Source: Pseudomonas sp. Tri1 (GTDB lineage Bacteria; Pseudomonadota; Gammaproteobacteria; Pseudomonadales; Pseudomonadaceae). Taken from it: a DNA stretch of 64,000 nt. The stretch spans positions 1,844,001 to 1,908,000 of the forward strand of contig NZ_CP072913.1 of NCBI RefSeq assembly GCF_017968885.1. The letters are read 5' to 3'. The position numbers were made by a program, and so were the translations under genes. Every line of letters starts with the position of its first letter. Positions within the stretch are counted from its first letter, which is position 1. Below the pieces are notes generated by a model, which did not search any database, was not told where the DNA came from, and saw only the letters and a program-made list of their open reading frames with translations. Shown in pieces: positions 1 to 64,000 of the stretch.

Positions 1-1
1 G

Positions 2-583
2 GCCTTGACCGATGAAGCGCTGAAACTCGATCCCAAGGAGGTCACCAGCCTTGGTCTGCTGGGTATCGCCGCGTTCGAAGGCGAGCGCTATCAGGAGGCG
101 ATCGATTACTGGGGGCGTCTGCTGGTGCAACTGCCGGAGGGCGACAAGTCCCGTGAGGCGCTGCAGGGCGGTATCACCCGCGCCACCGAGAAGCTGCAGG
201 CCAGTGGCGGCAAGGTCGTCCAGGCCCCGGTGGCCAAGGCTGCGGCCTTGCTCAAGGTGCGTGTCGACCTGGCCCCGGCGCTCAAGGCCAAGGTGCAGCC
301 GGGCGACAGCGTGTTCATCTTCGCCCGCGCGGCTTCCGGTCCGCCGGCGCCGCTGGCGGCCAAGCGCATGACCGTCGCCGATCTGCCCGCCACAGTGGAG
401 TTGGGCGACGCGGACGCGATGATGCCGCAGCTGAAACTGTCGAACTTCCCTGAAGTCCAACTGGTGGCGCGCATCTCGCGGGCCGGTCAACCGACCGCCG
501 GCGAGTGGATTGGCCGTAGCCAACCCCTGGCGAGCAGCACCACGGCGCAGCAACAACTGACCATCGACAGCCCGGACAAATAA
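2..583 (+). CDS. ccmI: CcmI/CycH cytochrome c biogenesis protein, C-terminal part (5' truncated by window)
   Basis: The reading frame is open from the window edge, so the true start lies upstream. About 193 residues remain. The first ~60 residues read as a tetratricopeptide helix pair ([21 protein letters not shown]), and the rest matches the periplasmic C-terminal domain of CcmI, with the typical stretch around [24 protein letters not shown] and [21 protein letters not shown] wording. CcmI holds apocytochrome c for haem ligation by the CcmFH complex on the periplasmic side of the inner membrane. The gene is usually last in the ccm operon, consistent with a small unrelated lipoprotein gene starting 14 bp downstream. 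Identification rests on the C-terminal domain only. Confidence 0.85.
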
Positions 584-597
584 CAGGAATTCGCCCC

Positions 598-1005
598 ATG
601 ACCGCCATCGCTCGTATCACCTTGCTCACGCTCGTTTTGGGCTTGAGCGCTTGTGCGGTCCAGCGCCCGCCAGAGCCTTCGGCACCGCTGCCACCCATTG
701 CGCCTTCGACCCCGACCACCAAGCCGGGGCCGTCGACACCACCGGGCAAGCCTGTTACTCCGAACAAACCGGCCAAACCGCTGCCCCGCACCTCCGCCAG
801 CTTCGCTCCGCCGCCGGGAGGCAACAGCCATTGGGATGCCAAGCTGGGAGTCTATGTTCTGGATAATCAGACCAATACCTTCTATCGCCAGCGCACCTAT
901 TACCGTTGGAACAACGGCTGGAGCCGCTCCGTCAGCCCGAACGGCCCGTGGGAAGAAACCACCATCGAAGGCGTACCGTCGGGGTTGGGGCGTCAATTCC
1001 ACTAG
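598..1005 (+). CDS. small proline-rich lipoprotein of unknown function
   Basis: 135 residues with a lipoprotein signal peptide: hydrophobic stretch at residues 5-16 and lipobox LSAC with Cys19 as the predicted lipidation site. Residues ~22-65 are a proline/threonine-rich linker, likely a spacer from the membrane. The C-terminal ~65 residues are aromatic-rich (YVLDNQTNTFYRQRTYYRWNNGW), a compact domain I do not recognise by name. It starts 14 bp after ccmI and may be cotranscribed with it. Lipidation is predicted from the motif; function is unknown. Confidence 0.8.
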   Translation: MTAIARITLLTLVLGLSACAVQRPPEPSAPLPPIAPSTPTTKPGPSTPPGKPVTPNKPAKPLPRTSASFAPPPGGNSHWDAKLGVYVLDNQTNTFYRQRTYYRWNNGWSRSVSPNGPWEETTIEGVPSGLGRQFH

Positions 1006-1195
1006 GGATTGGCAATTGCCCCGTGGCGAAAGAGCAAGCTCCCTCGTCACAGAGGCTTGTTTGAACCGAGGGTAGGGGGGCGGTGTTTGAGCGAGCAGGG
1101 GCCTTCAAGGTTCGACCTGTCATGTTCATCGTCGTAGAATGCGCGCCTTTGCGAGCCTTCATCGGCCAACCGCGTATTTATCGGAGCACCTGACC

Positions 1196-2071
1196 ATGAC
1201 GACTACCCCGACCGGCGACTACCTGGAAACCCTCTACGAAGGCTACGGCCAGCGTTTTCGGATGGACAAGCTGCTACACGAAGTGCGCACCGAGCACCAG
1301 CATCTGGTGATCTTCGAGAACCCGCGCATGGGCCGGGTGATGGCGCTGGACGGTGTGATCCAGACCACCGAAGCCGACGAATTCATCTACCACGAGATGC
1401 TGACCCATGTGCCGATCCTCGCCCACGGCGCGGCCAAGCGCGTGCTGATCATCGGTGGCGGCGACGGCGGTATGTTGCGTGAGGTGACCAAGCACGTGGG
1501 TGTCGAGCACATCACCATGGTGGAAATCGACGGCACCGTGGTGGATATGTGCAAGGAATTCCTGCCCAACCATTCCAAGGGTGCCTACGACGACCCGCGC
1601 TTGAACCTGGTGATCGACGACGGCATGCGTTTCGTCTCCACTACCCAGGAAAAATTCGACGTCATCATTTCCGACTCCACCGACCCGATTGGCCCGGGTG
1701 AAGTGCTGTTCTCGGAGAACTTCTACCAGGCGTGCCATCGCTGCCTGAACGATGGCGGCATCCTGGTGACCCAGAACGGTACGCCGTTCATGCAACTGGG
1801 CGAAGTTCAGACCACTGCCGGCCGCCTGCGTGGCCTGTTTGCCGACTGGCATTTCTACCAGGCTGCCGTGCCGACCTACATCGGCGGCGCCATGACCTTC
1901 GCCTGGGGCTCGACCGACACGGCCTATCGCAAGCTGTCCCGCGAGACCCTGCGCGAGCGCTTCATTGGCAGCGGTATCGTCACCCGTTACTACAACCCCG
2001 AAGTTCACATCGGTGCCTTCGCTATGCCGCAATACGTATTGCAGGCGATCAACAAGCCGAGTAACGACTGA
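1196..2071 (+). CDS. speE: spermidine synthase (polyamine aminopropyltransferase)
   Basis: 291 residues. SpeE transfers an aminopropyl group from decarboxylated S-adenosylmethionine to putrescine, giving spermidine and 5'-methylthioadenosine (MTA). The fold is shown by the SAM-binding loop GGGDGG (residues 87-92), the acidic [10 protein letters not shown] strand end (~109-118) and the catalytic loop [13 protein letters not shown] with Asp160 and Asp163. The frame is open from 1139, but ATG 1196 has GGAG nine bases upstream and gives the family N-terminus ([15 protein letters not shown]), so I use it. The MTA it releases is the substrate of the salvage genes at 32374-34888. It appears monocistronic, followed by a REP pair. 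Confidence 0.93.
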
Positions 2072-2454
2072 ATCAAAGCATCACCTGTGGCGAGGGAATT
2101 TATCCCCTCTGGGCTGCGAAGCAGCCCTAAAGCAGCGACCCAATGGCGCTGGTACACCGCGCTGTCGGATTCAAGACCGCTACGCGCTCCAGCGGGGATA
2201 AATCCCCTCGCCACAACCGTTCCCGCTTGAATGAGTAGGGGCTTTTGTGTTTCCAGATGTTCATTGCACAAAATTTTCACAAAATCTTGCGGACAATCTC
2301 CCGCGCTTTATCGCCGTCGGTTATTTAATGGCAATGCCTTAGCCGTTCGTGCAACATTTGCGCACTCGCGCAAGCCCCGGGGCCAGGCATTGGTCGACAG
2401 AGGGCGCGCCGTTGTTCTTTTTGTCACTTCAACTCCAATAGGTCCTCAATCGAC
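2072..2454. other. 383-bp intergenic region speE / LtaS-like gene
   Basis: The first ~145 bp hold the REPIN-like pair described separately. The remaining ~240 bp, down to the ATG at 2455, are more AT-rich around 2260-2345 (CACAAAATTTTCACAAAATC) and presumably carry the promoter of the downstream gene. I see no convincing -35/-10 pair and no ORF with a ribosome binding site. Confidence 0.5.
2086..2215. repeat. REPIN-like inverted pair, class 'GTGGCGAGGGGATTTATCCCC'
   Basis: The left arm (TGTGGCGAGGGAATTTATCC) and the right arm (GGGGATAAATCCCCTCGCCA) are inverted copies about 85 bp apart. A nested hairpin GGGCTGCGAAGCAGCCC follows the left arm. The element lies between speE and the LtaS-like gene. 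It is one of five elements of this class in the window (see 4924, 17261, 21351, 30792). Confidence 0.85.
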
Positions 2455-4548
2455 ATGGCAATTCCGGACGCCCTGAGTCAGCAGCGCACCACGCATCGCC
2501 TGCTGCAACCGACCGTCAAATCGCACCTGGCCTACACGTTGCTTTGTGCCTTGGTGATGATGGTCATGTTCAGCCTGCTGCGCGTGGCGCTGCTGGTTTA
2601 TAACCGCGAGATGATTCTCGACACCCCGGCCTCGACCTTCGTTGAAGCGTTCATCAACGGCCTGCGGTTCGACCTGCGCCTGGTGGTCTACCTCTGTATC
2701 CCGTTGCTGCTGGCCCTGTTCAGTGCGCGGGCCATGGCGGCGCGTGGGTTCTTTCGTCTGTGGCTGACTGTCACCTCCAGCATCGCGCTGTTCCTGGGCC
2801 TGATGGAGATGGACTTCTACCGTGAATTCCACCAGCGCCTCAACGGCCTGGTCTTCCAGTATGTGAAGGAAGATCCGAAAACCGTGATGAGCATGCTCTG
2901 GTACGGTTTTCCGGTAGTGCGTTACCTGCTGGCCTGGGTCGGCGGCACTCTCATCCTGAGCCTGGCGTTCAAGGGCGCCGACCGTGCGACTCGCCCTCGT
3001 GGGCCTTTCAGCGGCGGCAGCATCGGCACGCGCCAGATTGCCCCGTGGTACGCCCGGATCGTGGTGTTCGTCGTGTGCTTGCTGGTCGCCGTGACCGCCG
3101 CCCGTGGCACCCTGCGCCAGGGCCCACCCCTGCGCTGGGGTGATGTCTACACCACCGATTCGAACTTCGCCAACCAGTTGGGCCTCAATGGCACGCTGTC
3201 ACTGGTGGCGGCGGCCAAGAGCCGGATGTCCGAAGACCGTGACAACATCTGGAAAGCCACTCTCGAGCAGCCCCTGGCACAACAGACCGTGCGCGACATG
3301 CTGGTGATGTCCGACGACAAACTGGTGGATACCCAGACGGCCGCCGTGCGCCGTGACTACACGCCGCCGGCCGACAAGACCCTGCCTATCAAGAATGTGG
3401 TCGTGATCCTCATGGAAAGCATGGCCGGTCACTCGGTGGGCGCCTTGGGCGCGCCGGGCAACATCACCCCTTACCTGGATAAACTGTCCAAGGAAGGCCT
3501 GTTGTTCGACCGTTTCTTCTCCAACGGCACCCACACCCACCAAGGCATGTTCGCCACCATGGCGTGCTTTCCGAACCTGCCGGGTTTCGAATACCTGATG
3601 CAGACCCCCGAAGGCAGCCACAAACTGTCGGGCCTGCCGCAACTGCTCAGCGCCCGTGACTACGACGACGTGTATGTCTACAACGGTGATTTCGCCTGGG
3701 ACAACCAGTCAGGTTTCTTCAGCAGCCAGGGCATGACCACGTTCATCGGGCGTAATGACTTCGTCAACCCGGTGTTCTCCGATCCGACCTGGGGTGTGTC
3801 CGACCAGGATATGTTCGACCGCGGCCTGGTCGAGCTCAAGGCACGGGAAAACGGCAAGCCGTTCTATGCCTTGCTGCAAACCCTGTCCAACCACACGCCG
3901 TACGCACTGCCGACGCCGTTGCCGGTGGCGCCGGTCACCGACCGTGGCAGCCTGAACGAACATCTCACCGCCATGCGCTACGCCGACTGGGCGTTGGGCC
4001 AGTTCTTCGAGAAGGCCCGCAAGGAGCCTTACTTCAAGGAAACGCTGTTTGTCGTGGTCGGTGACCATGGTTTCGGCAATGAACGCCAGATTACCGAAAT
4101 GGACCTGGGGCGTTTCAACGTTCCGATGCTGTTGATCGGCCCGGGCATCCAGGAGAAGTTTGGCCAGCGCAACCATACCGTGGGTACGCAGGTTGATATC
4201 GTTCCGACCATCATGGGCCGTATCGGCGGCCAGGTGCGTAACCAGTGCTGGGGCCGCGACCTGTTGAACCTGCCAGCGGGTGACACCGGTTTTGGTGTGA
4301 TCAAGCCGTCGGGCAGCGAGCAGACGACGGCGATCATTCGTGACGACAAGATCCTGGTGTTGCCGAAGGAAAAGGAAATGCCGCCGAAGATGTACCGCTA
4401 TGAATTGGGTGCCAACCCGCATGCGGAAATCATCCCGGATGCACCGGATACCGAGCAGATGAAATTGCAGCTCGAATCGTTCCTGCAGACCGCCACCAAA
4501 AGCCTGCTGGACAACACCGCCGGCGTGGTTGACGGCAAGCCGGACTGA
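2455..4548 (+). CDS. LTA synthase family (sulfatase-fold) membrane transferase
   Basis: 697 residues. The N-terminal ~230 residues contain five likely membrane helices (about 25-48, 70-90, 95-115, 152-172, 198-216). The C-terminal periplasmic part has the alkaline-phosphatase/sulfatase fold of LtaS and OpgB/MdoB-like phosphoglycerol or phosphoethanolamine transferases: metal site ILMES with Glu321, candidate nucleophile Thr359 in SNGTHTHQG, and metal ligands in VVGDHGFG (Asp537, His538). The family moves a phospholipid headgroup onto a glycan or lipid acceptor. Pseudomonas makes no classical lipoteichoic acid, so the acceptor cannot be told from the sequence. The ATG at 2455 has only a weak AGGT upstream. 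A strong terminator follows the gene. Confidence 0.85.
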   Translation: MAIPDALSQQRTTHRLLQPTVKSHLAYTLLCALVMMVMFSLLRVALLVYNREMILDTPASTFVEAFINGLRFDLRLVVYLCIPLLLALFSARAMAARGFFRLWLTVTSSIALFLGLMEMDFYREFHQRLNGLVFQYVKEDPKTVMSMLWYGFPVVRYLLAWVGGTLILSLAFKGADRATRPRGPFSGGSIGTRQIAPWYARIVVFVVCLLVAVTAARGTLRQGPPLRWGDVYTTDSNFANQLGLNGTLSLVAAAKSRMSEDRDNIWKATLEQPLAQQTVRDMLVMSDDKLVDTQTAAVRRDYTPPADKTLPIKNVVVILMESMAGHSVGALGAPGNITPYLDKLSKEGLLFDRFFSNGTHTHQGMFATMACFPNLPGFEYLMQTPEGSHKLSGLPQLLSARDYDDVYVYNGDFAWDNQSGFFSSQGMTTFIGRNDFVNPVFSDPTWGVSDQDMFDRGLVELKARENGKPFYALLQTLSNHTPYALPTPLPVAPVTDRGSLNEHLTAMRYADWALGQFFEKARKEPYFKETLFVVVGDHGFGNERQITEMDLGRFNVPMLLIGPGIQEKFGQRNHTVGTQVDIVPTIMGRIGGQVRNQCWGRDLLNLPAGDTGFGVIKPSGSEQTTAIIRDDKILVLPKEKEMPPKMYRYELGANPHAEIIPDAPDTEQMKLQLESFLQTATKSLLDNTAGVVDGKPD

Positions 4549-4563
4549 TTATCGGCGAGCGTA

Positions 4564-4595
4564 AAAAAAGAGGCCTGCAGAGGCCTCTTTTTTTA
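4564..4595 (+). terminator. intrinsic terminator after the LtaS-like gene
   Basis: AGAGGCCT and AGGCCTCT arms around a GCAG loop, flanked by an A-run upstream and seven T downstream. The symmetric A and T runs make it bidirectional, so it can also end the minus-strand DUF3309 gene. Confidence 0.9.
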
Positions 4596-4610
4596 TGCTT
4601 ACTTAGTGGT

Positions 4611-4763
4611 TTATATCTTGCCCAGTAACAGCAGGACCAACAGCACCACCAACACTACACCGATGATACCGGACGGGCCGTAACCCCAACTTCTGGAGTG
4701 CGGGAAGACCGGGAGACCACCGATCAGCAGGAGGATCAGGATAATGATGAGTATTGTGCCCAT
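4611..4763 (-). CDS. DUF3309 family small membrane protein (50 aa)
   Basis: Translating the minus strand from ATG 4763 gives 50 residues. A first hydrophobic helix (TILIIILILLLIGGLP) is followed by a short polar turn (HSRSWGYGPSG) and a second helix (IIGVVLVVLLVLLLLGK). This double-helix hairpin with a central SWGYGPSG-like turn is the signature of DUF3309 peptides, common in proteobacteria and of unknown function. A GGAAATC purine-rich stretch lies just upstream of the ATG. It converges on the LtaS-like gene and shares the bidirectional terminator. The localisation, inner membrane, is predicted from hydrophobicity alone. Confidence 0.85.
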   Translation of the reverse strand: MGTILIIILILLLIGGLPVFPHSRSWGYGPSGIIGVVLVVLLVLLLLGKI

Positions 4764-4923
4764 TGTTGATTTCCTTATTGGTCAGTTCTGGAGTGATGCA
4801 ACTTTCAACTACCAGCACGCATGCGTTAAATCCGGGCGGCTTATTAACTCCGACCTTGGCGTCCTATAAAAAATTCAAAGTTTTTTGTTGTCGTATGGCA
4901 GAGCATTTTTGCAGCCCAATACC

Positions 4924-5016
4924 CTGTGGCGAGGGGGTTTATCCCGGTAGGGTTGCGTAGCAACCCCAAGCCAGGGGCCGCTACGCAACCCACGGGGATA
5001 AACCCCCTCGCCACAG
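4924..5016. repeat. REPIN-like inverted pair, GTGGCGAGGGGATTTATCCCC class
   Basis: CTGTGGCGAGGGGGTTTATC at the left and its inverted copy (GATAAACCCCCTCGCCACAG) at the right. Between them lie GGGTTGCGTAGCAACCC and GCTACGCAACCC, so the interior can also fold. It lies between the DUF3309 gene and the SDR gene. Confidence 0.88.
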
Positions 5017-5143
5017 AGGCCGCGCTTCGATCAAAACCTATTACGGTTTGCCCCCGCCATTCAGCAATCTGATGGAGCGTGGGTCGCGTCAGGTCCTTCG
5101 CTACACTCGATCCATCTTTCCCGGAACAACAAGGCTGTTTGCT

Positions 5144-5959
5144 ATGCAAAATCGCATGATGATCACCGGTGCCGGCTCTGGCCTGGGTCGCGAAATCGCG
5201 CTGCGCTGGGCCCGCGAAGGCTGGCGCCTGGCCTTGTCGGATGTCAGTGAGCCTGGCCTTCAGGAAACCCTCAGGTTGGTGCGCGCCGCTGGTGGCGAGG
5301 GCTTCGTCCAGCGTTGCGATGTGCGCGACTACAGCCAACTGACCGCGTTCGCCCAGGCCTGCGAAGAGAAGCTCGACGGCATCGACATCATCGTCAACAA
5401 CGCTGGTGTGGCATCGGGCGGGTTCTTCAGCGAACTCTCCCTGGAAGATTGGGACTGGCAGATCGCGATCAACCTGATGGGCGTGGTCAAGGGCTGCAAG
5501 GCCTTCCTGCCGTTACTGGAAAAAAGCCGCGGCAAAATCATCAACATCGCCTCCATGGCGGCCCTGATGCAGGGGCCGGCCATGAGCAATTACAACGTGG
5601 CCAAGGCTGGGGTGGTGGCGTTGTCGGAAAGCCTGTTGATCGAACTGGCGCAGCAGGAGATCGGCGTGCATGTCGTCTGCCCTTCGTTCTTCCAGACCAA
5701 TCTGCTGGATTCCTTCCGCGGCCCGACCCCGGCGATGAAGGCCCAAGTGGGCAAGTTACTGGAAAGCTCGCCGATCACCGCCGCCGACATTGCCGATTAC
5801 ATCTACCAGCAGGTCGCCGAGGGCCAGTTCATGATCCTGCCCCATGAGCAGGGCCGGATGGCCTGGGCCATCAAGCAGAAGAACCCGCAGTTGCTGTACG
5901 ACGAAATGACCGTCATGGCCGACAAGATGCGCGCCAAGGCCCGTCAGAACCCGAGTTGA
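5144..5959 (+). CDS. SDR family oxidoreductase
   Basis: 271 residues of a classical short-chain dehydrogenase/reductase. The cofactor loop is TGAGSGLG near the N-terminus, NNAG follows beta-4, the catalytic Ser is in NIASMAAL, and the Tyr/Lys pair is in YNVAK. The frame is open from 5048, but the ATG at 5144 places the Rossmann loop at the usual distance from the N-terminus. The substrate cannot be deduced. The C-terminal extension (MILPHEQGRMAWAIKQKNPQ) is seen in SDRs of this size often annotated as general short-chain dehydrogenases in Pseudomonas. It may be cotranscribed with the YnfA-like gene 57 bp downstream. Confidence 0.85.
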   Translation: MQNRMMITGAGSGLGREIALRWAREGWRLALSDVSEPGLQETLRLVRAAGGEGFVQRCDVRDYSQLTAFAQACEEKLDGIDIIVNNAGVASGGFFSELSLEDWDWQIAINLMGVVKGCKAFLPLLEKSRGKIINIASMAALMQGPAMSNYNVAKAGVVALSESLLIELAQQEIGVHVVCPSFFQTNLLDSFRGPTPAMKAQVGKLLESSPITAADIADYIYQQVAEGQFMILPHEQGRMAWAIKQKNPQLLYDEMTVMADKMRAKARQNPS

Positions 5960-6016
5960 CCTGAATGCCCGGTGTCCTCAGGATGGCGCGACCCAGCCCT
6001 CCTGAAGGACACCCTC

Positions 6017-6349
6017 ATGCTCAATTACTTGTGGTTTTTTCTCGCCGCGCTGTTTGAAATCGCCGGCTGCTACGCCTTCTGGATGTGGCTGCGACAGGGC
6101 AAGAGTGCCTGGTGGATCGTGCCGGCACTACTGAGCCTCACGCTGTTCGCGCTATTGCTGACTCGCATCGAGGCGACCTACGCCGGCCGCGCCTACGCCG
6201 CCTATGGCGGTATCTACATCATTGCCTCGATTGGTTGGCTGGCCATGGTCGAGCGCGTGCGGCCGCTGGGGTCCGACTGGATCGGGGTGGCGCTCTGTGT
6301 ACTGGGGGCGAGTGTGATTCTGTTCGGCCCACGGTTCTCGGCCTCTTGA
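6017..6349 (+). CDS. YnfA/UPF0060 family inner-membrane protein
   Basis: 110 residues, almost entirely four membrane helices. The family motifs [23 protein letters not shown] and the C-terminal VILFGPR are present. YnfA proteins resemble small multidrug resistance transporters but their physiological role is unsettled. ATG 6017 is preceded by GAAGGACACC (AAGGA), which supports this start over the upstream in-frame start at 5972. Confidence 0.9.
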
Positions 6350-6497
6350 AAGGAGCCGTTTGACCGAGTTTTGCAGGAAGTTTCCTTCAGTCGCCAGAGT
6401 CTTGATTGTAGGGGATTACTGAATTCCTGGGGGTGTCTTGAGAACAGGCAACAGGCCGGGCATGGTCAAGGTCCAGACAGTCTTAAGGATAAGAACC

Positions 6498-6698
6498 ATG
6501 CTCGTACTCAGCCGCGCTGTGGGTGAATTGATTTCCATCGGTGACGATATTTCCGTTCGTGTGCTGTCGGTCAGTGGCAGCACCGTGCGGTTTGGCGTGG
6601 AGGCGCCACGGCACATCGATGTTCATCGCTCCGAAATCTACGAAAAAATCCAGAGAAAAAAGGCCCATGCCGCTCGCAAGGCGTGTTCAGTCGAATAG
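6498..6698 (+). CDS. rsmI: CsrA/RsmA family translational regulator, RsmI type
   Basis: 66 residues. CsrA-family dimers bind GGA motifs in mRNA leaders and control translation, in Pseudomonas under the Gac/Rsm cascade. The N-terminus MLVLSRAVGELISIGDD and the VHR box with the RNA-contacting Arg44 (RHIDVHRSEIYEKIQ) are conserved. The sequence departs from RsmA/RsmE (MLILTRKVGE, INAPK) in the way RsmI does (VRFGVEAP). As I recall, rsmI of P. putida (PP_1746) also sits beside yheU and the NAGGN genes. RBS AAGGAT lies six bases before the ATG. The last 12 bp overlap the convergent yheU gene. Confidence 0.9.
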   Translation: MLVLSRAVGELISIGDDISVRVLSVSGSTVRFGVEAPRHIDVHRSEIYEKIQRKKAHAARKACSVE

Positions 6699-6914
6699 AT
6701 GCTTGGGCACGTCGTGCTTGAGCATCAGTTGGCACTGTTCGCTCTCGGGGTCGAAGACGATCAGCGCCTGGCCTTTGGTCAACGCCTGCCTGACCCGCAA
6801 TACACGGGTCTCCAGGGGGGTGTCGTCACCATTGTCGGTGCCGTCGCGGGTCACGAAGTCCTCGATCAGGCGAGTGAGTGTGTCGACTTCGAGTTGGTCG
6901 TGGGGAATCAGCAT
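6687..6914 (-). CDS. yheU: YheU family protein (UPF0270)
   Basis: 75 residues starting MLIPHDQLEVDTLTRLIEDF and containing VTRDGTDNGD, the pattern of YheU (MLIPW..L...TL..LIE.FV.REGTDYG). Function is unknown. Translation would start at the CAT complement at 6912-6914. Its 3' end overlaps the 3' end of rsmI by 12 bp, so the two convergent mRNAs would be complementary there. Confidence 0.88.
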   Translation of the reverse strand: MLIPHDQLEVDTLTRLIEDFVTRDGTDNGDDTPLETRVLRVRQALTKGQALIVFDPESEQCQLMLKHDVPKHLFD

Positions 6915-7000
6915 GGTGTACCTCGGCTAGACATTGTCGCGATGCTACGACCAATGGGCTTTTGCGGCTAGCCTGTGGTTTTTCGGTCATTGCCAATCCT

Positions 7001-7090
7001 TGTGGCAGTGGGCTTGCTCGCGAAAGCGGTGAGTCAGCTTGCACCAATGCTGAATGTGCCGTCGCCTTCGCGAGCAAGCTCGCTCCCACA
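7001..7090. repeat. REPIN-like inverted pair, GTGGGAGCGAGCTTGCTCGCGA class
   Basis: A degenerate left arm (TGTGGCAGTGGGCTTGCTCG) and a canonical right arm (CGCGAGCAAGCTCGCTCCCA) flank about 35 bp. The element lies between yheU and the M42 peptidase gene. It is one of seven of this class. Confidence 0.85.
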
Positions 7091-7146
7091 ATTGGATTGC
7101 GATACACCCGCGCGAGCCATGTTGTAAGCCGGAATCGCGAGCTGGC

Positions 7147-8337
7147 TCAGTTATCCGACCGCTGCCCGATCAGGCTGTCCACCGATGGCACGCGGGTATC
7201 GCTTTCCATCTGCGTGTCGTGTTCGATCTGGTGACTGAAACGGTCCAGCGAGCCCTGGGCCGGTTGCGCGTCGCTGGCGAACACCGGCGGGCTGAGGATG
7301 TAGGCGCCGAGCAGGCGGCTGAGGGCAGCCAGGCTGTCGATGTGGGTGCGTTCGTAGCCATGGGTGGCGTCGCAGCCAAAGGCGAGCAGGGCGGTGCGGA
7401 TGTCGTGGCCGGCAGTGATGGCCGAATGGGCATCGCTGAAATAGTAGCGGAACAGGTCGCGGCGTGCCGGCAGGTCGTGCTCCTTGGCCAGTTTCAGCAA
7501 GTGCCGCGACAAGTGATAGTCGTACGGGCCACCGGAATCCTGCATGGCCACGCTGACCGCGTGTTCGCTTGAGTGTTGGCCGGGCGCGACCGGTGCGATG
7601 TCGATGCCAACGAACTCACTGACGTCCCAAGGTAGGGCCGCCGCCGCGCCGCTGCCGGTTTCCTCGGTGATGGTGAACAGTGGGTGACAGTCGATCAGCA
7701 GTTCTTCGCCACTGTCGATAATCGCCTTGAGCGCCGCCAGCAGCGCCGCGACCCCGGCCTTGTCGTCCAGGTGCCGGGCGCTGATATGGCCGCTCTCGGT
7801 GAATTCTGGCAGGGGATCGAAGGCCACGTAGTCGCCAATGCCCACACCCAGGGTTTCACAATCGGCGCGGGTGGTGCAGTAGGCGTCCAGGCGCAGTTCG
7901 ATGTGATCCCAGCTGATGGGCATTTCATCCACCGCAGTGTTGAACGCGTGTCCGGATGCCATCAACGGCAGCACGCTCCCGCGAATGACTCCGGTATCGG
8001 TGAACAGGCTGACCCGGCTGCCCTCGGCAAACCGGCTGGACCAGCAACCCACCGGGGCCAGGGTCAGGCGACCGTTGTCCTTGATGGCTCGAACGGCTGC
8101 GCCAATGGTGTCCAAGTGGGCTGATACCGCCCGGTCGGGGCTGCTCTTGCGCCCCTTGAGGGTGGCGCGGATGGTGCCGCGGCGGGTCATTTCAAAAGGA
8201 ATGCCCAGCTCTTCGAGCCGCTCGGCGACATAGCGCACGATGGTGTCGGTGAAGCCGGTCGGGCTGGGGATGGCGAGCATCTCCAGCAAGACCTTTTGCA
8301 GGTATTCGAGATTCGGTTCGGGAATTTTGCTGATCAT
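7147..8337 (-). CDS. NAGGN-associated M42-like peptidase
   Basis: 396 residues, third gene of the N-acetylglutaminylglutamine amide (NAGGN) osmolyte locus. It has the M42/M28-type co-catalytic metal peptidase pattern: SAHLDT (His74, Asp76), HLDDKAG, the general base pair in TEETGSG, GIDIAP, and a late His in DATHGYERTH. The family is annotated as osmoprotectant NAGGN system M42 family peptidase. It may degrade or recycle the dipeptide amide, but that role is inferred from linkage. RBS GGAG precedes the ATG at 8337. A separate repeat element lies between it and ngg, so its expression may be partly uncoupled. Confidence 0.9.
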   Translation of the reverse strand: MISKIPEPNLEYLQKVLLEMLAIPSPTGFTDTIVRYVAERLEELGIPFEMTRRGTIRATLKGRKSSPDRAVSAHLDTIGAAVRAIKDNGRLTLAPVGCWSSRFAEGSRVSLFTDTGVIRGSVLPLMASGHAFNTAVDEMPISWDHIELRLDAYCTTRADCETLGVGIGDYVAFDPLPEFTESGHISARHLDDKAGVAALLAALKAIIDSGEELLIDCHPLFTITEETGSGAAAALPWDVSEFVGIDIAPVAPGQHSSEHAVSVAMQDSGGPYDYHLSRHLLKLAKEHDLPARRDLFRYYFSDAHSAITAGHDIRTALLAFGCDATHGYERTHIDSLAALSRLLGAYILSPPVFASDAQPAQGSLDRFSHQIEHDTQMESDTRVPSVDSLIGQRSDN

Positions 8338-8363
8338 GGAAACTCCTGATGGGTTGAGCGCAT

Positions 8364-8464
8364 GCTCGTTCCCACGCTCTGCGTGGGAATGCAGCCGGTG
8401 ACGCTCTGCGTCACCTGGACGCGGAGCGTCCCTTGAGGCGCTCCCACGCGGAGCGTGGGAGCGA
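8364..8464. repeat. palindromic repeat cluster, GTTCCCACGCTCTGCGTGGGAA class
   Basis: Three hairpin units in ~100 bp: TTCCCACGCTCTGCGTGGGAA, TGACGCTCTGCGTCA, and CTCCCACGCGGAGCGTGGGAG. The core GCTCTGCGT/ACGCGGAGC recurs in both orientations. It is a different class from the other repeats in the window, and the only one of its kind here. It separates ngg from the peptidase gene. Confidence 0.85.
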
Positions 8465-8475
8465 TCTGTAGAGGG

Positions 8476-10221
8476 CTAGGCCACCGCCTGGCTATGGGGA
8501 AACAACAAGTCCACAAAGCGTTCGGCGGTGGGTTGCGGTTCGTGATTGGCCAGGCCGGCACGTTCGTTGGCTTCGATGAACACGTATTCGGGCTGATCGG
8601 CCGCCGGCACCAGCAAGTCGAGGCCGACCATGGGGATGTCCAGCGCCCGTGCCGCTCGCACCGCTGCATCGACCAGGGTCGGATGAAGGATGCTTGTGAC
8701 ATCCTCCAGGACGCCGCCGGTATGAAGATTCGCCGTACGCCGTACGAACAGGTGCTTGCCCGCCGGTAGCACGCTGTCGTAGTCAAACCCCGCCGCGCCC
8801 AGCGTGCGCTGGGTCTCTGCGTCCATCGGGATTTTGCTTTCGCCCCCGGTAGCGGCTTGCCGTCGGCGGCTTTGGGCTTCGATCAGCGCGCCGATGGTGT
8901 GCTGGCCGTCGCCGATCACCTCCGCCGGACGCCGGATGGCGGCCGCCACCACCTCAAAGCCGATCACCAGGATCCGCAGGTCCAGACCCTCGTGAAAGCT
9001 TTCCAACAAGACCCGGCTGTCAAACTGCCGGGCCGCGTCGATGGCACTCTGCACTTCTTCGATCGTGCGCAGGTCCACCGCCACGCCTTGGCCTTGTTCA
9101 CCGTCCAAGGGCTTGACCACCACCCGCTCGTGTTCATCGAGAAACGCCAGGTTATCGTCGGCATTGCCCGCCAATTGCTGGGCTGGCAGGTTCAGGCCAG
9201 CGTTTTTCAGCACCTTATGGGTCAGGCTTTTGTCCTGGCATAAAGTCATGCTGATAGCGCTGGTCAGGTCACTCAAGGATTCACGGCAACGCACCCGACG
9301 GCTGCCATGGACCAAGGTGAATAACCCGGCCTCGGCGTCGTCCACCTGCACTTCGATGCCTCGACGATGGGCTTCCTCGACGATGATTCGCGCGTAAGGA
9401 TTGAACGGCGCCTCGGGGCCTGGCCCCAGGAACAGCGGTTGGTTAATGCCGTTCTTGCGCTTGATGGCGAAGGTCGACAGGTTGCGGAAACCGAGTTTGG
9501 CGTAGAGGTTTTTTGCCAGGCGGTTGTCATGCAGGACCGACAGGTCCAAGTAACTCAAGCCGCGGCTCATGAAGTGCTCGACGAGGTGGCGTACCAGTAC
9601 TTCGCCAACACCCGGCCGTGAGCATTGTGGGTCCACGGCCAGGCACCAGAGGCTGCTGCCGTTTTCCGGATCGTTAAAGGCCTTTTGATGATTCAGGCCC
9701 ATGACGCTGCCGATCACGGCGCCGCTGTCGTCGTCTTCGGCCAACCAGTAGACCGGGCCGCCTTCGTGACGCGGGGTCAAGCGTTTCGGGTCGATGGGCA
9801 GCATGCCCCGGGCCTGGTACAGCTGGTTGATGGCCTGCCAGTCGGCGTCACTTTGCGCCCGGCGAATCCGAAAGCCACGAAACACCCGCGTGGCCTGGCG
9901 ATAGTCGCTGAACCACAGGCGCAAGGTGTCGGACGGATCGAGGAACAACTGCGCCGGTTCCAGCCCCAGCACCTGCTGGGGCGCGGCGACGTACAAGGCA
10001 ATGTCGCGTTCGCCGGCTTGTTCGTTGAGCAGTTCCCGGGCCAGGCTTGCCGGGTCCGGGAAGGTGTGACCGATCAGCAATCGGCCCCAGCCGCAATGCA
10101 CCGCGATCGGGTCGGCGCCCAATTCGCTGCCGTCTTCGGCCAGGCGCGCCTGCAGGCGTTCATAGGAGGGCGCCTGGCCACGCAAGAGGCGTTGGTTGTG
10201 AACGGTTGCATGAGGTTTCAT
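8476..10221 (-). CDS. ngg: N-acetylglutaminylglutamine synthetase (GNAT + ATP-grasp)
   Basis: 581 residues from ATG 10221 (a TTG one codon upstream is also in frame). Two catalytic modules are visible. A central GNAT acetyltransferase (~110-270) carries CLAVDPQCSRPGVGEVLVRHL, and a C-terminal ATP-grasp ligase (~305-575) carries VVVKPLDGEQGQGVAVDL and FIEANERAG. The enzyme makes N-acetylglutaminylglutamine from two glutamines with acetyl-CoA and ATP; the neighbouring amidotransferase amidates it to NAGGN, a compatible solute accumulated in salt-stressed Pseudomonas. The start lies 3 bp after the stop of the amidotransferase gene, so the two are translationally coupled. Confidence 0.93.
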   Translation of the reverse strand: MKPHATVHNQRLLRGQAPSYERLQARLAEDGSELGADPIAVHCGWGRLLIGHTFPDPASLARELLNEQAGERDIALYVAAPQQVLGLEPAQLFLDPSDTLRLWFSDYRQATRVFRGFRIRRAQSDADWQAINQLYQARGMLPIDPKRLTPRHEGGPVYWLAEDDDSGAVIGSVMGLNHQKAFNDPENGSSLWCLAVDPQCSRPGVGEVLVRHLVEHFMSRGLSYLDLSVLHDNRLAKNLYAKLGFRNLSTFAIKRKNGINQPLFLGPGPEAPFNPYARIIVEEAHRRGIEVQVDDAEAGLFTLVHGSRRVRCRESLSDLTSAISMTLCQDKSLTHKVLKNAGLNLPAQQLAGNADDNLAFLDEHERVVVKPLDGEQGQGVAVDLRTIEEVQSAIDAARQFDSRVLLESFHEGLDLRILVIGFEVVAAAIRRPAEVIGDGQHTIGALIEAQSRRRQAATGGESKIPMDAETQRTLGAAGFDYDSVLPAGKHLFVRRTANLHTGGVLEDVTSILHPTLVDAAVRAARALDIPMVGLDLLVPAADQPEYVFIEANERAGLANHEPQPTAERFVDLLFPHSQAVA

Positions 10222-10224
10222 CAA

Positions 10225-11997
10225 TCAGATTCCTTGCTCGCTGAGCCACAGGTTCAGCGCTGCCAGTTGCCACAACCGCGAGCCACGCAACGGCGTGAGT
10301 TGGCCGTTGGGGTCGGTGAGCAAGCGGTCGAGCATGGCCGGGTTGAACAGACCGCGATCCTGGCTGGGATCGAGCAGCAGTTCACGGACCCAGGCCAGCG
10401 TGTTGCCTTCCAGGTGCTTGAGGCCAGGCACTGGGAAATAGCCCTTCTTGCGGTCGATCACCTCGCTGGGAATCACCCGCCGGGCGGCCTCCTTGAGGAC
10501 TTGCTTGCCGCCGTCGGGCAGCTTGAATTTCGCCGGGACCCGCGCCGAGAGTTCCACCAGCCGGTAGTCGAGGAATGGCGTGCGCGCTTCCAGGCCCCAG
10601 GCCATGGTCATGTTGTCCACGCGTTTGACCGGGTCGTCCACCAGCATCACCGTGCTGTCCAGGCGCAAGGCCTTGTCCACCGCCGCATCGGCGCCAGGCT
10701 GGGCGAAATGCTCTTTGACGAAATCACCGGCGGCGTCGTTGGCCGTCAGCCATTTGGGCTGCACGGTGGCGGCATATTCTTCGTAGCTGCGATCAAAGAA
10801 GGCTGCGCGATAGGCCGCGTACGGATCGCTGGCGCCGTCCACTTGCGGGTACCAGTGGTAACCGGCGAACAACTCGTCGGCACCCTGGCCGCTTTGCACC
10901 ACTTTGCAGTGCTTGGCCACTTCCCGGGACAACAGGTAGAAGGCGATGCAGTCGTGGCTGACCATCGGCTCGCTCATGGCACGAAATGCCGCGGGCAGTT
11001 GTTCGATGATCTCTTTTTCGTCGATGCGCAATTGGTGATGACGGGTGCCGTAGTGCTTGGCGATCAGGTCCGAATACTGGAACTCGTCACCGCGCTCGCC
11101 GCCGGCATCCTGGAAACCGATAGAGAAGGTCGACAGGTCTTCTACGCCGACTTCCCGCAGCAGGCCCACGAGCATGCTCGAGTCGACGCCGCCGGAAAGC
11201 AGCACGCCGACATCGACGGCGGCGCGCTGACGAATGGCGACCGCTTCGCGAGTGCTGTCGAGCACCCGGTCGATCCAGTCTTCCAGGTTCAGGTTCTGCT
11301 CATCGGCCCGGGGACCGTAGGGCAGGGTCCACCAGGTTTTCTGCTCGGTGCGGCCGTCGGCTTCGATGCGCATCCAGGTGGCCGGCGGCAGTTTTTCAAC
11401 ACCGGCCAGCAAGGTACGTGGGGCCGGGACTACCGCATGGAAATTCAGGTAATGATTGAGGGCCACCGGGTCGAGCATCGGGCTGATGTCACCGCCTTTG
11501 AGCAAGGCTGGCAATGCCGAGGCAAAACGCAGGCGCTGGCCGGTGCGCGACAGGTACAGCGGCTTGACGCCGAGGCGGTCGCGGGCGATGAACAGCCGTT
11601 TGGCATCGCGCTCCCAGATGGCGAAGGCGAACATGCCGTTGAGCTTGGGCAGCAACGCTTCGCCCCAGGCATGGTAGCCCTTGAGCAACACCTCGGTGTC
11701 GCCACCGGAATAAAAGGCATAGCCCAAGCCTTCGAGCTCGGCCCGCAGTTCCGGGTAGTTGTAGATCGCACCGTTGAAGGCCAGGGACAGGCCCAGTTGA
11801 TTGTCGATCATCGGCTGGGCCGAACCGTCGGACAGGTCCATGATTTTCAGGCGCCGATGGCCCAGGGCAATCGGGCCCTGGCTATGAAAACCCCATGCGT
11901 CAGGGCCGCGAGGGGCCAGGTGATGGGTGATTCGCTCTACGGCCGCAAGGTCCGCAGGTTGTTGATCGAAACGTAACTCTCCAGCTAATCCGCACAT
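10225..11997 (-). CDS. asnO: N-acetylglutaminylglutamine amidotransferase (AsnB-like)
   Basis: 590 residues. The class II glutaminase nucleophile is Cys2 (MCGLAGEL), followed by the N-terminal glutaminase domain (~2-190) with RGPDAWG and FNGAIYN. The C-terminal asparagine-synthetase domain (~225-580) has the pyrophosphatase loop LLSGGVDSS. It amidates the C-terminus of N-acetylglutaminylglutamine using glutamine as ammonia source. It is first gene of the minus-strand NAGGN operon, with AAGGAC seven bases before the ATG. Regulation by osmolarity is known for this locus, but no operator is evident to me in the ~170 bp upstream, which also contain a REPIN-like pair. Confidence 0.94.
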   Translation of the reverse strand: MCGLAGELRFDQQPADLAAVERITHHLAPRGPDAWGFHSQGPIALGHRRLKIMDLSDGSAQPMIDNQLGLSLAFNGAIYNYPELRAELEGLGYAFYSGGDTEVLLKGYHAWGEALLPKLNGMFAFAIWERDAKRLFIARDRLGVKPLYLSRTGQRLRFASALPALLKGGDISPMLDPVALNHYLNFHAVVPAPRTLLAGVEKLPPATWMRIEADGRTEQKTWWTLPYGPRADEQNLNLEDWIDRVLDSTREAVAIRQRAAVDVGVLLSGGVDSSMLVGLLREVGVEDLSTFSIGFQDAGGERGDEFQYSDLIAKHYGTRHHQLRIDEKEIIEQLPAAFRAMSEPMVSHDCIAFYLLSREVAKHCKVVQSGQGADELFAGYHWYPQVDGASDPYAAYRAAFFDRSYEEYAATVQPKWLTANDAAGDFVKEHFAQPGADAAVDKALRLDSTVMLVDDPVKRVDNMTMAWGLEARTPFLDYRLVELSARVPAKFKLPDGGKQVLKEAARRVIPSEVIDRKKGYFPVPGLKHLEGNTLAWVRELLLDPSQDRGLFNPAMLDRLLTDPNGQLTPLRGSRLWQLAALNLWLSEQGI

Positions 11998-12167
11998 AAG
12001 TCCTTACCGGTTTTTCCGTTGGGGAGGGGTCAAGCAGCACGCGCCGACATGGCGGGTACCCTGAAACTGACCGGGGGGATTGCTGTGAGTTTTAGATCGA
12101 TGCGTTATAAGCCGATGGGTGGCGGCGTTTGGTCTGCCCCATCATCCCAGGGAGAACTTGTACCTAG

Positions 12168-12255
12168 TGTGGGAGCGAGCTTGCTCGCGATAGCAATGTG
12201 TCAGTCAATTCAGTGCTGGCTGAGCCACCGCCATCGCGAGCAAGCTCGCTCCCCC
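12168..12255. repeat. REPIN-like inverted pair, GTGGGAGCGAGCTTGCTCGCGA class
   Basis: TGTGGGAGCGAGCTTGCTCG and its inverted copy CGCGAGCAAGCTCGCTCCC flank about 40 bp. The element lies in the 287-bp gap between mnmC and the NAGGN operon. Confidence 0.9.
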
Positions 12256-12284
12256 AGGTTTTTTTGGTGGGCCAGCGATCGGCG

Positions 12285-14267
12285 CTAGGCCTTGCCCCGA
12301 ACCAACGCCCGCAACGCAAACCGATTCGGATGGCAGGCTTCGGCCACGCTGCGGGGCAGGGGCAGCGGCTCGTTGTCCAGCCAGGCGGCGATCAGTTCCC
12401 CCGACAGCGGTGCGCTGATCAGGCCCCGTGAGCCGTGGCCGCTGTTGACGTACAGGCCATCGAGCCACGGGCAGGGCTTGTCGGGTACCTGGCGAGCGTC
12501 CTTGCCCAGGGCCGAATACGCCTCGGTGAAGGCCTGGCGGTCAGCCAGCGGACCGACAATCGGCAGGTAGTCCGGGCTGGTGCAACGGAACGCCGCGCGA
12601 CCTTCCAAGTGTTGCGGATCCAGGGTGCTGGCATTCAGGCGCTCCACCAGATCCAGGGAGATTTCTTCCAGCATCTGCAGGTTGCCGGCGTGTTCCGCAG
12701 CGGTAGGGGTCAGGTCGTCGCTCTTGAAGTCGAAACTGGCTCCCAGTGTGTGCTCGCCCTGCCTTGGCGGGGCGACGTAGCCTTCGGCGCAGACCACCGT
12801 CGCCAGGCTCTGGCTGCGGGCGGTCTGTGGCAGGCGGGTGATTTGCCCGCGAATGCGCTTGAGGGGCAAGTCGGCAGCGGGTTCGAAACGCTTGATCTCG
12901 GCGGCGCTGGCGAGAATTGCCACCGGCGCGCTGGCCAGGCAACGTTCGCCGTCCCAGGCCTGCCATTGGCCGTCGACTCGGCGCAATTGCAACACTTCAT
13001 GATGGGGCTGCACGTCAATCGTCGGCCCCGAGGCCTGCCAGCGACACAATGCTGGCGGATGCACCCAGCCGCCTTCGGGATAGAACAAACCGCCACAGGC
13101 CAGGCCAATGCCGGAGCGTGCCTCGGCCTGTGGCTGATCGAGCGCATGCAGCAGATCCTGGGGAAACGCCTCGGCCAGTTGCGCCTGGCGCTCGGCTTCC
13201 TTGGCGTTGAAGGCCAGCTGCAAGACCCCGCAACCGTCCCAGTCAACGCCGCGTTGCAGATGTTCCAGAGCGCGCCGGGTGTAGCCGAAACCGCTGAGGA
13301 TCATTTGCGACAACGCCGTGCCGTGGGCGGAAAGCTTGAGGTACAGCACGCCCTGCGGGTTGCCGGACGCTTCCTCGGCCAAGCCGGCATGACGTTCCAG
13401 CAGCGTCACCCGCCAGCCCCGGGCCGCCAGGCTGGCCGCGCTGGCACAACCGGCCAAGCCGCCGCCGATCACCAGCGCCCGACGCTCGCCGCTCTGCGCG
13501 GCAGGGCGGGCGTACCAGGGTTTTGCCGGAGTTGGCGCGGGTGTCTGCTCCGGCCAGCCGAGAAACACACCACGCAGGATTTCCCACTTATGACCGATAC
13601 CCGGCGTGCGTTTCATCTTGAAGCCCGCTGCGTTCAACAACCGCCGTACCCAGCCGGTGCTGGTGAAGGTACTGAGGGTAGCGCCAGGCGCCGACAGCCG
13701 GGCCAACTCGGCGAACAGCTCGGCGGTCCACATGTCGGGGTTCTTTGCCGGCGCGAAACCGTCCAGGAACCAGGCGTCGACTTGCGCGTCCAGCTGCGGC
13801 AATTGTTCCAGGGCATCACCGATCAATAAGGTCAGTGTCACGCGCCCATTGGCCAATGCCAAGCGTTGGAAACCCTGGTGGATCGCGACATATTGCTCAA
13901 GCAATTGGTCGGCCTGACGTTTGAGTTGCGGCCACAAGACCAGGGCCCGGCGCAGATCTTCCAAGCTCAACGGATATTTCTCGACACTGACAAAATGCAG
14001 TCGGGCACCTGCCGGTGCGCACTGCTCGAACAGCTGCCAGGTGCAGAGGAAATTCAAGCCGGTGCCGAATCCGGTCTCGCCGATCACCAATCGCCCGTCA
14101 TCCGGCAGCGCGGCAAAGCGCTCGGCCAGATTGTTCTGTTCAAGGAACACATAGCGGGTTTCGTCCAGGCCCGACTGGTCGGAAAAATACACGTCGTCGA
14201 ACACCCGCGAACGCGGGCGACCCTGGTCATCCCAGTCGAGTTGGGCGTGGTGCTGGATGGGCGTCAT
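12285..14267 (-). CDS. mnmC: bifunctional tRNA mnm5s2U34 biosynthesis enzyme MnmC
   Basis: 660 residues. The N-terminal MnmD methyltransferase domain (~1-245) has the SAM loop IGETGFGTGLNF and the DAWFLDGFAPAKNPDMW segment. The C-terminal FAD-dependent oxidoreductase (~265-640) begins with the dinucleotide motif VIGGGLAGC. MnmC converts cmnm5s2U to nm5s2U (FAD domain) and then methylates it to mnm5s2U (MnmD domain) at the wobble base of several tRNAs. Both domains are full length. Transcribed from the minus strand, divergent from pap and separated from it by ~150 bp. Confidence 0.94.
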   Translation of the reverse strand: MTPIQHHAQLDWDDQGRPRSRVFDDVYFSDQSGLDETRYVFLEQNNLAERFAALPDDGRLVIGETGFGTGLNFLCTWQLFEQCAPAGARLHFVSVEKYPLSLEDLRRALVLWPQLKRQADQLLEQYVAIHQGFQRLALANGRVTLTLLIGDALEQLPQLDAQVDAWFLDGFAPAKNPDMWTAELFAELARLSAPGATLSTFTSTGWVRRLLNAAGFKMKRTPGIGHKWEILRGVFLGWPEQTPAPTPAKPWYARPAAQSGERRALVIGGGLAGCASAASLAARGWRVTLLERHAGLAEEASGNPQGVLYLKLSAHGTALSQMILSGFGYTRRALEHLQRGVDWDGCGVLQLAFNAKEAERQAQLAEAFPQDLLHALDQPQAEARSGIGLACGGLFYPEGGWVHPPALCRWQASGPTIDVQPHHEVLQLRRVDGQWQAWDGERCLASAPVAILASAAEIKRFEPAADLPLKRIRGQITRLPQTARSQSLATVVCAEGYVAPPRQGEHTLGASFDFKSDDLTPTAAEHAGNLQMLEEISLDLVERLNASTLDPQHLEGRAAFRCTSPDYLPIVGPLADRQAFTEAYSALGKDARQVPDKPCPWLDGLYVNSGHGSRGLISAPLSGELIAAWLDNEPLPLPRSVAEACHPNRFALRALVRGKA

Positions 14268-14418
14268 GGCAGGCTCGGTGAAAACTGGAGGGCCATTCTA
14301 ACGGATCGGTATCGGCTTGCTTGACCCATCGCAACAGAGCGTTGTTCTTGATGGAATCTGCTGCACCCGGCTGCCTCCAATCCGCTAGTCTTGCCCCAAT
14401 CCCTGGAAGGAGCTGTTC

Positions 14419-15948
14419 ATGTTCGAATCCGCTGAAATCGGTCACGCCATCGATAAAGAAACCTTTGAAGCCGAGGTGCCGGCCCTGCGTGAAGCGCTGC
14501 TCGAAGCTCAATTCGAGTTGCAGCAGCAGGGGCGTTTCCCGGTCATTGTGCTGATCAACGGTGTTGAAGGCGCGGGCAAGGGCGAGACGGTGAAGTTGCT
14601 CAACGAGTGGATGGACCCGCGGCTGATCGAAGTGCGCACCTTCGACCAGCAGACCGACGAGGAGCTGGCGCGACCTCCGGCCTGGCGTTATTGGCGGATG
14701 CTGCCGGCCAAGGGGCGCATGGGGATTTTCTTCGGCAATTGGTACAGCCAGATGCTGCAGGGGCGGGTCCACGGCGAGTTCAAGGACCCACGGCTCGACC
14801 AGGCGATCAATGCCGCCGAGCGCCTGGAGAAAATGCTCTGCGATGAAGGCGCGCTGATCTTCAAGTTCTGGTTCCACCTGTCCAAGAAACAGATGAAAGC
14901 CCGGCTCAAGGGGCTCAAGGACGATCCACTGCACAGCTGGCGCATCAGCCCGCTGGATTGGCAGCAATCCCAGACCTATGACAAGTTCGTCAAATACGGT
15001 GAGCGAGTGCTGCGTCGCACCAGTCGCGATTACGCACCGTGGCATGTGATCGAAGGCGTGGACAGCTGTTATCGCAACCTCGCGGTAGGAAGGATTCTGC
15101 TCGAAGGATTGCGCCAAGCCTTGGACCGGCCGAAGGTCAAATCGGAAAAAGTGAATGTGGCGCCGCTGCCGGCGCTGGACGATCAGGTGACGCTGATCGG
15201 TAGCCTGGACATGACGCTGCGCCTGGACAAGGCCGATTACGAAGAACAACTGATTACCGAGCAGGCGCGGTTCGCCGGTTTGCTGCGGGACAAGCGCATG
15301 CGTCGTCATGCCCTGGTGGCCGTCTTCGAAGGCAACGATGCGGCGGGCAAAGGCGGGGCGATCCGGCGAGTCGCGGCGGCCCTCGACCCACGGCAGTACA
15401 GCATCGTGCCGATTGCCGCGCCCACCGAAGAAGAGCGCGCCCACCCGTACATGTGGCGGTTCTGGCGGCATATCCCGGCGCGGGGCAAGTTCACCATGTT
15501 CGACCGCTCCTGGTATGGCCGGGTGTTGGTGGAGCGGGTCGAGGAGTTTTGCAGCCCGGCCGACTGGCTACGGGCCTACAGCGAAATCAACGACTTCGAG
15601 GAGCAGATCGCCGACGCTGGCGTGGTGGTGGTCAAGTTCTGGCTGGCCATCGACAAGGAGACTCAACTGGAGCGCTTCCAGGAACGCGAGGAAATTCCTT
15701 TCAAGCGCTTCAAGATCACCGAAGACGACTGGCGCAATCGGGACAAGTGGGACGCTTACCGGGCAGCGGTGTGCGACATGGTGGACCGCACCAGCACCGA
15801 GATTTCCCCGTGGACACTGGTGGAGGCCAACGACAAGCGCTGGGCGCGGGTCAAGGTGCTACGCACGCTGAACCAGGCACTGGAGGAGGCGTTCGAGCGC
15901 TCGGAAAAACAGGCTCGTCAGTCGAAGAAGGGCAGCATCAGGCGATGA
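14419..15948 (+). CDS. pap: polyphosphate:AMP phosphotransferase (two PPK2 domains)
   Basis: 509 residues made of two fused PPK2 domains, the class II arrangement. Each has its own Walker A: GVEGAGKG in the first half (~residues 48-55) and GNDAAGKG in the second (~307-314). The second also has the canonical lid and Walker B elements (RGKFTMFDRSWYGRVLVERVE); the first is more divergent (KGRMGIFFGNWYS). The enzyme phosphorylates AMP to ADP with polyphosphate and, with adenylate kinase, allows ATP regeneration from polyphosphate. GGAAGGAG lies upstream of ATG 14419. Confidence 0.94.
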   Translation: MFESAEIGHAIDKETFEAEVPALREALLEAQFELQQQGRFPVIVLINGVEGAGKGETVKLLNEWMDPRLIEVRTFDQQTDEELARPPAWRYWRMLPAKGRMGIFFGNWYSQMLQGRVHGEFKDPRLDQAINAAERLEKMLCDEGALIFKFWFHLSKKQMKARLKGLKDDPLHSWRISPLDWQQSQTYDKFVKYGERVLRRTSRDYAPWHVIEGVDSCYRNLAVGRILLEGLRQALDRPKVKSEKVNVAPLPALDDQVTLIGSLDMTLRLDKADYEEQLITEQARFAGLLRDKRMRRHALVAVFEGNDAAGKGGAIRRVAAALDPRQYSIVPIAAPTEEERAHPYMWRFWRHIPARGKFTMFDRSWYGRVLVERVEEFCSPADWLRAYSEINDFEEQIADAGVVVVKFWLAIDKETQLERFQEREEIPFKRFKITEDDWRNRDKWDAYRAAVCDMVDRTSTEISPWTLVEANDKRWARVKVLRTLNQALEEAFERSEKQARQSKKGSIRR

Positions 15949-16043
15949 GTGCGCATACGCGAGGTGAATGATTGTCGCGGTCGGTTATGCAGTGGATTTA
16001 TGCTCGATTCACTCTTAACTGACAACAACAATGAGGTACAGCC

Positions 16044-17228
16044 ATGCGTGAAGTGGTGATCGTCGACAGCGTACGGACCGGCCTGGCCAAGTCCTTTCGC
16101 GGCAAGTTCAACATGACCCGTCCGGACGACATGGCGGCTCACTGCGTCAATGCCCTGCTGGCGCGCAACGACATCAACCCGGCCAGCGTCGAGGACTGCA
16201 TCGTCGGTGCCGGCTCCAATGAAGGCGCCCAGGGTTACAACATCGGTCGCAACGTGGCGGTGCTCTCGCAGTTGGGCATCGGCACGGCCGGCATGACCCT
16301 CAACCGCTTCTGCTCCTCGGGCCTGCAAGCCATCGCCATCGCGGCCAACCAGATTGCCTCCGGTTGCAGCGAGATCATCGTTGCCGGTGGTGTGGAGTCC
16401 ATCAGCCTGACGATGAAAAGCGTCAACACTGACAACCTGATCAACCCATTGCTCAAGGAGCAAGTGCCGGGGATTTATTTCCCCATGGGCCAGACGGCCG
16501 AGATCGTTGCTCGGCGTTACCAGGTCAGCCGCGAGGAGCAGGACCGCTACGCCTTGCAGAGCCAGCAACGCACCGCCCAGGCCCAGGCAGCCGGGTTGTT
16601 CAATGATGAAATCGTGCCGATGGCGGTCAAGTACAAGGTCGAGGACAAACACACCGGTGCGGTGCAGATCCTCGATGGCGTGGTCGATCGTGATGATTGC
16701 AATCGTCCGGACACCACCTATGAAAGCCTGGCTGGCCTGAAACCGGTATTCGCTGAAGACGGTTCAGTGACGGCGGGCAACTCGTCGCAATTGTCCGACG
16801 GAGCCTCGATGACCCTGGTGATGAGCCTGGAAAAAGCCCTGGCGCTGGGGCTCAAGCCCAAGGCGTTTTTCCGTGGGTTTACCGTGGCGGGGTGCGAGCC
16901 TGACGAGATGGGCATCGGTCCGGTGTTTTCGGTGCCAAAGCTGCTTAAGGCCAGGGGCTTGCAGGTTGCGGATATCGATTTGTGGGAGCTCAACGAGGCA
17001 TTCGCTTCCCAATGCCTGTACAGCCGCAATCGTCTGGAAATCGATCCCGAAAAATATAATGTCAACGGCGGTTCTATCTCCATCGGCCACCCGTTCGGCA
17101 TGACCGGCTCGCGCCAGGTGGGGCATTTGGTGCGCGAGCTGCAACGGCGCAACCTGCGCTACGGCATTGTGACCATGTGCGTGGGTGGTGGGATGGGGGC
17201 TACGGGGTTGTTCGAGGCGGTGAGATAA
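16044..17228 (+). CDS. acetyl-CoA C-acyltransferase (thiolase family)
   Basis: 394 residues with all thiolase signatures: acylated Cys90 in LNRFCSSGLQA, NGGSISIGHPFGMTGSR with the catalytic His, and CVGGGMGATGLFE with the second Cys. Thiolases either cleave 3-ketoacyl-CoA in beta-oxidation or condense two acetyl-CoA. The family branch (SNEGAQGYNIGRNVAVL) is often annotated as acetyl-CoA C-acyltransferase FadA/FadI-like. No FadB-type partner gene is adjacent, so the physiological substrate is undecided. Confidence 0.9.
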   Translation: MREVVIVDSVRTGLAKSFRGKFNMTRPDDMAAHCVNALLARNDINPASVEDCIVGAGSNEGAQGYNIGRNVAVLSQLGIGTAGMTLNRFCSSGLQAIAIAANQIASGCSEIIVAGGVESISLTMKSVNTDNLINPLLKEQVPGIYFPMGQTAEIVARRYQVSREEQDRYALQSQQRTAQAQAAGLFNDEIVPMAVKYKVEDKHTGAVQILDGVVDRDDCNRPDTTYESLAGLKPVFAEDGSVTAGNSSQLSDGASMTLVMSLEKALALGLKPKAFFRGFTVAGCEPDEMGIGPVFSVPKLLKARGLQVADIDLWELNEAFASQCLYSRNRLEIDPEKYNVNGGSISIGHPFGMTGSRQVGHLVRELQRRNLRYGIVTMCVGGGMGATGLFEAVR

Positions 17229-17260
17229 GCGCGAATTGATTGATGGCGAGGGTGATTGTG

Positions 17261-17393
17261 TGTGGCGAGGGGATTTATCCCCGCTGGGCTGCGAAGCAGC
17301 CCTGAAGCCTCACACCTCGGTCTGTCAGAAACACGTTAATTTGCCTGGAAGGGGTTGCTGCGCAACCCAGCGGGGATAAATCCCCTCGCCACA
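17261..17393. repeat. REPIN-like inverted pair, GTGGCGAGGGGATTTATCCCC class
   Basis: TGTGGCGAGGGGATTTATCC at the left and its inverted copy at the right, with an internal GGGCTGCGAAGCAGCCC hairpin next to the left arm and GGTTGCTGCGCAACC next to the right arm. It lies between the thiolase gene and the DUF6316 gene. Confidence 0.9.
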
Positions 17394-17421
17394 GGGTTGT
17401 GTGCCGGCTGATGAACCGCAT

Positions 17422-17619
17422 TCAGCTGGCGACCTGGGTCAGCTGTCGCATCCGCCCGACATACGCTTCTATCTCCCGTTCTGCAGCCTCGCGGCTGGCG
17501 AACGGACCTTCCTGGGTGCCTTCCCGGGTATTGAAATAAAACTCGCCATTAACCCGGCAGATCCGGTCGCTGCGAAAAATCGTCGTGGGGGCGGGATCCT
17601 GGGCGCGTTTGCCAAGCAT
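17422..17619 (-). CDS. DUF6316-like small protein
   Basis: 65 residues from ATG 17619, preceded by TTTTGGAGATTCGCC (GGAG). The upstream in-frame start at 17664 would add 15 residues but lacks a binding site. The protein looks soluble: TTIFRSDRICRVNGEFYFNTREG then GPFASREAAEREIEAYVGRM, a short beta-sheet plus helix. This pattern is common in Pseudomonas as DUF6316, without known function. It converges on the thiolase gene across the repeat element and diverges from the EamA transporter gene. Confidence 0.75.
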   Translation of the reverse strand: MLGKRAQDPAPTTIFRSDRICRVNGEFYFNTREGTQEGPFASREAAEREIEAYVGRMRQLTQVAS

Positions 17620-17810
17620 GGCGAATCTCCAAAAGGGCGGCGAGGTTGTCTCAAAATTGAGCATATGTGTTGTCCTTGATTCGCGCCCGGCGAACCGATC
17701 GACGGCAGCGACCTATACAATTCCATGGGCGGCCTCTGCCCAACTGTCCCTGTGTCTTGGCGTGATAGGCGCCTAGAATGGCCGTTCATGTCTTGAGCTT
17801 CGAGGGTTGC

Positions 17811-18773
17811 ATGCACATATCGTCCGGTCGCTGGGTCTATGGCCTGTTCCTGGCCCTGTTGACGGCCTTGCTGTGGGGCATCCTGCCGATCAAGCTCAAA
17901 CAAGTGTTGCAAGTGATGGATCCGGTCACCGTGACCTGGTTTCGTTTGCTGGTGTCCGGCGGCTTGTTGTTCATCTACCTGGGGGCTACCCGTCGCTTGC
18001 CTAGTCGCACGGTGCTCGGCCCCCGTGGTGGGTGGCTGGTGGCGATGGCGGTGCTCGGGTTGGTGGGCAACTACGTGTTGTACCTGATGGGCCTGAACCG
18101 CTTGAGCCCCGGCACGGCGCAACTGGTGGTGCAGATGGGGCCGATCATGTTGCTGGTCGCCAGCCTGTTTGTGTTCAAGGAACGTTTCAGCGTGGGGCAG
18201 GGCATTGGCCTGGCGGTGCTGTTGATCGGCTTCGCGCTGTTTTTCAACCAGCGCCTGGGCGAGTTGCTGACCTCCCTGAGCGACTACACCGCCGGGGTCT
18301 TGATGGTGTTGCTGGCCTCTACAGTCTGGACGTTCTATGCCTTGGGCCAGAAGCAACTGTTGACGGTGTGGAATTCGCTGCAGGTGATGATGGTGATCTA
18401 CCTGTTCTGTGCGTTGCTGCTCACACCTTGGGTGCACCCGTTGGAGGCACTGCAACTGAGCCCTCTGCAAGGCTGGCTGTTACTTGCCTGCTGCCTCAAC
18501 ACCCTGATTGCCTACGGCGCGTTTGCCGAGGCGCTGGCCCATTGGGAAGCCTCGCGAGTCAGCGCGACCCTGGCGATCACACCGCTGGTGACCTTCGCCG
18601 CAGTGGCGCTGGCCGCCTGGTGGTGGCCAGACTATGTACATGCCGAGCAAATCAATTTGTTGGGGTACGGCGGGGCGGTGCTGGTGGTGCTGGGATCGGC
18701 GCTGGTTGCCCTGGGCCCGTCGCTCATCGCAGGGCTCAGGGCCCGGCGCGAGCGGCTGGCGCCAGGGCGTTAA
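17811..18773 (+). CDS. EamA/DMT family transporter
   Basis: 320 residues with ten predicted membrane helices in two EamA repeats (roughly residues 5-140 and 150-295). The first repeat starts LTALLWGILPIKLKQV, where the LLWG motif is typical. Members export small metabolites such as amino acids or import nucleotide precursors; the substrate is not predictable. I prefer ATG 17811 because GAGGG lies just upstream; an in-frame ATG at 17778 has no obvious binding site. Confidence 0.85.
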   Translation: MHISSGRWVYGLFLALLTALLWGILPIKLKQVLQVMDPVTVTWFRLLVSGGLLFIYLGATRRLPSRTVLGPRGGWLVAMAVLGLVGNYVLYLMGLNRLSPGTAQLVVQMGPIMLLVASLFVFKERFSVGQGIGLAVLLIGFALFFNQRLGELLTSLSDYTAGVLMVLLASTVWTFYALGQKQLLTVWNSLQVMMVIYLFCALLLTPWVHPLEALQLSPLQGWLLLACCLNTLIAYGAFAEALAHWEASRVSATLAITPLVTFAAVALAAWWWPDYVHAEQINLLGYGGAVLVVLGSALVALGPSLIAGLRARRERLAPGR

Positions 18774-18798
18774 CAACGCAGAGACGATACAAGGCTAC

Positions 18799-18882
18799 TG
18801 TGGGAGCGAGCTTGCTCGCGATGACGGCCTGACAGTCGATGTCGAGTCGACCGGCCCTATCGCGAGCAAGCTCGCTCCCACA
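18799..18882. repeat. REPIN-like inverted pair, GTGGGAGCGAGCTTGCTCGCGA class
   Basis: TGTGGGAGCGAGCTTGCTCG and its inverted copy flank about 37 bp between the convergent EamA and fumC genes, a place where such a hairpin could also act as a transcript end. Confidence 0.9.
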
Positions 18883-18905
18883 TTTGATCTCCATGGGATG
18901 CAGGC

Positions 18906-20300
18906 TCAGCCCTGGCTACCAGCCTCCAGCATATTCTCCGGCCTTACCCAGGCGTCGAACTCCTCATCGGTCAGGTACCCCAGTTGCAGCGCCGCCTCAC
19001 GCAAGGTCAACCCTTCGCCGTAGGCTTTCTTGGCGATCTCGGCGGACTTGTCATAGCCGATGTGCGGGTTCAGCGCGGTCACCAGCATCAATCCACGTTC
19101 CAGGTGCGCGGCCATTTGCTCGGCATCCGGCTCGAGCCCGGCGACGCAGTGCTGTTGGAAGTTGCTGCAGCCATCGGCCAGCAGGCGGATCGATTGCAGC
19201 AGGTTGTGGATGATCACTGGTTTGAATACGTTCAGCTGTAAATGGCCCTGGCTGGCGGCGAAACCGATGGTCACGTCGTTGCCCATGACCTGGCAGGCCA
19301 GCATCGACAAGGCTTCGCACTGGGTCGGGTTGACCTTGCCGGGCATGATCGAACTGCCCGGTTCGTTGGCCGGCAATTTCACCTCGGCAAACCCGGCCCG
19401 TGGCCCGGAACCCAGCAGGCGCAGGTCGTTGGCGATCTTCATCAGGGTGACGGCGAGGGTTTTCAGTGCGCCGGACAGGGCGGTCAGCGGCTCATGCCCG
19501 GCCAGCGCCGCGAACTTGTTGGGTGCAGTGACAAACGGCAGGCCGGAGAGTGCCGCCAGTTCAGCGGCGATGGCTTCGCCAAAACCATGGGGCGAATTGA
19601 GCCCCGTGCCCACCGCAGTGCCGCCCTGGGCCAGCTCACAGACCGCTGGCAGCGCGGCGCGGATTGCCCGTTCGGCGTAATCGAGCTGGGCAATGAACGC
19701 CGACAGTTCCTGGCCAAACGTGATCGGCGTGGCATCCATCATGTGGGTGCGACCGGTCTTGACCAGCTTCATGTGGCGCGCCGCCAGTTCTGCCAGCCCG
19801 CCAGACAACTCACCGATGGCCGGTAGCAATTGCTGCTGGACGGCCTGGACGGCGGCAATGTGCATGGCGGTAGGGAAGCAATCGTTGGAGCTCTGGGAGC
19901 GGTTGACGTGGTCGTTGGGGTGCACCGGGCTCTTGCCGCCGCGGGGGTTGCCCGCCAGCTCGTTGGCGCGCCCGGCGATCACTTCGTTGACGTTCATGTT
20001 GCTCTGGGTTCCGCTGCCGGTCTGCCAGACCACCAAAGGGAACTGGTCGTCATGCTTGCCGTCTAGCACTTCGTCGGCGGCCTGTTCGATCAGGCGGGCG
20101 ATGTCGGCGGGCAGGTCGCCATTGCGGTCATTGACCCGTGCGGCGGCTTTCTTGATCAGCGCCAGGGCGTGCAGCACCGACAGCGGCATGCGTTCGTTGC
20201 CAATGGCAAAGTTGATCATGGAACGCTGGGTCTGGGCGCCCCAGTAGGCGTCATCCGGGACTTCCACCTGGCCAAGGCTGTCGGTTTCGATACGGCTCAT
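18906..20300 (-). CDS. fumC: class II fumarate hydratase
   Basis: 464 residues, the usual length for the oxygen-stable, iron-independent tetrameric fumarase of the TCA cycle. Conserved regions include the SS-loop signature [35 protein letters not shown] and [10 protein letters not shown] with the catalytic His. The start has AGGAG upstream. In gene order (fumC, DUF2059, bolA, trhO) it matches fumC2 of P. aeruginosa (PA0854) as I recall, rather than the sodA-linked fumC1. Confidence 0.95.
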
Positions 20301-20491
20301 CGGGTCAAACTCCTGTAGGGCTGAATGCGCAGTTTAGGCCCTGATGGGCGGCACCGGTTCCCTCAATCTAGGGGCGGCCGGTTCGGTCCGTCAATCGGAC
20401 CCGGCAAGCTTCGGGGTTGAGGCCCGGCGTTTTTTAGGCGCAGAATGGTCGCCCTTGGGGTTTTACCTCGCCAGCTATGAAAGGAAACTCG

Positions 20492-21019
20492 ATGACCCGT
20501 CTTCGTGCCATCTGTACCGCAGTTGCTCTGGTGTGTGCCAGCGGCCCTGTTTTCGCCGATACCGCCAGCCACAACGCCAGTGCCGAAGCGTTCCTGACCT
20601 TGGCCCATGCTGACAAACTGGGAACCCCGGTGTACATGCAAGTGCAGCAGATGTTCGCCCAGCGCTTTGAACAGACCAAGGCGCCCGAGTCGAAAAAAGC
20701 CACCCTGGAAACCTACCAGGCCAAGGCCAATGCCGCCCTGGACCAGGCCATCGGCTGGAACAAGCTCAAGCCGGACATGGTCAAGCTCTACACCAGCAAC
20801 TTCAGCGAATCGGAGCTCAAGGACCTGGTAGCTTTCTACCAGTCGCCATTGGGCAAGAAAGTCCTGGAAAAAATGCCGCAGCTGACCCAGCAATCGGCCC
20901 AGATGACCCAAGCCAAGCTTGAAAGCGCGGTGCCAGTGGTCAACAAGCTGCTGGCGGACATGACGGCCGAGCTTGAGCCAAAAGCCGCCGCACCTGCCCC
21001 TGCCAAGAAAAAGCCGTAA
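20492..21019 (+). CDS. DUF2059 domain periplasmic protein
   Basis: 175 residues. A Sec signal peptide occupies residues 1-23 (TRLRAICTAVALVCASGPVFA, cleavage after VFA). The mature part is helical and contains the DUF2059 core, LKPDMVKLYTSNFSESELKDLVAFYQSPLGKK. It ends in a long helix and an Ala/Pro/Lys-rich tail. Function is unknown. The start at 20492 has AAGGAAAC seven bases upstream; an ATG at 20477 is in frame but would place charged residues before the signal. bolA follows after 12 bp. Confidence 0.85.
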   Translation: MTRLRAICTAVALVCASGPVFADTASHNASAEAFLTLAHADKLGTPVYMQVQQMFAQRFEQTKAPESKKATLETYQAKANAALDQAIGWNKLKPDMVKLYTSNFSESELKDLVAFYQSPLGKKVLEKMPQLTQQSAQMTQAKLESAVPVVNKLLADMTAELEPKAAAPAPAKKKP

Positions 21020-21031
21020 GCGGAGCCTGGT

Positions 21032-21331
21032 ATGAGCATGCTACAACGCATCGAATCGACGCTCGGGCTCTTGCAGCCCGAGCACCTGCAAGTGCTGGAT
21101 GAAAGCCACATGCATAGCCGTGGGGTGCAGACCCACTTCAAGGCCGTGGTGGTCAGCCGGCAGTTCGAGGGGCTCAATCGCGTCAAGCGCCACCAGAAGG
21201 TCTACGGCACGCTGGGCGAGCTGATGGGCGAATTCCATGCGTTGGCGCTGCATACCTACACTCCCGAGGAGTGGGCGCAGATCGAGGCAGCTCCGGCTTC
21301 GCCGACCTGTGCCGGTGGCAGCAAGCACTGA
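21032..21331 (+). CDS. bolA: BolA family protein
   Basis: 99 residues. The BolA core is clear: LQVLDESHMHS (with the conserved His), HFKAVVVSRQFEGLNRVKRHQKVYGTLGELM and FHALALHTYTPEEW. BolA proteins pair with monothiol glutaredoxins around a [2Fe-2S] cluster and affect cell shape and stress responses. Cotranscription with the DUF2059 gene is likely from the 12-bp spacing. A C-terminal extension of about 12 residues (SPTCAGGSKH) is unlike E. coli BolA. Confidence 0.93.
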   Translation: MSMLQRIESTLGLLQPEHLQVLDESHMHSRGVQTHFKAVVVSRQFEGLNRVKRHQKVYGTLGELMGEFHALALHTYTPEEWAQIEAAPASPTCAGGSKH

Positions 21332-21350
21332 CCACCGGTGGTGAGGAGCT

Positions 21351-21386
21351 ATGTGTGGCGAGGGGATAAATCCCCTCGCCACACAT
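21351..21386. repeat. perfect 17-bp palindrome made of the class GTGGCGAGGGGAT repeat
   Basis: ATGTGTGGCGAGGGGAT and its exact inverted copy meet around AA, making a 36-bp hairpin. It is the collapsed form of the spaced REPIN-like pairs seen elsewhere: both arms are present and the interior is missing. Confidence 0.92.
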
Positions 21387-21441
21387 ATGCAAGCTATGGA
21401 ATTGCAGTCCTGTAACCCAAATGTTTTTGTTAGAATCCGCA

Positions 21442-21470
21442 ACGCGCCGCTCACCCGGCGCGTTTTTTTT
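21442..21470 (+). terminator. intrinsic terminator upstream of trhO
   Basis: CGCGCCG and CGGCGCG arms around a six-base loop, followed by eight T. It would end the DUF2059-bolA transcript 48 bp before the trhO start, which suggests that trhO has its own promoter, or that the hairpin attenuates read-through. Confidence 0.88.
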
Positions 21471-21517
21471 CGTATCCGGTTCACCCTTTACGAGGGTAGC
21501 CACCTGGAGAAACACCC

Positions 21518-22459
21518 ATGACACAACCCATTGTCGTGGCGGCACTGTATAAGTTCGTCACCCTTGAAGATTACGTCGAGCTGCGCGAGCCCTTGCTCAA
21601 GGCCATGCTCGACAACGGCATCAAAGGCACGTTGCTGATCGCCGCAGAAGGCATCAACGGCACGGTCTCCGGCACCCGCGAAGGCATCGACGGCCTGCTG
21701 GCCTGGCTCAAGAACGATCCGCGCATGATCGACATCGACCATAAAGAGTCGTACTGCGACGAGCAGCCGTTCTACCGGACCAAGGTCAAGCTCAAGAAAG
21801 AAATCGTCACTCTGGGCGTTGAAGGCGTGGACCCGAACAAGCAGGTCGGCACCTACGTCGAGCCGCAGGACTGGAACGCGCTGATCAGCGATCCCGAAGT
21901 GCTGTTGATCGACACCCGTAACGACTACGAAGTGTCCATCGGCACCTTTGAAGGCGCGATTGACCCCAAGACCACCAGCTTTCGTGAGTTCCCTGAGTAC
22001 ATCAAGGCCAACTTCGACCCGGCCAGGCACAAGAAAGTCGCGATGTTCTGCACCGGCGGCATTCGCTGTGAAAAAGCTTCGAGCTACATGCTCGGCCAGG
22101 GTTTCGATGAGGTCTATCACCTCAAGGGCGGCATTCTGAAGTACCTCGAAGAGGTGCCTCAGGAAGAAACCAAATGGCGCGGCGACTGCTTCGTGTTCGA
22201 TAACCGTGTGACCGTTCGCCACGACCTCAGCGAAGGCGACTACGATCAATGTCATGCCTGTCGCACACCGGTCAGCGTCGAAGACCGCGCCTCGGAACAC
22301 TATGTACCGGGCATCAGCTGTCCTCATTGCTGGGATAAGCTGAGCGAGAAGACCCGTCGCAGTGCCATCGACCGGCAAAAACAGATCGAACTGGCCAAGG
22401 CCCGCAACATGCCGCACCCGATCGGCTACAACTACAAGCAGTCATCTTCCGAGGCTTGA
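21518..22459 (+). CDS. trhO: tRNA uridine(34) hydroxylase, rhodanese family
   Basis: 313 residues. TrhO (YceA) makes 5-hydroxyuridine at tRNA position 34 in an oxygen-dependent way. The N-terminal ferredoxin-like domain (~1-100, [11 protein letters not shown]) precedes a rhodanese domain (~125-225) with the active-site loop [16 protein letters not shown] Cys-rich C-terminal part ([14 protein letters not shown]) is typical and may bind metal. GGAG precedes ATG 21518. The gene for the DsbA-like protein follows after 3 bp. Confidence 0.92.
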
Positions 22460-22462
22460 ACC

Positions 22463-23098
22463 ATGGCGCCACGCCTGCTCTATGTGTTGGACCCGATGTG
22501 TTCCTGGTGCTGGGGTTTCGCGCCGGTGGCCGAGGCACTGGTCGAGCAGGCTCACGCCGCTGGCGTCGAACTGCACCTGGTGGTGGGCGGTTTGCGCACG
22601 GGCAGTGGCTCGGCGCTGGAGCCGACCACCCGGCGCTACATCCTGGAGCACTGGCAGGCCGTCACCCAGGCCACCGGCCAACCCTTCAAGGTTGAGGGGG
22701 CGTTACCGGATGGTTTCGTCTACGACACCGAGCCGGCCTGCCGGGCCGTGGTGACGGCCCGTAGCCTGGCGCCAGACCTGGCCTGGAAGCTGGTGAAGCT
22801 GATCCAGCAGGCTTTTTATGTGCAAGGCCGCGACGTGACCCATGCCAGCGTCCTGGTGGAACTGGCCGAACAGGCCGGGTTGCCACGCATCGAATTCGCC
22901 GCGGCATTCGACCGTGCCGATCTGCATGCGGCCACCGCTGCGGATTTCACCTGGGTGCAGGACCTGGGGATTGCAGGGTTCCCCACGTTGCTGGCCGAAC
23001 GTGACGGCCAGCTGGCTTTGCTCACTAACGGCTACCAACCCCTGAGCCAATTGGCTCCCTTGCTGGGACGCTGGCTGGAGCGTGCGGCCTGTGCCTGA
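22463..23098 (+). CDS. DsbA family (FrnE-like) thioredoxin-fold protein
   Basis: 211 residues with no signal peptide. The N-terminus LLYVLDPMCSWCWGF carries the CxxC-type pair CSWC, and the helical insertion and cis-Pro region IAGFPTLLAERDG complete a DsbA-like fold, as in FrnE/2-hydroxychromene isomerase-like proteins. It is probably a cytoplasmic thiol oxidoreductase or glutathione-dependent enzyme, but the substrate is unknown. It starts 3 bp after trhO and its end overlaps the start of the ABC transporter gene, so the three form one operon. Confidence 0.88.
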   Translation: MAPRLLYVLDPMCSWCWGFAPVAEALVEQAHAAGVELHLVVGGLRTGSGSALEPTTRRYILEHWQAVTQATGQPFKVEGALPDGFVYDTEPACRAVVTARSLAPDLAWKLVKLIQQAFYVQGRDVTHASVLVELAEQAGLPRIEFAAAFDRADLHAATAADFTWVQDLGIAGFPTLLAERDGQLALLTNGYQPLSQLAPLLGRWLERAACA

Positions 23099-24917
23099 CC
23101 TGGCGGATGACGCACCGGCCACGCGGCGCATCGATCGGTTGAGCTGGGCAGAAATTCGCAGGCTGGCCCTCAAACACAAAAAAGCCCTGTGGATCGCCAA
23201 CGGCGTAGCGGTGCTGGCGACGCTGTGCAGCGTACCAATCCCATTGTTGTTGCCGCTGTTGGTGGACGAGGTCCTGCTGGGCCGTGGCGACGCGGCGTTG
23301 AAGGTCATGAACCAGGCGCTGCCGACGGCTTGGCAGAGCGCTGCCGGCTATATCGGCCTGATGCTGTTGGTGACCTTGGCCCTGCGCTGCGGCGCGTTGC
23401 TATTCAACGTGTTGCAGGCGCGATTGTTCGCCAGGTTGGCCAAGGATATCGTCTATCGCATTCGCGTCCGCTTGATCGAACGCCTCAAGCGTATTTCCCT
23501 GGGCGAATACGAAAGCCTGGGCAGTGGCACTGTGGCAGCTCACTTGGTCACCGACCTGGACACCCTCGACAAATTCGTTGGCGAAACCCTAAGCCGTTTC
23601 TTGGTGGCGATGCTGACCCTGGTGGGCACCGCCGGCATTTTGCTGTGGATGCACTGGGAGCTGGCACTGCTGATCCTGTTGTTCAACCCGTTGGTGATCT
23701 ACGCCACGGTGCAGTTGGGCAAACGGGTCAAGCACCTCAAGAAACTGGAGAACGACAGCACCTCGCGGTTCACCCAGGCCCTGACCGAAACCCTGGATGC
23801 CATCCAGGAAGTGCGTGCGGGCAACCGCCAGGGGTATTTCCTCGGTCGTTTAGGGCTGCGCGCCAAGGAGGTGCGCGATTACGCGGTGAGTTCACAGTGG
23901 AAGACCGACGCCTCGAACCGTGCCAGTGGTTTGTTGTTCCAGTTCGGTATCGATATCTTCCGCGCCGCGGCCATGCTCACCGTGCTGTTTTCCGACCTGT
24001 CCATCGGCCAGATGCTGGCGGTGTTCAGTTACTTGTGGTTCATGATCGGTCCGGTGGAGCAACTGCTCAATCTGCAATACGCCTTTTATGCCGCCGGCGG
24101 TGCGCTGTCGCGGATCAACGAACTACTGGCCCGTGCCGACGAGCCGCAATACCCCGGCGGGGTCGACCCGTTCAAGGGGCGCGACACCGTGGGCATCGAC
24201 ATTCAGGGGTTGAGTTTTGGGTATGGCGAGGAACTGGTACTCGACCAGTTGAACCTGTCCATCGCGCCGGGCGAGAAAGTAGCTATTGTCGGGGCCAGCG
24301 GCGGCGGCAAGAGCACCCTGGTGCAATTGTTATTGGGGCTGTACACGCCGCAGGCCGGCAGCATCCGTTTCGGCGGCGCCACGCAGGAGGAGATCGGCCT
24401 GGAAACCATTCGGGAGAACGTCGCCGTGGTGTTGCAACACCCGGCGCTGTTCAACGACACGGTGCGTGCCAACCTTTCCATGGGCCGAGAATGCAGCGAC
24501 GAGGCCTGCTGGCAGGCACTGGAAATTGCCCAGCTCGATGCCACGGTGCGGGCGCTGCCCCTGGGCCTGGAGAGCGTCGTCGGGCGTTCCGGGGTGCGGC
24601 TGTCGGGCGGCCAGCGTCAGCGGCTGGCCATTGCCCGCATGGTCCTGGCCGAGCCACGGGTGGTGATTCTCGATGAAGCCACCTCGGCGCTGGATGCCGC
24701 CACTGAATACAACCTGCACCAGGCTCTGGCGCGGTTCCTCAGTGGACGCACCACGCTGATCATCGCCCACCGGTTGTCGGCGGTGAAACAGGCCGATCGG
24801 GTACTGGTATTTGACGGTGGTCAAATCGCCGAGGACGGTGATCATATGCAACTGATTGCCGAGGGTGGTTTGTACGCCCGACTCTATGGTCACTTGCAAC
24901 AGATACAGCAACCTTGA
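23091..24917 (+). CDS. ABC exporter, fused permease and ATPase
   Basis: 608 residues from GTG 23091, which has GGAG ten bases upstream; an in-frame GTG at 23082 is too close to that site. The N-terminal transmembrane domain (~25-320) has six predicted helices. The nucleotide-binding domain carries Walker A GASGGGKST, the signature LSGGQRQRLAIAR and Walker B VVILDEATSALD. As a half-transporter it should act as a homodimer. It belongs to the lipid/peptide/drug exporter type; the substrate is not known. As I recall, the P. aeruginosa counterpart is PA0860, next to rbdA, as here. Confidence 0.9.
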   Translation: MPDLADDAPATRRIDRLSWAEIRRLALKHKKALWIANGVAVLATLCSVPIPLLLPLLVDEVLLGRGDAALKVMNQALPTAWQSAAGYIGLMLLVTLALRCGALLFNVLQARLFARLAKDIVYRIRVRLIERLKRISLGEYESLGSGTVAAHLVTDLDTLDKFVGETLSRFLVAMLTLVGTAGILLWMHWELALLILLFNPLVIYATVQLGKRVKHLKKLENDSTSRFTQALTETLDAIQEVRAGNRQGYFLGRLGLRAKEVRDYAVSSQWKTDASNRASGLLFQFGIDIFRAAAMLTVLFSDLSIGQMLAVFSYLWFMIGPVEQLLNLQYAFYAAGGALSRINELLARADEPQYPGGVDPFKGRDTVGIDIQGLSFGYGEELVLDQLNLSIAPGEKVAIVGASGGGKSTLVQLLLGLYTPQAGSIRFGGATQEEIGLETIRENVAVVLQHPALFNDTVRANLSMGRECSDEACWQALEIAQLDATVRALPLGLESVVGRSGVRLSGGQRQRLAIARMVLAEPRVVILDEATSALDAATEYNLHQALARFLSGRTTLIIAHRLSAVKQADRVLVFDGGQIAEDGDHMQLIAEGGLYARLYGHLQQIQQP

Positions 24918-25071
24918 GTTTCCTATGCTTTTCTGCGCTTAGTATCTGAAAAAACTCAGGGAAACTCCGCGACTTCCTCCGAATTTCAAGCCAAAGCCCA
25001 TCGATCCTTCATCCGGTCATTCGAAGGGTTGAAAACTAGCCTAGGCTGTGGAGTCAGGAGCGGAATTCTCG

Positions 25072-25085
25072 CGGATGTTCATCCG
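25072..25085 (+). promoter_or_regulatory. small hairpin in the leader of the rbdA-like gene
   Basis: CGGATG and CATCCG form a perfect inverted repeat with a TT centre, ending 23 bp before the start codon of the GGDEF-EAL gene. It could present a GGA in a loop-closing stem or limit access to the ribosome binding site (AAGGGA). The functional role is a guess. Confidence 0.35.
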
Positions 25086-25108
25086 GCAGCGCCTGTGCAA
25101 GGGACCTC

Positions 25109-27568
25109 ATGAAGCAAAAGCAGACTCTCGCAACACCACGGCTGCTGGGCATCGTCTGGCCCTTTATTGCCGTAGTGTTATTTCAAGCCTTGCTTGGAGG
25201 CGTCAGCCTTTATGTCTTGTCTGCGGTTCGCGGCTATGTGGCGGGGGAAAGTCTGTGGTCCAAGGGCCAGAAAGACGCCATCTATTACCTCAATCTGTAT
25301 GCCGACAGCCGTGACGAGGCGATTTTTCGCAAATACCAGCAAGCCATCGCCGTACCCGAGGGCGGCCATGAACTGCGAGTAGCGCTGGATCGCGAGCCGC
25401 CGGACCTGGAAGCAGCAAGGGCAGGCATTCTCAAGGGCGGCAATCACCCGGACGACGTGTCCAGTGTGATCTGGCTTTATCTGAATTTTCGTCACTTCAG
25501 TTACCTGGAAGAGGCTATCGATCTCTGGACGGTGGGCGACGGTTATCTGATCGAGCTGGATAACGTCGCCCGGCAAATGCACGACAGCATTAGCGCAGGG
25601 CAGGCTTCGGAAAGCGACATCCGGGGCTGGAAGGCCCAGATCTTTGCGATCAACGACTCCGTCACTCCGGCTGCCAAGGCCTTCAGCGATGCGCTGGGGG
25701 AGGGCTCGCGCTTTATCCTGCGCCTTTTGCTGGTGACCAACTTCGCCACTGCCTTGGGGTTGATCGTCCTGGCGTTGTTGCGGACCCATAAATTGCTGGC
25801 CCAGCGACAGGTCTTTGCCAGCGCGCTGCAACTGGAGAAGGAGCGTGCGCAGATCACCCTGCAATCGATCGGCGACGGGGTGATCACCACCGACGTGGAA
25901 GGCGCCATTGCCTACATGAACCCCGCTGCCGAGGCGATGACCCACTGGAAGGCCGAACACGCAACGGGATTGCCCTTGGCTGCGCTGTTCAATCTGCTCG
26001 ACGACAATGCACAGACCGAGGGCTTGACGCTGATCGAGCATATCCTCAGCGGTCGGCTCAGTGGCGCCAGCGAACATTCCAAGCTGATCCAGCGTCTGGA
26101 CGGCAGCACGGTGTCGGTGACCCTGGTGGGGGCGCCGATCCGTCACGCAGGCAAGGTCAGCGGCGCCGTGCTGGTGCTGCATGACATGACCCAGGAGCGT
26201 CAATACATCGCCAACCTGTCGTGGCAGGCCACCCATGATGCACTGACTGGCCTGGCGAATCGTCGGGAGTTCGAATATCGCCTGGAACAGGCCTTGCACA
26301 ACCTCACCCGCCAGGTCGGGCGCCATGCCTTGATGTTTCTCGACCTGGACCAGTTCAAGTTGGTCAATGACACCTGCGGCCATGCGGCGGGTGACGAGTT
26401 GTTGCGGCATATCTGCGCCTTGTTGCAGTCGGGCCTGCGCGAAAATGACACCCTGGCCCGGCTGGGTGGCGATGAGTTCGGCATCCTGCTGGAGAACTGT
26501 GCGCCGGAGGCGGCGGAAAAAATCGCTGAAGGGCTGCGCCAGACAGTGCAGAACCTGCACTTTGTCTGGAAGGGCCGGCCGTTCGTGACCACCGTGAGCA
26601 TCGGCCTGGTGCATATCGCCCAGAGCCCGACGACCCTGGAGGCGTCCCTGCGCGCCGCCGATATGGCCTGTTACATGGCCAAGGAAAAGGGGCGCAACCG
26701 GGTCCAGGTCTATCATGCGGACGACTCGGAGTTGTCCTTGCGCTTTGGCGAGATGGCCTGGGTCCAGCGCTTGCACATGGCCCTGGAGGAAAACCGCTTC
26801 TGTCTCTACGCCCAGGAAATCGCCGCGCTGGGCCCGGGTGACCATGGCGGTGGGCACATTGAAATCCTGTTGCGCCTGCATGACGAAGCCGGGCGAATGA
26901 TTCTGCCGGACAGTTTTATTCCGGCGGCAGAGCGCTATGGCCTGATGACCTCCCTGGACCGTTGGGTGGTGGAAAATGTCTTCAAGATCATCCGCCAGTG
27001 CTTGAATGAGTCGCGACAGGCGCCCATGGCCATGTGTGCGATCAATCTGTCAGGCACTACTATCGGAGATCAGGCGTTCCTCGACTTCCTGCGTAAACAG
27101 TTCGCGGCCTACTCGATTCCGCCAGAAATGATTTGTTTTGAAATTACCGAAACCAGCGCCATTTCGAATCTGGGCAGTGCCATTCGCTTTATCAATGAAC
27201 TCAAGAGCTTGGGTTGCTATTTCTCGCTGGATGACTTTTGCGCCGGAATGTCTTCATTCGCTTACCTGAAACATTTACCTGTAGACTTCCTGAAGATCGA
27301 TGGGAGTTTCGTAAAGGATATGCTGGACGACCCGATTAACCGTGCAATGGTCGAGGTGATCAATCATATCGGCCACGTCATGGGTAAGCGCACCATTGCC
27401 GAGTTTGTTGAGACCGCCCAGATCGAGCAGGCATTGCTGGAGATTGGTGTGGATTACGCTCAAGGGTATGTGATCGAGCGCCCGCAATTGTTTACCTGTG
27501 ACACCTTGCAATGTAGGCCGGCCCGGCCTCAGCCGTTGTTATTCAAGGCCCCCGGCACGTTCCGCTGA
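25109..27568 (+). CDS. rbdA: RbdA-like membrane PAS-GGDEF-EAL protein
   Basis: 819 residues. Two membrane helices (~12-34 and ~205-226) enclose a periplasmic sensor region. A PAS domain (~245-365), a GGDEF domain (~370-535) and an EAL domain (~545-800) follow. The GGDEF motif is intact (RLGGDEFG), with an RxxD inhibitory site (REND) five residues before it. The EAL motif reads EIL, keeping the catalytic Glu; further EAL residues are kept (NLSG, FEITET, KIDGSF, AEFVET, GVDYAQGY), although loop 6 reads DDFCAG instead of the usual DDFGTG. RbdA of P. aeruginosa is a c-di-GMP phosphodiesterase promoting biofilm dispersal. Domain layout and the neighbouring ABC exporter and TenA-like genes support orthology. 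Confidence 0.87.
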   Translation: MKQKQTLATPRLLGIVWPFIAVVLFQALLGGVSLYVLSAVRGYVAGESLWSKGQKDAIYYLNLYADSRDEAIFRKYQQAIAVPEGGHELRVALDREPPDLEAARAGILKGGNHPDDVSSVIWLYLNFRHFSYLEEAIDLWTVGDGYLIELDNVARQMHDSISAGQASESDIRGWKAQIFAINDSVTPAAKAFSDALGEGSRFILRLLLVTNFATALGLIVLALLRTHKLLAQRQVFASALQLEKERAQITLQSIGDGVITTDVEGAIAYMNPAAEAMTHWKAEHATGLPLAALFNLLDDNAQTEGLTLIEHILSGRLSGASEHSKLIQRLDGSTVSVTLVGAPIRHAGKVSGAVLVLHDMTQERQYIANLSWQATHDALTGLANRREFEYRLEQALHNLTRQVGRHALMFLDLDQFKLVNDTCGHAAGDELLRHICALLQSGLRENDTLARLGGDEFGILLENCAPEAAEKIAEGLRQTVQNLHFVWKGRPFVTTVSIGLVHIAQSPTTLEASLRAADMACYMAKEKGRNRVQVYHADDSELSLRFGEMAWVQRLHMALEENRFCLYAQEIAALGPGDHGGGHIEILLRLHDEAGRMILPDSFIPAAERYGLMTSLDRWVVENVFKIIRQCLNESRQAPMAMCAINLSGTTIGDQAFLDFLRKQFAAYSIPPEMICFEITETSAISNLGSAIRFINELKSLGCYFSLDDFCAGMSSFAYLKHLPVDFLKIDGSFVKDMLDDPINRAMVEVINHIGHVMGKRTIAEFVETAQIEQALLEIGVDYAQGYVIERPQLFTCDTLQCRPARPQPLLFKAPGTFR

Positions 27569-27613
27569 ACCTCTTGTTGATCCGGAAAAATCACAATCAA
27601 AAGGAGCCCGACA

Positions 27614-28417
27614 GTGATCGACACATTCAACCGAACAGGCCCGCTCATGGACGCCAAAAGCTATCCGCAATGGGCACAACAGCTCATTACCGATTGCAGC
27701 GAGAGCAAACGCCGGGTTGTCGAACACGAGCTGTATCAGCGCATGCGAGACAACAAGCTCAGCGCCAGGACCATGCGCCACTATCTCATCGGTGGTTGGC
27801 CGGTCGTTGAACAGTTCGCTTTATACATGGCACAAAACCTCACCAAGACCCGTTTTGCCCGACATCCCGGCGAGGACATGGCGCGTCGCTGGTTGATGCG
27901 CAATATTCGTGTCGAACTCAACCATGCCGATTACTGGGTGAACTGGGCCGCCGCCCATGGCGTGACCCTGGAAGATCTGCAAGCACAGCAGGTGCCGCCG
28001 GAGCTGCATGCGTTGAGCCACTGGTGCTGGCATACCAGCTCGTCGGACTCGCTGATCGTGGCAATCGCCGCGACCAACTATGCGATCGAGGGGGCAACCG
28101 GGGAGTGGTCGGCGCTGGTGTGTTCCACCGGCGTCTATGCCTCGGCTTTCGCCGAGGAAGACCGCAAACGGGCCATGAAATGGCTGAAAATGCACGCCCA
28201 GTACGATGACGCCCACCCTTGGGAAGCCCTGGAAATCATCTGCACCCTGGCAGGCATGAACCCAAGCAAAGCCTTGCAAATGGAGCTGCGCCAGGCCGTG
28301 TGCAAGAGTTATGACTACATGTACCTGTTCCTGGAGCGCTGCATGCAACTGGAGCAGTCTGAGTCTGTGGGCAAATCTTCTTCGGCCCGTGAGCGCCTGG
28401 CGCTGGCCGGAAGCTGA
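27614..28417 (+). CDS. TenA-like / iron-containing redox enzyme family protein
   Basis: 267 residues, all-helical, in the TenA/haem-oxygenase-like fold. Recognisable segments are WPVVEQFALYMAQNLTK, ELNHADYWVNWA (Glu and His candidate metal ligands) and AATNYAIEGATGEWSALV. Sequences of this kind are annotated either as TenA transcriptional regulators or iron-containing redox enzymes; neither function is demonstrated here. GTG 27614 is chosen because AAGGAG lies eight bases upstream. It follows rbdA by 45 bp and may be cotranscribed. Confidence 0.82.
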   Translation: MIDTFNRTGPLMDAKSYPQWAQQLITDCSESKRRVVEHELYQRMRDNKLSARTMRHYLIGGWPVVEQFALYMAQNLTKTRFARHPGEDMARRWLMRNIRVELNHADYWVNWAAAHGVTLEDLQAQQVPPELHALSHWCWHTSSSDSLIVAIAATNYAIEGATGEWSALVCSTGVYASAFAEEDRKRAMKWLKMHAQYDDAHPWEALEIICTLAGMNPSKALQMELRQAVCKSYDYMYLFLERCMQLEQSESVGKSSSARERLALAGS

Positions 28418-28446
28418 TTTCCACCGCTACAGATAGCCACAACCCA

Positions 28447-28534
28447 TGTGGGAGCGAGCCTGCTCGCGAAGAGGTTTGACAGTCGACGGGGAGGTTGACT
28501 GCTAGACCGCTATCGCGAGCAGGCTCGCTCCCAC
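28447..28534. repeat. REPIN-like inverted pair, GTGGGAGCGAGCTTGCTCGCGA class (first of a tandem)
   Basis: TGTGGGAGCGAGCCTGCTCG and its inverted copy flank about 37 bp. A second element of the same class begins 45 bp further on. Confidence 0.9.
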
Positions 28535-28579
28535 TGTTGTTTTGGCTGATCTCCAGATCCATGCCCACCGCCACTCCCT

Positions 28580-28670
28580 TGTGGGAGCGAGCTTGCTCGC
28601 GATAGCGGTGGGTCAGTTTGTGGGGATGTTGGATGTGCTGGCCCTAGCGCGAGCAAAGCTCGCTCCCACA
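28580..28670. repeat. REPIN-like inverted pair, GTGGGAGCGAGCTTGCTCGCGA class (second of a tandem)
   Basis: TGTGGGAGCGAGCTTGCTCG and its inverted copy, the latter with a one-base insertion (GAGCAAAGCTCGC). With the element at 28447 it fills most of the 281-bp gap between the convergent TenA-like and diguanylate cyclase genes. Confidence 0.9.
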
Positions 28671-28698
28671 AGGGATTTCGGTGTGCTTGGCGTCTGTG

Positions 28699-29625
28699 TC
28701 AGCCCGCCATCGCCAACCGGTTACGTCCCTCGCGCTTGGCCACGTACAGTGCGCTGTCGGCCCGTCGCAACAGGCTTTCGGCTGATTCCCCTGGCAGCAG
28801 GGTCGCGCAACCCAGGCTGACCGTCAGTTCAATGCGTGTCCCTGCGGCGAAATAATCCTGTACCTGGGCGGCATAACGCAGGCGTTCACCGACCAGGGCC
28901 GCGGCATCGCGGCTGGTGTTGGAGAGCAGGATCAGGAACTCTTCGCCACCGAACCTGAACACCATGTCGACGTTGCGCAACTGATTCTTGATCGACTCGG
29001 CAACGGATTTGAGCACCTCGTCGCCGACGCCATGCCCATGGCTGTCGTTGATGCGCTTGAAATGATCGATGTCGAGCATCAGCAGGGACAAGGGTTGCAA
29101 ATGACGCCTGGCCATGTCGATTTCACGCACCAGGGTCTGGTCCATGGCGATGCGGTTGCCGGTGCCGGTCAACGGATCGCGCAGCGCGCTCTGGGTGGCG
29201 GCTCGGTAAAGCAGGGCATTGCGCAGCGGATACAGCAACGTCGAGAGCACCGATTCGAGGTCGCTCTGTTCTGCCTCGGTGAAGCGTTGGTTGCGACGGA
29301 ATACCAGCTCGCCCAAGTGTTCGCCTTCATGGCTGAGGGTGTAGCTGAGGGTGTGATGTCCGCGCTGACCGAATTCGAGACGCAGATCGCTGGGCTTGTG
29401 CTGGTAGGCCAGTGCGTCCAGGGGCACCAAGCGCTGAACTTCCCGGAAAAACAGGCCCAGGATGCGTTGTGGCTCCAGGCTGGTCTGCAATTGTTGGCCC
29501 AGTTGCTGGCGCAATTGCGAAAGGCTGACCGAGCGTGGCACGAGCGGCGACGGCTGGGCGAAGCCCAGGCGCTGCAACTTGGCGCTGTCGAAGTCTATCG
29601 CGTTGATCTGGGTGGGCGTTTTCAT
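28699..29625 (-). CDS. GGDEF diguanylate cyclase
   Basis: 308 residues without membrane segments. The N-terminal ~145 residues are a GAF-like or unrecognised sensory domain (LGLFFREVQRLVPLDALAY). The GGDEF domain (~150-305) has an active GGEEF site (RFGGEEFL), the RxxD inhibitory site RNVD five residues before it, and the substrate segment DIDHFKRINDSHGHGVGDEVL. It should make c-di-GMP in the cytoplasm and be product-inhibited. As I recall the P. aeruginosa counterpart is PA3177, a few genes from yciK and mupP there too. Confidence 0.9.
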   Translation of the reverse strand: MKTPTQINAIDFDSAKLQRLGFAQPSPLVPRSVSLSQLRQQLGQQLQTSLEPQRILGLFFREVQRLVPLDALAYQHKPSDLRLEFGQRGHHTLSYTLSHEGEHLGELVFRRNQRFTEAEQSDLESVLSTLLYPLRNALLYRAATQSALRDPLTGTGNRIAMDQTLVREIDMARRHLQPLSLLMLDIDHFKRINDSHGHGVGDEVLKSVAESIKNQLRNVDMVFRFGGEEFLILLSNTSRDAAALVGERLRYAAQVQDYFAAGTRIELTVSLGCATLLPGESAESLLRRADSALYVAKREGRNRLAMAG

Positions 29626-29988
29626 TTGGCGTTAGCCCCTAAGCTAAATCTGTCCTGCCGGGCTGGGTGATGCGGCTTTAGGTGGCGCGTCGTACTGGTC
29701 CTTCAGCCCCGTAGGACATCTGATTTGAGTTTAGTCCGCTTTCCCTGTCAGGCGTAAGACTCGTCTCAACGTCCGTTCCCCGCCGAACATGGCGTGTTTG
29801 AGGATATTTAGAGCGAAAGTCGTGCCATTCAGTTCATTAGAATAAAAACCTAGGTAAATCAAATAATTGGCCATTAGGTGCGAACGCCGCGTCAGCATTT
29901 GGGCGACATCGACTTGGCGTTTCGCCTGGCTGAGCACCAAGAAAGTCTGCGTCGTGACGGTAAATCGACGCGACGCAGAGAAGGGCAG
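29626..29988. other. 363-bp intergenic region with no convincing gene
   Basis: This gap separates two minus-strand genes. A minus-strand frame 29731-29940 could encode 69 residues, or 47 from ATG 29874 (starting MANYLIYLGFYSNELNG), but it has no ribosome binding site and resembles nothing I know. The centre (29810-29880) is more AT-rich than the flanks and may contain the promoter of the diguanylate cyclase gene. The call that no gene is present is tentative. Confidence 0.4.
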
Positions 29989-30729
29989 TTATTGCGCGTT
30001 GAAGGCTTGGCCGTTGATGCCGGTGCTGTCCGGCCCCATCAGGTACAGGTAGACCGGCATGATTGCTTCAGGTGTTGGATTATTGAGCGGGTTTTCCCCT
30101 GGATAGGCCTGGGCGCGCATGCTGGTACGGGTCGCGCCTGGGTTGATGCTGTTGGCGCGCACGGGGGCGACGGTGTCGACTTCGTCGGCCAGGGTCTGCA
30201 TCAGCCCTTCGGTGGCGAACTTGGACACGCCGTAAGCCCCCCAGTACGCCCGCCCCTTGCGCCCGACGCTGCTGGAAGTGAACACCACCGACGCGTCCTT
30301 GGAGAGTTTGAGCAGGGGCAGCAGGGTGCTGGTGAGCATGAACATGGCGTTGACGTTCACATGCATCACCCGCATGAAGTTCTCGCCAGACAGTTGCTCC
30401 AGCGGCGTGCGTGGACCAATGATCGAGGCATTGTGCAGCAGGCCGTCCAAATGACCGAACTCGGTTTCGATCATGGCCGCCAGTTCATCGTATTGATGGG
30501 GCAGGGCGGTTTCGAGGTTGAATGGGATCACCACCGGTTGCGGATGGCCGGCCGCTTCGATTTCATCGTAGACCTGGGTCAGGTTGGCTTCGGTCTTGCC
30601 CAGCAACAGCACGGTGGCGCCATGAGCGGCGTAGGCCTTGGCGGCAGCAGCCCCGATACCGCGACCGGCACCGGTGACCAGGATGACCCGGCCAGTGAGC
30701 AGGTCGGGACGGGCGGAATACTCAAACAT
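29989..30729 (-). CDS. yciK: YciK family SDR oxidoreductase
   Basis: 246 residues. The cofactor loop TGAGRGIG, NNASI-like LLHNASIIGP, catalytic Ser in VVFTSSSVGRKG, and Tyr/Lys in YGVSK identify a classical SDR. The N-terminus YSARPDLLTGRVILVTG is typical of YciK. The substrate is unknown. The frame is open to 30921, but ATG 30729 has GAGG upstream and gives the family N-terminus. It is downstream of mupP, separated by a 209-bp gap holding a REPIN-like pair. Confidence 0.9.
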   Translation of the reverse strand: MFEYSARPDLLTGRVILVTGAGRGIGAAAAKAYAAHGATVLLLGKTEANLTQVYDEIEAAGHPQPVVIPFNLETALPHQYDELAAMIETEFGHLDGLLHNASIIGPRTPLEQLSGENFMRVMHVNVNAMFMLTSTLLPLLKLSKDASVVFTSSSVGRKGRAYWGAYGVSKFATEGLMQTLADEVDTVAPVRANSINPGATRTSMRAQAYPGENPLNNPTPEAIMPVYLYLMGPDSTGINGQAFNAQ

Positions 30730-30791
30730 AAAAAACCTCACGAAACAGAACAAATGCGCGCTGATGCGCGCATGTGGCGAAGGGATTGATC

Positions 30792-30908
30792 TGTGGCGAG
30801 GGGATTTATCCCCGCTGGGCTGCCAAGCAGCCCCAAATTTTTGCACGTTGGCCTGATGCTGTAGCAGAGGCGCTTCGCGCCTCAGCGGGGATAAATCCCC
30901 TCGCCACA
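30792..30908. repeat. REPIN-like inverted pair, GTGGCGAGGGGATTTATCCCC class
   Basis: TGTGGCGAGGGGATTTATCC and its inverted copy flank about 75 bp, with the inner hairpin GGGCTGCCAAGCAGCCC beside the left arm and GAGGCGCTTCGCGCCTC near the right arm. It lies between mupP and yciK. Confidence 0.9.
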
Positions 30909-30938
30909 AAAGCGGCGACAACAGTGAGTGCGGTCAGC

Positions 30939-31610
30939 TCAGCAACCGCACAACGCGTTATCCAGCACTTTGCGCAGCGCCGAGGGGTGATCGATGACCA
31001 CATCCGCGCCCCAGTGTCGGGGGTTGTCGTCCGGGTGGATGTAGCCGTAGGTCACTGCACAGGTCTTGGTACCGGCGCTGCGCCCGGACTCGATGTCCCG
31101 CAGGTCGTCGCCCACGAACAGTACGCTGGCCGGGTCCAGGTCGAGCATCTTGCACGCCAGGGTCAAGGGCTCCGGGTCCGGTTTGCTGTTTTTCACGTGG
31201 TCAGGGCAGATCAGCACCTTCGAGCGCTCGGCCAGGCCCAACTGCTGCATGATCGGCTCGGCGAAACGCACCGGCTTGTTGGTGACCACGCCCCAGATCA
31301 GGTTTGCCGCTTCAATATCGGCCAGCACCTCGGCCATGCCGTCGAACAGGTGGCTGTGGACCGCGCACCCCTTGAGGTAGCGGTCGAGGAACTCCTGGCG
31401 CAGTTCCTCGAACCCCGGTGACTCCGGATCCATGGAAAAGGTCACCGCGACCATCGCCCGGGCACCGCCGGAAATCTCGTCGCGAATGTGCTGCGTATTC
31501 ATCGGTGGCAAGCCGCGGTCGGCGCGCATGGCCTGGCAGATGGCGATGAAATCCGGCGCGGTATCGAGCAGCGTGCCGTCCATGTCGAAGAGAACCGCTT
31601 TGAGACGCAT
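30939..31610 (-). CDS. mupP: N-acetylmuramic acid 6-phosphate phosphatase MupP
   Basis: 223 residues of the HAD superfamily (Gph-like). Motif I is [10 protein letters not shown] with nucleophile Asp9 and Asp11, motif II lies in VVTNKP, motif III is the Lys of NSKPDPEP, and motif IV is [12 protein letters not shown]. In Pseudomonas this position, next to ubiG, is occupied by MupP, which dephosphorylates MurNAc-6-phosphate in the cell-wall recycling route to UDP-MurNAc. The alternative, phosphoglycolate phosphatase Gph, is less likely given the location. It begins 4 bp after the ubiG stop. Confidence 0.9.
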
Positions 31611-31614
31611 CGAC

Positions 31615-32313
31615 TTACTCCTCGCGCAGGGTCTGGATCATGTAGTTGACGTCCACGTCGGCGGCCAGCTTGTAGTGCTTGGTCAGTGGGTTGTAGGTCA
31701 GGCCGATGATGTCCTTGACGGTCAGCCCGGCCATGCGGCTCCAGGCGCCCAGTTCGGAGGGCCGGATGAATTTCTTGAAGTCATGGGTGCCGCGCGGCAG
31801 CAGCTTCATGATGTATTCAGCGCCGATGATGGCGAACAGGTACGCTTTCGGGTTGCGGTTGATTGTGGAGAAGAACACCTGGCCGCCGGGCTTGACCATG
31901 CGAAAGCACGCGCGGATGACCGATGACGGATCCGGCACGTGTTCGAGCATTTCCAGGCACGTGACGACGTCGAACTGCCCGGGCATTTCCTCGGCCAGGG
32001 CCTCGGCGGTGATCTGCCGGTATTCCACGCTGACGCCGGACTCCAGTTGATGCAACTGCGCAACCGCCAACGGCGCTTCGCCCATGTCGATGCCCATTAC
32101 GCTCGCTCCGCGCTGGGCCATGGCCTCGCTGAGGATGCCGCCGCCACAGCCGACGTCGAGGACCTTCTTGCCGGCCAGATTGACCCGTTCGTCAATCCAG
32201 TTGACCCGCAGCGGGTTGATGTCGTGCAGCGGTTTGAATTCGCTTTCACGGTCCCACCAGCGATGGGCCAGGGCTTCGAATTTGGCGATTTCGGCGTGGT
32301 CAACGTTGCTCAT
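31615..32313 (-). CDS. ubiG: ubiquinone biosynthesis O-methyltransferase UbiG
   Basis: 232 residues. The class I methyltransferase SAM loop [16 protein letters not shown] is intact and the N-terminus [25 protein letters not shown] is diagnostic of UbiG. It carries out both O-methylations in ubiquinone synthesis. RBS GAGGATC is upstream. It lies 60 bp downstream of the deaminase gene and 4 bp upstream of mupP in one minus-strand operon. Confidence 0.95.
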
Positions 32314-32373
32314 GTGCAGATCCTCGAAAAGCTTGAAAAATCGTGTGCCCCGAGCCGTGGCTCCAGGGGCGGG

Positions 32374-33705
32374 TTATTCGTTATGGCCGCTGATTCGACG
32401 ACCCCAGGCCTGGGCCGTGGCGGTCAGTTGCGACTCGTCCAGGCGGGTCAGCCGGCCATCTTCCAGCAACGGCTTGCCGGCCACCCACAGGTGTTTCACG
32501 CAATCGCGGCCCGTGGCGTAGATCAGTTGCGACACCGGGTCGTAGACCGGCTGCTGGGCCAGGCCAGACAGGTCAAAGGCCACCAGGTCGGCGGCCTTGC
32601 CGACTTCCAGGGAGCCGACCGTCGCTTCGATGCCCAGCGCCCGGGCGCCATTGAGCGTGGCCATGCGCAACGCCCGGTGGGCGTCCAGGGCCGTGGCCGA
32701 ACCGGCGACAGCCTTGGCCAGCAATGCGGCGGTGCGCGTCTCGCCGAGCAAATCCAGATCGTTGTTGCTCGCTGCACCGTCGGTGCCGACCGCCACATTG
32801 ACCCCGGCCTGCCACAAACGCTCGACCGGGCAGAAGCCGCTGGCCAGCTTCAAATTCGATTCCGGACAATGGATCACGCTGCAGTTGCTTTCTACCAGCA
32901 AGGCCTGGTCTTCATCGCTGACCTGAGTCATGTGCACGGCTTGAAAGCGCGGCCCCAAAAGCCCTAGCCGTCCCAGTCGGGCCAGCGGCCGCTCAGCGGT
33001 GTTATCCACAGCCTGCTGCACTTCGAAGGCGGTTTCATGAACATGCATATGAATCGCCGCGTCCAACTCCTCGGCGATCACGCGGATTTTCTCCAGGTTC
33101 TCGTCGCCCACGGTGTAGGGCGCATGTGGGCCGAATGCGACTTTGATCCGTGGATGGTGCTTGAGGTCGCCAAAAAGCTCGATGCCCTGACGAATGGCGT
33201 CGTCGGCGCTGGCGGCGCCGGGGATGGGGAAATCGAGGATCGGAATGGCGATTTGCGCGCGGATGCCGCTGTTGTGTACGCGTTCGCTGGCAACCTTGGG
33301 GTAGAAGTACATGTCAGAGAAGCAGGTGATGCCACCCTTGATCTGTTCGGCGATTGCCAGGTCGGTGCCATCGCGCACGAAATCTTCATCGACCCATTTG
33401 GCTTCGGCCGGCCAGATGTGCTGTTCGAGCCAGGTCATCAAGGGCAGGTCGTCGGCCAGGCCACGGAACAAAGTCATTGCCGCGTGGCCGTGGGAGTTGA
33501 TCAGGCCCGGGCTGAGCAGCATGCCCGGTAACTCGCGGACCTGGGTGGCATTGCACTTCAGGGCTTCGGCCCGCGGGCCGATGAACACGATGCAGCCGTC
33601 GCGAATGCCCAGGCCATGATCCTTGAGCACCACACCGGCGGGTTCGACAGGCACCAACCAGGTCGGCAGCAGTAATAAGTCGAGCGCAACGGCAGGCTTG
33701 GGCAT
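32374..33705 (-). CDS. mtaD: 5'-methylthioadenosine deaminase (TRZ/ATZ amidohydrolase family)
   Basis: 443 residues of the metal-dependent amidohydrolase superfamily. Visible ligands are the HxH of [13 protein letters not shown], His in [11 protein letters not shown], and the late Asp in [11 protein letters not shown]. In P. aeruginosa the gene at this position (PA3170) has been reported to deaminate MTA to methylthioinosine. That product is then phosphorolysed and passed to MtnA, whose gene is divergently transcribed next door. S-adenosylhomocysteine deamination is a possible second activity. Confidence 0.9.
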
Positions 33706-33772
33706 CGTGGAACGGTTCCATGGGTTATAAAGGATGGCGAAGTATACCCGAGCGTCTTCGCGGAGGGATCGC

Positions 33773-33778
33773 TATAAT
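33773..33778 (+). promoter_or_regulatory. candidate -10 box upstream of mtnA
   Basis: A consensus TATAAT occurs 34 bp upstream of the mtnA start in the 106-bp divergent gap to mtaD. I find no good -35 match at 16-18 bp, so only the -10 hexamer is supported. Confidence 0.45.
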
Positions 33779-33811
33779 CGGCGGCTTTTGTTCATGAGTG
33801 CGGGGTGAGGG

Positions 33812-34888
33812 ATGCGCGATCGACTGTTGGCTGCGGAGAAAGTGAAGGCCATCGATTGGCGGGATGGTGCCCTGTACCTGCTGGATCAGCGTGTGTTGCC
33901 GTTCGAGGAAAACTGGATCGGCTACACCAGCGCCGCTGGTGTAGCCGAGGCCATTCGTTCGATGGTGGTACGTGGCGCGCCAGCCATTGGCATCAGCGCC
34001 GCCTATGGCGTAGTGCTGGCCGCACGGGCCAGAGTGGCCGAAGGGGGTGACTGGCAGGCGGCGCTGGAAGCCGATTTCGCCTTGCTGGCCGATTCCCGGC
34101 CGACAGCGGTGAACCTGTTCTGGGCTTTGGACCGCATGCGTGAGCGGCTTGTGCGCTTGAAAGAGCACGCCGAGCCATTGGCTGCCCTTGAGGCCGAAGC
34201 CATCGCCATCCATGAAAGCGACCGCGAAGCCAATCTGACCATGGCCCAGCTTGGGGTCGACCTGATCCGCAAGCATCAGGGCAACGCCCAGGCCATCCTG
34301 ACCCACTGCAACACCGGCGCCCTGGCCACCGGCGGTTTCGGCACGGCCCTGGGGGTGATTCGCGGTGCGTTCCTCGAAGGCATGGTCGAGCGTGTCTATG
34401 CCGACGAAACCCGACCATGGCTCCAGGGCTCGCGCCTGACCGCGTGGGAGCTGGCCAACGAAGGCATCCCGGTGACCCTCAACGCTGACTCCGCCGCCGC
34501 CCACATCATGAAAACCAAAGGCGTGACCTGGGTGATCGTCGGCGCCGACCGCATCACCGCCAACGGTGACGTGGCGAACAAGATCGGCACTTATCAACTG
34601 GCGGTCTGCGCCATGCACCATGGGGTGCGCTTCATGGTGGTGGCACCGAGTTCGACCATCGACATGAACCTGGCCAGCGGGGACGACATTCCGATCGAAG
34701 AACGCGACGGGCGCGAGCTGCTGGAAGTCGGCGGCAAACGGGTCGGGGCGGATGTAGAAGCGTTCAACCCAGTGTTCGACGTCACTCCGGCGGACCTGAT
34801 CGACGCCATCATTACCGAGAAGGGCATTGTCGAACGGCCAGACACGGCGAAAATGGCGCAGTTGATGTGTCGCAAGCGGTTGCACTGA
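33812..34888 (+). CDS. mtnA: methylthioribose-1-phosphate isomerase
   Basis: 358 residues. MtnA isomerises 5-methylthioribose-1-phosphate to the ribulose form in methionine salvage. Family motifs [32 protein letters not shown] (with the catalytic Cys) and [18 protein letters not shown] (catalytic Asp) are present. It is divergent from mtaD, so the two salvage steps share a control region. No other mtn genes are in the window. Confidence 0.95.
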
Positions 34889-34900
34889 AGGCTTTCAGTG
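34883..34900 (+). terminator. hairpin at the end of mtnA
   Basis: CACTGAA and TTCAGTG pair around GGCT, overlapping the mtnA stop codon. No T-run follows, so as a terminator it would be weak or Rho-assisted. Confidence 0.4.
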
Positions 34901-35333
34901 TCTGATCTGCCGCCTTCGCGAGCACGCTTGCTCCCACATTGGTTCGTGTTGTGACCCGAATCTCAGGCATGCACAGTCTCCTGTGGGAGCGAGCTTGCTC
35001 GCGATGAGGCCCGCAAAGCCAGCAAATGAGCCTGAATCGGGGCGAAAATCTTCATTCGCAGCGTCTCTGAGCCCCTCTCGTCCTCTATCAGCCTGTCACC
35101 GGTCAACTAACTATGCTCCATGCGCATCAGGGGGATAGGTGCGTGGCGGCTCTTGTGATAACATCCGGCGGTTTCCAGGGCTGCCTCGCGAGGTAGCCTT
35201 TACTGCGCAGATCCATGGCATAACTCGTTGATTTGTCGTAAGTCGCTGCATGGCACTTGTTCTGCAGCGGCGAGCTTCGTTCGTCCCATCTGGATGTGAC
35301 GAGGTTTCACCAGAAAAAGGAATCAGGCTTCTC
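34889..35333. other. 445-bp intergenic region mtnA / gyrA
   Basis: It holds the REP copies above (34915-35005) and then ~330 bp of gyrA upstream DNA. TTGTGATAACATCC at 35153-35166 contains an extended -10-like TGTGATAAC, a candidate gyrA promoter element, but the -35 region is poor. The gyrA frame itself is open from 35250, but there is no binding site for those upstream starts. Confidence 0.5.
34915..35005. repeat. REPIN-like pair in outward orientation, GTGGGAGCGAGCTTGCTCGCGA class
   Basis: A copy in reverse orientation (CGCGAGCACGCTTGCTCCCA) comes first and a forward copy (TGTGGGAGCGAGCTTGCTCG) second, the opposite order to the other pairs. The region is between mtnA and gyrA. Confidence 0.85.
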
Positions 35334-37997
<2,664 letters not shown>

Positions 37998-38008
37998 GCG
38001 GACACGCA

Positions 38009-38041
38009 GGGGGCGGATGAAGATTCGCCCCCTTGTTGTTT
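38009..38041 (+). terminator. intrinsic terminator after gyrA
   Basis: AGGGGGCG and CGCCCCCT arms with a ten-base loop, followed by a T-rich but interrupted tract (TGTTGTTTGT). It separates gyrA from serC. Confidence 0.75.
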
Positions 38042-38081
38042 GTCCCGTTTGAAAATTTGCGACACTGCGCATTCCGCCCTT

Positions 38082-38170
38082 TGTGGGAGCGAGCCTGCTC
38101 GCGATTTCGGTGGGTCAGCAGCATTGATATTGACTGACACACTGCAATCGCGAGCAAGCTCGCTCCCACA
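38082..38170. repeat. REPIN-like inverted pair, GTGGGAGCGAGCTTGCTCGCGA class
   Basis: TGTGGGAGCGAGCCTGCTCG and its inverted copy flank about 42 bp between gyrA and serC. It is the last element of this kind; none was found in the remaining 25.8 kb. Confidence 0.9.
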
Positions 38171-38230
38171 TTGGGCCCTATGTGCAGAACACAAGATGTA
38201 TGTGACCACCAGATCAGAGCGAGATTGGAT

Positions 38231-39316
38231 GTGAGCAAGAGAGCCTATAACTTCTGTGCCGGCCCGGCGGCGTTGCCTGAAGCGGTCCTGAAACGTGCCC
38301 AGGGTGAACTTCTCGACTGGCATGGCAAGGGCCTGTCCGTCATGGAAATGAGCCATCGCAGTGATGAGTTCGTGTCCATTGCCACCAAGGCCGAGCAGGA
38401 CCTGCGTGATCTGCTGAACATCCCGTCCAATTACAAGGTGTTGTTCCTGCAGGGCGGCGCCAGCCAGCAGTTCGCCCAGATTCCGCTGAACCTGCTGCCC
38501 GAAAGCGGTAAGGCCGACTACATCGATACCGGTATCTGGTCGCAGAAAGCCATCGAAGAAGCCTCGCGTTATGGCCACGTCAACGTTGCCGCCACCGCCA
38601 AGCCCTACGACTATTTCGCCATTCCGGGCCAGAACGAGTGGAACCTGTCCAAGGACGCGGCCTACGTTCACTACGCGCCAAACGAAACCATTGGCGGCCT
38701 GGAGTTCAACTGGATCCCGGAAACTGGCGACGTGCCATTGGTGGCCGACATGTCTTCGGACATTCTGTCGCGGCCTGTGGATATCTCCCGTTTCGGCATG
38801 ATCTACGCCGGAGCCCAGAAGAACATCGGCCCGAGCGGCATTCTGGTCAGCATCATCCGTGAAGACCTGCTGGGTCGCGCCCGTTCCCTGTGCCCGACCA
38901 TGCTCAACTACAAGGTCGCGGCCGACAACGGCTCGATGTACAACACCCCGCCGACCCTGGCCTGGTACCTGTCGGGCCTGGTGTTCGAGTGGTTGAAAGA
39001 ACAGGGCGGTGTCGAAGCCATCGGCAAGCTCAATGAAGTGAAGCAGCGCACGCTGTATGACTTCATCGATGCCAGCGGCCTCTACAGCAACCCGATCAAC
39101 AAGACTGACCGTTCATGGATGAACGTGCCGTTCCGCCTGGCCGATGATCGTCTGGACAAACCATTCCTGGCCGGTGCCGACGAGCGCGGTCTGCTGAACC
39201 TCAAGGGCCACCGTTCGGTCGGTGGCATGCGCGCCTCCATCTACAACGCCGTCGACATCAACGCAGTCAATGCGTTGATTGCCTACATGGCAGAGTTCGA
39301 GAAGGAACATGGCTGA
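38231..39316 (+). CDS. serC: phosphoserine aminotransferase
   Basis: 361 residues from GTG 38231 (MSKRAYNFCAGPAALP), matching the family start; the frame is open further upstream without a binding site. The PLP lysine lies in YAGAQKNIGPSG. SerC makes phosphoserine from 3-phosphohydroxypyruvate and also serves pyridoxal phosphate synthesis. It is the first gene of the serC-pheA-hisC-tyrA/aroA-cmk-rpsA supraoperon, and its TGA overlaps the ATG of pheA by one base. Confidence 0.96.
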   Translation: MSKRAYNFCAGPAALPEAVLKRAQGELLDWHGKGLSVMEMSHRSDEFVSIATKAEQDLRDLLNIPSNYKVLFLQGGASQQFAQIPLNLLPESGKADYIDTGIWSQKAIEEASRYGHVNVAATAKPYDYFAIPGQNEWNLSKDAAYVHYAPNETIGGLEFNWIPETGDVPLVADMSSDILSRPVDISRFGMIYAGAQKNIGPSGILVSIIREDLLGRARSLCPTMLNYKVAADNGSMYNTPPTLAWYLSGLVFEWLKEQGGVEAIGKLNEVKQRTLYDFIDASGLYSNPINKTDRSWMNVPFRLADDRLDKPFLAGADERGLLNLKGHRSVGGMRASIYNAVDINAVNALIAYMAEFEKEHG

Positions 39317-40410
39317 TGTCTGAGCAAGAACTCAAGGCGCTGCGCCTGCGCATTGATGCCCTGGACGAAAAAGTCCTGGAGCTGATCAGCGAGCGTGCGC
39401 GCTGCGCCCAGGAAGTCGCCCGGGTGAAGATGGCTTCCCTGGCCGAAGGCGAAGTGCCTGTGTTCTATCGCCCTGAGCGTGAAGCGCAGGTTCTCAAGCG
39501 CGTCATGGAACGCAACAAGGGGCCGTTGGGCAACGAAGAAATGGCGCGGTTGTTCCGCGAGATCATGTCTTCGTGCCTGGCCCTTGAGCAGCCGCTGAAA
39601 GTCGCCTACCTGGGGCCGGAGGGCACCTTCACCCAGGCTGCGGCCATGAAGCATTTCGGTCATGCGGTGATCAGCAAGCCGATGGCGGCCATCGACGAAG
39701 TCTTCCGCGAAGTGGCGGCCGGGGCGGTGAATTTTGGCGTGGTGCCGGTGGAGAACTCCACCGAAGGCGCGGTCAACCACACCCTGGACAGCTTCCTCGA
39801 GCACGACATGGTGATCTGCGGTGAAGTCGAGCTGCGTATCCACCATCACCTGTTGGTCGGCGAGAACACCAAGACCGACAGCATCAGCCGGATCTATTCC
39901 CACGCCCAGTCCCTGGCCCAGTGCCGCAAGTGGCTGGACGCCCATTATCCGAACGTCGAGCGCGTGGCGGTATCGAGCAACGCCGAAGCGGCCAAGCGGG
40001 TCAAGGGTGAGTGGAACTCGGCGGCGATTGCTGGCGACATGGCGGCCGGCCTCTACGGGTTGACCCGCCTGGCCGAAAAAATCGAGGACCGCCCGGACAA
40101 CTCCACGCGGTTCCTGATGATCGGCAGCCAGGAAGTGCCGCCGACCGGCGACGACAAGACTTCGATCATCGTCTCCATGAGCAACAAGCCTGGTGCGCTC
40201 CACGAATTGCTGGTGCCGTTCCACGACAACGGTATCGATCTGACGCGGATCGAGACCCGTCCGTCGCGCAGCGGTAAATGGACCTACGTGTTCTTCATCG
40301 ATTTCGTCGGCCACCACCGCGATCCGCTGGTAAAAGGTGTGCTCGAGAAAATCAGTCAGGAAGCAGTGGCACTCAAGGTGCTGGGTTCCTACCCCAAGGC
40401 AGTTCTTTAA
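39316..40410 (+). CDS. pheA: bifunctional chorismate mutase / prephenate dehydratase
   Basis: 364 residues in three parts: an AroQ-type chorismate mutase (~1-90, LRLRIDALDEKVLELISERARCA), a prephenate dehydratase (~95-275, YLGPEGTFTQAA and the TRFLMIG motif) and a C-terminal ACT domain (~285-360, GALHELLVPF and IETRPS) that senses phenylalanine. It makes phenylpyruvate from chorismate. hisC, whose product can transaminate phenylpyruvate, starts 13 bp downstream. Confidence 0.96.
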   Translation: MSEQELKALRLRIDALDEKVLELISERARCAQEVARVKMASLAEGEVPVFYRPEREAQVLKRVMERNKGPLGNEEMARLFREIMSSCLALEQPLKVAYLGPEGTFTQAAAMKHFGHAVISKPMAAIDEVFREVAAGAVNFGVVPVENSTEGAVNHTLDSFLEHDMVICGEVELRIHHHLLVGENTKTDSISRIYSHAQSLAQCRKWLDAHYPNVERVAVSSNAEAAKRVKGEWNSAAIAGDMAAGLYGLTRLAEKIEDRPDNSTRFLMIGSQEVPPTGDDKTSIIVSMSNKPGALHELLVPFHDNGIDLTRIETRPSRSGKWTYVFFIDFVGHHRDPLVKGVLEKISQEAVALKVLGSYPKAVL

Positions 40411-40423
40411 GGGCGGATAGCAA

Positions 40424-41536
40424 ATGAGTGGCAACTTCCTCGCTCTGGCACAGCCAGGCGTGCAACAACTCTCGCCTTACGTTCCAGGCAAGCCTGTGGA
40501 CGAACTGGCCCGCGAGCTGGACCTGGACCCGGCCAGCATCGTCAAGTTGGCGAGCAACGAAAACCCGCTGGGCGCGAGTCCCAAGGCGCTGGCGGCGATC
40601 CGCGACGAGCTGGCCGAGCTGACCCGTTACCCTGATGGCAACGGCTTCTCGCTCAAGAGCCTGCTGGCCGAACGCTGTGGCGTGGAGCTGAACCAGGTGA
40701 CCCTGGGCAACGGTTCCAATGACATTCTCGAACTGGTGGCGCGTGCCTACCTGGCGCCGGGGCTCAATGCGGTGTTCAGCGAGCACGCGTTTGCGGTCTA
40801 CCCGATCGCGACCCAGGCCGTCGGCGCGGACGCCCGTGTGGTTCCGGCCAAGAACTGGGGGCATGACCTGCCAGCCATGCTGGCCGCCATCGACGCCAAC
40901 ACCCGTGTGGTTTTCATTGCCAACCCGAACAACCCGACCGGTACCTGGTTCGACGCCCAGGCCCTGGATGACTTCCTGCAGGATGTGCCCGAGCACGTGC
41001 TGGTGGTGCTGGACGAGGCCTATATCGAGTACGCCGAAGGCAGCGACTTGCCCGATGGCCTGGATTTCCTGGCTGCCTACCCGAACCTGTTGGTCTCGCG
41101 TACGTTCTCCAAGGCCTATGGCCTGGCCTCGCTGCGAGTCGGCTATGGCCTGTCCACCGCGGTGGTGGCCGATGTGCTGAATCGCGTGCGTCAGCCGTTC
41201 AACGTCAACAGCTTCGCCCTGGCCGCCGCCTGCGCTGCATTGCAGGATGACGCCTACCTGGCCGAAAGCCGCCGTCTTAACGAGGCCGGCATGCAGCAAC
41301 TGGAAGCCGGGTTCCGTGAGTTGGGCCTGAGCTGGATTCCATCGAAAGGCAATTTCATCTGCGTCGATGTCGGGCGTGTCGCCGCGCCGGTATTCCAGGG
41401 CTTGCTGGGTGAAGGCGTGATCGTGCGTCCGGTGGCCAATTACGGCATGCCGAACCACCTGCGTATCACCATTGGCCTGCCAGCAGAAAACAGCCGTTTC
41501 CTCGAGGCGTTGAGCAAGGTCCTGGCTCGTGGTTGA
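40424..41536 (+). CDS. hisC: histidinol-phosphate / aromatic aminotransferase (HisC2 type)
   Basis: 370 residues, PLP fold type I. The Schiff-base lysine is in SRTFSKAYGLASLRVGY, and the cofactor contacts NPNNPTGT and DEAYIEY are conserved. In pseudomonads this supraoperon copy is called hisC2 or hisHb. Such enzymes accept both histidinol phosphate and aromatic keto acids, which fits a position between pheA and tyrA/aroA. The 3' end overlaps the start of tyrA/aroA by 8 bp. Confidence 0.93.
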   Translation: MSGNFLALAQPGVQQLSPYVPGKPVDELARELDLDPASIVKLASNENPLGASPKALAAIRDELAELTRYPDGNGFSLKSLLAERCGVELNQVTLGNGSNDILELVARAYLAPGLNAVFSEHAFAVYPIATQAVGADARVVPAKNWGHDLPAMLAAIDANTRVVFIANPNNPTGTWFDAQALDDFLQDVPEHVLVVLDEAYIEYAEGSDLPDGLDFLAAYPNLLVSRTFSKAYGLASLRVGYGLSTAVVADVLNRVRQPFNVNSFALAAACAALQDDAYLAESRRLNEAGMQQLEAGFRELGLSWIPSKGNFICVDVGRVAAPVFQGLLGEGVIVRPVANYGMPNHLRITIGLPAENSRFLEALSKVLARG

Positions 41537-43772
41537 TGTCACTTCACTGCAACCTGCTGCCCCTATGATCGGTCGCCTGGTGGTGGTGGGCCTGGGGTTG
41601 ATCGGCGGTTCGTTTGCCAAGGGCTTGCGTGAAAGCGGCCTGTGCCGTGAGGTGGTCGGTGTCGATCTGGATCCGCAGTCGCGCAAGTTGGCGGTGGAGC
41701 TGGGGGTGGTCGACCGCTGTGAGGATGACCTGGCAATCGCTTGCCAGGGTGCCGATGTGATCCAGTTGGCGGTGCCGATCCTGGCCATGGAAAAATTGCT
41801 GGTGCGCCTGGCTGCCATGGATCTGGGGAGTGCCATTCTCACGGATGTCGGCAGCGCCAAGGGTAACGTCGTGCGTGCTGCCGCCGAAGCCTTCGGCGGC
41901 ATGCCAGCGCGCTTCGTGCCCGGGCATCCGATCGCCGGCTCCGAGCAGAGTGGGGTGGAAGCCTCCAACGCGGAGCTGTTTCGTCGTCACAAAGTGATAT
42001 TGACGCCGCTGGAGCAGACCGACCCGGCTGCGCTGGCGGTGGTGGACCGTTTGTGGCGCGAACTGGGTGCCGATGTCGAGCACATGCAGGTCGAGCGTCA
42101 CGACGAAGTGTTGGCCGCTACCAGCCATTTGCCGCACCTGTTGGCGTTCGGTCTGGTGGATTCATTGGCCAAACGCAATGAAAATCTTGAGATCTTCCGT
42201 TACGCTGCCGGCGGTTTCCGCGATTTCACAAGAATCGCCGGAAGCGACCCGGTCATGTGGCACGACATCTTCCTCGCTAACCGCGAAGCTGTCCTGCGCA
42301 CACTCGATACATTTCGCAGCGATCTCGACGCCTTGCGCGACGCGGTCGATGCTGGGGACGGGCACCAATTGCTGGGCGTTTTCACACGCGCCAGGGTGGC
42401 CCGCGAGCATTTCAGTAAAATCCTGGCCCGTCGGGCCTATGTGGACGCTATGAACTCCAACGATCTGATTTTCCTGGCACAACCTGGTGGCTCCCTGAGT
42501 GGGCGTATTCGTGTACCGGGCGATAAATCGATTTCCCACCGTTCGATCATGCTTGGCTCCCTGGCCGAAGGTGTGACCGAGGTGGAAGGTTTCCTCGAGG
42601 GCGAAGACGCCCTGGCGACGCTGCAGGCGTTTCGTGACATGGGCGTGGTCATCGAAGGCCCGCACCACGGTCGCGTGACCATCCATGGTGTCGGCCTGCA
42701 CGGCCTCAAGCCTGCTCCGGGCCCGATCTACCTGGGTAACTCCGGTACCTCGATGCGCCTGTTGTCCGGCCTGCTGGCCGCGCAGGACTTCGACAGCACC
42801 CTGACCGGTGACGCCTCGCTGTCCAAGCGCCCGATGAATCGCGTAGCCAACCCACTGCGGGAAATGGGCGCGGTCATCGAGACCGCGGCTGACGGCCGTC
42901 CACCGATGACCATTCGCGGTGGCCACAAGCTCAAGGGGCTGACCTACACCATGCCGATGGCCAGCGCCCAGGTGAAATCCTGCCTGCTGCTGGCCGGCCT
43001 CTATGCCGAAGGCAAGACCACCGTCACCGAGCCGGCTCCGACCCGCGATCACACCGAGCGCATGCTGCGTGGCTTTGGCTACCCGGTCACGGTCAACGGT
43101 GCCACGGCTAGCGTCGAGTCCGGCAACAAATTGACCGCGACCCACATTGAAGTGCCGGGCGATATCTCGTCGTCGGCGTTCTTCCTGGTGGCCGCCTCGA
43201 TCGCCGAAGGTTCTGACCTGGTGCTCGAGCACGTCGGCATCAACCCGACCCGTACCGGCGTGATCGACATCCTGCGTCTGATGGGCGCTGACATCACCCT
43301 GGAAAACCAGCGTGAAGTCGGCGGCGAACCGGTAGCAGACTTGCGCGTACGAGCAGCTAAACTCAAGGGTATCGAGATTCCCGAGGCGCTGGTCCCGCTG
43401 GCCATCGACGAATTCCCGGTGCTGTTCGTGGCGGCTGCCTGCGCAGAAGGGCGCACTGTGCTGACCGGCGCCGAAGAGCTGCGGGTCAAGGAGTCGGATC
43501 GCATCCAGGTGATGGCGGATGGCTTGCTCGCCCTGGGCGTCAAGTGCCAGCCCACGCCGGACGGCATTATCATCGACGGCGGCCAGATCGGCGGCGGCGA
43601 AGTCCATGGCCACGGAGACCATCGCATCGCCATGGCCTTCAGTGTTGCGTCGTTGCGCGCCAGTGCGCCGATTCGCATCCATGATTGCGCCAACGTCGCA
43701 ACGTCGTTCCCGAACTTCCTGGCGCTGTGCGCTCAGGTCGGTATTCGAGTGGCACAAGAGGCGCAGTCGTGA
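41529..43772 (+). CDS. tyrA-aroA: fused cyclohexadienyl/prephenate dehydrogenase and EPSP synthase
   Basis: 747 residues from GTG 41529; an in-frame ATG at 41565 would give 735. I prefer the GTG because AAGG lies nine bases upstream and the overlap with hisC suits translational coupling. The TyrA part (~1-300) has the NAD loop GLGLIGGS and HPIAGSE. The EPSP synthase part (~315-745) has [18 protein letters not shown] and RVKESDRI. One protein thus carries the sixth shikimate-pathway step and the tyrosine branch. This fusion is known in Pseudomonas and relatives. Confidence 0.95.
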
Positions 43773-44458
43773 ATATCAAGGCACCGGTCGTCACCATCGA
43801 TGGCCCAAGCGGCTCGGGCAAGGGCACCGTCGCCGGGATCCTGGCCAGGCAACTGGGCTGGAACCTGCTCGATTCGGGTGCCCTGTATCGGCTGCTGGCA
43901 TTCGCCGCCGCCAATCATGGCGTCGATCTGACCAACGAAGAGTTGCTAAAGGCGCTGGCCGCGCATCTGGACGTGCAGTTCATCGCGGCGACCGACGGTC
44001 AGTTGCAGCGCATCATTCTGGAGGGCGATGAAGTCAGCGATGTCATCCGCACCGAAAGTGTCGGTGCCGGTGCTTCCCAGGTCGCCGCGCTGCCGGCGGT
44101 GCGCGAGGCGTTGCTGCAACGCCAGCGCGCCTTCCAGGAGCCACCAGGGCTGGTGGCCGACGGTCGCGACATGGGCACGGTAGTGTTTCCCGATGCGCCG
44201 CTGAAGATTTTTCTCACCGCCAGTGCGGAGGAGAGGGCGCGTCGCCGTTATTTGCAGTTGAAGGGCAAAGGCGAGGATGTTAGTCTGTCGAGTCTGCTAG
44301 ATGAGATCCGTGCACGCGACGAGCGTGACACCCAGCGCGCAGTAGCCCCGCTCAAGCCGGCGGCTGACGCGATACAGCTGGATTCCACGGAGTTGTCCAT
44401 CGATCAGGTGTTGCAACGCATCATGAGCGAGATCGCCATTCGCGATATCGCCGGGTGA
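43769..44458 (+). CDS. cmk: cytidylate kinase
   Basis: 229 residues from GTG 43769, which overlaps the tyrA/aroA stop in a GTGA junction. The P-loop [11 protein letters not shown] is at the N-terminus, DSGALYR follows as the CMP-binding segment, and [15 protein letters not shown] is the family's Asp/Arg motif. Cmk phosphorylates CMP and dCMP, recycling CMP that is also released by sugar-nucleotide reactions such as those in the polysaccharide locus. Confidence 0.95.
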
Positions 44459-44462
44459 CCAG

Positions 44463-44506
44463 GAAGCTCCGCAGGGGACCAGTCATAGTCCTGCGGTGCT
44501 TCTTTT
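44463..44506 (+). terminator. hairpin with T-run between cmk and rpsA
   Basis: GAAGC-CCGCAGG and CCTGCGG-GCTTC arms (one mismatched base inside the stem) around ~13 bases, followed by TTTT. It lies 73 bp before the rpsA start and would limit read-through from the supraoperon into rpsA, whose own promoter must then lie in the following ~70 bp. Confidence 0.75.
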
Positions 44507-44578
44507 ATATGAAACTAACCCACACTGTCTGGGGTGTGGAGGCGGGCGTATTCTTCGCCCTAATCAACAGGAATTAAA

Positions 44579-46273
44579 ATGAGCGAAAGCTTTGCGGAAC
44601 TCTTTGAAGAAAGCCTGAAAACCCTGAACCTTCAGGCAGGCTCCATCATCACCGGTGTTATCGTTGATATCGATTACCAAGCTCGCTGGGTAACCGTTCA
44701 CGCTGGTCTGAAGTCTGAAGCACTCATCCCGCTTGAGCAGTTCTACAACGACGCTGGCGAACTGAACATCAACGTCGGTGACGAAGTTCACGTTGCGCTG
44801 GACTCGGTTGAAGATGGCTTTGGTGAAACCAAGCTGTCCCGTGAAAAAGCCAAGCGCGCTGAATGCTGGATCGTTCTGGAAGCGGCTTTCGCAGCTGAGG
44901 AAGTGGTCAAGGGCGTTATCAACGGTAAGGTTAAAGGCGGCTTCACTGTCGACGTTAACGGCATCCGTGCGTTCCTGCCAGGTTCCCTGGTTGACGTCCG
45001 TCCAGTGCGCGACACCACGCACCTGGAAGGCAAAGAGCTGGAATTCAAGGTCATCAAGCTGGACCAGAAGCGCAACAACGTTGTCGTTTCCCGTCGCAGT
45101 GTCCTGGAAGCCGAGAACTCCGCCGAGCGTGAAGCTCTGCTGGAATCGCTGCAGGAAGGCCAACAGGTCAAAGGTATCGTCAAGAACCTCACCGATTACG
45201 GCGCATTCGTCGATCTGGGTGGCGTCGATGGCCTGCTGCACATCACCGACATGGCCTGGAAGCGTATCAAGCATCCTTCGGAAATCGTCAACGTTGGCGA
45301 CGAGATCGATGTCAAGGTTCTGAAGTACGATCGCGAGCGCAATCGTGTTTCCCTGGGCCTCAAGCAACTGGGCGAAGATCCATGGGTTGCTATCAAAGCC
45401 CGTTACCCAGAAGGCACTCGCGTCACCGCTCGTGTTACCAACCTGACCGACTACGGCTGCTTCGCTGAGCTGGAAGAAGGCGTTGAAGGCCTGGTACACG
45501 TTTCCGAAATGGACTGGACCAACAAGAACATCCACCCTTCGAAAGTCGTACAAGTCGGCGACGAAGTGGAAGTCATGGTTCTGGACATCGACGAAGAGCG
45601 TCGTCGTATCTCCCTCGGCATCAAGCAGTGCAAGTCCAACCCATGGGAAGACTTCTCTGGCCAGTTCAACAAGGGCGATAAAATCTCCGGCACCATCAAG
45701 TCGATCACCGATTTCGGTATCTTCATTGGTCTGGACGGCGGCATCGACGGTCTGGTTCACCTGTCCGACATCTCCTGGAACGAAGTGGGCGAAGAAGCCG
45801 TACGCCGCTTCAAGAAGGGCGACGAGCTGGACACCGTTATCCTGTCGGTTGACCCAGAGCGCGAGCGCATTTCCCTGGGTATCAAGCAACTGGAAAGCGA
45901 TCCGTTCTCCGAGTACGTTCAAGAGAACGACAAAGGCGCAATCGTTAAGGGCATCGTGAAAGAAGTTGACGCTAAAGGCGCCATCATCACCCTGGCCGAC
46001 GATATCGAAGCGACTCTGAAAGCCTCCGAAATCAGCCGTGACCGCGTTGAAGACGCGCGTAACGTCCTGAAAGAAGGCGAAGAAGTAGAAGCCAAGATCA
46101 TCAGCGTTGACCGCAAGAGCCGCGTAATCCAGCTCTCCATCAAGTCGAAAGACGTTGAAGAAGAGAAAGAAGCAATCCAGAGCCTGCGCGACAAGCCAGC
46201 TTCGGACACTGCTGCTCCTGGTCCTACCACTCTGGGCGACCTGTTGCGTGCACAAATGGAAAAACAGAACTGA
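44579..46273 (+). CDS. rpsA: 30S ribosomal protein S1
   Basis: 564 residues with six S1 RNA-binding repeats. Repeats 3-6 show the pattern G..V.G.V..(I/L)TD(Y/F)G.F..(L/I).GGVDGLVH-like: [35 protein letters not shown] and [19 protein letters not shown]1 brings mRNA to the ribosome and is essential in gamma-proteobacteria. RBS AGGA precedes the ATG. Codon use is strongly biased (GTT, GCT, AAA mixed with C-ending codons), as for highly expressed ribosomal genes, and differs from the neighbours. Confidence 0.97.
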
Positions 46274-46294
46274 GTTCTGTCAGACCATAGAAAA

Positions 46295-46319
46295 AGGGCG
46301 ACTTCGGTCGCCCTTTTTT
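46295..46319 (+). terminator. intrinsic terminator after rpsA
   Basis: GGGCGAC and GTCGCCC close on a UUCG tetraloop and are followed by six T, a strong terminator. Confidence 0.95.
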
Positions 46320-46499
46320 GTGCCTGCGATATTTCAGAATTTTCCGACTCCCGTAAACGCCGCAGAGTTGCGATCATTCGAGACGCTACGAAACCAACCG
46401 CTCAGCCTGGCTGTCTCTTTTATGAAACAGATCAATAATCTCTTCGGGGCTCTGGCTTGTGTGCGTAATCGGTCCTGGCTCTCTACCTAAAGGATCTGA

Positions 46500-46778
46500 A
46501 TGAACAAGTTCTATCTGGTGTTGGCCGTCCTGGTGCTAGCGGGTTGCTCTACAAGCGCCAAGACCCACGCAGTGCGTGGTGTCAGCGGTATCGAGGTCGA
46601 TTGCTCAGGGTTGGGGTCCGGTTGGGAGAAGTGCCGTAAGCGCGCTGCAAGGGAGTGCAAGGGAGCAGGTTACAAGGTCATTACCCGCTCTGACGATGCG
46701 AAGGATGAAGATCAATATCCCTTTGGTTTCAATCCGGCAGGTTACCTGACTCGCACGATGCTGGTGATCTGTCGATAG
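46500..46778 (+). CDS. small lipoprotein
   Basis: 92 residues. The signal peptide (NKFYLVLAVLVLAGC) ends in lipobox LAGC with Cys16. The mature part has four further cysteines (VDCSGLG, WEKCRKR, ARECKGAG, LVICR), enough for two disulphides in the periplasm. I recognise no named domain. AAGGA lies eight bases before the ATG. It stands alone between rpsA and ihfB. Confidence 0.82.
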   Translation: MNKFYLVLAVLVLAGCSTSAKTHAVRGVSGIEVDCSGLGSGWEKCRKRAARECKGAGYKVITRSDDAKDEDQYPFGFNPAGYLTRTMLVICR

Positions 46779-46923
46779 CATGAGGAAAGTCATGCTGCCT
46801 GCATGGGAAGGGCCTGCAAGGGGGTAATGAAGAATGTCAATACTTGGGCTGTTCAAATCCCTCCGACCATGCTAAAACCTTTTCAAGCGATTTTCCTAGC
46901 TGCTTGAAAAAGAAGGGAAAAAT

Positions 46924-47220
46924 ATGACGAAGTCGGAGTTGATCGAACGAATTGTCACCCATCAAGGGCTACTCTCATCCAAGGATGTGGAGCTGGCTAT
47001 CAAGACCATGCTTGAGCAAATGTCCCAATGCCTGGCTACGGGAGATCGTATCGAGATCCGTGGTTTCGGCAGCTTCTCCCTCCACTACCGCGCCCCGCGA
47101 GTAGGTCGCAATCCAAAAACCGGCCAGTCCGTCAGCCTTGATGGGAAGTTCGTTCCTCATTTCAAGCCGGGCAAGGAGCTCAGGGATCGTGTGAATGAGG
47201 AGGAGGGTGATGAGTTTTAA
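46924..47220 (+). CDS. ihfB: integration host factor subunit beta
   Basis: 98 residues of the HU/IHF family: TKSELIERI start, [16 protein letters not shown] and the DNA-inserting arm RNPKTG. IhfB pairs with IhfA to bend DNA. It is the landmark on the left of the O-antigen locus in many Pseudomonas (rpsA-ihfB-wzz). AAGGGAAAA lies upstream of the ATG. Confidence 0.96.
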
Positions 47221-47247
47221 AGGAGACTCGATGCAAAAGGGGGATTC

Positions 47248-47472
47248 ATGCGGAATTTTAAGCGCCTGATGCTGGTTGTGCTTGCGCTGCTTGCGGCAGC
47301 AACTATTGTTCTGTTCGTGCTTGAGAATAACCAGCCTGCTACGCTGTTATTCTTGGGCTGGTCGGCGCCGCAGCTTCCGGTTTCGGTTTTCGTGCTGGCG
47401 GCGCTTCTCGCTGGTATGATCCTTGGGCCGTTGCTCAAGTGGTTCATGGATGTGCGTCGACGGTTTAAATAA
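47248..47472 (+). CDS. LapA-domain (DUF1049) inner-membrane peptide
   Basis: 74 residues with two membrane helices (~7-24 and ~42-62) and a basic C-terminus (MDVRRRFK). The segment VLENNQPATLLFLGWSAPQLPVSVFVL is characteristic of DUF1049/LapA proteins, which in E. coli act in control of LpxC degradation and LPS assembly. It starts 27 bp after ihfB. Whether it has the E. coli role here is not shown. Confidence 0.85.
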   Translation: MRNFKRLMLVVLALLAAATIVLFVLENNQPATLLFLGWSAPQLPVSVFVLAALLAGMILGPLLKWFMDVRRRFK

Positions 47473-47652
47473 TGGATGTGTGAGCCCAGGAGTCTCGGTA
47501 AGGATCACTGTCTACAATTTTTTCTGACTTTGGGTGCGTTTTGTTCGTGTTTAATCTAACTCAGCTTTCCGCTGTATCCCTCGGGGTCTTGCCTTTTAAT
47601 GCGCTCTGTATTTTTGCAAGTGCAGTCTCAGAAGAAGAAGGCGAGGCTACCC

Positions 47653-48696
47653 ATGCAAAGTAATCGTGTTGACAGCCGTGGCGCGGATGAGATCGATTTG
47701 ATTGCGCTTGTGCGCGGGCTTTGGGCGCAAGTGTGGTTGATTCTTGGTGTCGCTATTTTGGTCACGGCTGGCGCGGCCACCTATGCGTTCCTCAGCAAGC
47801 CCGTTTATGAGGCCAAGCTTTTTATCATACCTCCGACGCAGAACGGTATTGCTGAGCTCAATTATGGTCGCGGGAAAGGCTCTGAGCTGGAGCTCTATTC
47901 CATCCAGCAAGTGTATGACGTATTTGTTCGAAACCTTCTGGGTGAATCCCTCCGTCAAAAATTCTTCAATGATGTCTATCTTCCCTCGCTTGATGAGTCT
48001 CAACGCAAGGGGGCGCTCGACGGTTTGTACGAGCGTTTCTCCCGAGAGTTGGTCATAAAAGGGGGGGGTAAGGACGCTTCGGATCGTTTTTCAATTACGG
48101 TTCAAGGCGGTGATCCTATTCGGGTGACGGAATGGGCAAAAGTTTATGTCCAGCGCGCCAGTGAAGCTGCCGAGTTAGAGCTGATCAAGAATGTCACGAC
48201 CGAAGCATCCGTCAGGGCAAGGAATCTGGAGCAGAGGATTATCAGCTTGCGCGAAACTTCGCAGCGGATACGCGAAGATCGGATTGAACAACTGCGTGAG
48301 GCGTTGGAGATTGCCGAGGCGATCGGCTTGACTACTCCGACAATAAATTCGTCTGCTGCGGTAGATATCACCGTAGATACGGGAAATAAAATGGATTATC
48401 AGCGCGGTAGTAAAGCGCTGGCGGCGGAAGTTAAAGCGCTGGAGACTAGGGCTTCCGATGATGCCTTTATATCGGATTTGCGCTCGCTTCAGATGCGATA
48501 CGGTTTCTATCGTAAGTTGAATGTCGACCCCGAGAGCATTTCGGTTTATCGGCAGGATGGTAGTATTAAGGTGCCGGAAAGCCCTATTAAACCGGTAAAA
48601 AGTATGATCTTGATGTTGGGGCTTATTGCGGGTCTTATGTTGGGGGTATTTATTGCCCTTGTGCGATTTGTTTTGAATCGTGACTCGGTTAAGTAG
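47653..48696 (+). CDS. wzz: Wzz-type O-antigen chain length determinant
   Basis: 347 residues from ATG 47653, which has GGCGAGG upstream; the frame is open from 47599. The first membrane helix spans ~27-47 and the second ~317-338, with a long helical periplasmic part between them (coiled-coil stretch ~175-235, ARNLEQRIISLRETSQRIRED). A Pro-rich segment precedes the second helix (PESPIKPVKSMILMLG), a hallmark of polysaccharide co-polymerases. It sets the length distribution of Wzy-made polymers. A run of eight G at 48061-48068 falls in codons 137-139. Confidence 0.92.
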   Translation: MQSNRVDSRGADEIDLIALVRGLWAQVWLILGVAILVTAGAATYAFLSKPVYEAKLFIIPPTQNGIAELNYGRGKGSELELYSIQQVYDVFVRNLLGESLRQKFFNDVYLPSLDESQRKGALDGLYERFSRELVIKGGGKDASDRFSITVQGGDPIRVTEWAKVYVQRASEAAELELIKNVTTEASVRARNLEQRIISLRETSQRIREDRIEQLREALEIAEAIGLTTPTINSSAAVDITVDTGNKMDYQRGSKALAAEVKALETRASDDAFISDLRSLQMRYGFYRKLNVDPESISVYRQDGSIKVPESPIKPVKSMILMLGLIAGLMLGVFIALVRFVLNRDSVK

Positions 48697-49208
48697 ATGA
48701 AGTCGTTTACTACCACTTGTATGTTTGCGGCCCGAGAAGAGGCAGTCGCTTGTTTGTGATTTGTAGACTTGTCATGGCTGAGTGATCTTTCAGTGAGTGA
48801 TAGATTTCAACGCTAGCGGCTTCTTTTGTTTTTTGAGCTCGTACGTCAGGTTGTCGGTATGTTGGTTTGTTTTAGGGGTGATGGCGTTATGACTCTAATT
48901 GCTGCAGTTGTGCGGTGAGCGGATTTAGGCGTCGGAAACCCTAATTAAGTGATGCCTATATGATTTGCTATTTTTGTGCCATCAGCGAATGAGCCTACCG
49001 ATCAAAAGCCTAACACAAGACGACTGGCCTAATGCAGCTTGGGTTGCCTGATAGATATTGCGTTTTCAGGGGGCACCGCACATCCTGAGGCGGTAGCGTG
49101 CCAAACTCAGCGAAGATGCGCCTTCAGCTTTGATGAGAGCATCAGAAAACCGCCTCGCCGTAGCGGCCAGCGCTGAATTTAAATACTCAACTAGTACTGA
49201 GGTGGAAA
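48697..49208. other. 512-bp leader between wzz and the legionaminic acid operon
   Basis: The region has no ORF with a credible start. It is visibly lower in GC than the upstream core genes. It contains the ops element at 49089 and an 8-bp inverted repeat that overlaps it. I found no clear sigma-70 promoter, though one must lie upstream of 49089 if ops is to work in the nascent transcript. Confidence 0.6.
49089..49101 (+). promoter_or_regulatory. ops element (RfaH recruitment site, JUMPstart core)
   Basis: GGCGGTAGCGTGC is an exact match to the ops sequence known from enterobacterial LPS and capsule operons, where it pauses RNA polymerase and recruits RfaH for antitermination of long operons. 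It lies on the coding strand 108 bp upstream of the first gene of the operon. RfaH homologues occur in Pseudomonas, but none is in this window. The match is seen; function is inferred. Confidence 0.8.
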
Positions 49209-50189
49209 GTGAAAAAAGTTTTGGTGACGGGTGCTGATGGCTTTATTGGTTCGCACTTGGTTGAGTTGTTGGTGCAAGAAGGCTATCAAGTAAAAGCTCT
49301 GTCCCAGTACAACTCGTTTAATAGTTGGGGGTGGCTGGAAGATGTCAATTGCCGAGAAGCGATTGAGGTGGTCAGTGGTGATGTCAGGGATCCACACTTC
49401 TGTAAATACCTCACGAAAGATGTCGATATTGTCTATCACCTGGCGGCGCTGATAGCTATTCCTTATTCCTACGTAGCCCCCGATAGCTATGTCGATACAA
49501 ATGTTAAGGGCACCTTGAACATTTGCCAGGCTGCTCTGGAAAATGGTGTGTCGCGTGTCATCCATACCTCAACCAGTGAGGTTTATGGTACGGCTCAATA
49601 TGTCCCTATCGACGAGAATCACCCCCTCCAAGCGCAGTCCCCTTACAGTGCGTCCAAAATTGGCGCTGATGCCATGGCGATGAGTTTCTTCAACGCGTTC
49701 AATTTGCCGCTGACCATCGCGCGACCGTTCAATACATACGGCCCCCGCCAGTCGGCACGCGCTGTGATCCCCACAATCATTACCCAGATTGCTAGTGGGA
49801 TGAAGCAGATCAAGCTGGGTGATGTGTCGCCAACTCGGGACTTCAACTATGTCTTGGACACCTGTCGTGGTTTCTTGGCATTGGCCAATTGCGACGAGGC
49901 TATTGGTCAGACGGTCAATATTGGTTCGAACTTTGAAATTTCAGTGGGCGACACGCTGAGCCTGATCAAGGAAATCATGGGCAGTGATGTTGAGTTCCTC
50001 GTCGACGATCAGCGCCTGCGCCCGGAAAAATCGGAAGTATTTCGTCTGTGGTGTGATAACACCAAAATTCAAGGGTTAACTGGTTTTAAACCTGACTACT
50101 CGATTCGTCAGGGCTTGGAGAAGACTATCGAATGGTTGGTTCGTCCTGAAAATCTGTCCAAGTACAAAGCCAATATTTACAATGTGTGA
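49209..50189 (+). CDS. legB: LegB-like NDP-sugar 4,6-dehydratase
   Basis: 326 residues, extended SDR family. The NAD loop TGADGFIGS is at the N-terminus and the Tyr/Lys pair is in YSASKIGAD. The active-site segment reads HTSTSEVYG, where RmlB-type enzymes have TDEVYG. LegB converts GDP-GlcNAc (or UDP-GlcNAc) to the 4-keto-6-deoxy sugar at the start of legionaminic acid synthesis. GTG 49209 has GAGG six bases upstream and gives MKKVLVTGADG. It is the first gene after the ops element. Assignment as LegB rather than another dehydratase rests on sequence type plus the downstream leg genes. Confidence 0.86.
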   Translation: MKKVLVTGADGFIGSHLVELLVQEGYQVKALSQYNSFNSWGWLEDVNCREAIEVVSGDVRDPHFCKYLTKDVDIVYHLAALIAIPYSYVAPDSYVDTNVKGTLNICQAALENGVSRVIHTSTSEVYGTAQYVPIDENHPLQAQSPYSASKIGADAMAMSFFNAFNLPLTIARPFNTYGPRQSARAVIPTIITQIASGMKQIKLGDVSPTRDFNYVLDTCRGFLALANCDEAIGQTVNIGSNFEISVGDTLSLIKEIMGSDVEFLVDDQRLRPEKSEVFRLWCDNTKIQGLTGFKPDYSIRQGLEKTIEWLVRPENLSKYKANIYNV

Positions 50190-50197
50190 GGGATGAT

Positions 50198-51349
50198 ATG
50201 TACGATTCTCTGATTCGGTTCATTCGCGAATACTTCGGGACGACGGAGTTTATTCCTTTGCACGCACCGGTTTTTGCCGGTAAAGAGCGGGAGTATGTCA
50301 ACGCCACCCTCGAATCCACTTTCGTCTCGAGTGTCGGTGCTTTCGTTGATCAATTCGAGAATCGTATGGCGCTCTTCACTGGCAGTGAGCGTGCGGTCGC
50401 CACGGTCAATGGCACGGCTGCGTTGCACATGGCTCTGCTACTTGCAGACGTTCGGCCCGGCGATCTGGTGGTTACCCAACCGTTAACCTTTGTCGCGACC
50501 TGCAACGCTATCGCTTACTGTGGAGCCGAACCAGTTTTCGTGGATGTCGACCTGCATACGATGGGCTTGTCTCCTCATGCGCTGGAGAGCTGGCTGTCGC
50601 AGAATGCCTACCGCGATGTCGATGGTCGGTGTCGGGCCAAGGTCAATGACAAGATCATAAAGGCATGTTTGCCCATGCATACATTTGGTCATCCCGTCGA
50701 GCTCGATACGCTGATTGAATGTTGCGCGCGCTGGGGGTTGACGCTAGTCGAAGACGCAGCCGAGTCGCTTGGCAGCCTTTACAAGGGGCGCCATACGGGT
50801 ACCTTCGGTGCGTTGGGCACTCTGAGTTTCAATGGTAACAAGGTCATCACGACTGGCGGCGGCGGTATGATCCTGACCAATGCCCAAATAGGGGCAAGAG
50901 CAAAGCATCTCACAACCACCGCCAAGCTTAGCCATGCCTATGAGTTCCGGCATGACGAGGTCGGATACAACTATAGACTGCCCAATCTCAACGCCGCGCT
51001 AGGGTGCGCGCAGCTTGAGCAATTGGATCATTTTATTGCAGTTAAACGTCAATTAGCTGCGTTCTATGAGCGCGAGCTTGACGGCTCGGGCCTGGTCTTC
51101 TTCAAAGAACCACCAGAGTGTCGTTCGAATTACTGGCTCAATGCAGTCATCTGCGAGGGTGCGCAGCAGCGTGATGAGTTGCTCAAGGCTACCAACGCGC
51201 AAAATGTGATGACTCGACCTATCTGGGCATTGATGAACAAATTGCCAGCCTATGCCGCTTGCCTCAAAGGGGATCTGAGCAACGCCGAGTGGCTCGAAGC
51301 TAGAGTCGTCAACCTGCCAAGCAGTGTTGTGCCGAGCGCAATCGTATGA
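50198..51349 (+). CDS. legC: LegC-like aminotransferase
   Basis: 383 residues of the DegT/DnrJ/EryC1 family. The PLP lysine is in SFNGNKVITTGGGGM and the acidic cofactor contact in VEDAAESLGSLYKG. LegC aminates the 4-keto group made by LegB. ATG 50198 has GAGG six bases upstream; a GTG at 50186 is also in frame. The 3' end overlaps the next gene in an ATGA junction. The N-terminal segment (REYFGTTEFIPLHAPVFAGKE) is typical of LegC rather than of PseC. Confidence 0.88.
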   Translation: MYDSLIRFIREYFGTTEFIPLHAPVFAGKEREYVNATLESTFVSSVGAFVDQFENRMALFTGSERAVATVNGTAALHMALLLADVRPGDLVVTQPLTFVATCNAIAYCGAEPVFVDVDLHTMGLSPHALESWLSQNAYRDVDGRCRAKVNDKIIKACLPMHTFGHPVELDTLIECCARWGLTLVEDAAESLGSLYKGRHTGTFGALGTLSFNGNKVITTGGGGMILTNAQIGARAKHLTTTAKLSHAYEFRHDEVGYNYRLPNLNAALGCAQLEQLDHFIAVKRQLAAFYERELDGSGLVFFKEPPECRSNYWLNAVICEGAQQRDELLKATNAQNVMTRPIWALMNKLPAYAACLKGDLSNAEWLEARVVNLPSSVVPSAIV

Positions 51350-52497
51350 AGCGGCGGATTGCTGTGTTCACTGGAACGCGGGCTGAGTATGGGCTGTTGT
51401 ACTGGCTCCTCAAGGAGTTGAAAGCGTCCCCTTCGGTCGATTTGCAACTGATTGTCAGCGGCATGCATTTGTCGCCCGAATTCGGTGATACCTGGAAAGC
51501 CATTGCCCAAGATGGTTTCGATATAGACGCCAAAGTGGAAATGCTGTTGTCTTCCGATAGTGCTGTGGGTGTTGTCAAGTCCATGGGGGTTGGACTGCTG
51601 GGGTTTGCCGATGCGCTTGAGCGACTTAAGCCTGATTGTTTAGTCATTCTTGGGGATCGCTATGAGGCCTTGGCCATCGCTCAGTCTGCGATGATCATGA
51701 GAATCCCTATCGCTCATCTTCACGGGGGCGAAGTGACTGAAGGGGCTTACGATGACGCAATACGACATAGCATCACCAAAATGTCCTATCTGCATTTCGT
51801 GGCGACGGATGTCTATCGCAAGCGTGTAATTCAGTTGGGCGAGTCACCTGATCGGGTTTTCAACGTCGGTGCCATAGGCCTGGAGCATTTCAATCGCAGT
51901 CCTGTGATGAGTTACGAGGAGTTGAGCAATAGCCTCGAGTTTGAACTTAATGCTCCTTTTTTTCTGGTCACCTACCATCCAGTCACATTGGAAGGAGAGG
52001 ACCCGGCGCAGTCATTCACCTCATTGCTGGCTGCCCTTGATCAGTTTCCCAATCATCAAGTGATCATTACCTACCCTAATTCTGATAACGGCGGACGGAC
52101 CATAATACCGTTGATCGAGGCTTACGCCAGCAGGTATCCAAAACGGGTCAAGGCCATCGCATCGCTGGGTTTCAGGCGATATCACAGTGCGTTGAAGCAT
52201 GCCCTGATAGTGGTTGGCAACTCCTCTAGCGGTATCATTGAAGCCCCCAGCATGGGGGTCCCTTCCATTGATATCGGGATTCGTCAGCGAGGGCGTTTGG
52301 CTGCTGAGTCGGTGCTGCATTGTCCGGCTCACGTTCTGGCCATCCAGGAAGCGATCGCCAAAGCATCGTCTCCATCATTCCAAGAGCTGAGCCGTAATGT
52401 TGTCAATCCCTATGGTGACGGTCACACTGTAAAGCGTATCGTCGAAGTATTGACGACCTGTGCTTTGCAGTCCACGAAACCCTTCTTCGATGCATAA
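51346..52497 (+). CDS. legG: LegG-like hydrolysing UDP/GDP-sugar 2-epimerase
   Basis: 383 residues, NeuC/LegG type. The N-terminus RRIAVFTGTRAEYGLLYWLLKE and the segment HLHGGEVTEGAYDDAIRHSI are diagnostic. The enzyme removes the nucleotide and inverts C2, releasing 2,4-diacetamido-2,4,6-trideoxymannose for LegI. Its presence speaks for legionaminic rather than pseudaminic acid, which uses the unrelated hydrolase PseG. It overlaps legC by 4 bp and precedes legI by 10 bp. Confidence 0.92.
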   Translation: MKRRIAVFTGTRAEYGLLYWLLKELKASPSVDLQLIVSGMHLSPEFGDTWKAIAQDGFDIDAKVEMLLSSDSAVGVVKSMGVGLLGFADALERLKPDCLVILGDRYEALAIAQSAMIMRIPIAHLHGGEVTEGAYDDAIRHSITKMSYLHFVATDVYRKRVIQLGESPDRVFNVGAIGLEHFNRSPVMSYEELSNSLEFELNAPFFLVTYHPVTLEGEDPAQSFTSLLAALDQFPNHQVIITYPNSDNGGRTIIPLIEAYASRYPKRVKAIASLGFRRYHSALKHALIVVGNSSSGIIEAPSMGVPSIDIGIRQRGRLAAESVLHCPAHVLAIQEAIAKASSPSFQELSRNVVNPYGDGHTVKRIVEVLTTCALQSTKPFFDA

Positions 52498-52507
52498 AGG
52501 TTGAGAA

Positions 52508-53584
52508 ATGAAGAATCAGAAGGTTTATGTCATCGCAGAGGCCGGTGTCAATCACAATGGAGAGCGTGATCTTGCGTTCCGCCTGATCGACGCTGCAGCT
52601 GCAGCTGGCGCTGACGCAGTCAAGTTTCAGACATTCAGCGCCGATCTTCTCGCTTCACAGTTTGCGCCAAAAGCAAACTACCAGAAGGCTACGACATCAG
52701 ATTCGGAAAGCCAGCTGGAAATGCTGCGCAAGCTGGAATTGCCCCGGCAATGGCATATAGAACTTCAAGCCTATGCTCGCGTTCAAGGTATCGAATTTTT
52801 GTCCACGGCGTTTGATATCGCCAGCCTGGAGTTTCTAGCCGGTCTCGACATGCCCATGTACAAGATTCCATCGGGGGAGATCACCAATGGGCCACTGCTT
52901 TGGCGCTTCGCGCGTACTTCCAAGCCTCTGATCGTTTCAACTGGTATGGCTACTCTGAGTGAAGTGGAGCAGGCCCTGGCGATCATTGCGCATGCACGGC
53001 TGAACGAGGAAGAACCCGGTCACCTGGACGAGGTTTGGAAATGCTGGGCACAAGCCGGTGCTCGTGAATCCTTGCAAGGTTGGGTGACTTTGCTTCACTG
53101 CACGTCGCAGTACCCGACGCCCATGCGTGAAGTCAATCTGCGAGCTATGGATACACTGGCTTCGACTTTTTCTCTCCCTGTTGGCTATTCGGATCATACG
53201 GCAGGGGGGCTGATTTCCACGGCAGCCGTTGCGCGGGGGGCCTGTGTGATTGAAAAACATTTTACCCTCGATCGTGCAATGCCGGGGCCGGATCATGCCG
53301 CGTCGTTAGAGCCTGATGAACTCAAATGTCTGGTCTCGGACATCCGAGATTTGGAAATCGCCCTTGGGGATTCCTTCAAGATACCGCAACCGAGCGAATG
53401 GGATACCCGGTTGGCTGCAAGGCAACAGATCATCGCATCGAAACCAATTCAAAAGGGTAGCGTCATCGAATCCGATCAATTGAGCACTGCTCGCTGTGGT
53501 TCGGGGTTGATGCCTACCCATATCTGGAATTTGGTAGGACAGGTCTCGCTACGCGATTACGCAGCAGGAGAAGTTATCCAGTGA
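52508..53584 (+). CDS. legI: LegI/NeuB-like nonulosonic acid synthase
   Basis: 358 residues. The N-terminal TIM barrel (~1-290) begins VIAEAGVNHNGE, and the conserved KFQTF, GYSDHTAG and EKHFTLD segments mark the sialic acid synthase family. A C-terminal SAF/antifreeze-like domain (~295-355) follows. It condenses phosphoenolpyruvate with the mannosamine-type product of LegG to form the nine-carbon acid. The gene ends in a GTGA overlap with legH. Confidence 0.94.
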   Translation: MKNQKVYVIAEAGVNHNGERDLAFRLIDAAAAAGADAVKFQTFSADLLASQFAPKANYQKATTSDSESQLEMLRKLELPRQWHIELQAYARVQGIEFLSTAFDIASLEFLAGLDMPMYKIPSGEITNGPLLWRFARTSKPLIVSTGMATLSEVEQALAIIAHARLNEEEPGHLDEVWKCWAQAGARESLQGWVTLLHCTSQYPTPMREVNLRAMDTLASTFSLPVGYSDHTAGGLISTAAVARGACVIEKHFTLDRAMPGPDHAASLEPDELKCLVSDIRDLEIALGDSFKIPQPSEWDTRLAARQQIIASKPIQKGSVIESDQLSTARCGSGLMPTHIWNLVGQVSLRDYAAGEVIQ

Positions 53585-54219
53585 CCTCTCTCCCTCATAT
53601 AATCATCGGCGCAGGCGGCCACGCCAAGGTATTGCTAGCCTTGGCGAGGTCTCTGGGGCTGTTGGTCGAGGGTGTATGTGCTCCGGAGCTCGCCGATTTG
53701 CGCGGTAGCCGTTGGCGGGGGATTGAGGTATTGGGCGACGATGATGCGCTGGAGCACCTTGATCCTGACCGAGTGCTGTTGATTCATGGAGTCGGTCAGT
53801 TACCACGTAGTTGTGTCAGACAGCGTATACATGAACGATTGAAATCCAAGGGATTTCGATTCGCTACCATGGTCCATCCCTATTCCTGGGTTGACGAGAC
53901 AGCTTTGCTGGGGGAAGGGGTGCAGATCATGGCAGGCGTCATCGTACAGCCCGATGTGATAGTTGGGACAGGGACGATCATCAATACAGGTGCAAGTATT
54001 GACCATGATTGTCGAATCGGTGCGCATGTGCATATTGGACCAGGTGCCGTTCTATGTGGGGATGTCGACGTTCAGCAAGAGGCGTTCGTTGCCGCGGGTT
54101 CTACTCTGTTGCCTGGGCTTACGATTGCACGTGGTGCGATCGTTGGTGCGGGTGTGACATTGATACGTGACTTGGCGGAGCACCAATGTGCGGTCGGCCC
54201 GGCCGTAAGACTTAAGTGA
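53581..54219 (+). CDS. legH: LegH/NeuD-like acetyltransferase
   Basis: 212 residues. The N-terminal Rossmann-like part (IIIGAGGHAKVLLALARSL) and the left-handed beta-helix of hexapeptide repeats (~105-200, INTGASIDHDCRIGAHVHIGPGA) are the PglD/NeuD/LegH pattern; His in SIDHDC is the likely general base. It should N-acetylate the 4-amino group made by LegC. GTG 53581 overlaps the legI stop. O-acetylation, the role of NeuD in other clusters, is the main alternative. Confidence 0.88.
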   Translation: MTSLPHIIIGAGGHAKVLLALARSLGLLVEGVCAPELADLRGSRWRGIEVLGDDDALEHLDPDRVLLIHGVGQLPRSCVRQRIHERLKSKGFRFATMVHPYSWVDETALLGEGVQIMAGVIVQPDVIVGTGTIINTGASIDHDCRIGAHVHIGPGAVLCGDVDVQQEAFVAAGSTLLPGLTIARGAIVGAGVTLIRDLAEHQCAVGPAVRLK

Positions 54220-54249
54220 TTCATTTAACATGATGAGTAAGGAATGACG

Positions 54250-55296
54250 ATGAGACCTTGGGAGTTGACCCTGACTGGGCCTCTGACGACGCTTGAAGAT
54301 GCCATAGCCATACTGGATCGTGTGGCTCTGCGTATAGTCTTGGTCATCGATGATCAGAATCGCTTGTTGGGTACGCTCACCGATGGTGACGTCCGCCGCG
54401 CCTTGTTAAAACGCCACACCCTCAGTGAGTCGGTGCAGGACGTCATGTGCAGCACGCCTCGGACGGCAAAGCGGGGTTGGAGCAAGGACCGTGTCTTGGC
54501 TGTGATGGAGAAGTATCAGCTTTTGCAGCTCCCGGTCCTTGACGATGCAGGTGTGGTAGTAGGTCTCGAGACACTGCATGACTTAGTCAATCCCCTGAAG
54601 CAGGATAATCCGGTGTTTCTCATGGCGGGTGGGTTTGGCACGCGATTACGCCCCTTGACTCATAATTGCCCGAAACCCCTGCTCAAAGTGGGTGATAAAC
54701 CCATTCTCGAGCTAATTCTGGAAAGTTTCATCAAGTCTGGTTTCCATAATTTTTATATCTCGACGCACTACATGCCTGAAATGATTGTTGCCCATTTCGG
54801 TGACGGTAGTCAGTGGGGGGTGACGATCCATTACATCCACGAGCATGAACCGCTTGGAACAGGTGGGGCTTTGGGGCTCCTTCCTCATGATGGGATCAAT
54901 CTTCCATTGATCGTGATGAATGGCGATTTGCTGACCACCCTAGATTTTCGAAGTCTTCTCGACTTCCATGGGGAAAAGGGAGGGGTTGCCACCATGTGTG
55001 TTCGTGAACATGAATATTGTGTTCCTTATGGCGTTGTTCAAAGTGACGGGCACAAGGTTCGCGCAATGGTGGAAAAGCCGGTGCAGAAGTTTTTCATCAA
55101 TGCCGGAATCTACGTGCTGGCACCGGAACTAGTAAAATGTGTGCCCTATGCCACGCGAATCGACATGCCGACGCTGCTGGAAAAACAAATTGCGCAAGGT
55201 AACGATGTCAGTATGTTCCCCTTGCACGAGTACTGGTTGGATATTGGTCGCATGGAAGATTTCCAGAAAGCCCAACAAGAGTTCGGGCACTTATGA
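54250..55296 (+). CDS. ptmE: PtmE-like CBS-nucleotidyltransferase
   Basis: 348 residues from ATG 54250, which has AAGGA seven bases upstream; ATG 54244 is too close to it. Two CBS domains (~5-115) are followed by a sugar-phosphate nucleotidyltransferase (~118-345) with MAGGFGTRLRPLT, CPKPLLKVGDKPI and MNGDLL. In Campylobacter PtmE is the guanylyltransferase that makes GDP-glucosamine for the GDP-linked legionaminic route. The CBS pair suggests control by an adenine nucleotide. It overlaps the next gene in an ATGA junction. Confidence 0.88.
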   Translation: MRPWELTLTGPLTTLEDAIAILDRVALRIVLVIDDQNRLLGTLTDGDVRRALLKRHTLSESVQDVMCSTPRTAKRGWSKDRVLAVMEKYQLLQLPVLDDAGVVVGLETLHDLVNPLKQDNPVFLMAGGFGTRLRPLTHNCPKPLLKVGDKPILELILESFIKSGFHNFYISTHYMPEMIVAHFGDGSQWGVTIHYIHEHEPLGTGGALGLLPHDGINLPLIVMNGDLLTTLDFRSLLDFHGEKGGVATMCVREHEYCVPYGVVQSDGHKVRAMVEKPVQKFFINAGIYVLAPELVKCVPYATRIDMPTLLEKQIAQGNDVSMFPLHEYWLDIGRMEDFQKAQQEFGHL

Positions 55297-56300
55297 ACGC
55301 CTCAGGCTGTTGCCTTGTCGTCGGCAGTGGGAGCATTGCCAAGCGTCACCTGCGTAACCTGCGACAGGTGCTACCGGAGTGTTCGATACACTGCGTTTCG
55401 GCGTCCGGGCGGCCCTTGAGGCCTGATGAGGTGACGGCTGATGTCGTCCATTCAAGTTTGGATGAAGCCATTGCCTCCAATCCGCTCTGCGCAATCGTAG
55501 CTTCACCGGCTCCCTGGCACTTATCCCACGCGACTCAGCTGATGGCGGCTGGTATTCCCGTGCTGATCGAAAAGCCCATGGTTGCAACGGTGCAGGACGC
55601 GATAAAGATAGCCGAACAGGCTGAGCGGCATAATGCATGTGTCGACATCGGCTACAATTTACGATTCCTGCCTTCAGCATGTTGCGTAAGAGATCTGATC
55701 CGGCAAGGTGGCTTAGGCCGTATCCACTCCGTTCATACGGATGTCGGTCAGTATTTGCCGGATTGGCGGCCAATGACAAACTTCAGACATAACGTTTCCG
55801 CCCAGAAGTCGCTGGGGGGAGGGGTATTGCTGGAGTTGAGTCACGAGCTCGACTATCTCTGTTGGTTGTTTGGGCCTGTGGACTCGGTTTATTGCAAGGT
55901 CAGGAATACCGGAGAGCTCGAGATCGATGTTGAAGACTGTGTGGACGCTTTGTTTACCTTTTCCGCCGATATCGTGGCTACGTTGCACATGGATTTTTTA
56001 CAGCGTGCGCCTATGCGAACCTGCAAAATCATTGGGGCGAAGGGCACCCTTGTCTGGGATCTGAATCGCAATGATGTCGACTTGCATGGGCCAGGTGGCG
56101 CTGTTCAAAGGCTTTATGAGGATTGCGATTACGATCGCAATGAGATGTACGTCGCCGAGCTCCGGCACTTTGTCAATGTGTTCAAGCATGGCGTTGCGGC
56201 CAATGTGAACTTGCAAGAGGCAACACAGACCTTGCGGGTGATTGAGGCGATGCGCCAGTCCTCTGCTCTGGGGCTGCCTGTGAATATGAAGAAGGTCTAG
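55293..56300 (+). CDS. Gfo/Idh/MocA oxidoreductase, PtmF-like by position
   Basis: 335 residues. The Rossmann loop VVGSGSIAKRHLRNL, the family motif EKPM with the conserved Lys, and GGGVLLELSHELDYLCWL with the catalytic His region are present. The order ptmE - this gene - legF - ptmA-like SDR matches the Campylobacter ptm region as I recall it (Cj1329-Cj1332), which makes it a PtmF candidate. Its exact reaction is not established to my knowledge. It is coupled to ptmE by a 4-bp overlap. Confidence 0.8.
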   Translation: MNASGCCLVVGSGSIAKRHLRNLRQVLPECSIHCVSASGRPLRPDEVTADVVHSSLDEAIASNPLCAIVASPAPWHLSHATQLMAAGIPVLIEKPMVATVQDAIKIAEQAERHNACVDIGYNLRFLPSACCVRDLIRQGGLGRIHSVHTDVGQYLPDWRPMTNFRHNVSAQKSLGGGVLLELSHELDYLCWLFGPVDSVYCKVRNTGELEIDVEDCVDALFTFSADIVATLHMDFLQRAPMRTCKIIGAKGTLVWDLNRNDVDLHGPGGAVQRLYEDCDYDRNEMYVAELRHFVNVFKHGVAANVNLQEATQTLRVIEAMRQSSALGLPVNMKKV

Positions 56301-56301
56301 C

Positions 56302-56988
56302 ATGCGAATTGCAGCATTCATTTTTGCCCGTGGAAACTCCAAGGGCCTGCCCGGCAAGAATATCCGCCCGCTGGGCGGGGTTCCGTTAATTGGCCATAGC
56401 ATCAAACTGGCAGCTAGTATGCCAGCCATAGATCGTGTGTTCGTTTCGACAGACTCGGACGAAATAGCCGATATAGCCCGACAATATGGCGCAGAAGTGA
56501 TCGTGCGCCCCGGGCACTTGGCGACCGACACGGCTGCTGAGTGGAACGCCTGGCAGCATGCCGTCACTTATTTAGCCGAGCGCAATTATTGCTTTGACGT
56601 ATTCGTTAGTTTGCCGGCCACCAGCCCTTTGCGATCCAAAGAGGACGTTCAAGGCTGTCTGGATTTATTGACCGAGGATGTTGATGCCGTTATCACAGTC
56701 ACAGCGGCTTCCCGCAGTCCTTTTTTTAATATGGTTGTGATTGACGAGGCGGGTCATTGCAGTGTGGTCAATTCGGGTGACAGAGTCACTCGGCGTCAGG
56801 ATGCCCCCCTTGTGTACGACATCACGACAGTCGCTTATGTGACTACACCGGACTTTATCTTAGGTCATGATCGTTTGTTTGCCGGTCGGGTGAAGTCGTG
56901 GATAGTGCCGAAGCATCGGGCCGTCGATATTGATGATCTCTATGACTTCAAAGTGGCCGAAGCCTTCTATTCAATGCGGAATGAGTAA
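56302..56988 (+). CDS. legF: CMP-nonulosonic acid (legionaminic acid) cytidylyltransferase
   Basis: 228 residues. The CMP-sugar synthetase N-terminus FARGNSKGLPGKNIRPLGG, FVSTDSDEIADIA and SLPATSPLRSKEDVQ are intact. It activates the nine-carbon acid with CTP, giving the CMP-linked donor. It starts 1 bp after the upstream stop. Whether the substrate is legionaminic acid or a derivative cannot be read from the sequence; the leg genes around it decide the call. Confidence 0.92.
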   Translation: MRIAAFIFARGNSKGLPGKNIRPLGGVPLIGHSIKLAASMPAIDRVFVSTDSDEIADIARQYGAEVIVRPGHLATDTAAEWNAWQHAVTYLAERNYCFDVFVSLPATSPLRSKEDVQGCLDLLTEDVDAVITVTAASRSPFFNMVVIDEAGHCSVVNSGDRVTRRQDAPLVYDITTVAYVTTPDFILGHDRLFAGRVKSWIVPKHRAVDIDDLYDFKVAEAFYSMRNE

Positions 56989-56989
56989 C

Positions 56990-57733
56990 ATGTTTATAGG
57001 CAAGAAATTTTTGGTTGCGGGCGCAGCTGGTTTACTTGGGAGGCAGCTAGTAAGGCACTTGGTGGAAAACCAGGCTCAGGTGGTGGCCGTAGATATTGAT
57101 CTCGAGGGACTGCAAAGCCTCTATGCGACGGACGCCGCCGTAACAGTCGAATCGCTTAATTTAAATGATGAACAGGCGGTTATTCGATTTTTTTCTGATC
57201 GGTCTGATCTCGACGGAGCGGTGAACTGTTCCTATCCGCGGAATAGTAAGTACGGCGCGCATTTCTACGACGTGGAGCTTGCAAGTTTCAATGAGAATGT
57301 GTCATTGCACTTGGGAGCCTCGTTTCTCTTCATGCAGCAAGCGGCCGCTTATTTTGAGCGTGTAAAAACACCTTTTTCGCTTGTGAACATCGCATCCATC
57401 TACGGTGTGGTGGCCCCGCGTTTTGATGTATACGAGGGGCTCAAGATGACGATGCCTGTCGAATATGCGGCTATCAAGTCTGCATTGATTCATCTGAGCA
57501 AGTACGTTGTCCGTTACGTTGGCCAAAGCGATTTTCGTTGCAATGTTGTAAGTCCTGGTGGGTTGTTCGACCACCAGCCCGAACCTTTCCTGGAGCGCTA
57601 TCAACAACATAGCCTGGGTAAAGGGATGCTTGACGTTAAAGATGTCCTTGGATCGATCGCTTTTCTGTTAAGCGATCAATCTCAGTATGTGAACGGTCAA
57701 AATCTAGTGGTGGATGACGGGTTTTCATTATGA
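56990..57733 (+). CDS. ptmA: PtmA-like SDR oxidoreductase
   Basis: 247 residues from ATG 56990, or 250 from ATG 56981, which would overlap legF by 8 bp. The cofactor loop is AGAAGLLGRQL, the catalytic Ser is in NIASIYG and the Tyr/Lys pair is in EYAAIKSALIHLS. The C-terminus (QYVNGQNLVVDDGFSL) is typical of sugar-locus SDRs. Position directly after legF is where ptmA sits in Campylobacter. The reaction is unproven. It ends in an ATGA overlap with the next gene. Confidence 0.8.
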   Translation: MFIGKKFLVAGAAGLLGRQLVRHLVENQAQVVAVDIDLEGLQSLYATDAAVTVESLNLNDEQAVIRFFSDRSDLDGAVNCSYPRNSKYGAHFYDVELASFNENVSLHLGASFLFMQQAAAYFERVKTPFSLVNIASIYGVVAPRFDVYEGLKMTMPVEYAAIKSALIHLSKYVVRYVGQSDFRCNVVSPGGLFDHQPEPFLERYQQHSLGKGMLDVKDVLGSIAFLLSDQSQYVNGQNLVVDDGFSL

Positions 57734-58734
57734 GCCAAGCCAATCAAGTAAAATCGAACTATCTCTTGGTCGGCGCCGGACAATTGGGGACACGGCACCT
57801 TCAGGCGTTGGTCGGGCATGCTCCCGGGCCTACCGCTATCCAGGTTGTCGATCCTTTCGAAACTTCACTGACGATGGCACGTGAACGTGCCGACGCTGTG
57901 AAAAATAGCGACGGATATGTCGAACTGTCCTATTTGAGCAAGTTTGACCATATCTTGCCAACTATCGATTTTTCAGTCATTGCAACTAATGCTAACTGTC
58001 GGCTCGACGTCATAAAACAGGTGTTGGCAAAGTCTCATGTCAGGTATCTCTTGCTTGAGAAAGTTTTGTTCCAGTCGACCGATCAGCTTGATCAGGCAGT
58101 TGATTTGATCGAGCGAGTTGGCACCGCCACCTATGTCAACTGCCCGCGCCGTATGTTTCCAATCTATCGGGAGCTGCGCGAGCACCTTAAAGATGCCAAA
58201 CGGGTCGTACTCACAGTTGAAGGTGATGATTGGGGACTGGCTTGTAATGCCATCCATTTCATCGACCTGTGGGCTTTTCTGACCGGATGCGCAGACTATG
58301 AAGTGGATGTCTCTGCGTTAGATTCCACGATTCTCGATAGTAAGCGCGAGGGCTATAAAGAAGTCACAGGCATCCTGAGCGGACACGCTGCAGGGCACTC
58401 CTTCTGTTTAACTTCGCGTGCATTGGATACGGTGGATAAAGAGCCTCTGAAGGTGCGGATTGAAACCGAACGGCTGGTAATCGATATTCTCGAGTCTAAG
58501 GGGATCTGTCGAATCGTAGATTTGGCAAGCCACTCTGAACAGGAGCAAAGTTTTTCGATTCCCTACCAGAGTCAACTCACTCATCTCGTGGCTGATTCAC
58601 TATTACAGCATGGGCACTGTGAACTGACTCCATTTAAGGAGTCGGTCGCGTTACACAAGCCATTGCTCAAGGCTTTACTGACGTTTTTCAATGAGTACGA
58701 CGATGTCGTGCGCGATCACTGTCCGATAACTTGA
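57730..58734 (+). CDS. divergent Gfo/Idh/MocA-like oxidoreductase
   Basis: 334 residues. The N-terminal Rossmann loop is LLVGAGQLGTRHLQAL and DPFETSL carries the acidic residue after beta-2. The usual EKP motif reads EKVLF, so the Lys is kept but the Pro is lost. The region where the catalytic His is expected reads ACNAIHFIDLWAFLTG. No standard legionaminic acid step needs this enzyme. It may build a modified nonulosonate or a second sugar of the repeat unit. It is translationally coupled to the SDR gene. Confidence 0.7.
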   Translation: MSQANQVKSNYLLVGAGQLGTRHLQALVGHAPGPTAIQVVDPFETSLTMARERADAVKNSDGYVELSYLSKFDHILPTIDFSVIATNANCRLDVIKQVLAKSHVRYLLLEKVLFQSTDQLDQAVDLIERVGTATYVNCPRRMFPIYRELREHLKDAKRVVLTVEGDDWGLACNAIHFIDLWAFLTGCADYEVDVSALDSTILDSKREGYKEVTGILSGHAAGHSFCLTSRALDTVDKEPLKVRIETERLVIDILESKGICRIVDLASHSEQEQSFSIPYQSQLTHLVADSLLQHGHCELTPFKESVALHKPLLKALLTFFNEYDDVVRDHCPIT

Positions 58735-58747
58735 TACCAAGGTTCCC

Positions 58748-59689
58748 ATGATTCTTCTTGTTGGCGCCGGCCCGATGGCCGTGCATTATGCGCATGTACT
58801 TAAAGGTTTGAAGAAAGAATTCAGTGTGGTAGGACGAAGTCTTGATTCCGCGTCGCGCTTCGAAAATGCCACGGGTGTGTCGCCCATCACGGGTGGCTTG
58901 GAGCTATTTCTGAATGAGTGTGCTGAAGTCATTGAGTACGCCATTGTTGCGGTGAGTGTCGAGCAACTGGAGGCCACCACCCGGCAGTTATTGCTCCATG
59001 GTGTTTCTCGTATTCTGGTTGAAAAACCAGGTGGTTTAACCCTTACTTCTATTCAATCGTTGCAGGACCTGGCCACTGAGCGTAATGCCGACATTTTTAT
59101 TGCCTATAATCGGCGTTTTCTGTCATCAGTACTGCTTGCCAAGGCGATGATTGCTGCGGATGGAGGAGTGACCAGTTTCACTTTCGAGCTGACCGAGTGG
59201 TCCGATAGCATTGCTAAGATAGCCAAGGCTGAAGGCGTTAAAGAAAATTGGTTCTTCGCAAATACCAGTCACGTTACTGACTTGGCTTTTTATTTGGGGG
59301 GGCAGCCGGAGCTCATATCCTGCTATGCCGCAGGAGAATTGGAATGGCATACGCGTGCTTCGAGGTTTGCGGGTGCCGGTAAAACGAGCCAAGGGGCGCT
59401 ATTTTCTTATTCCGGGGATTGGAATGCGCCGGGTCGTTGGGCAGTGGAGATCATGACGTCAGCACGACGGTATATTTTAAAGCCCATGGAGCAATTGCAA
59501 ATCCAAAATCGCAACAGTGTTGCCGTAGAACACTGCGAAGTAGATGCCATACTCGATCAGCAATATAAGCCAGGGCTGTTTCTGCAAGTTAAGCACTTTT
59601 TGGATAACGATATCAGCGTATTGTGCTCGCTGCGTGAGCATTTGGCTAACAGTGTTATTTATGCGCGAATCGCCAGTTATGATCGCTAG
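58748..59689 (+). CDS. Gfo/Idh/MocA family oxidoreductase
   Basis: 313 residues. LLVGAGPMAVHYAHVL is the nucleotide-binding loop, VEKPGG the family motif and NTSHVTDLAFYLGG the likely catalytic His region. It is shorter than the usual ~340 residues. It follows the divergent oxidoreductase by 13 bp, and the two may act in consecutive steps. The substrate is unknown. A G7 run occurs at 59296-59302. Its last 11 bp overlap the flippase gene. Confidence 0.75.
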   Translation: MILLVGAGPMAVHYAHVLKGLKKEFSVVGRSLDSASRFENATGVSPITGGLELFLNECAEVIEYAIVAVSVEQLEATTRQLLLHGVSRILVEKPGGLTLTSIQSLQDLATERNADIFIAYNRRFLSSVLLAKAMIAADGGVTSFTFELTEWSDSIAKIAKAEGVKENWFFANTSHVTDLAFYLGGQPELISCYAAGELEWHTRASRFAGAGKTSQGALFSYSGDWNAPGRWAVEIMTSARRYILKPMEQLQIQNRNSVAVEHCEVDAILDQQYKPGLFLQVKHFLDNDISVLCSLREHLANSVIYARIASYDR

Positions 59690-60944
59690 ATTGAAACGCT
59701 GGGGTAACGTTAGCGCGGTTAACGTTCCTGAATTAAAAAGTGCACTGCGGTATGTGTTTTTTGTCTATAGCGAGTTCGCGCTAGGGGCGCTGCTTACTTT
59801 ATATTTCATTAATACAGCATCGGCCAGTATTTTGGCAGAATCGAGCATCACCTTCATTGTGATCTCCTACAGTGTTTTCCTGGCATTCGGCTTTCACAAT
59901 GGTGTCACCCGAGATGGTGCAATTGCCGCGACGCTGGAGCAGCGTAATGAAATATTGAGGTTAGAACTTCTATTCTCTTCTGGTGTAGCTTTGGCCCTCT
60001 TGGGAGCGGTACTGGTCTTCAATCCCAATTTCTATTTAATGGCAGGCATGATGATCGGTGCAGTCAATCATTTGAAAGCAGCCTGTCAGGCCGTATTTAG
60101 ACTGAATGGTGAGAATAATCGACTCAATCTGCTTAATGTCTCGTGTGCTGCGCTGTTTTTTCTATTATTTGCGCTGAGTCAAGGGTTCGCCTGGCCCATA
60201 CCCCTCGAGCGGGCATTCTTTCTGACGTGGCTCACCGCCACCACCTTAGTGGTGGCGGTATTCTATGTGGTGTGTGGAAAAAACGTCGGTCTATTTAGTC
60301 GCCGCCCCTATGACCGAAACCTGTTTTTCAAGATTCTGAGTGCTTCTAAGTTTATGTTCGTGATGGCTGTCGGTGGTGTCGTGCTGTTGACGTCCGATCG
60401 AGTGATACTGAATCTCCATCAGGCTGAAGAGACAGTTATCGCTAATTTTCAGTACATTGATACTCTATCGAATATTTACTTTCTCGGCTTGTCAGCGGTG
60501 CTGTACTACTTTACGCCTAATTTGTTACGGCGATACACCTCCGCAGGGGCCGTTTCCGCTGCCCATTTTCTACACTCGATGAAGTTGATTCTTTTCGTTC
60601 TAAGTGGGGTCTTCTTACTGTTCCTGGTTTGTGCGTCAGTATTTATATTCGTGCTGGGCCGATTCGAGTGGATGATGTTTGAATTGTTGTTTTCGATGCT
60701 GCTAATGAAGACGGCTATGATCATGCTCGGCACTTTGTGTAGTTTTTATTTGGCGAACAACGGTGAGAAGCGTTTGGCGGGATATTATATTGTTATCACC
60801 AGTATCTCCTTGTTGGCAACGTATTTGTGGGTCGGTTTTTTTTCCACCACGCAAGCGATTGTCTTTCTGCCTCTTTCAAACGGCGCATTGATCGTTGTGA
60901 TGTTTAGCATTCTGCTCATACGCATCAAGGCAATAAAAACATGA
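59679..60944 (+). CDS. wzx: Wzx-type polysaccharide flippase (candidate)
   Basis: 421 residues with about twelve hydrophobic segments spread along the whole length, e.g. YVFFVYSEFALGALLTLYF, ALALLGAVLVF and FMFVMAVGGVVLLTSDRVILN. The topology is that of Wzx/MATE-like flippases, which turn lipid-linked repeat units to the periplasmic face. No sequence motif proves it; the call rests on topology and on its position before a polymerase. ATG 59679 is chosen; ATG 59661 is also in frame and both overlap the upstream gene. T8 at 60836-60843. Confidence 0.75.
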   Translation: MIARLKRWGNVSAVNVPELKSALRYVFFVYSEFALGALLTLYFINTASASILAESSITFIVISYSVFLAFGFHNGVTRDGAIAATLEQRNEILRLELLFSSGVALALLGAVLVFNPNFYLMAGMMIGAVNHLKAACQAVFRLNGENNRLNLLNVSCAALFFLLFALSQGFAWPIPLERAFFLTWLTATTLVVAVFYVVCGKNVGLFSRRPYDRNLFFKILSASKFMFVMAVGGVVLLTSDRVILNLHQAEETVIANFQYIDTLSNIYFLGLSAVLYYFTPNLLRRYTSAGAVSAAHFLHSMKLILFVLSGVFLLFLVCASVFIFVLGRFEWMMFELLFSMLLMKTAMIMLGTLCSFYLANNGEKRLAGYYIVITSISLLATYLWVGFFSTTQAIVFLPLSNGALIVVMFSILLIRIKAIKT

Positions 60945-61621
60945 AGACAGTTTTGATGTTGACCGATTCTCTTGGTCTTCCCCGAGTCCAGCCCGAGTGT
61001 GTTTCAGATGATGAGTGTTGGGTTTATCGCCTTCAAGACACCTTTAGTCATGTGTTCAAGTTTCGTGCGATTTGTACGCCGGGCATGGATACTCGGCAGT
61101 TGTTAGTGGCGAGTCGGAACTACCATCAGGCAATCAAGCCGGATCTGGTGATTCTTCAAGTAGGTATTGTAGATTGTTATCCGCGAGCGCTAAGGCGTAG
61201 CGAACTATCTATTATCATGCGTTTGCCAAGGATGTTGAATACACTCTTGCATCAGCAAGTTAAGCGTCATTATGGTTATTTGATAAAGCGTCGGCGTATT
61301 CAATATGTTGGTGCTGCCGAGTTTAAAGAGAATTTACAGTCGGTGCGCGACCTGTTTCCGGGGGCACAGTTTCGCATTGTGCCCATCGCTCCCCCTTGCT
61401 CTGATTATAAAGCCAAGAATCCATTGATTGAGTCTGCTGTGACTAGTTATAACGGGATTCTGACCGACTTGTTTGGTGCTGAAGTGTTGGGTAGCTGTTA
61501 CGCAGAGGGAGGGGATCGATTGTTCATGAATGATCATCACCATTTGAATGCGACAGGGCATACCCAAGTCTATAATAGCGTGAGCCAGGCATTGTGTGAG
61601 TTTTTGGACGGAAGCGGCTGA
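60941..61621 (+). CDS. SGNH/GDSL hydrolase-like protein
   Basis: 226 residues, no signal peptide, ATGA overlap with the flippase gene. SGNH blocks can be traced: Ser in MLTDSLGLPR (block I), QVGIVDCYPR in the block III position where GxND is usual, and DHHHLNATGH (block V Asp and His). The block III Asn appears replaced by Asp. Proteins of this kind in polysaccharide loci may be O-acetyl esterases or acyltransferases acting on the repeat unit in the cytoplasm. The catalytic state is uncertain. Confidence 0.72.
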   Translation: MKTVLMLTDSLGLPRVQPECVSDDECWVYRLQDTFSHVFKFRAICTPGMDTRQLLVASRNYHQAIKPDLVILQVGIVDCYPRALRRSELSIIMRLPRMLNTLLHQQVKRHYGYLIKRRRIQYVGAAEFKENLQSVRDLFPGAQFRIVPIAPPCSDYKAKNPLIESAVTSYNGILTDLFGAEVLGSCYAEGGDRLFMNDHHHLNATGHTQVYNSVSQALCEFLDGSG

Positions 61622-61633
61622 CGGAGCAAGCAA

Positions 61634-62887
61634 ATGGTATTGTTTACTGCATTTTTAATGGTCTTCGTTTATCTAGCGTTTCGGAATAAGAGTGCGCTCG
61701 GCCCCTCCAACATTGTTTTCCTGAATTATGCGCTGTATTTTGTATTTCCTGCGGTCCTGTTTTATTTTTTGGAAGCTGTGCACTGGGAGTATGTCTTGCC
61801 GTGGGGCAAGACAAATGATTGGTCTACACTTTCCGAAGAATCGGTACTGTCGTATTTGTACGTGTTCATGATGTTTTTTATATTTTCGCGCCTGCTCGAA
61901 ATCGGAATGTGTCGTACTGTGGATGCAGCTTTTTTCGAACGCTATGCAGTAAGGCCGGTACCTTTCTTTTTTTTCATATCCCTCATTCTTCTTGGAGGGG
62001 TAATTTTCATGCAGGTGACGGGTGGGATAGATCAGTGGTTGGGTAGTTATAGTGATACATATATAAAGAACAAGAAGGGGTATGGGTTACTCAATTTTAT
62101 GTTGATTATGGGGTCAAACTTTTTGGCTTTCGTACTCGGATTTTATTGGCGAGTTGAGACGCGTGTCAACTGGGTTTTGTTTTTGTATGCGCTTACGGTT
62201 TTGGTGCTCTGTGCATATCTACAGGGTATTAAGAGCAGGATGTTCTATTATGCAATTCTTTTTAGTGCTCCCTGGCTTGTTTATGCCCGGATTTCAATTT
62301 CAAAAGGGGTCGGTGTATTTATAGCATTCATGCTTGCTTTCATGTTTTCAATGTACTTTCGATCCAATGGTTTTTATAGTACTCCAGAGATGTTGTTAGA
62401 GTATTTTTTAAGTTATTTTAATACTATATTTTTGCATGATCGCATTGTTCATGATATGGATCCCCAGTTCTTCCTGACTATTGATTTTCCAATAAATAAA
62501 TGGTTGACATTTGTGGGGGTTCCGAGTGAGGAATACCTTCATGATATCAGTCGTTGGCTGACATCCATTTATTTTCCTGCGCAATGGTTTGAGGGGAGTG
62601 CTACACAGCAATGGCCAATTGAAACGGAACTTTACCTTAATTACGGATATTTTGTTTTTTGGTGGGTTCCAGTGTTTCTGTATTCGTTGTTTATGTGTGT
62701 TCTCTACTCTGTGCGCTTCAAGTATGGGCCGGTCTTTTTGTTTATATATGTACTGGGCTACTTGCATTTCTTGAGTGTGTTTCGTGGGAGCATGTTTGCT
62801 TGGATTGATCTGTTTTCTTTGTTGGTATATGGTTTTCTGCTTATGTTTGGGCGTGTCCTGTTTGTTAAAGTTGAGTCATCATCATGA
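61634..62887 (+). CDS. wzy: Wzy-type O-antigen polymerase (candidate)
   Basis: 417 residues with about ten to twelve membrane helices and a larger polar loop around residues 255-330 (PQFFLTIDFPINKWLTF to WFEGSATQQWPIE), the usual place of the Wzy periplasmic loop. YLQGIKSRMFYYA in the middle resembles the G.KS conserved stretch of oligosaccharide repeat-unit polymerases. Such genes are poorly conserved, so position and topology carry the call. Strongly AT-rich codon use (TTT, ATT, TAT). T8 at 61977-61984. It overlaps the next gene in ATGA. Confidence 0.78.
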   Translation: MVLFTAFLMVFVYLAFRNKSALGPSNIVFLNYALYFVFPAVLFYFLEAVHWEYVLPWGKTNDWSTLSEESVLSYLYVFMMFFIFSRLLEIGMCRTVDAAFFERYAVRPVPFFFFISLILLGGVIFMQVTGGIDQWLGSYSDTYIKNKKGYGLLNFMLIMGSNFLAFVLGFYWRVETRVNWVLFLYALTVLVLCAYLQGIKSRMFYYAILFSAPWLVYARISISKGVGVFIAFMLAFMFSMYFRSNGFYSTPEMLLEYFLSYFNTIFLHDRIVHDMDPQFFLTIDFPINKWLTFVGVPSEEYLHDISRWLTSIYFPAQWFEGSATQQWPIETELYLNYGYFVFWWVPVFLYSLFMCVLYSVRFKYGPVFLFIYVLGYLHFLSVFRGSMFAWIDLFSLLVYGFLLMFGRVLFVKVESSS

Positions 62888-64000
62888 CTGAGGTGAAGTT
62901 GATAAAAATTGCGCAGGTGGTTTTCAGCGCCTACTTGAATGAGGTACGGTTAGATATCGCGTTGCGAGACAAATTCCTTGCTCGTGAGCCCTCCGCCAGC
63001 TTTCTTCCTCGCTATAAGATGATGGCGATTTTGCCATTCTATAAAAAACATCCTGGGTTGGTCGTCTTGGGGCTGTGGGCGGCGAGTGTAACATTGTTGC
63101 CAGTTTTGTTCGTCGGGTCAATTTTGCTGGTTTTAATGGGCATGCTCTATGCTTGCTGCAGGCGCCTACCGCGATATGCTGATCTTGACGAGGAAATTTG
63201 CTTTCCTGTTAGTAATGACTTCAAGTTATATCACTATCTTTTTTCTGATTTTGATCGGCGTCAAAAATTTTTGTGTAGGAAAGCTTTCGCTTTAGTAGAG
63301 TATTTCTCTGTGTCTGATTTTGTTCGGGCGTTCTTCGTCATCCAATGCGTGCTATGGTATTGTTTGACAAAGTCATATAATAAGAACGTTCGTTTTCGAG
63401 ATGTGTCGCTTCATTTGCGTGACCTGATTTCCATCAGTTGCTTCGCGGTATTTGTCGCACAACTCGATGCTCATGGAAAGCGTCCGATCACTGATAGCAA
63501 TCTGCAGCGTTGGGATTTCATTATTAGCCACTTGGCGCCTCGTGCTTCACTTATCCAGCACGCGTTTATCCACGCAGATATCGATTTTGAGGCTCCCTTT
63601 GGTCGGTTGGGTAAACTTTACGTATTTGATCCATTATTCGTCGAGGTTTTCGCTCGATATTTTACAATTGATCAGGTAGGCAAGGTCGCACCAAAGATCA
63701 GAATGAGCGCGTGCTCATCATCCAAGCCGACTCTGTTTTTGGCATCCTCGGAGCCTTATCTGGACATCGAGATTGAATTTCTTCGTTTTGTGAGAGCGGA
63801 GCTGGATTACCATGTTCTTGTGAAATTGCACCCGAAGCATATTTACGGAGATGCGGTCAATATTTTGCTTGGGATGGCGGATGAAGTGGTAGATCGCTCA
63901 GACTTTCCCGACAGTGACTATATGGCGTCTTATGACTCGTTTTTGGGGTATGAATATAAGTCGTTGGGTAAACGAGTGCTGTTCCTTAAAGAAGGGTGGT
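62884..64000 (+). CDS. unfinished ORF, candidate nonulosonate glycosyltransferase (3' truncated by window)
   Basis: The frame is open from ATG 62884 to the end of the window, 372 codons. The N-terminal ~110 residues include a hydrophobic hairpin (LVVLGLWAASVTLLPVLFVGSILLVLMG), suggesting membrane attachment. The C-terminal half looks like a GT-B fold: KPTLFLASSE near the second Rossmann domain, then VLVKLHPKH and DYMASYDSFLGYEYKSLGKRVLF. An HP motif followed by a Ser-containing nucleotide-binding segment is the pattern of CMP-sialic acid and CMP-Kdo transferases such as polysialyltransferases. It is thus a candidate for transferring the CMP-legionaminic acid made upstream, but the C-terminus is missing. 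Confidence 0.6.
   Translation, partial: MTEVKLIKIAQVVFSAYLNEVRLDIALRDKFLAREPSASFLPRYKMMAILPFYKKHPGLVVLGLWAASVTLLPVLFVGSILLVLMGMLYACCRRLPRYADLDEEICFPVSNDFKLYHYLFSDFDRRQKFLCRKAFALVEYFSVSDFVRAFFVIQCVLWYCLTKSYNKNVRFRDVSLHLRDLISISCFAVFVAQLDAHGKRPITDSNLQRWDFIISHLAPRASLIQHAFIHADIDFEAPFGRLGKLYVFDPLFVEVFARYFTIDQVGKVAPKIRMSACSSSKPTLFLASSEPYLDIEIEFLRFVRAELDYHVLVKLHPKHIYGDAVNILLGMADEVVDRSDFPDSDYMASYDSFLGYEYKSLGKRVLFLKEGW

What the first reader, a model, noticed from the sequence alone, without database searches (positions are those of the whole stretch)
49089..49101. Exact ops/JUMPstart core ahead of a Pseudomonas nonulosonic acid operon
GGCGGTAGCGTGC matches the RfaH recruitment sequence of enteric LPS and capsule operons base for base, on the coding strand 108 bp before legB. 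The downstream operon is at least 14.8 kb, AT-rich and overlapping, which is the kind of transcript that needs processive antitermination. It suggests that surface glycan expression here depends on an RfaH-type factor.
Basis: partly seen in the sequence, partly recalled or inferred. Interest (0 to 1): 0.75.

Follow-up and report, generated by a model that had tools for sequence, protein, structure and literature searches.

The report
Orphaned RfaH landing site in Pseudomonas
A DNA signal that normally recruits the transcription helper RfaH to sugar-coat genes is still perfect in this Pseudomonas, although the RfaH gene that relatives carry right beside it is gone, so it looks like a switch left behind after its operator was lost.

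Summary
In detail: GGCGGTAGCGTGC lies at 49089-49101, and the ops 12-mer occurs once in the 6.7 Mb genome. The bare 12-mer is common by chance in the genus. Its position and the hairpin directly upstream are not: leader 49053-49106 matches a Pseudomonas JUMPstart model built without it (40.8 bits, genome-wide E 1.2e-9).

In at least 11 of 20 RfaH+ loci examined, rfaH sits between wzz and this leader at the same rpsA-ihfB locus, including G268 and G160, the nearest of 16 loci compared. Of 69 sampled genomes with the leader, 64 have an rfaH-type gene; 5 have none, a pseudogene or a truncated gene, and 4 of those 5 have an altered ops. Here ops is intact, the flanks are worn, and a faint rfaH 3'-end relic may remain (48941-49015; p about 0.02).

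Best reading: an orphaned, probably vestigial, Pseudomonas-type JUMPstart/ops element after in-place rfaH loss. RfaH-independent retention, for example as a pause site, is not excluded.

The parts
44579..46273 (+). rpsA, left anchor of the locus
   Evidence: ORF; 97.7-99.0% nucleotide identity to rpsA at this locus in G268, G160, G290, G125, G035, G210 (partial in G268 and G160)
46924..47220 (+). ihfB, left anchor of the locus
   Evidence: 98-residue ORF; identity of its relatives at the locus; the name is recalled
47599..48696 (+). wzz-type chain length regulator, intact, 365 residues
   Evidence: best NCBIfam match WzzB 76.3 bits, below its cut-off of 267
48697..49052 (+). interval between wzz and the leader, where relatives carry rfaH; no rfaH here
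   Evidence: no RfaH by tblastn or profile beyond a -1.9 bit hint; rfaH at this place in relatives
48941..49015 (+). possible relic of the last 25 codons of rfaH (one stop inside), suggestive only
   Evidence: p 0.018 by 4000 shuffles; 98 of 3448 tiles as good, 10 of 1150 with the offset fixed; looked at after a weak profile hint
49053..49106 (+). Pseudomonas-type JUMPstart leader
   Evidence: model R1, 40.8 bits, E 1.9e-11, 1.2e-9 genome-wide
49067..49071 (+). left arm (CAGGG) of the hairpin before ops
   Evidence: aligned to the model stem
49083..49087 (+). right arm (TCCTG) of the hairpin before ops
   Evidence: aligned to the model stem
49089..49100 (+). ops 12-mer GGCGGTAGCGTG on the coding (non-template) strand; 49101 is the further C
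49200..49205 (+). Shine-Dalgarno-like AGGTGG before legB
   Evidence: read from the sequence; same letters in G210 and G290
49209..50189 (+). legB, first gene of the nonulosonic acid operon
   Evidence: TIGR04180, 525.5 bits
50186..54219 (+). legC-type aminotransferase, neuC, neuB and neuD-type acetyltransferase genes
   Evidence: each over its NCBIfam cut-off
54244..56988 (+). nucleotidyltransferase with CBS part, oxidoreductase, and cytidylyltransferase-like genes
   Evidence: NCBIfam matches below their cut-offs
56930..63999 (+). rest of the one-strand gene string, open at the window end
   Evidence: ORFs

Best explanation
The site is a true ops element inside a Pseudomonas form of the JUMPstart leader. 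Ancestrally the locus read rpsA-ihfB-wzz-rfaH-JUMPstart/ops-glycan operon: RNA polymerase paused at ops, RfaH made by the gene just upstream read the exposed hairpin of the non-template strand, and stayed on to carry transcription through the long AT-rich operon. In this lineage rfaH was lost in place, leaving an orphaned ops that has not yet decayed. At present the leader can at most pause polymerase; NusG, not RfaH, accompanies transcription of legB and the genes behind it. Shown: the element, no RfaH found in the genome, the order with rfaH at this locus in relatives, and broken rfaH and ops at the same locus in other species. Inferred: the RfaH mechanism in Pseudomonas (taken from E. coli), that loss happened in place, and that this copy is vestigial.
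For: Window held out of the model yet matched at E 1.9e-11. Only NusG found in a one-contig, 100% complete genome by PF02357, TIGR01955 and an 18-sequence Pseudomonas RfaH profile. In 298 genomes 48 of 54 with the leader have RfaH over the cut-off against 54 of 244 without it, Fisher 2.4e-20. rpsA-ihfB-wzz-rfaH-ops order in at least 11 of 20 RfaH+ loci examined, among them G268 and G160, the nearest of the 16 loci compared by rpsA, ihfB and wzz. Decay at the locus: rfaH pseudogene with a stop and a frame change and a 2-mismatch ops in G125; truncated rfaH in G035; a 3'-end rfaH relic (0 of 4000 shuffles and 0 of 3448 tiles as good) and a 3-mismatch ops in G210. The ops core C3-G8 is intact in 73 of 74 copies from RfaH+ genomes and in 2 of 5 from RfaH-defective ones, Fisher 5.0e-4.
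Against: ops is intact 12 of 12 here while the flanks kept 9 of 14 conserved positions (RfaH+ copies 12-14, partly an alignment effect in the loop); pure neglect would more often have hit ops too. The rfaH relic in the window is weak (p 0.018-0.028). Only five RfaH-defective copies are in the sample, and the G035 change also occurs in RfaH+ genomes. One RfaH+ genome, G288, has a second leader with a broken ops core, so a broken ops is not confined to RfaH-less genomes. In G268 and G160 a 669-residue gene lies between wzz and rfaH, so the order was not everywhere direct. No expression data.
Confidence: 0.72

Rival explanations
1. The ops is kept by selection without RfaH: as a strong pause that lets the ribosome or NusG couple, or as a landing site for an unknown factor.
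For: 12 of 12 ops bases intact while flanking conserved positions are worn. ops is described as the strongest pause in E. coli, with flanking bases for pausing and a central part for the regulator (PMC6391919, passages).
Against: In 4 of 5 RfaH-defective copies ops has changed, 3 of them in the core; G290 with the same operon has no recognisable site.
Confidence: 0.13
2. rfaH was lost only in this isolate or very recently, and other strains of the species still have it and use the site.
For: Intact ops; G268 and G160, the nearest of 16 loci compared, have rfaH and ops.
Against: No recognisable rfaH body remains in the 356 bp interval, and the possible relic is heavily diverged, which speaks for an older loss. 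Other strains of the species were not available.
Confidence: 0.08
3. The leader came in with the legB operon by horizontal transfer from an RfaH+ donor, so no rfaH was ever lost beside it here.
For: The operon is AT-rich against its surroundings, and glycan loci are often exchanged (general knowledge).
Against: Relatives have rfaH and this leader at the same rpsA-ihfB-wzz place; G210 with the same operon has an rfaH 3'-end relic just before the leader.
Confidence: 0.06
4. The 13-mer is a chance match.
For: The 12-mer occurs in 257 of 298 genomes.
Against: The hairpin and leader match at genome-wide E 1.2e-9 at the one locus where relatives have the element.
Confidence: 0.01

Closest known systems
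ops element of enteric RfaH-dependent operons
   Same: 12 of 12 bases, coding strand, untranslated leader of a long surface-glycan operon
   Different: no RfaH found in this genome; the upstream hairpin has a different stem (the enteric stem is recalled)
JUMPstart RNA, Rfam RF01707
   Same: hairpin directly followed by ops
   Different: 12.5 bits against a gathering score of 35; 0 of 6 Pseudomonas loci searched reach gathering
rfaH genes beside glycan loci in Pseudomonadaceae
   Same: an RfaH-domain protein proposed as activator of the EPS273 locus in P. stutzeri 273 (PMC5532660, passages) and rfaH next to surface-glycan clusters in Azotobacter (PMC4465626, passages)
   Different: in PMC5532660 neither ops nor JUMPstart is mentioned, in PMC4465626 JUMPstart is not (ops not searched there); here the site is present and the gene is not
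RfaH loss in Pseudomonadaceae (PMC7593976, sections 9 and 11 read)
   Same: about 60% of the family lack RfaH and loss is called ongoing
   Different: those two sections do not follow the ops sites left behind

Membership tests
RfaH-dependent ops operon | exact or near-exact ops on the coding strand of the leader | tested here: met
   12 of 12 at 49089-49100
RfaH-dependent ops operon | long surface-glycan operon downstream on the same strand | tested here: met
   49209 to the window end, 14.8 kb, legB first
RfaH-dependent ops operon | RfaH encoded in the genome | tested here: not met
   only NusG by three searches
RfaH-dependent ops operon | expression falls when ops or rfaH is removed | not testable with these tools
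   no expression data
JUMPstart, Rfam RF01707 | score at or above the gathering threshold | tested here: not met
   12.5 bits against 35; none at gathering in the window
   40.8 bits, E 1.9e-11
   98.9% of cells paired against at most 68.5% when slid, but 65 of 500 shuffles reach the covariation score

The most novel reading that the evidence does not exclude
The ops has been kept by selection after rfaH was lost, so a Pseudomonas ops works without RfaH, as a programmed pause that couples translation or recruits NusG or another factor to a nonulosonic acid operon.
Probability: 0.13. Interest if true: 0.75.

Novelty: new variant of a known kind. Interest (0 to 1): 0.5.

Why it matters
Wang et al. 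state that E. [quoted passage not shown] A conserved leader beside rfaH in Pseudomonas, with the ops core nearly invariant where RfaH is present and often broken where it is gone, is comparative evidence that Pseudomonas RfaH uses the same ops hairpin. The repeated loss of rfaH at one locus gives a natural series (gene and site intact; gene broken; gene gone and site intact; site decayed; site gone) in which to ask what becomes of a long operon, and of a pause site, when its antiterminator disappears.

Tried and rejected
Rfam with relaxed thresholds gave nothing at the site in a 3.8 kb search and a sub-threshold JUMPstart match in a 321-base search. Weak model hits in RfaH-less G191, G073 and G004 (24-26 bits) were read in context and judged chance: none of the locus genes tested matches within the 18 kb fetched and the sequence looks protein-coding by eye. 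G191 and G073 were dropped from the 71 genomes, leaving 69. A DNA search with the whole leader found 8 of 298 genomes, the window's own included, so a covariance model was used. A plasmid search found legB relatives, not the leader. RNAalifold on 18 leaders did not return the upstream stem, three rows being shifted; the stem was then given by hand on 15 rows. Its covariation is weak (65 of 500 shuffles), so the hairpin rests on conservation and likeness to the enteric leader.

Literature searches: in the rows listed (at most 20 each) I saw no title or abstract start on ops or JUMPstart leaders in Pseudomonas; the library holds open-licence papers only. Seen as passages: PMC7593976 (also two sections), PMC13015549, PMC6391919, PMC5532660, PMC4465626, PMC7819879, PMC2375017.

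Counting caveats. The 15 model seeds were chosen by exact ops; without them 50 of 59 RfaH+ copies have a perfect ops and 58 of 59 an intact core (Fisher against the 5 defective copies 0.005 and 9e-4). With them it is 65 of 74 and 73 of 74 (0.002 and 5e-4). My first count missed the second leader of G288; adding it worsened the figures to these. One duplicate row (L260) was dropped. G060 counts as RfaH+ although its gene shows one TGA. The sequence searched for a window relic was looked at after a profile hint. For the 11 of 20 synteny count only about 6-8 kb upstream was fetched, and in 5 of the 11 the wzz match is only 24-27% identical.

Full report
Observation. The 13-mer GGCGGTAGCGTGC is at 49089-49101 on the + strand, 107 bases before the GTG of legB at 49209. 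It is the only exact copy in the window, and the 12-mer is unique in the 6.7 Mb genome. The bare 12-mer should not impress: 257 of 298 genomes of the genus hold it somewhere.

The element. Exact ops copies near rfaH in other genomes share an upstream motif, roughly GTTYTCAGGA, a loop, then ATCCTGG directly followed by ops. This is the layout of the enteric JUMPstart (hairpin, then ops; the enteric stem is recalled) with a different stem. A covariance model from 15 such leaders, window left out, finds the window at 40.8 bits, E 1.9e-11, and 1.2e-9 genome-wide. The stem is supported by conservation and by better pairing than slid versions (98.9% against at most 68.5% of cells), hardly by covariation (65 of 500 shuffles). 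The Rfam JUMPstart model does not reach it: 0 of 6 Pseudomonas loci at gathering, window 12.5 bits against 35.

No RfaH here. PF02357, TIGR01955 and a profile of 18 Pseudomonas RfaH proteins find only the 177-residue NusG in this one-contig, 100% complete genome. TIGR01955 is over its cut-off in 102 of 298 genomes, so the search works in this genus. Published work says about 60% of Pseudomonadaceae lack RfaH and that loss is ongoing (PMC7593976, section read).

Leader and RfaH go together. In 298 genomes, 54 have the leader at E 1e-4 or better. Of these 48 have RfaH over the cut-off, against 54 of the 244 others (Fisher 2.4e-20). The remaining six are G000, G035, G060, G125, G159 and G210. Enlarging to 398 genomes gives 71 at E 5e-4, or 69 after dropping G073 and G191, whose weak hits look like chance in coding sequence. 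Of the 15 new ones 13 have RfaH over the cut-off, G313 a divergent gene, G320 none. In all: 61 over the cut-off; 3 with a gene below it (G060, with one TGA, G159, G313); 5 without a sound rfaH (G000, G210 and G320 none, G125 a pseudogene, G035 a truncated gene).

Order at the locus. In at least 11 of 20 RfaH+ loci examined, rfaH and ops follow rpsA and/or ihfB and a wzz-type gene, the window's own place; in 5 of the 11 the wzz match is weak, 24-27% identity. Of 16 loci compared with the window, G268 and G160 are nearest by rpsA (98.8-99.0%, partial), ihfB (about 95%) and wzz (78-79%), and both have rfaH and intact ops there, behind a 669-residue gene.

Decay series at that locus. G125: wzz, rfaH with a stop and a frame change, ops with 2 mismatches. 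G035: wzz, rfaH cut short (match ends after about 117 residues), ops with 1 mismatch that also occurs in RfaH+ genomes. G210, with the same legB operon (legB protein 86% identical): no rfaH, but a 25-codon match to RfaH C-termini close to the expected place (74 nt from ops; 0 of 4000 shuffles, 0 of 3448 tiles as good) and a 3-mismatch ops. G290, same operon, no rfaH, no recognisable site. G320: no rfaH, 3-mismatch ops 4.6 kb after ihfB. Window: no rfaH, intact ops, and a weaker 25-codon match at 48941-49015, one stop inside, whose distance to ops (88 nt) lies in the range of 11 intact genes (86-124 nt): p 0.018 by shuffling, 98 of 3448 tiles as good, 10 of 1150 with the offset held to 74-124 nt. 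I treat the window relic as suggestive only.

The ops core. E. coli RfaH reads a hairpin with pairs C3:G8 and G4:A7 and a flipped T6 (PMC6391919, passages). Positions 3-8 are intact in 73 of 74 copies from RfaH+ genomes; the exception is a second leader in G288, whose first copy is intact. They are intact in 2 of 5 RfaH-defective copies (Fisher 5.0e-4; 9.4e-4 without the 15 seeds). A perfect ops is found in 65 of 74 against 1 of 5 (Fisher 0.002; 0.005 without seeds). Both groups come from the same model search, which favours ops-like sites, and copies from related genomes are not independent.

Mechanism. The inferred ancestral working is that of E. coli: pause at ops, hairpin read by RfaH, RfaH carried through the operon. 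In this genome the second step has no actor. The site is most likely an orphan that has not decayed, by luck or because loss was recent. Worn flanks (9 of 14 conserved non-ops positions kept, RfaH+ copies 12-14, partly an alignment effect in the loop) with a perfect ops leave room for an RfaH-independent role. legB has its own Shine-Dalgarno-like AGGTGG; no sigma-70-like promoter or intrinsic terminator was seen in 48600-49300.

Verdict. Observation confirmed; present-day RfaH dependence not supported; descent of the site from an RfaH-served leader well supported. A new variant of a known kind.

Noticed in passing
G290 (L257:2552-3605) and G210 (L068:4862-5202): wzz beside the same legB operon appears broken: three separate pieces in G290 and a partial match in G210, whereas it is intact in the window.
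   Followed up: no
G050, G235, G184, G182, G020, G068, G155, G066, G295, G152, G085, G126: A second group of Pseudomonas RfaH (189-208 bits) has a weak leader match (E 0.003-0.09) about 8-9 kb upstream of rfaH on the same strand, as if rfaH closed a cluster there.
   Followed up: partly
G288:C18:228899-228954: Second leader copy in an RfaH+ genome with three ops mismatches, one in the core, 2 kb from an intact copy.
   Followed up: partly
G156 (L256:6673-7080) and G313 (L255:6856-7296): Divergent or shortened RfaH-like genes; in G156 after rpsA, ihfB and wzz, without a strong leader match.
   Followed up: partly
G048, G059, G261, G283: Leaders closest to the window just after ops (GTGCCAAA) lie about 3 kb from an rfaH on the opposite strand, with a 742-residue open frame between in the locus read, G261 (L061).
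   Followed up: partly
L153, L160 (Halomonas), L168 (Alcanivorax), L158 (Marinospirillum): The same hairpin-plus-ops pattern occurs outside Pseudomonas.
   Followed up: no
window 35236-35322: gyrA leader RNA (RF01740), 76 bits.
   Followed up: no
window 61634-62887: 417-residue protein in the glycan gene string with no NCBIfam match; from its hydrophobic look possibly a polymerase (recalled, untested).
   Followed up: no
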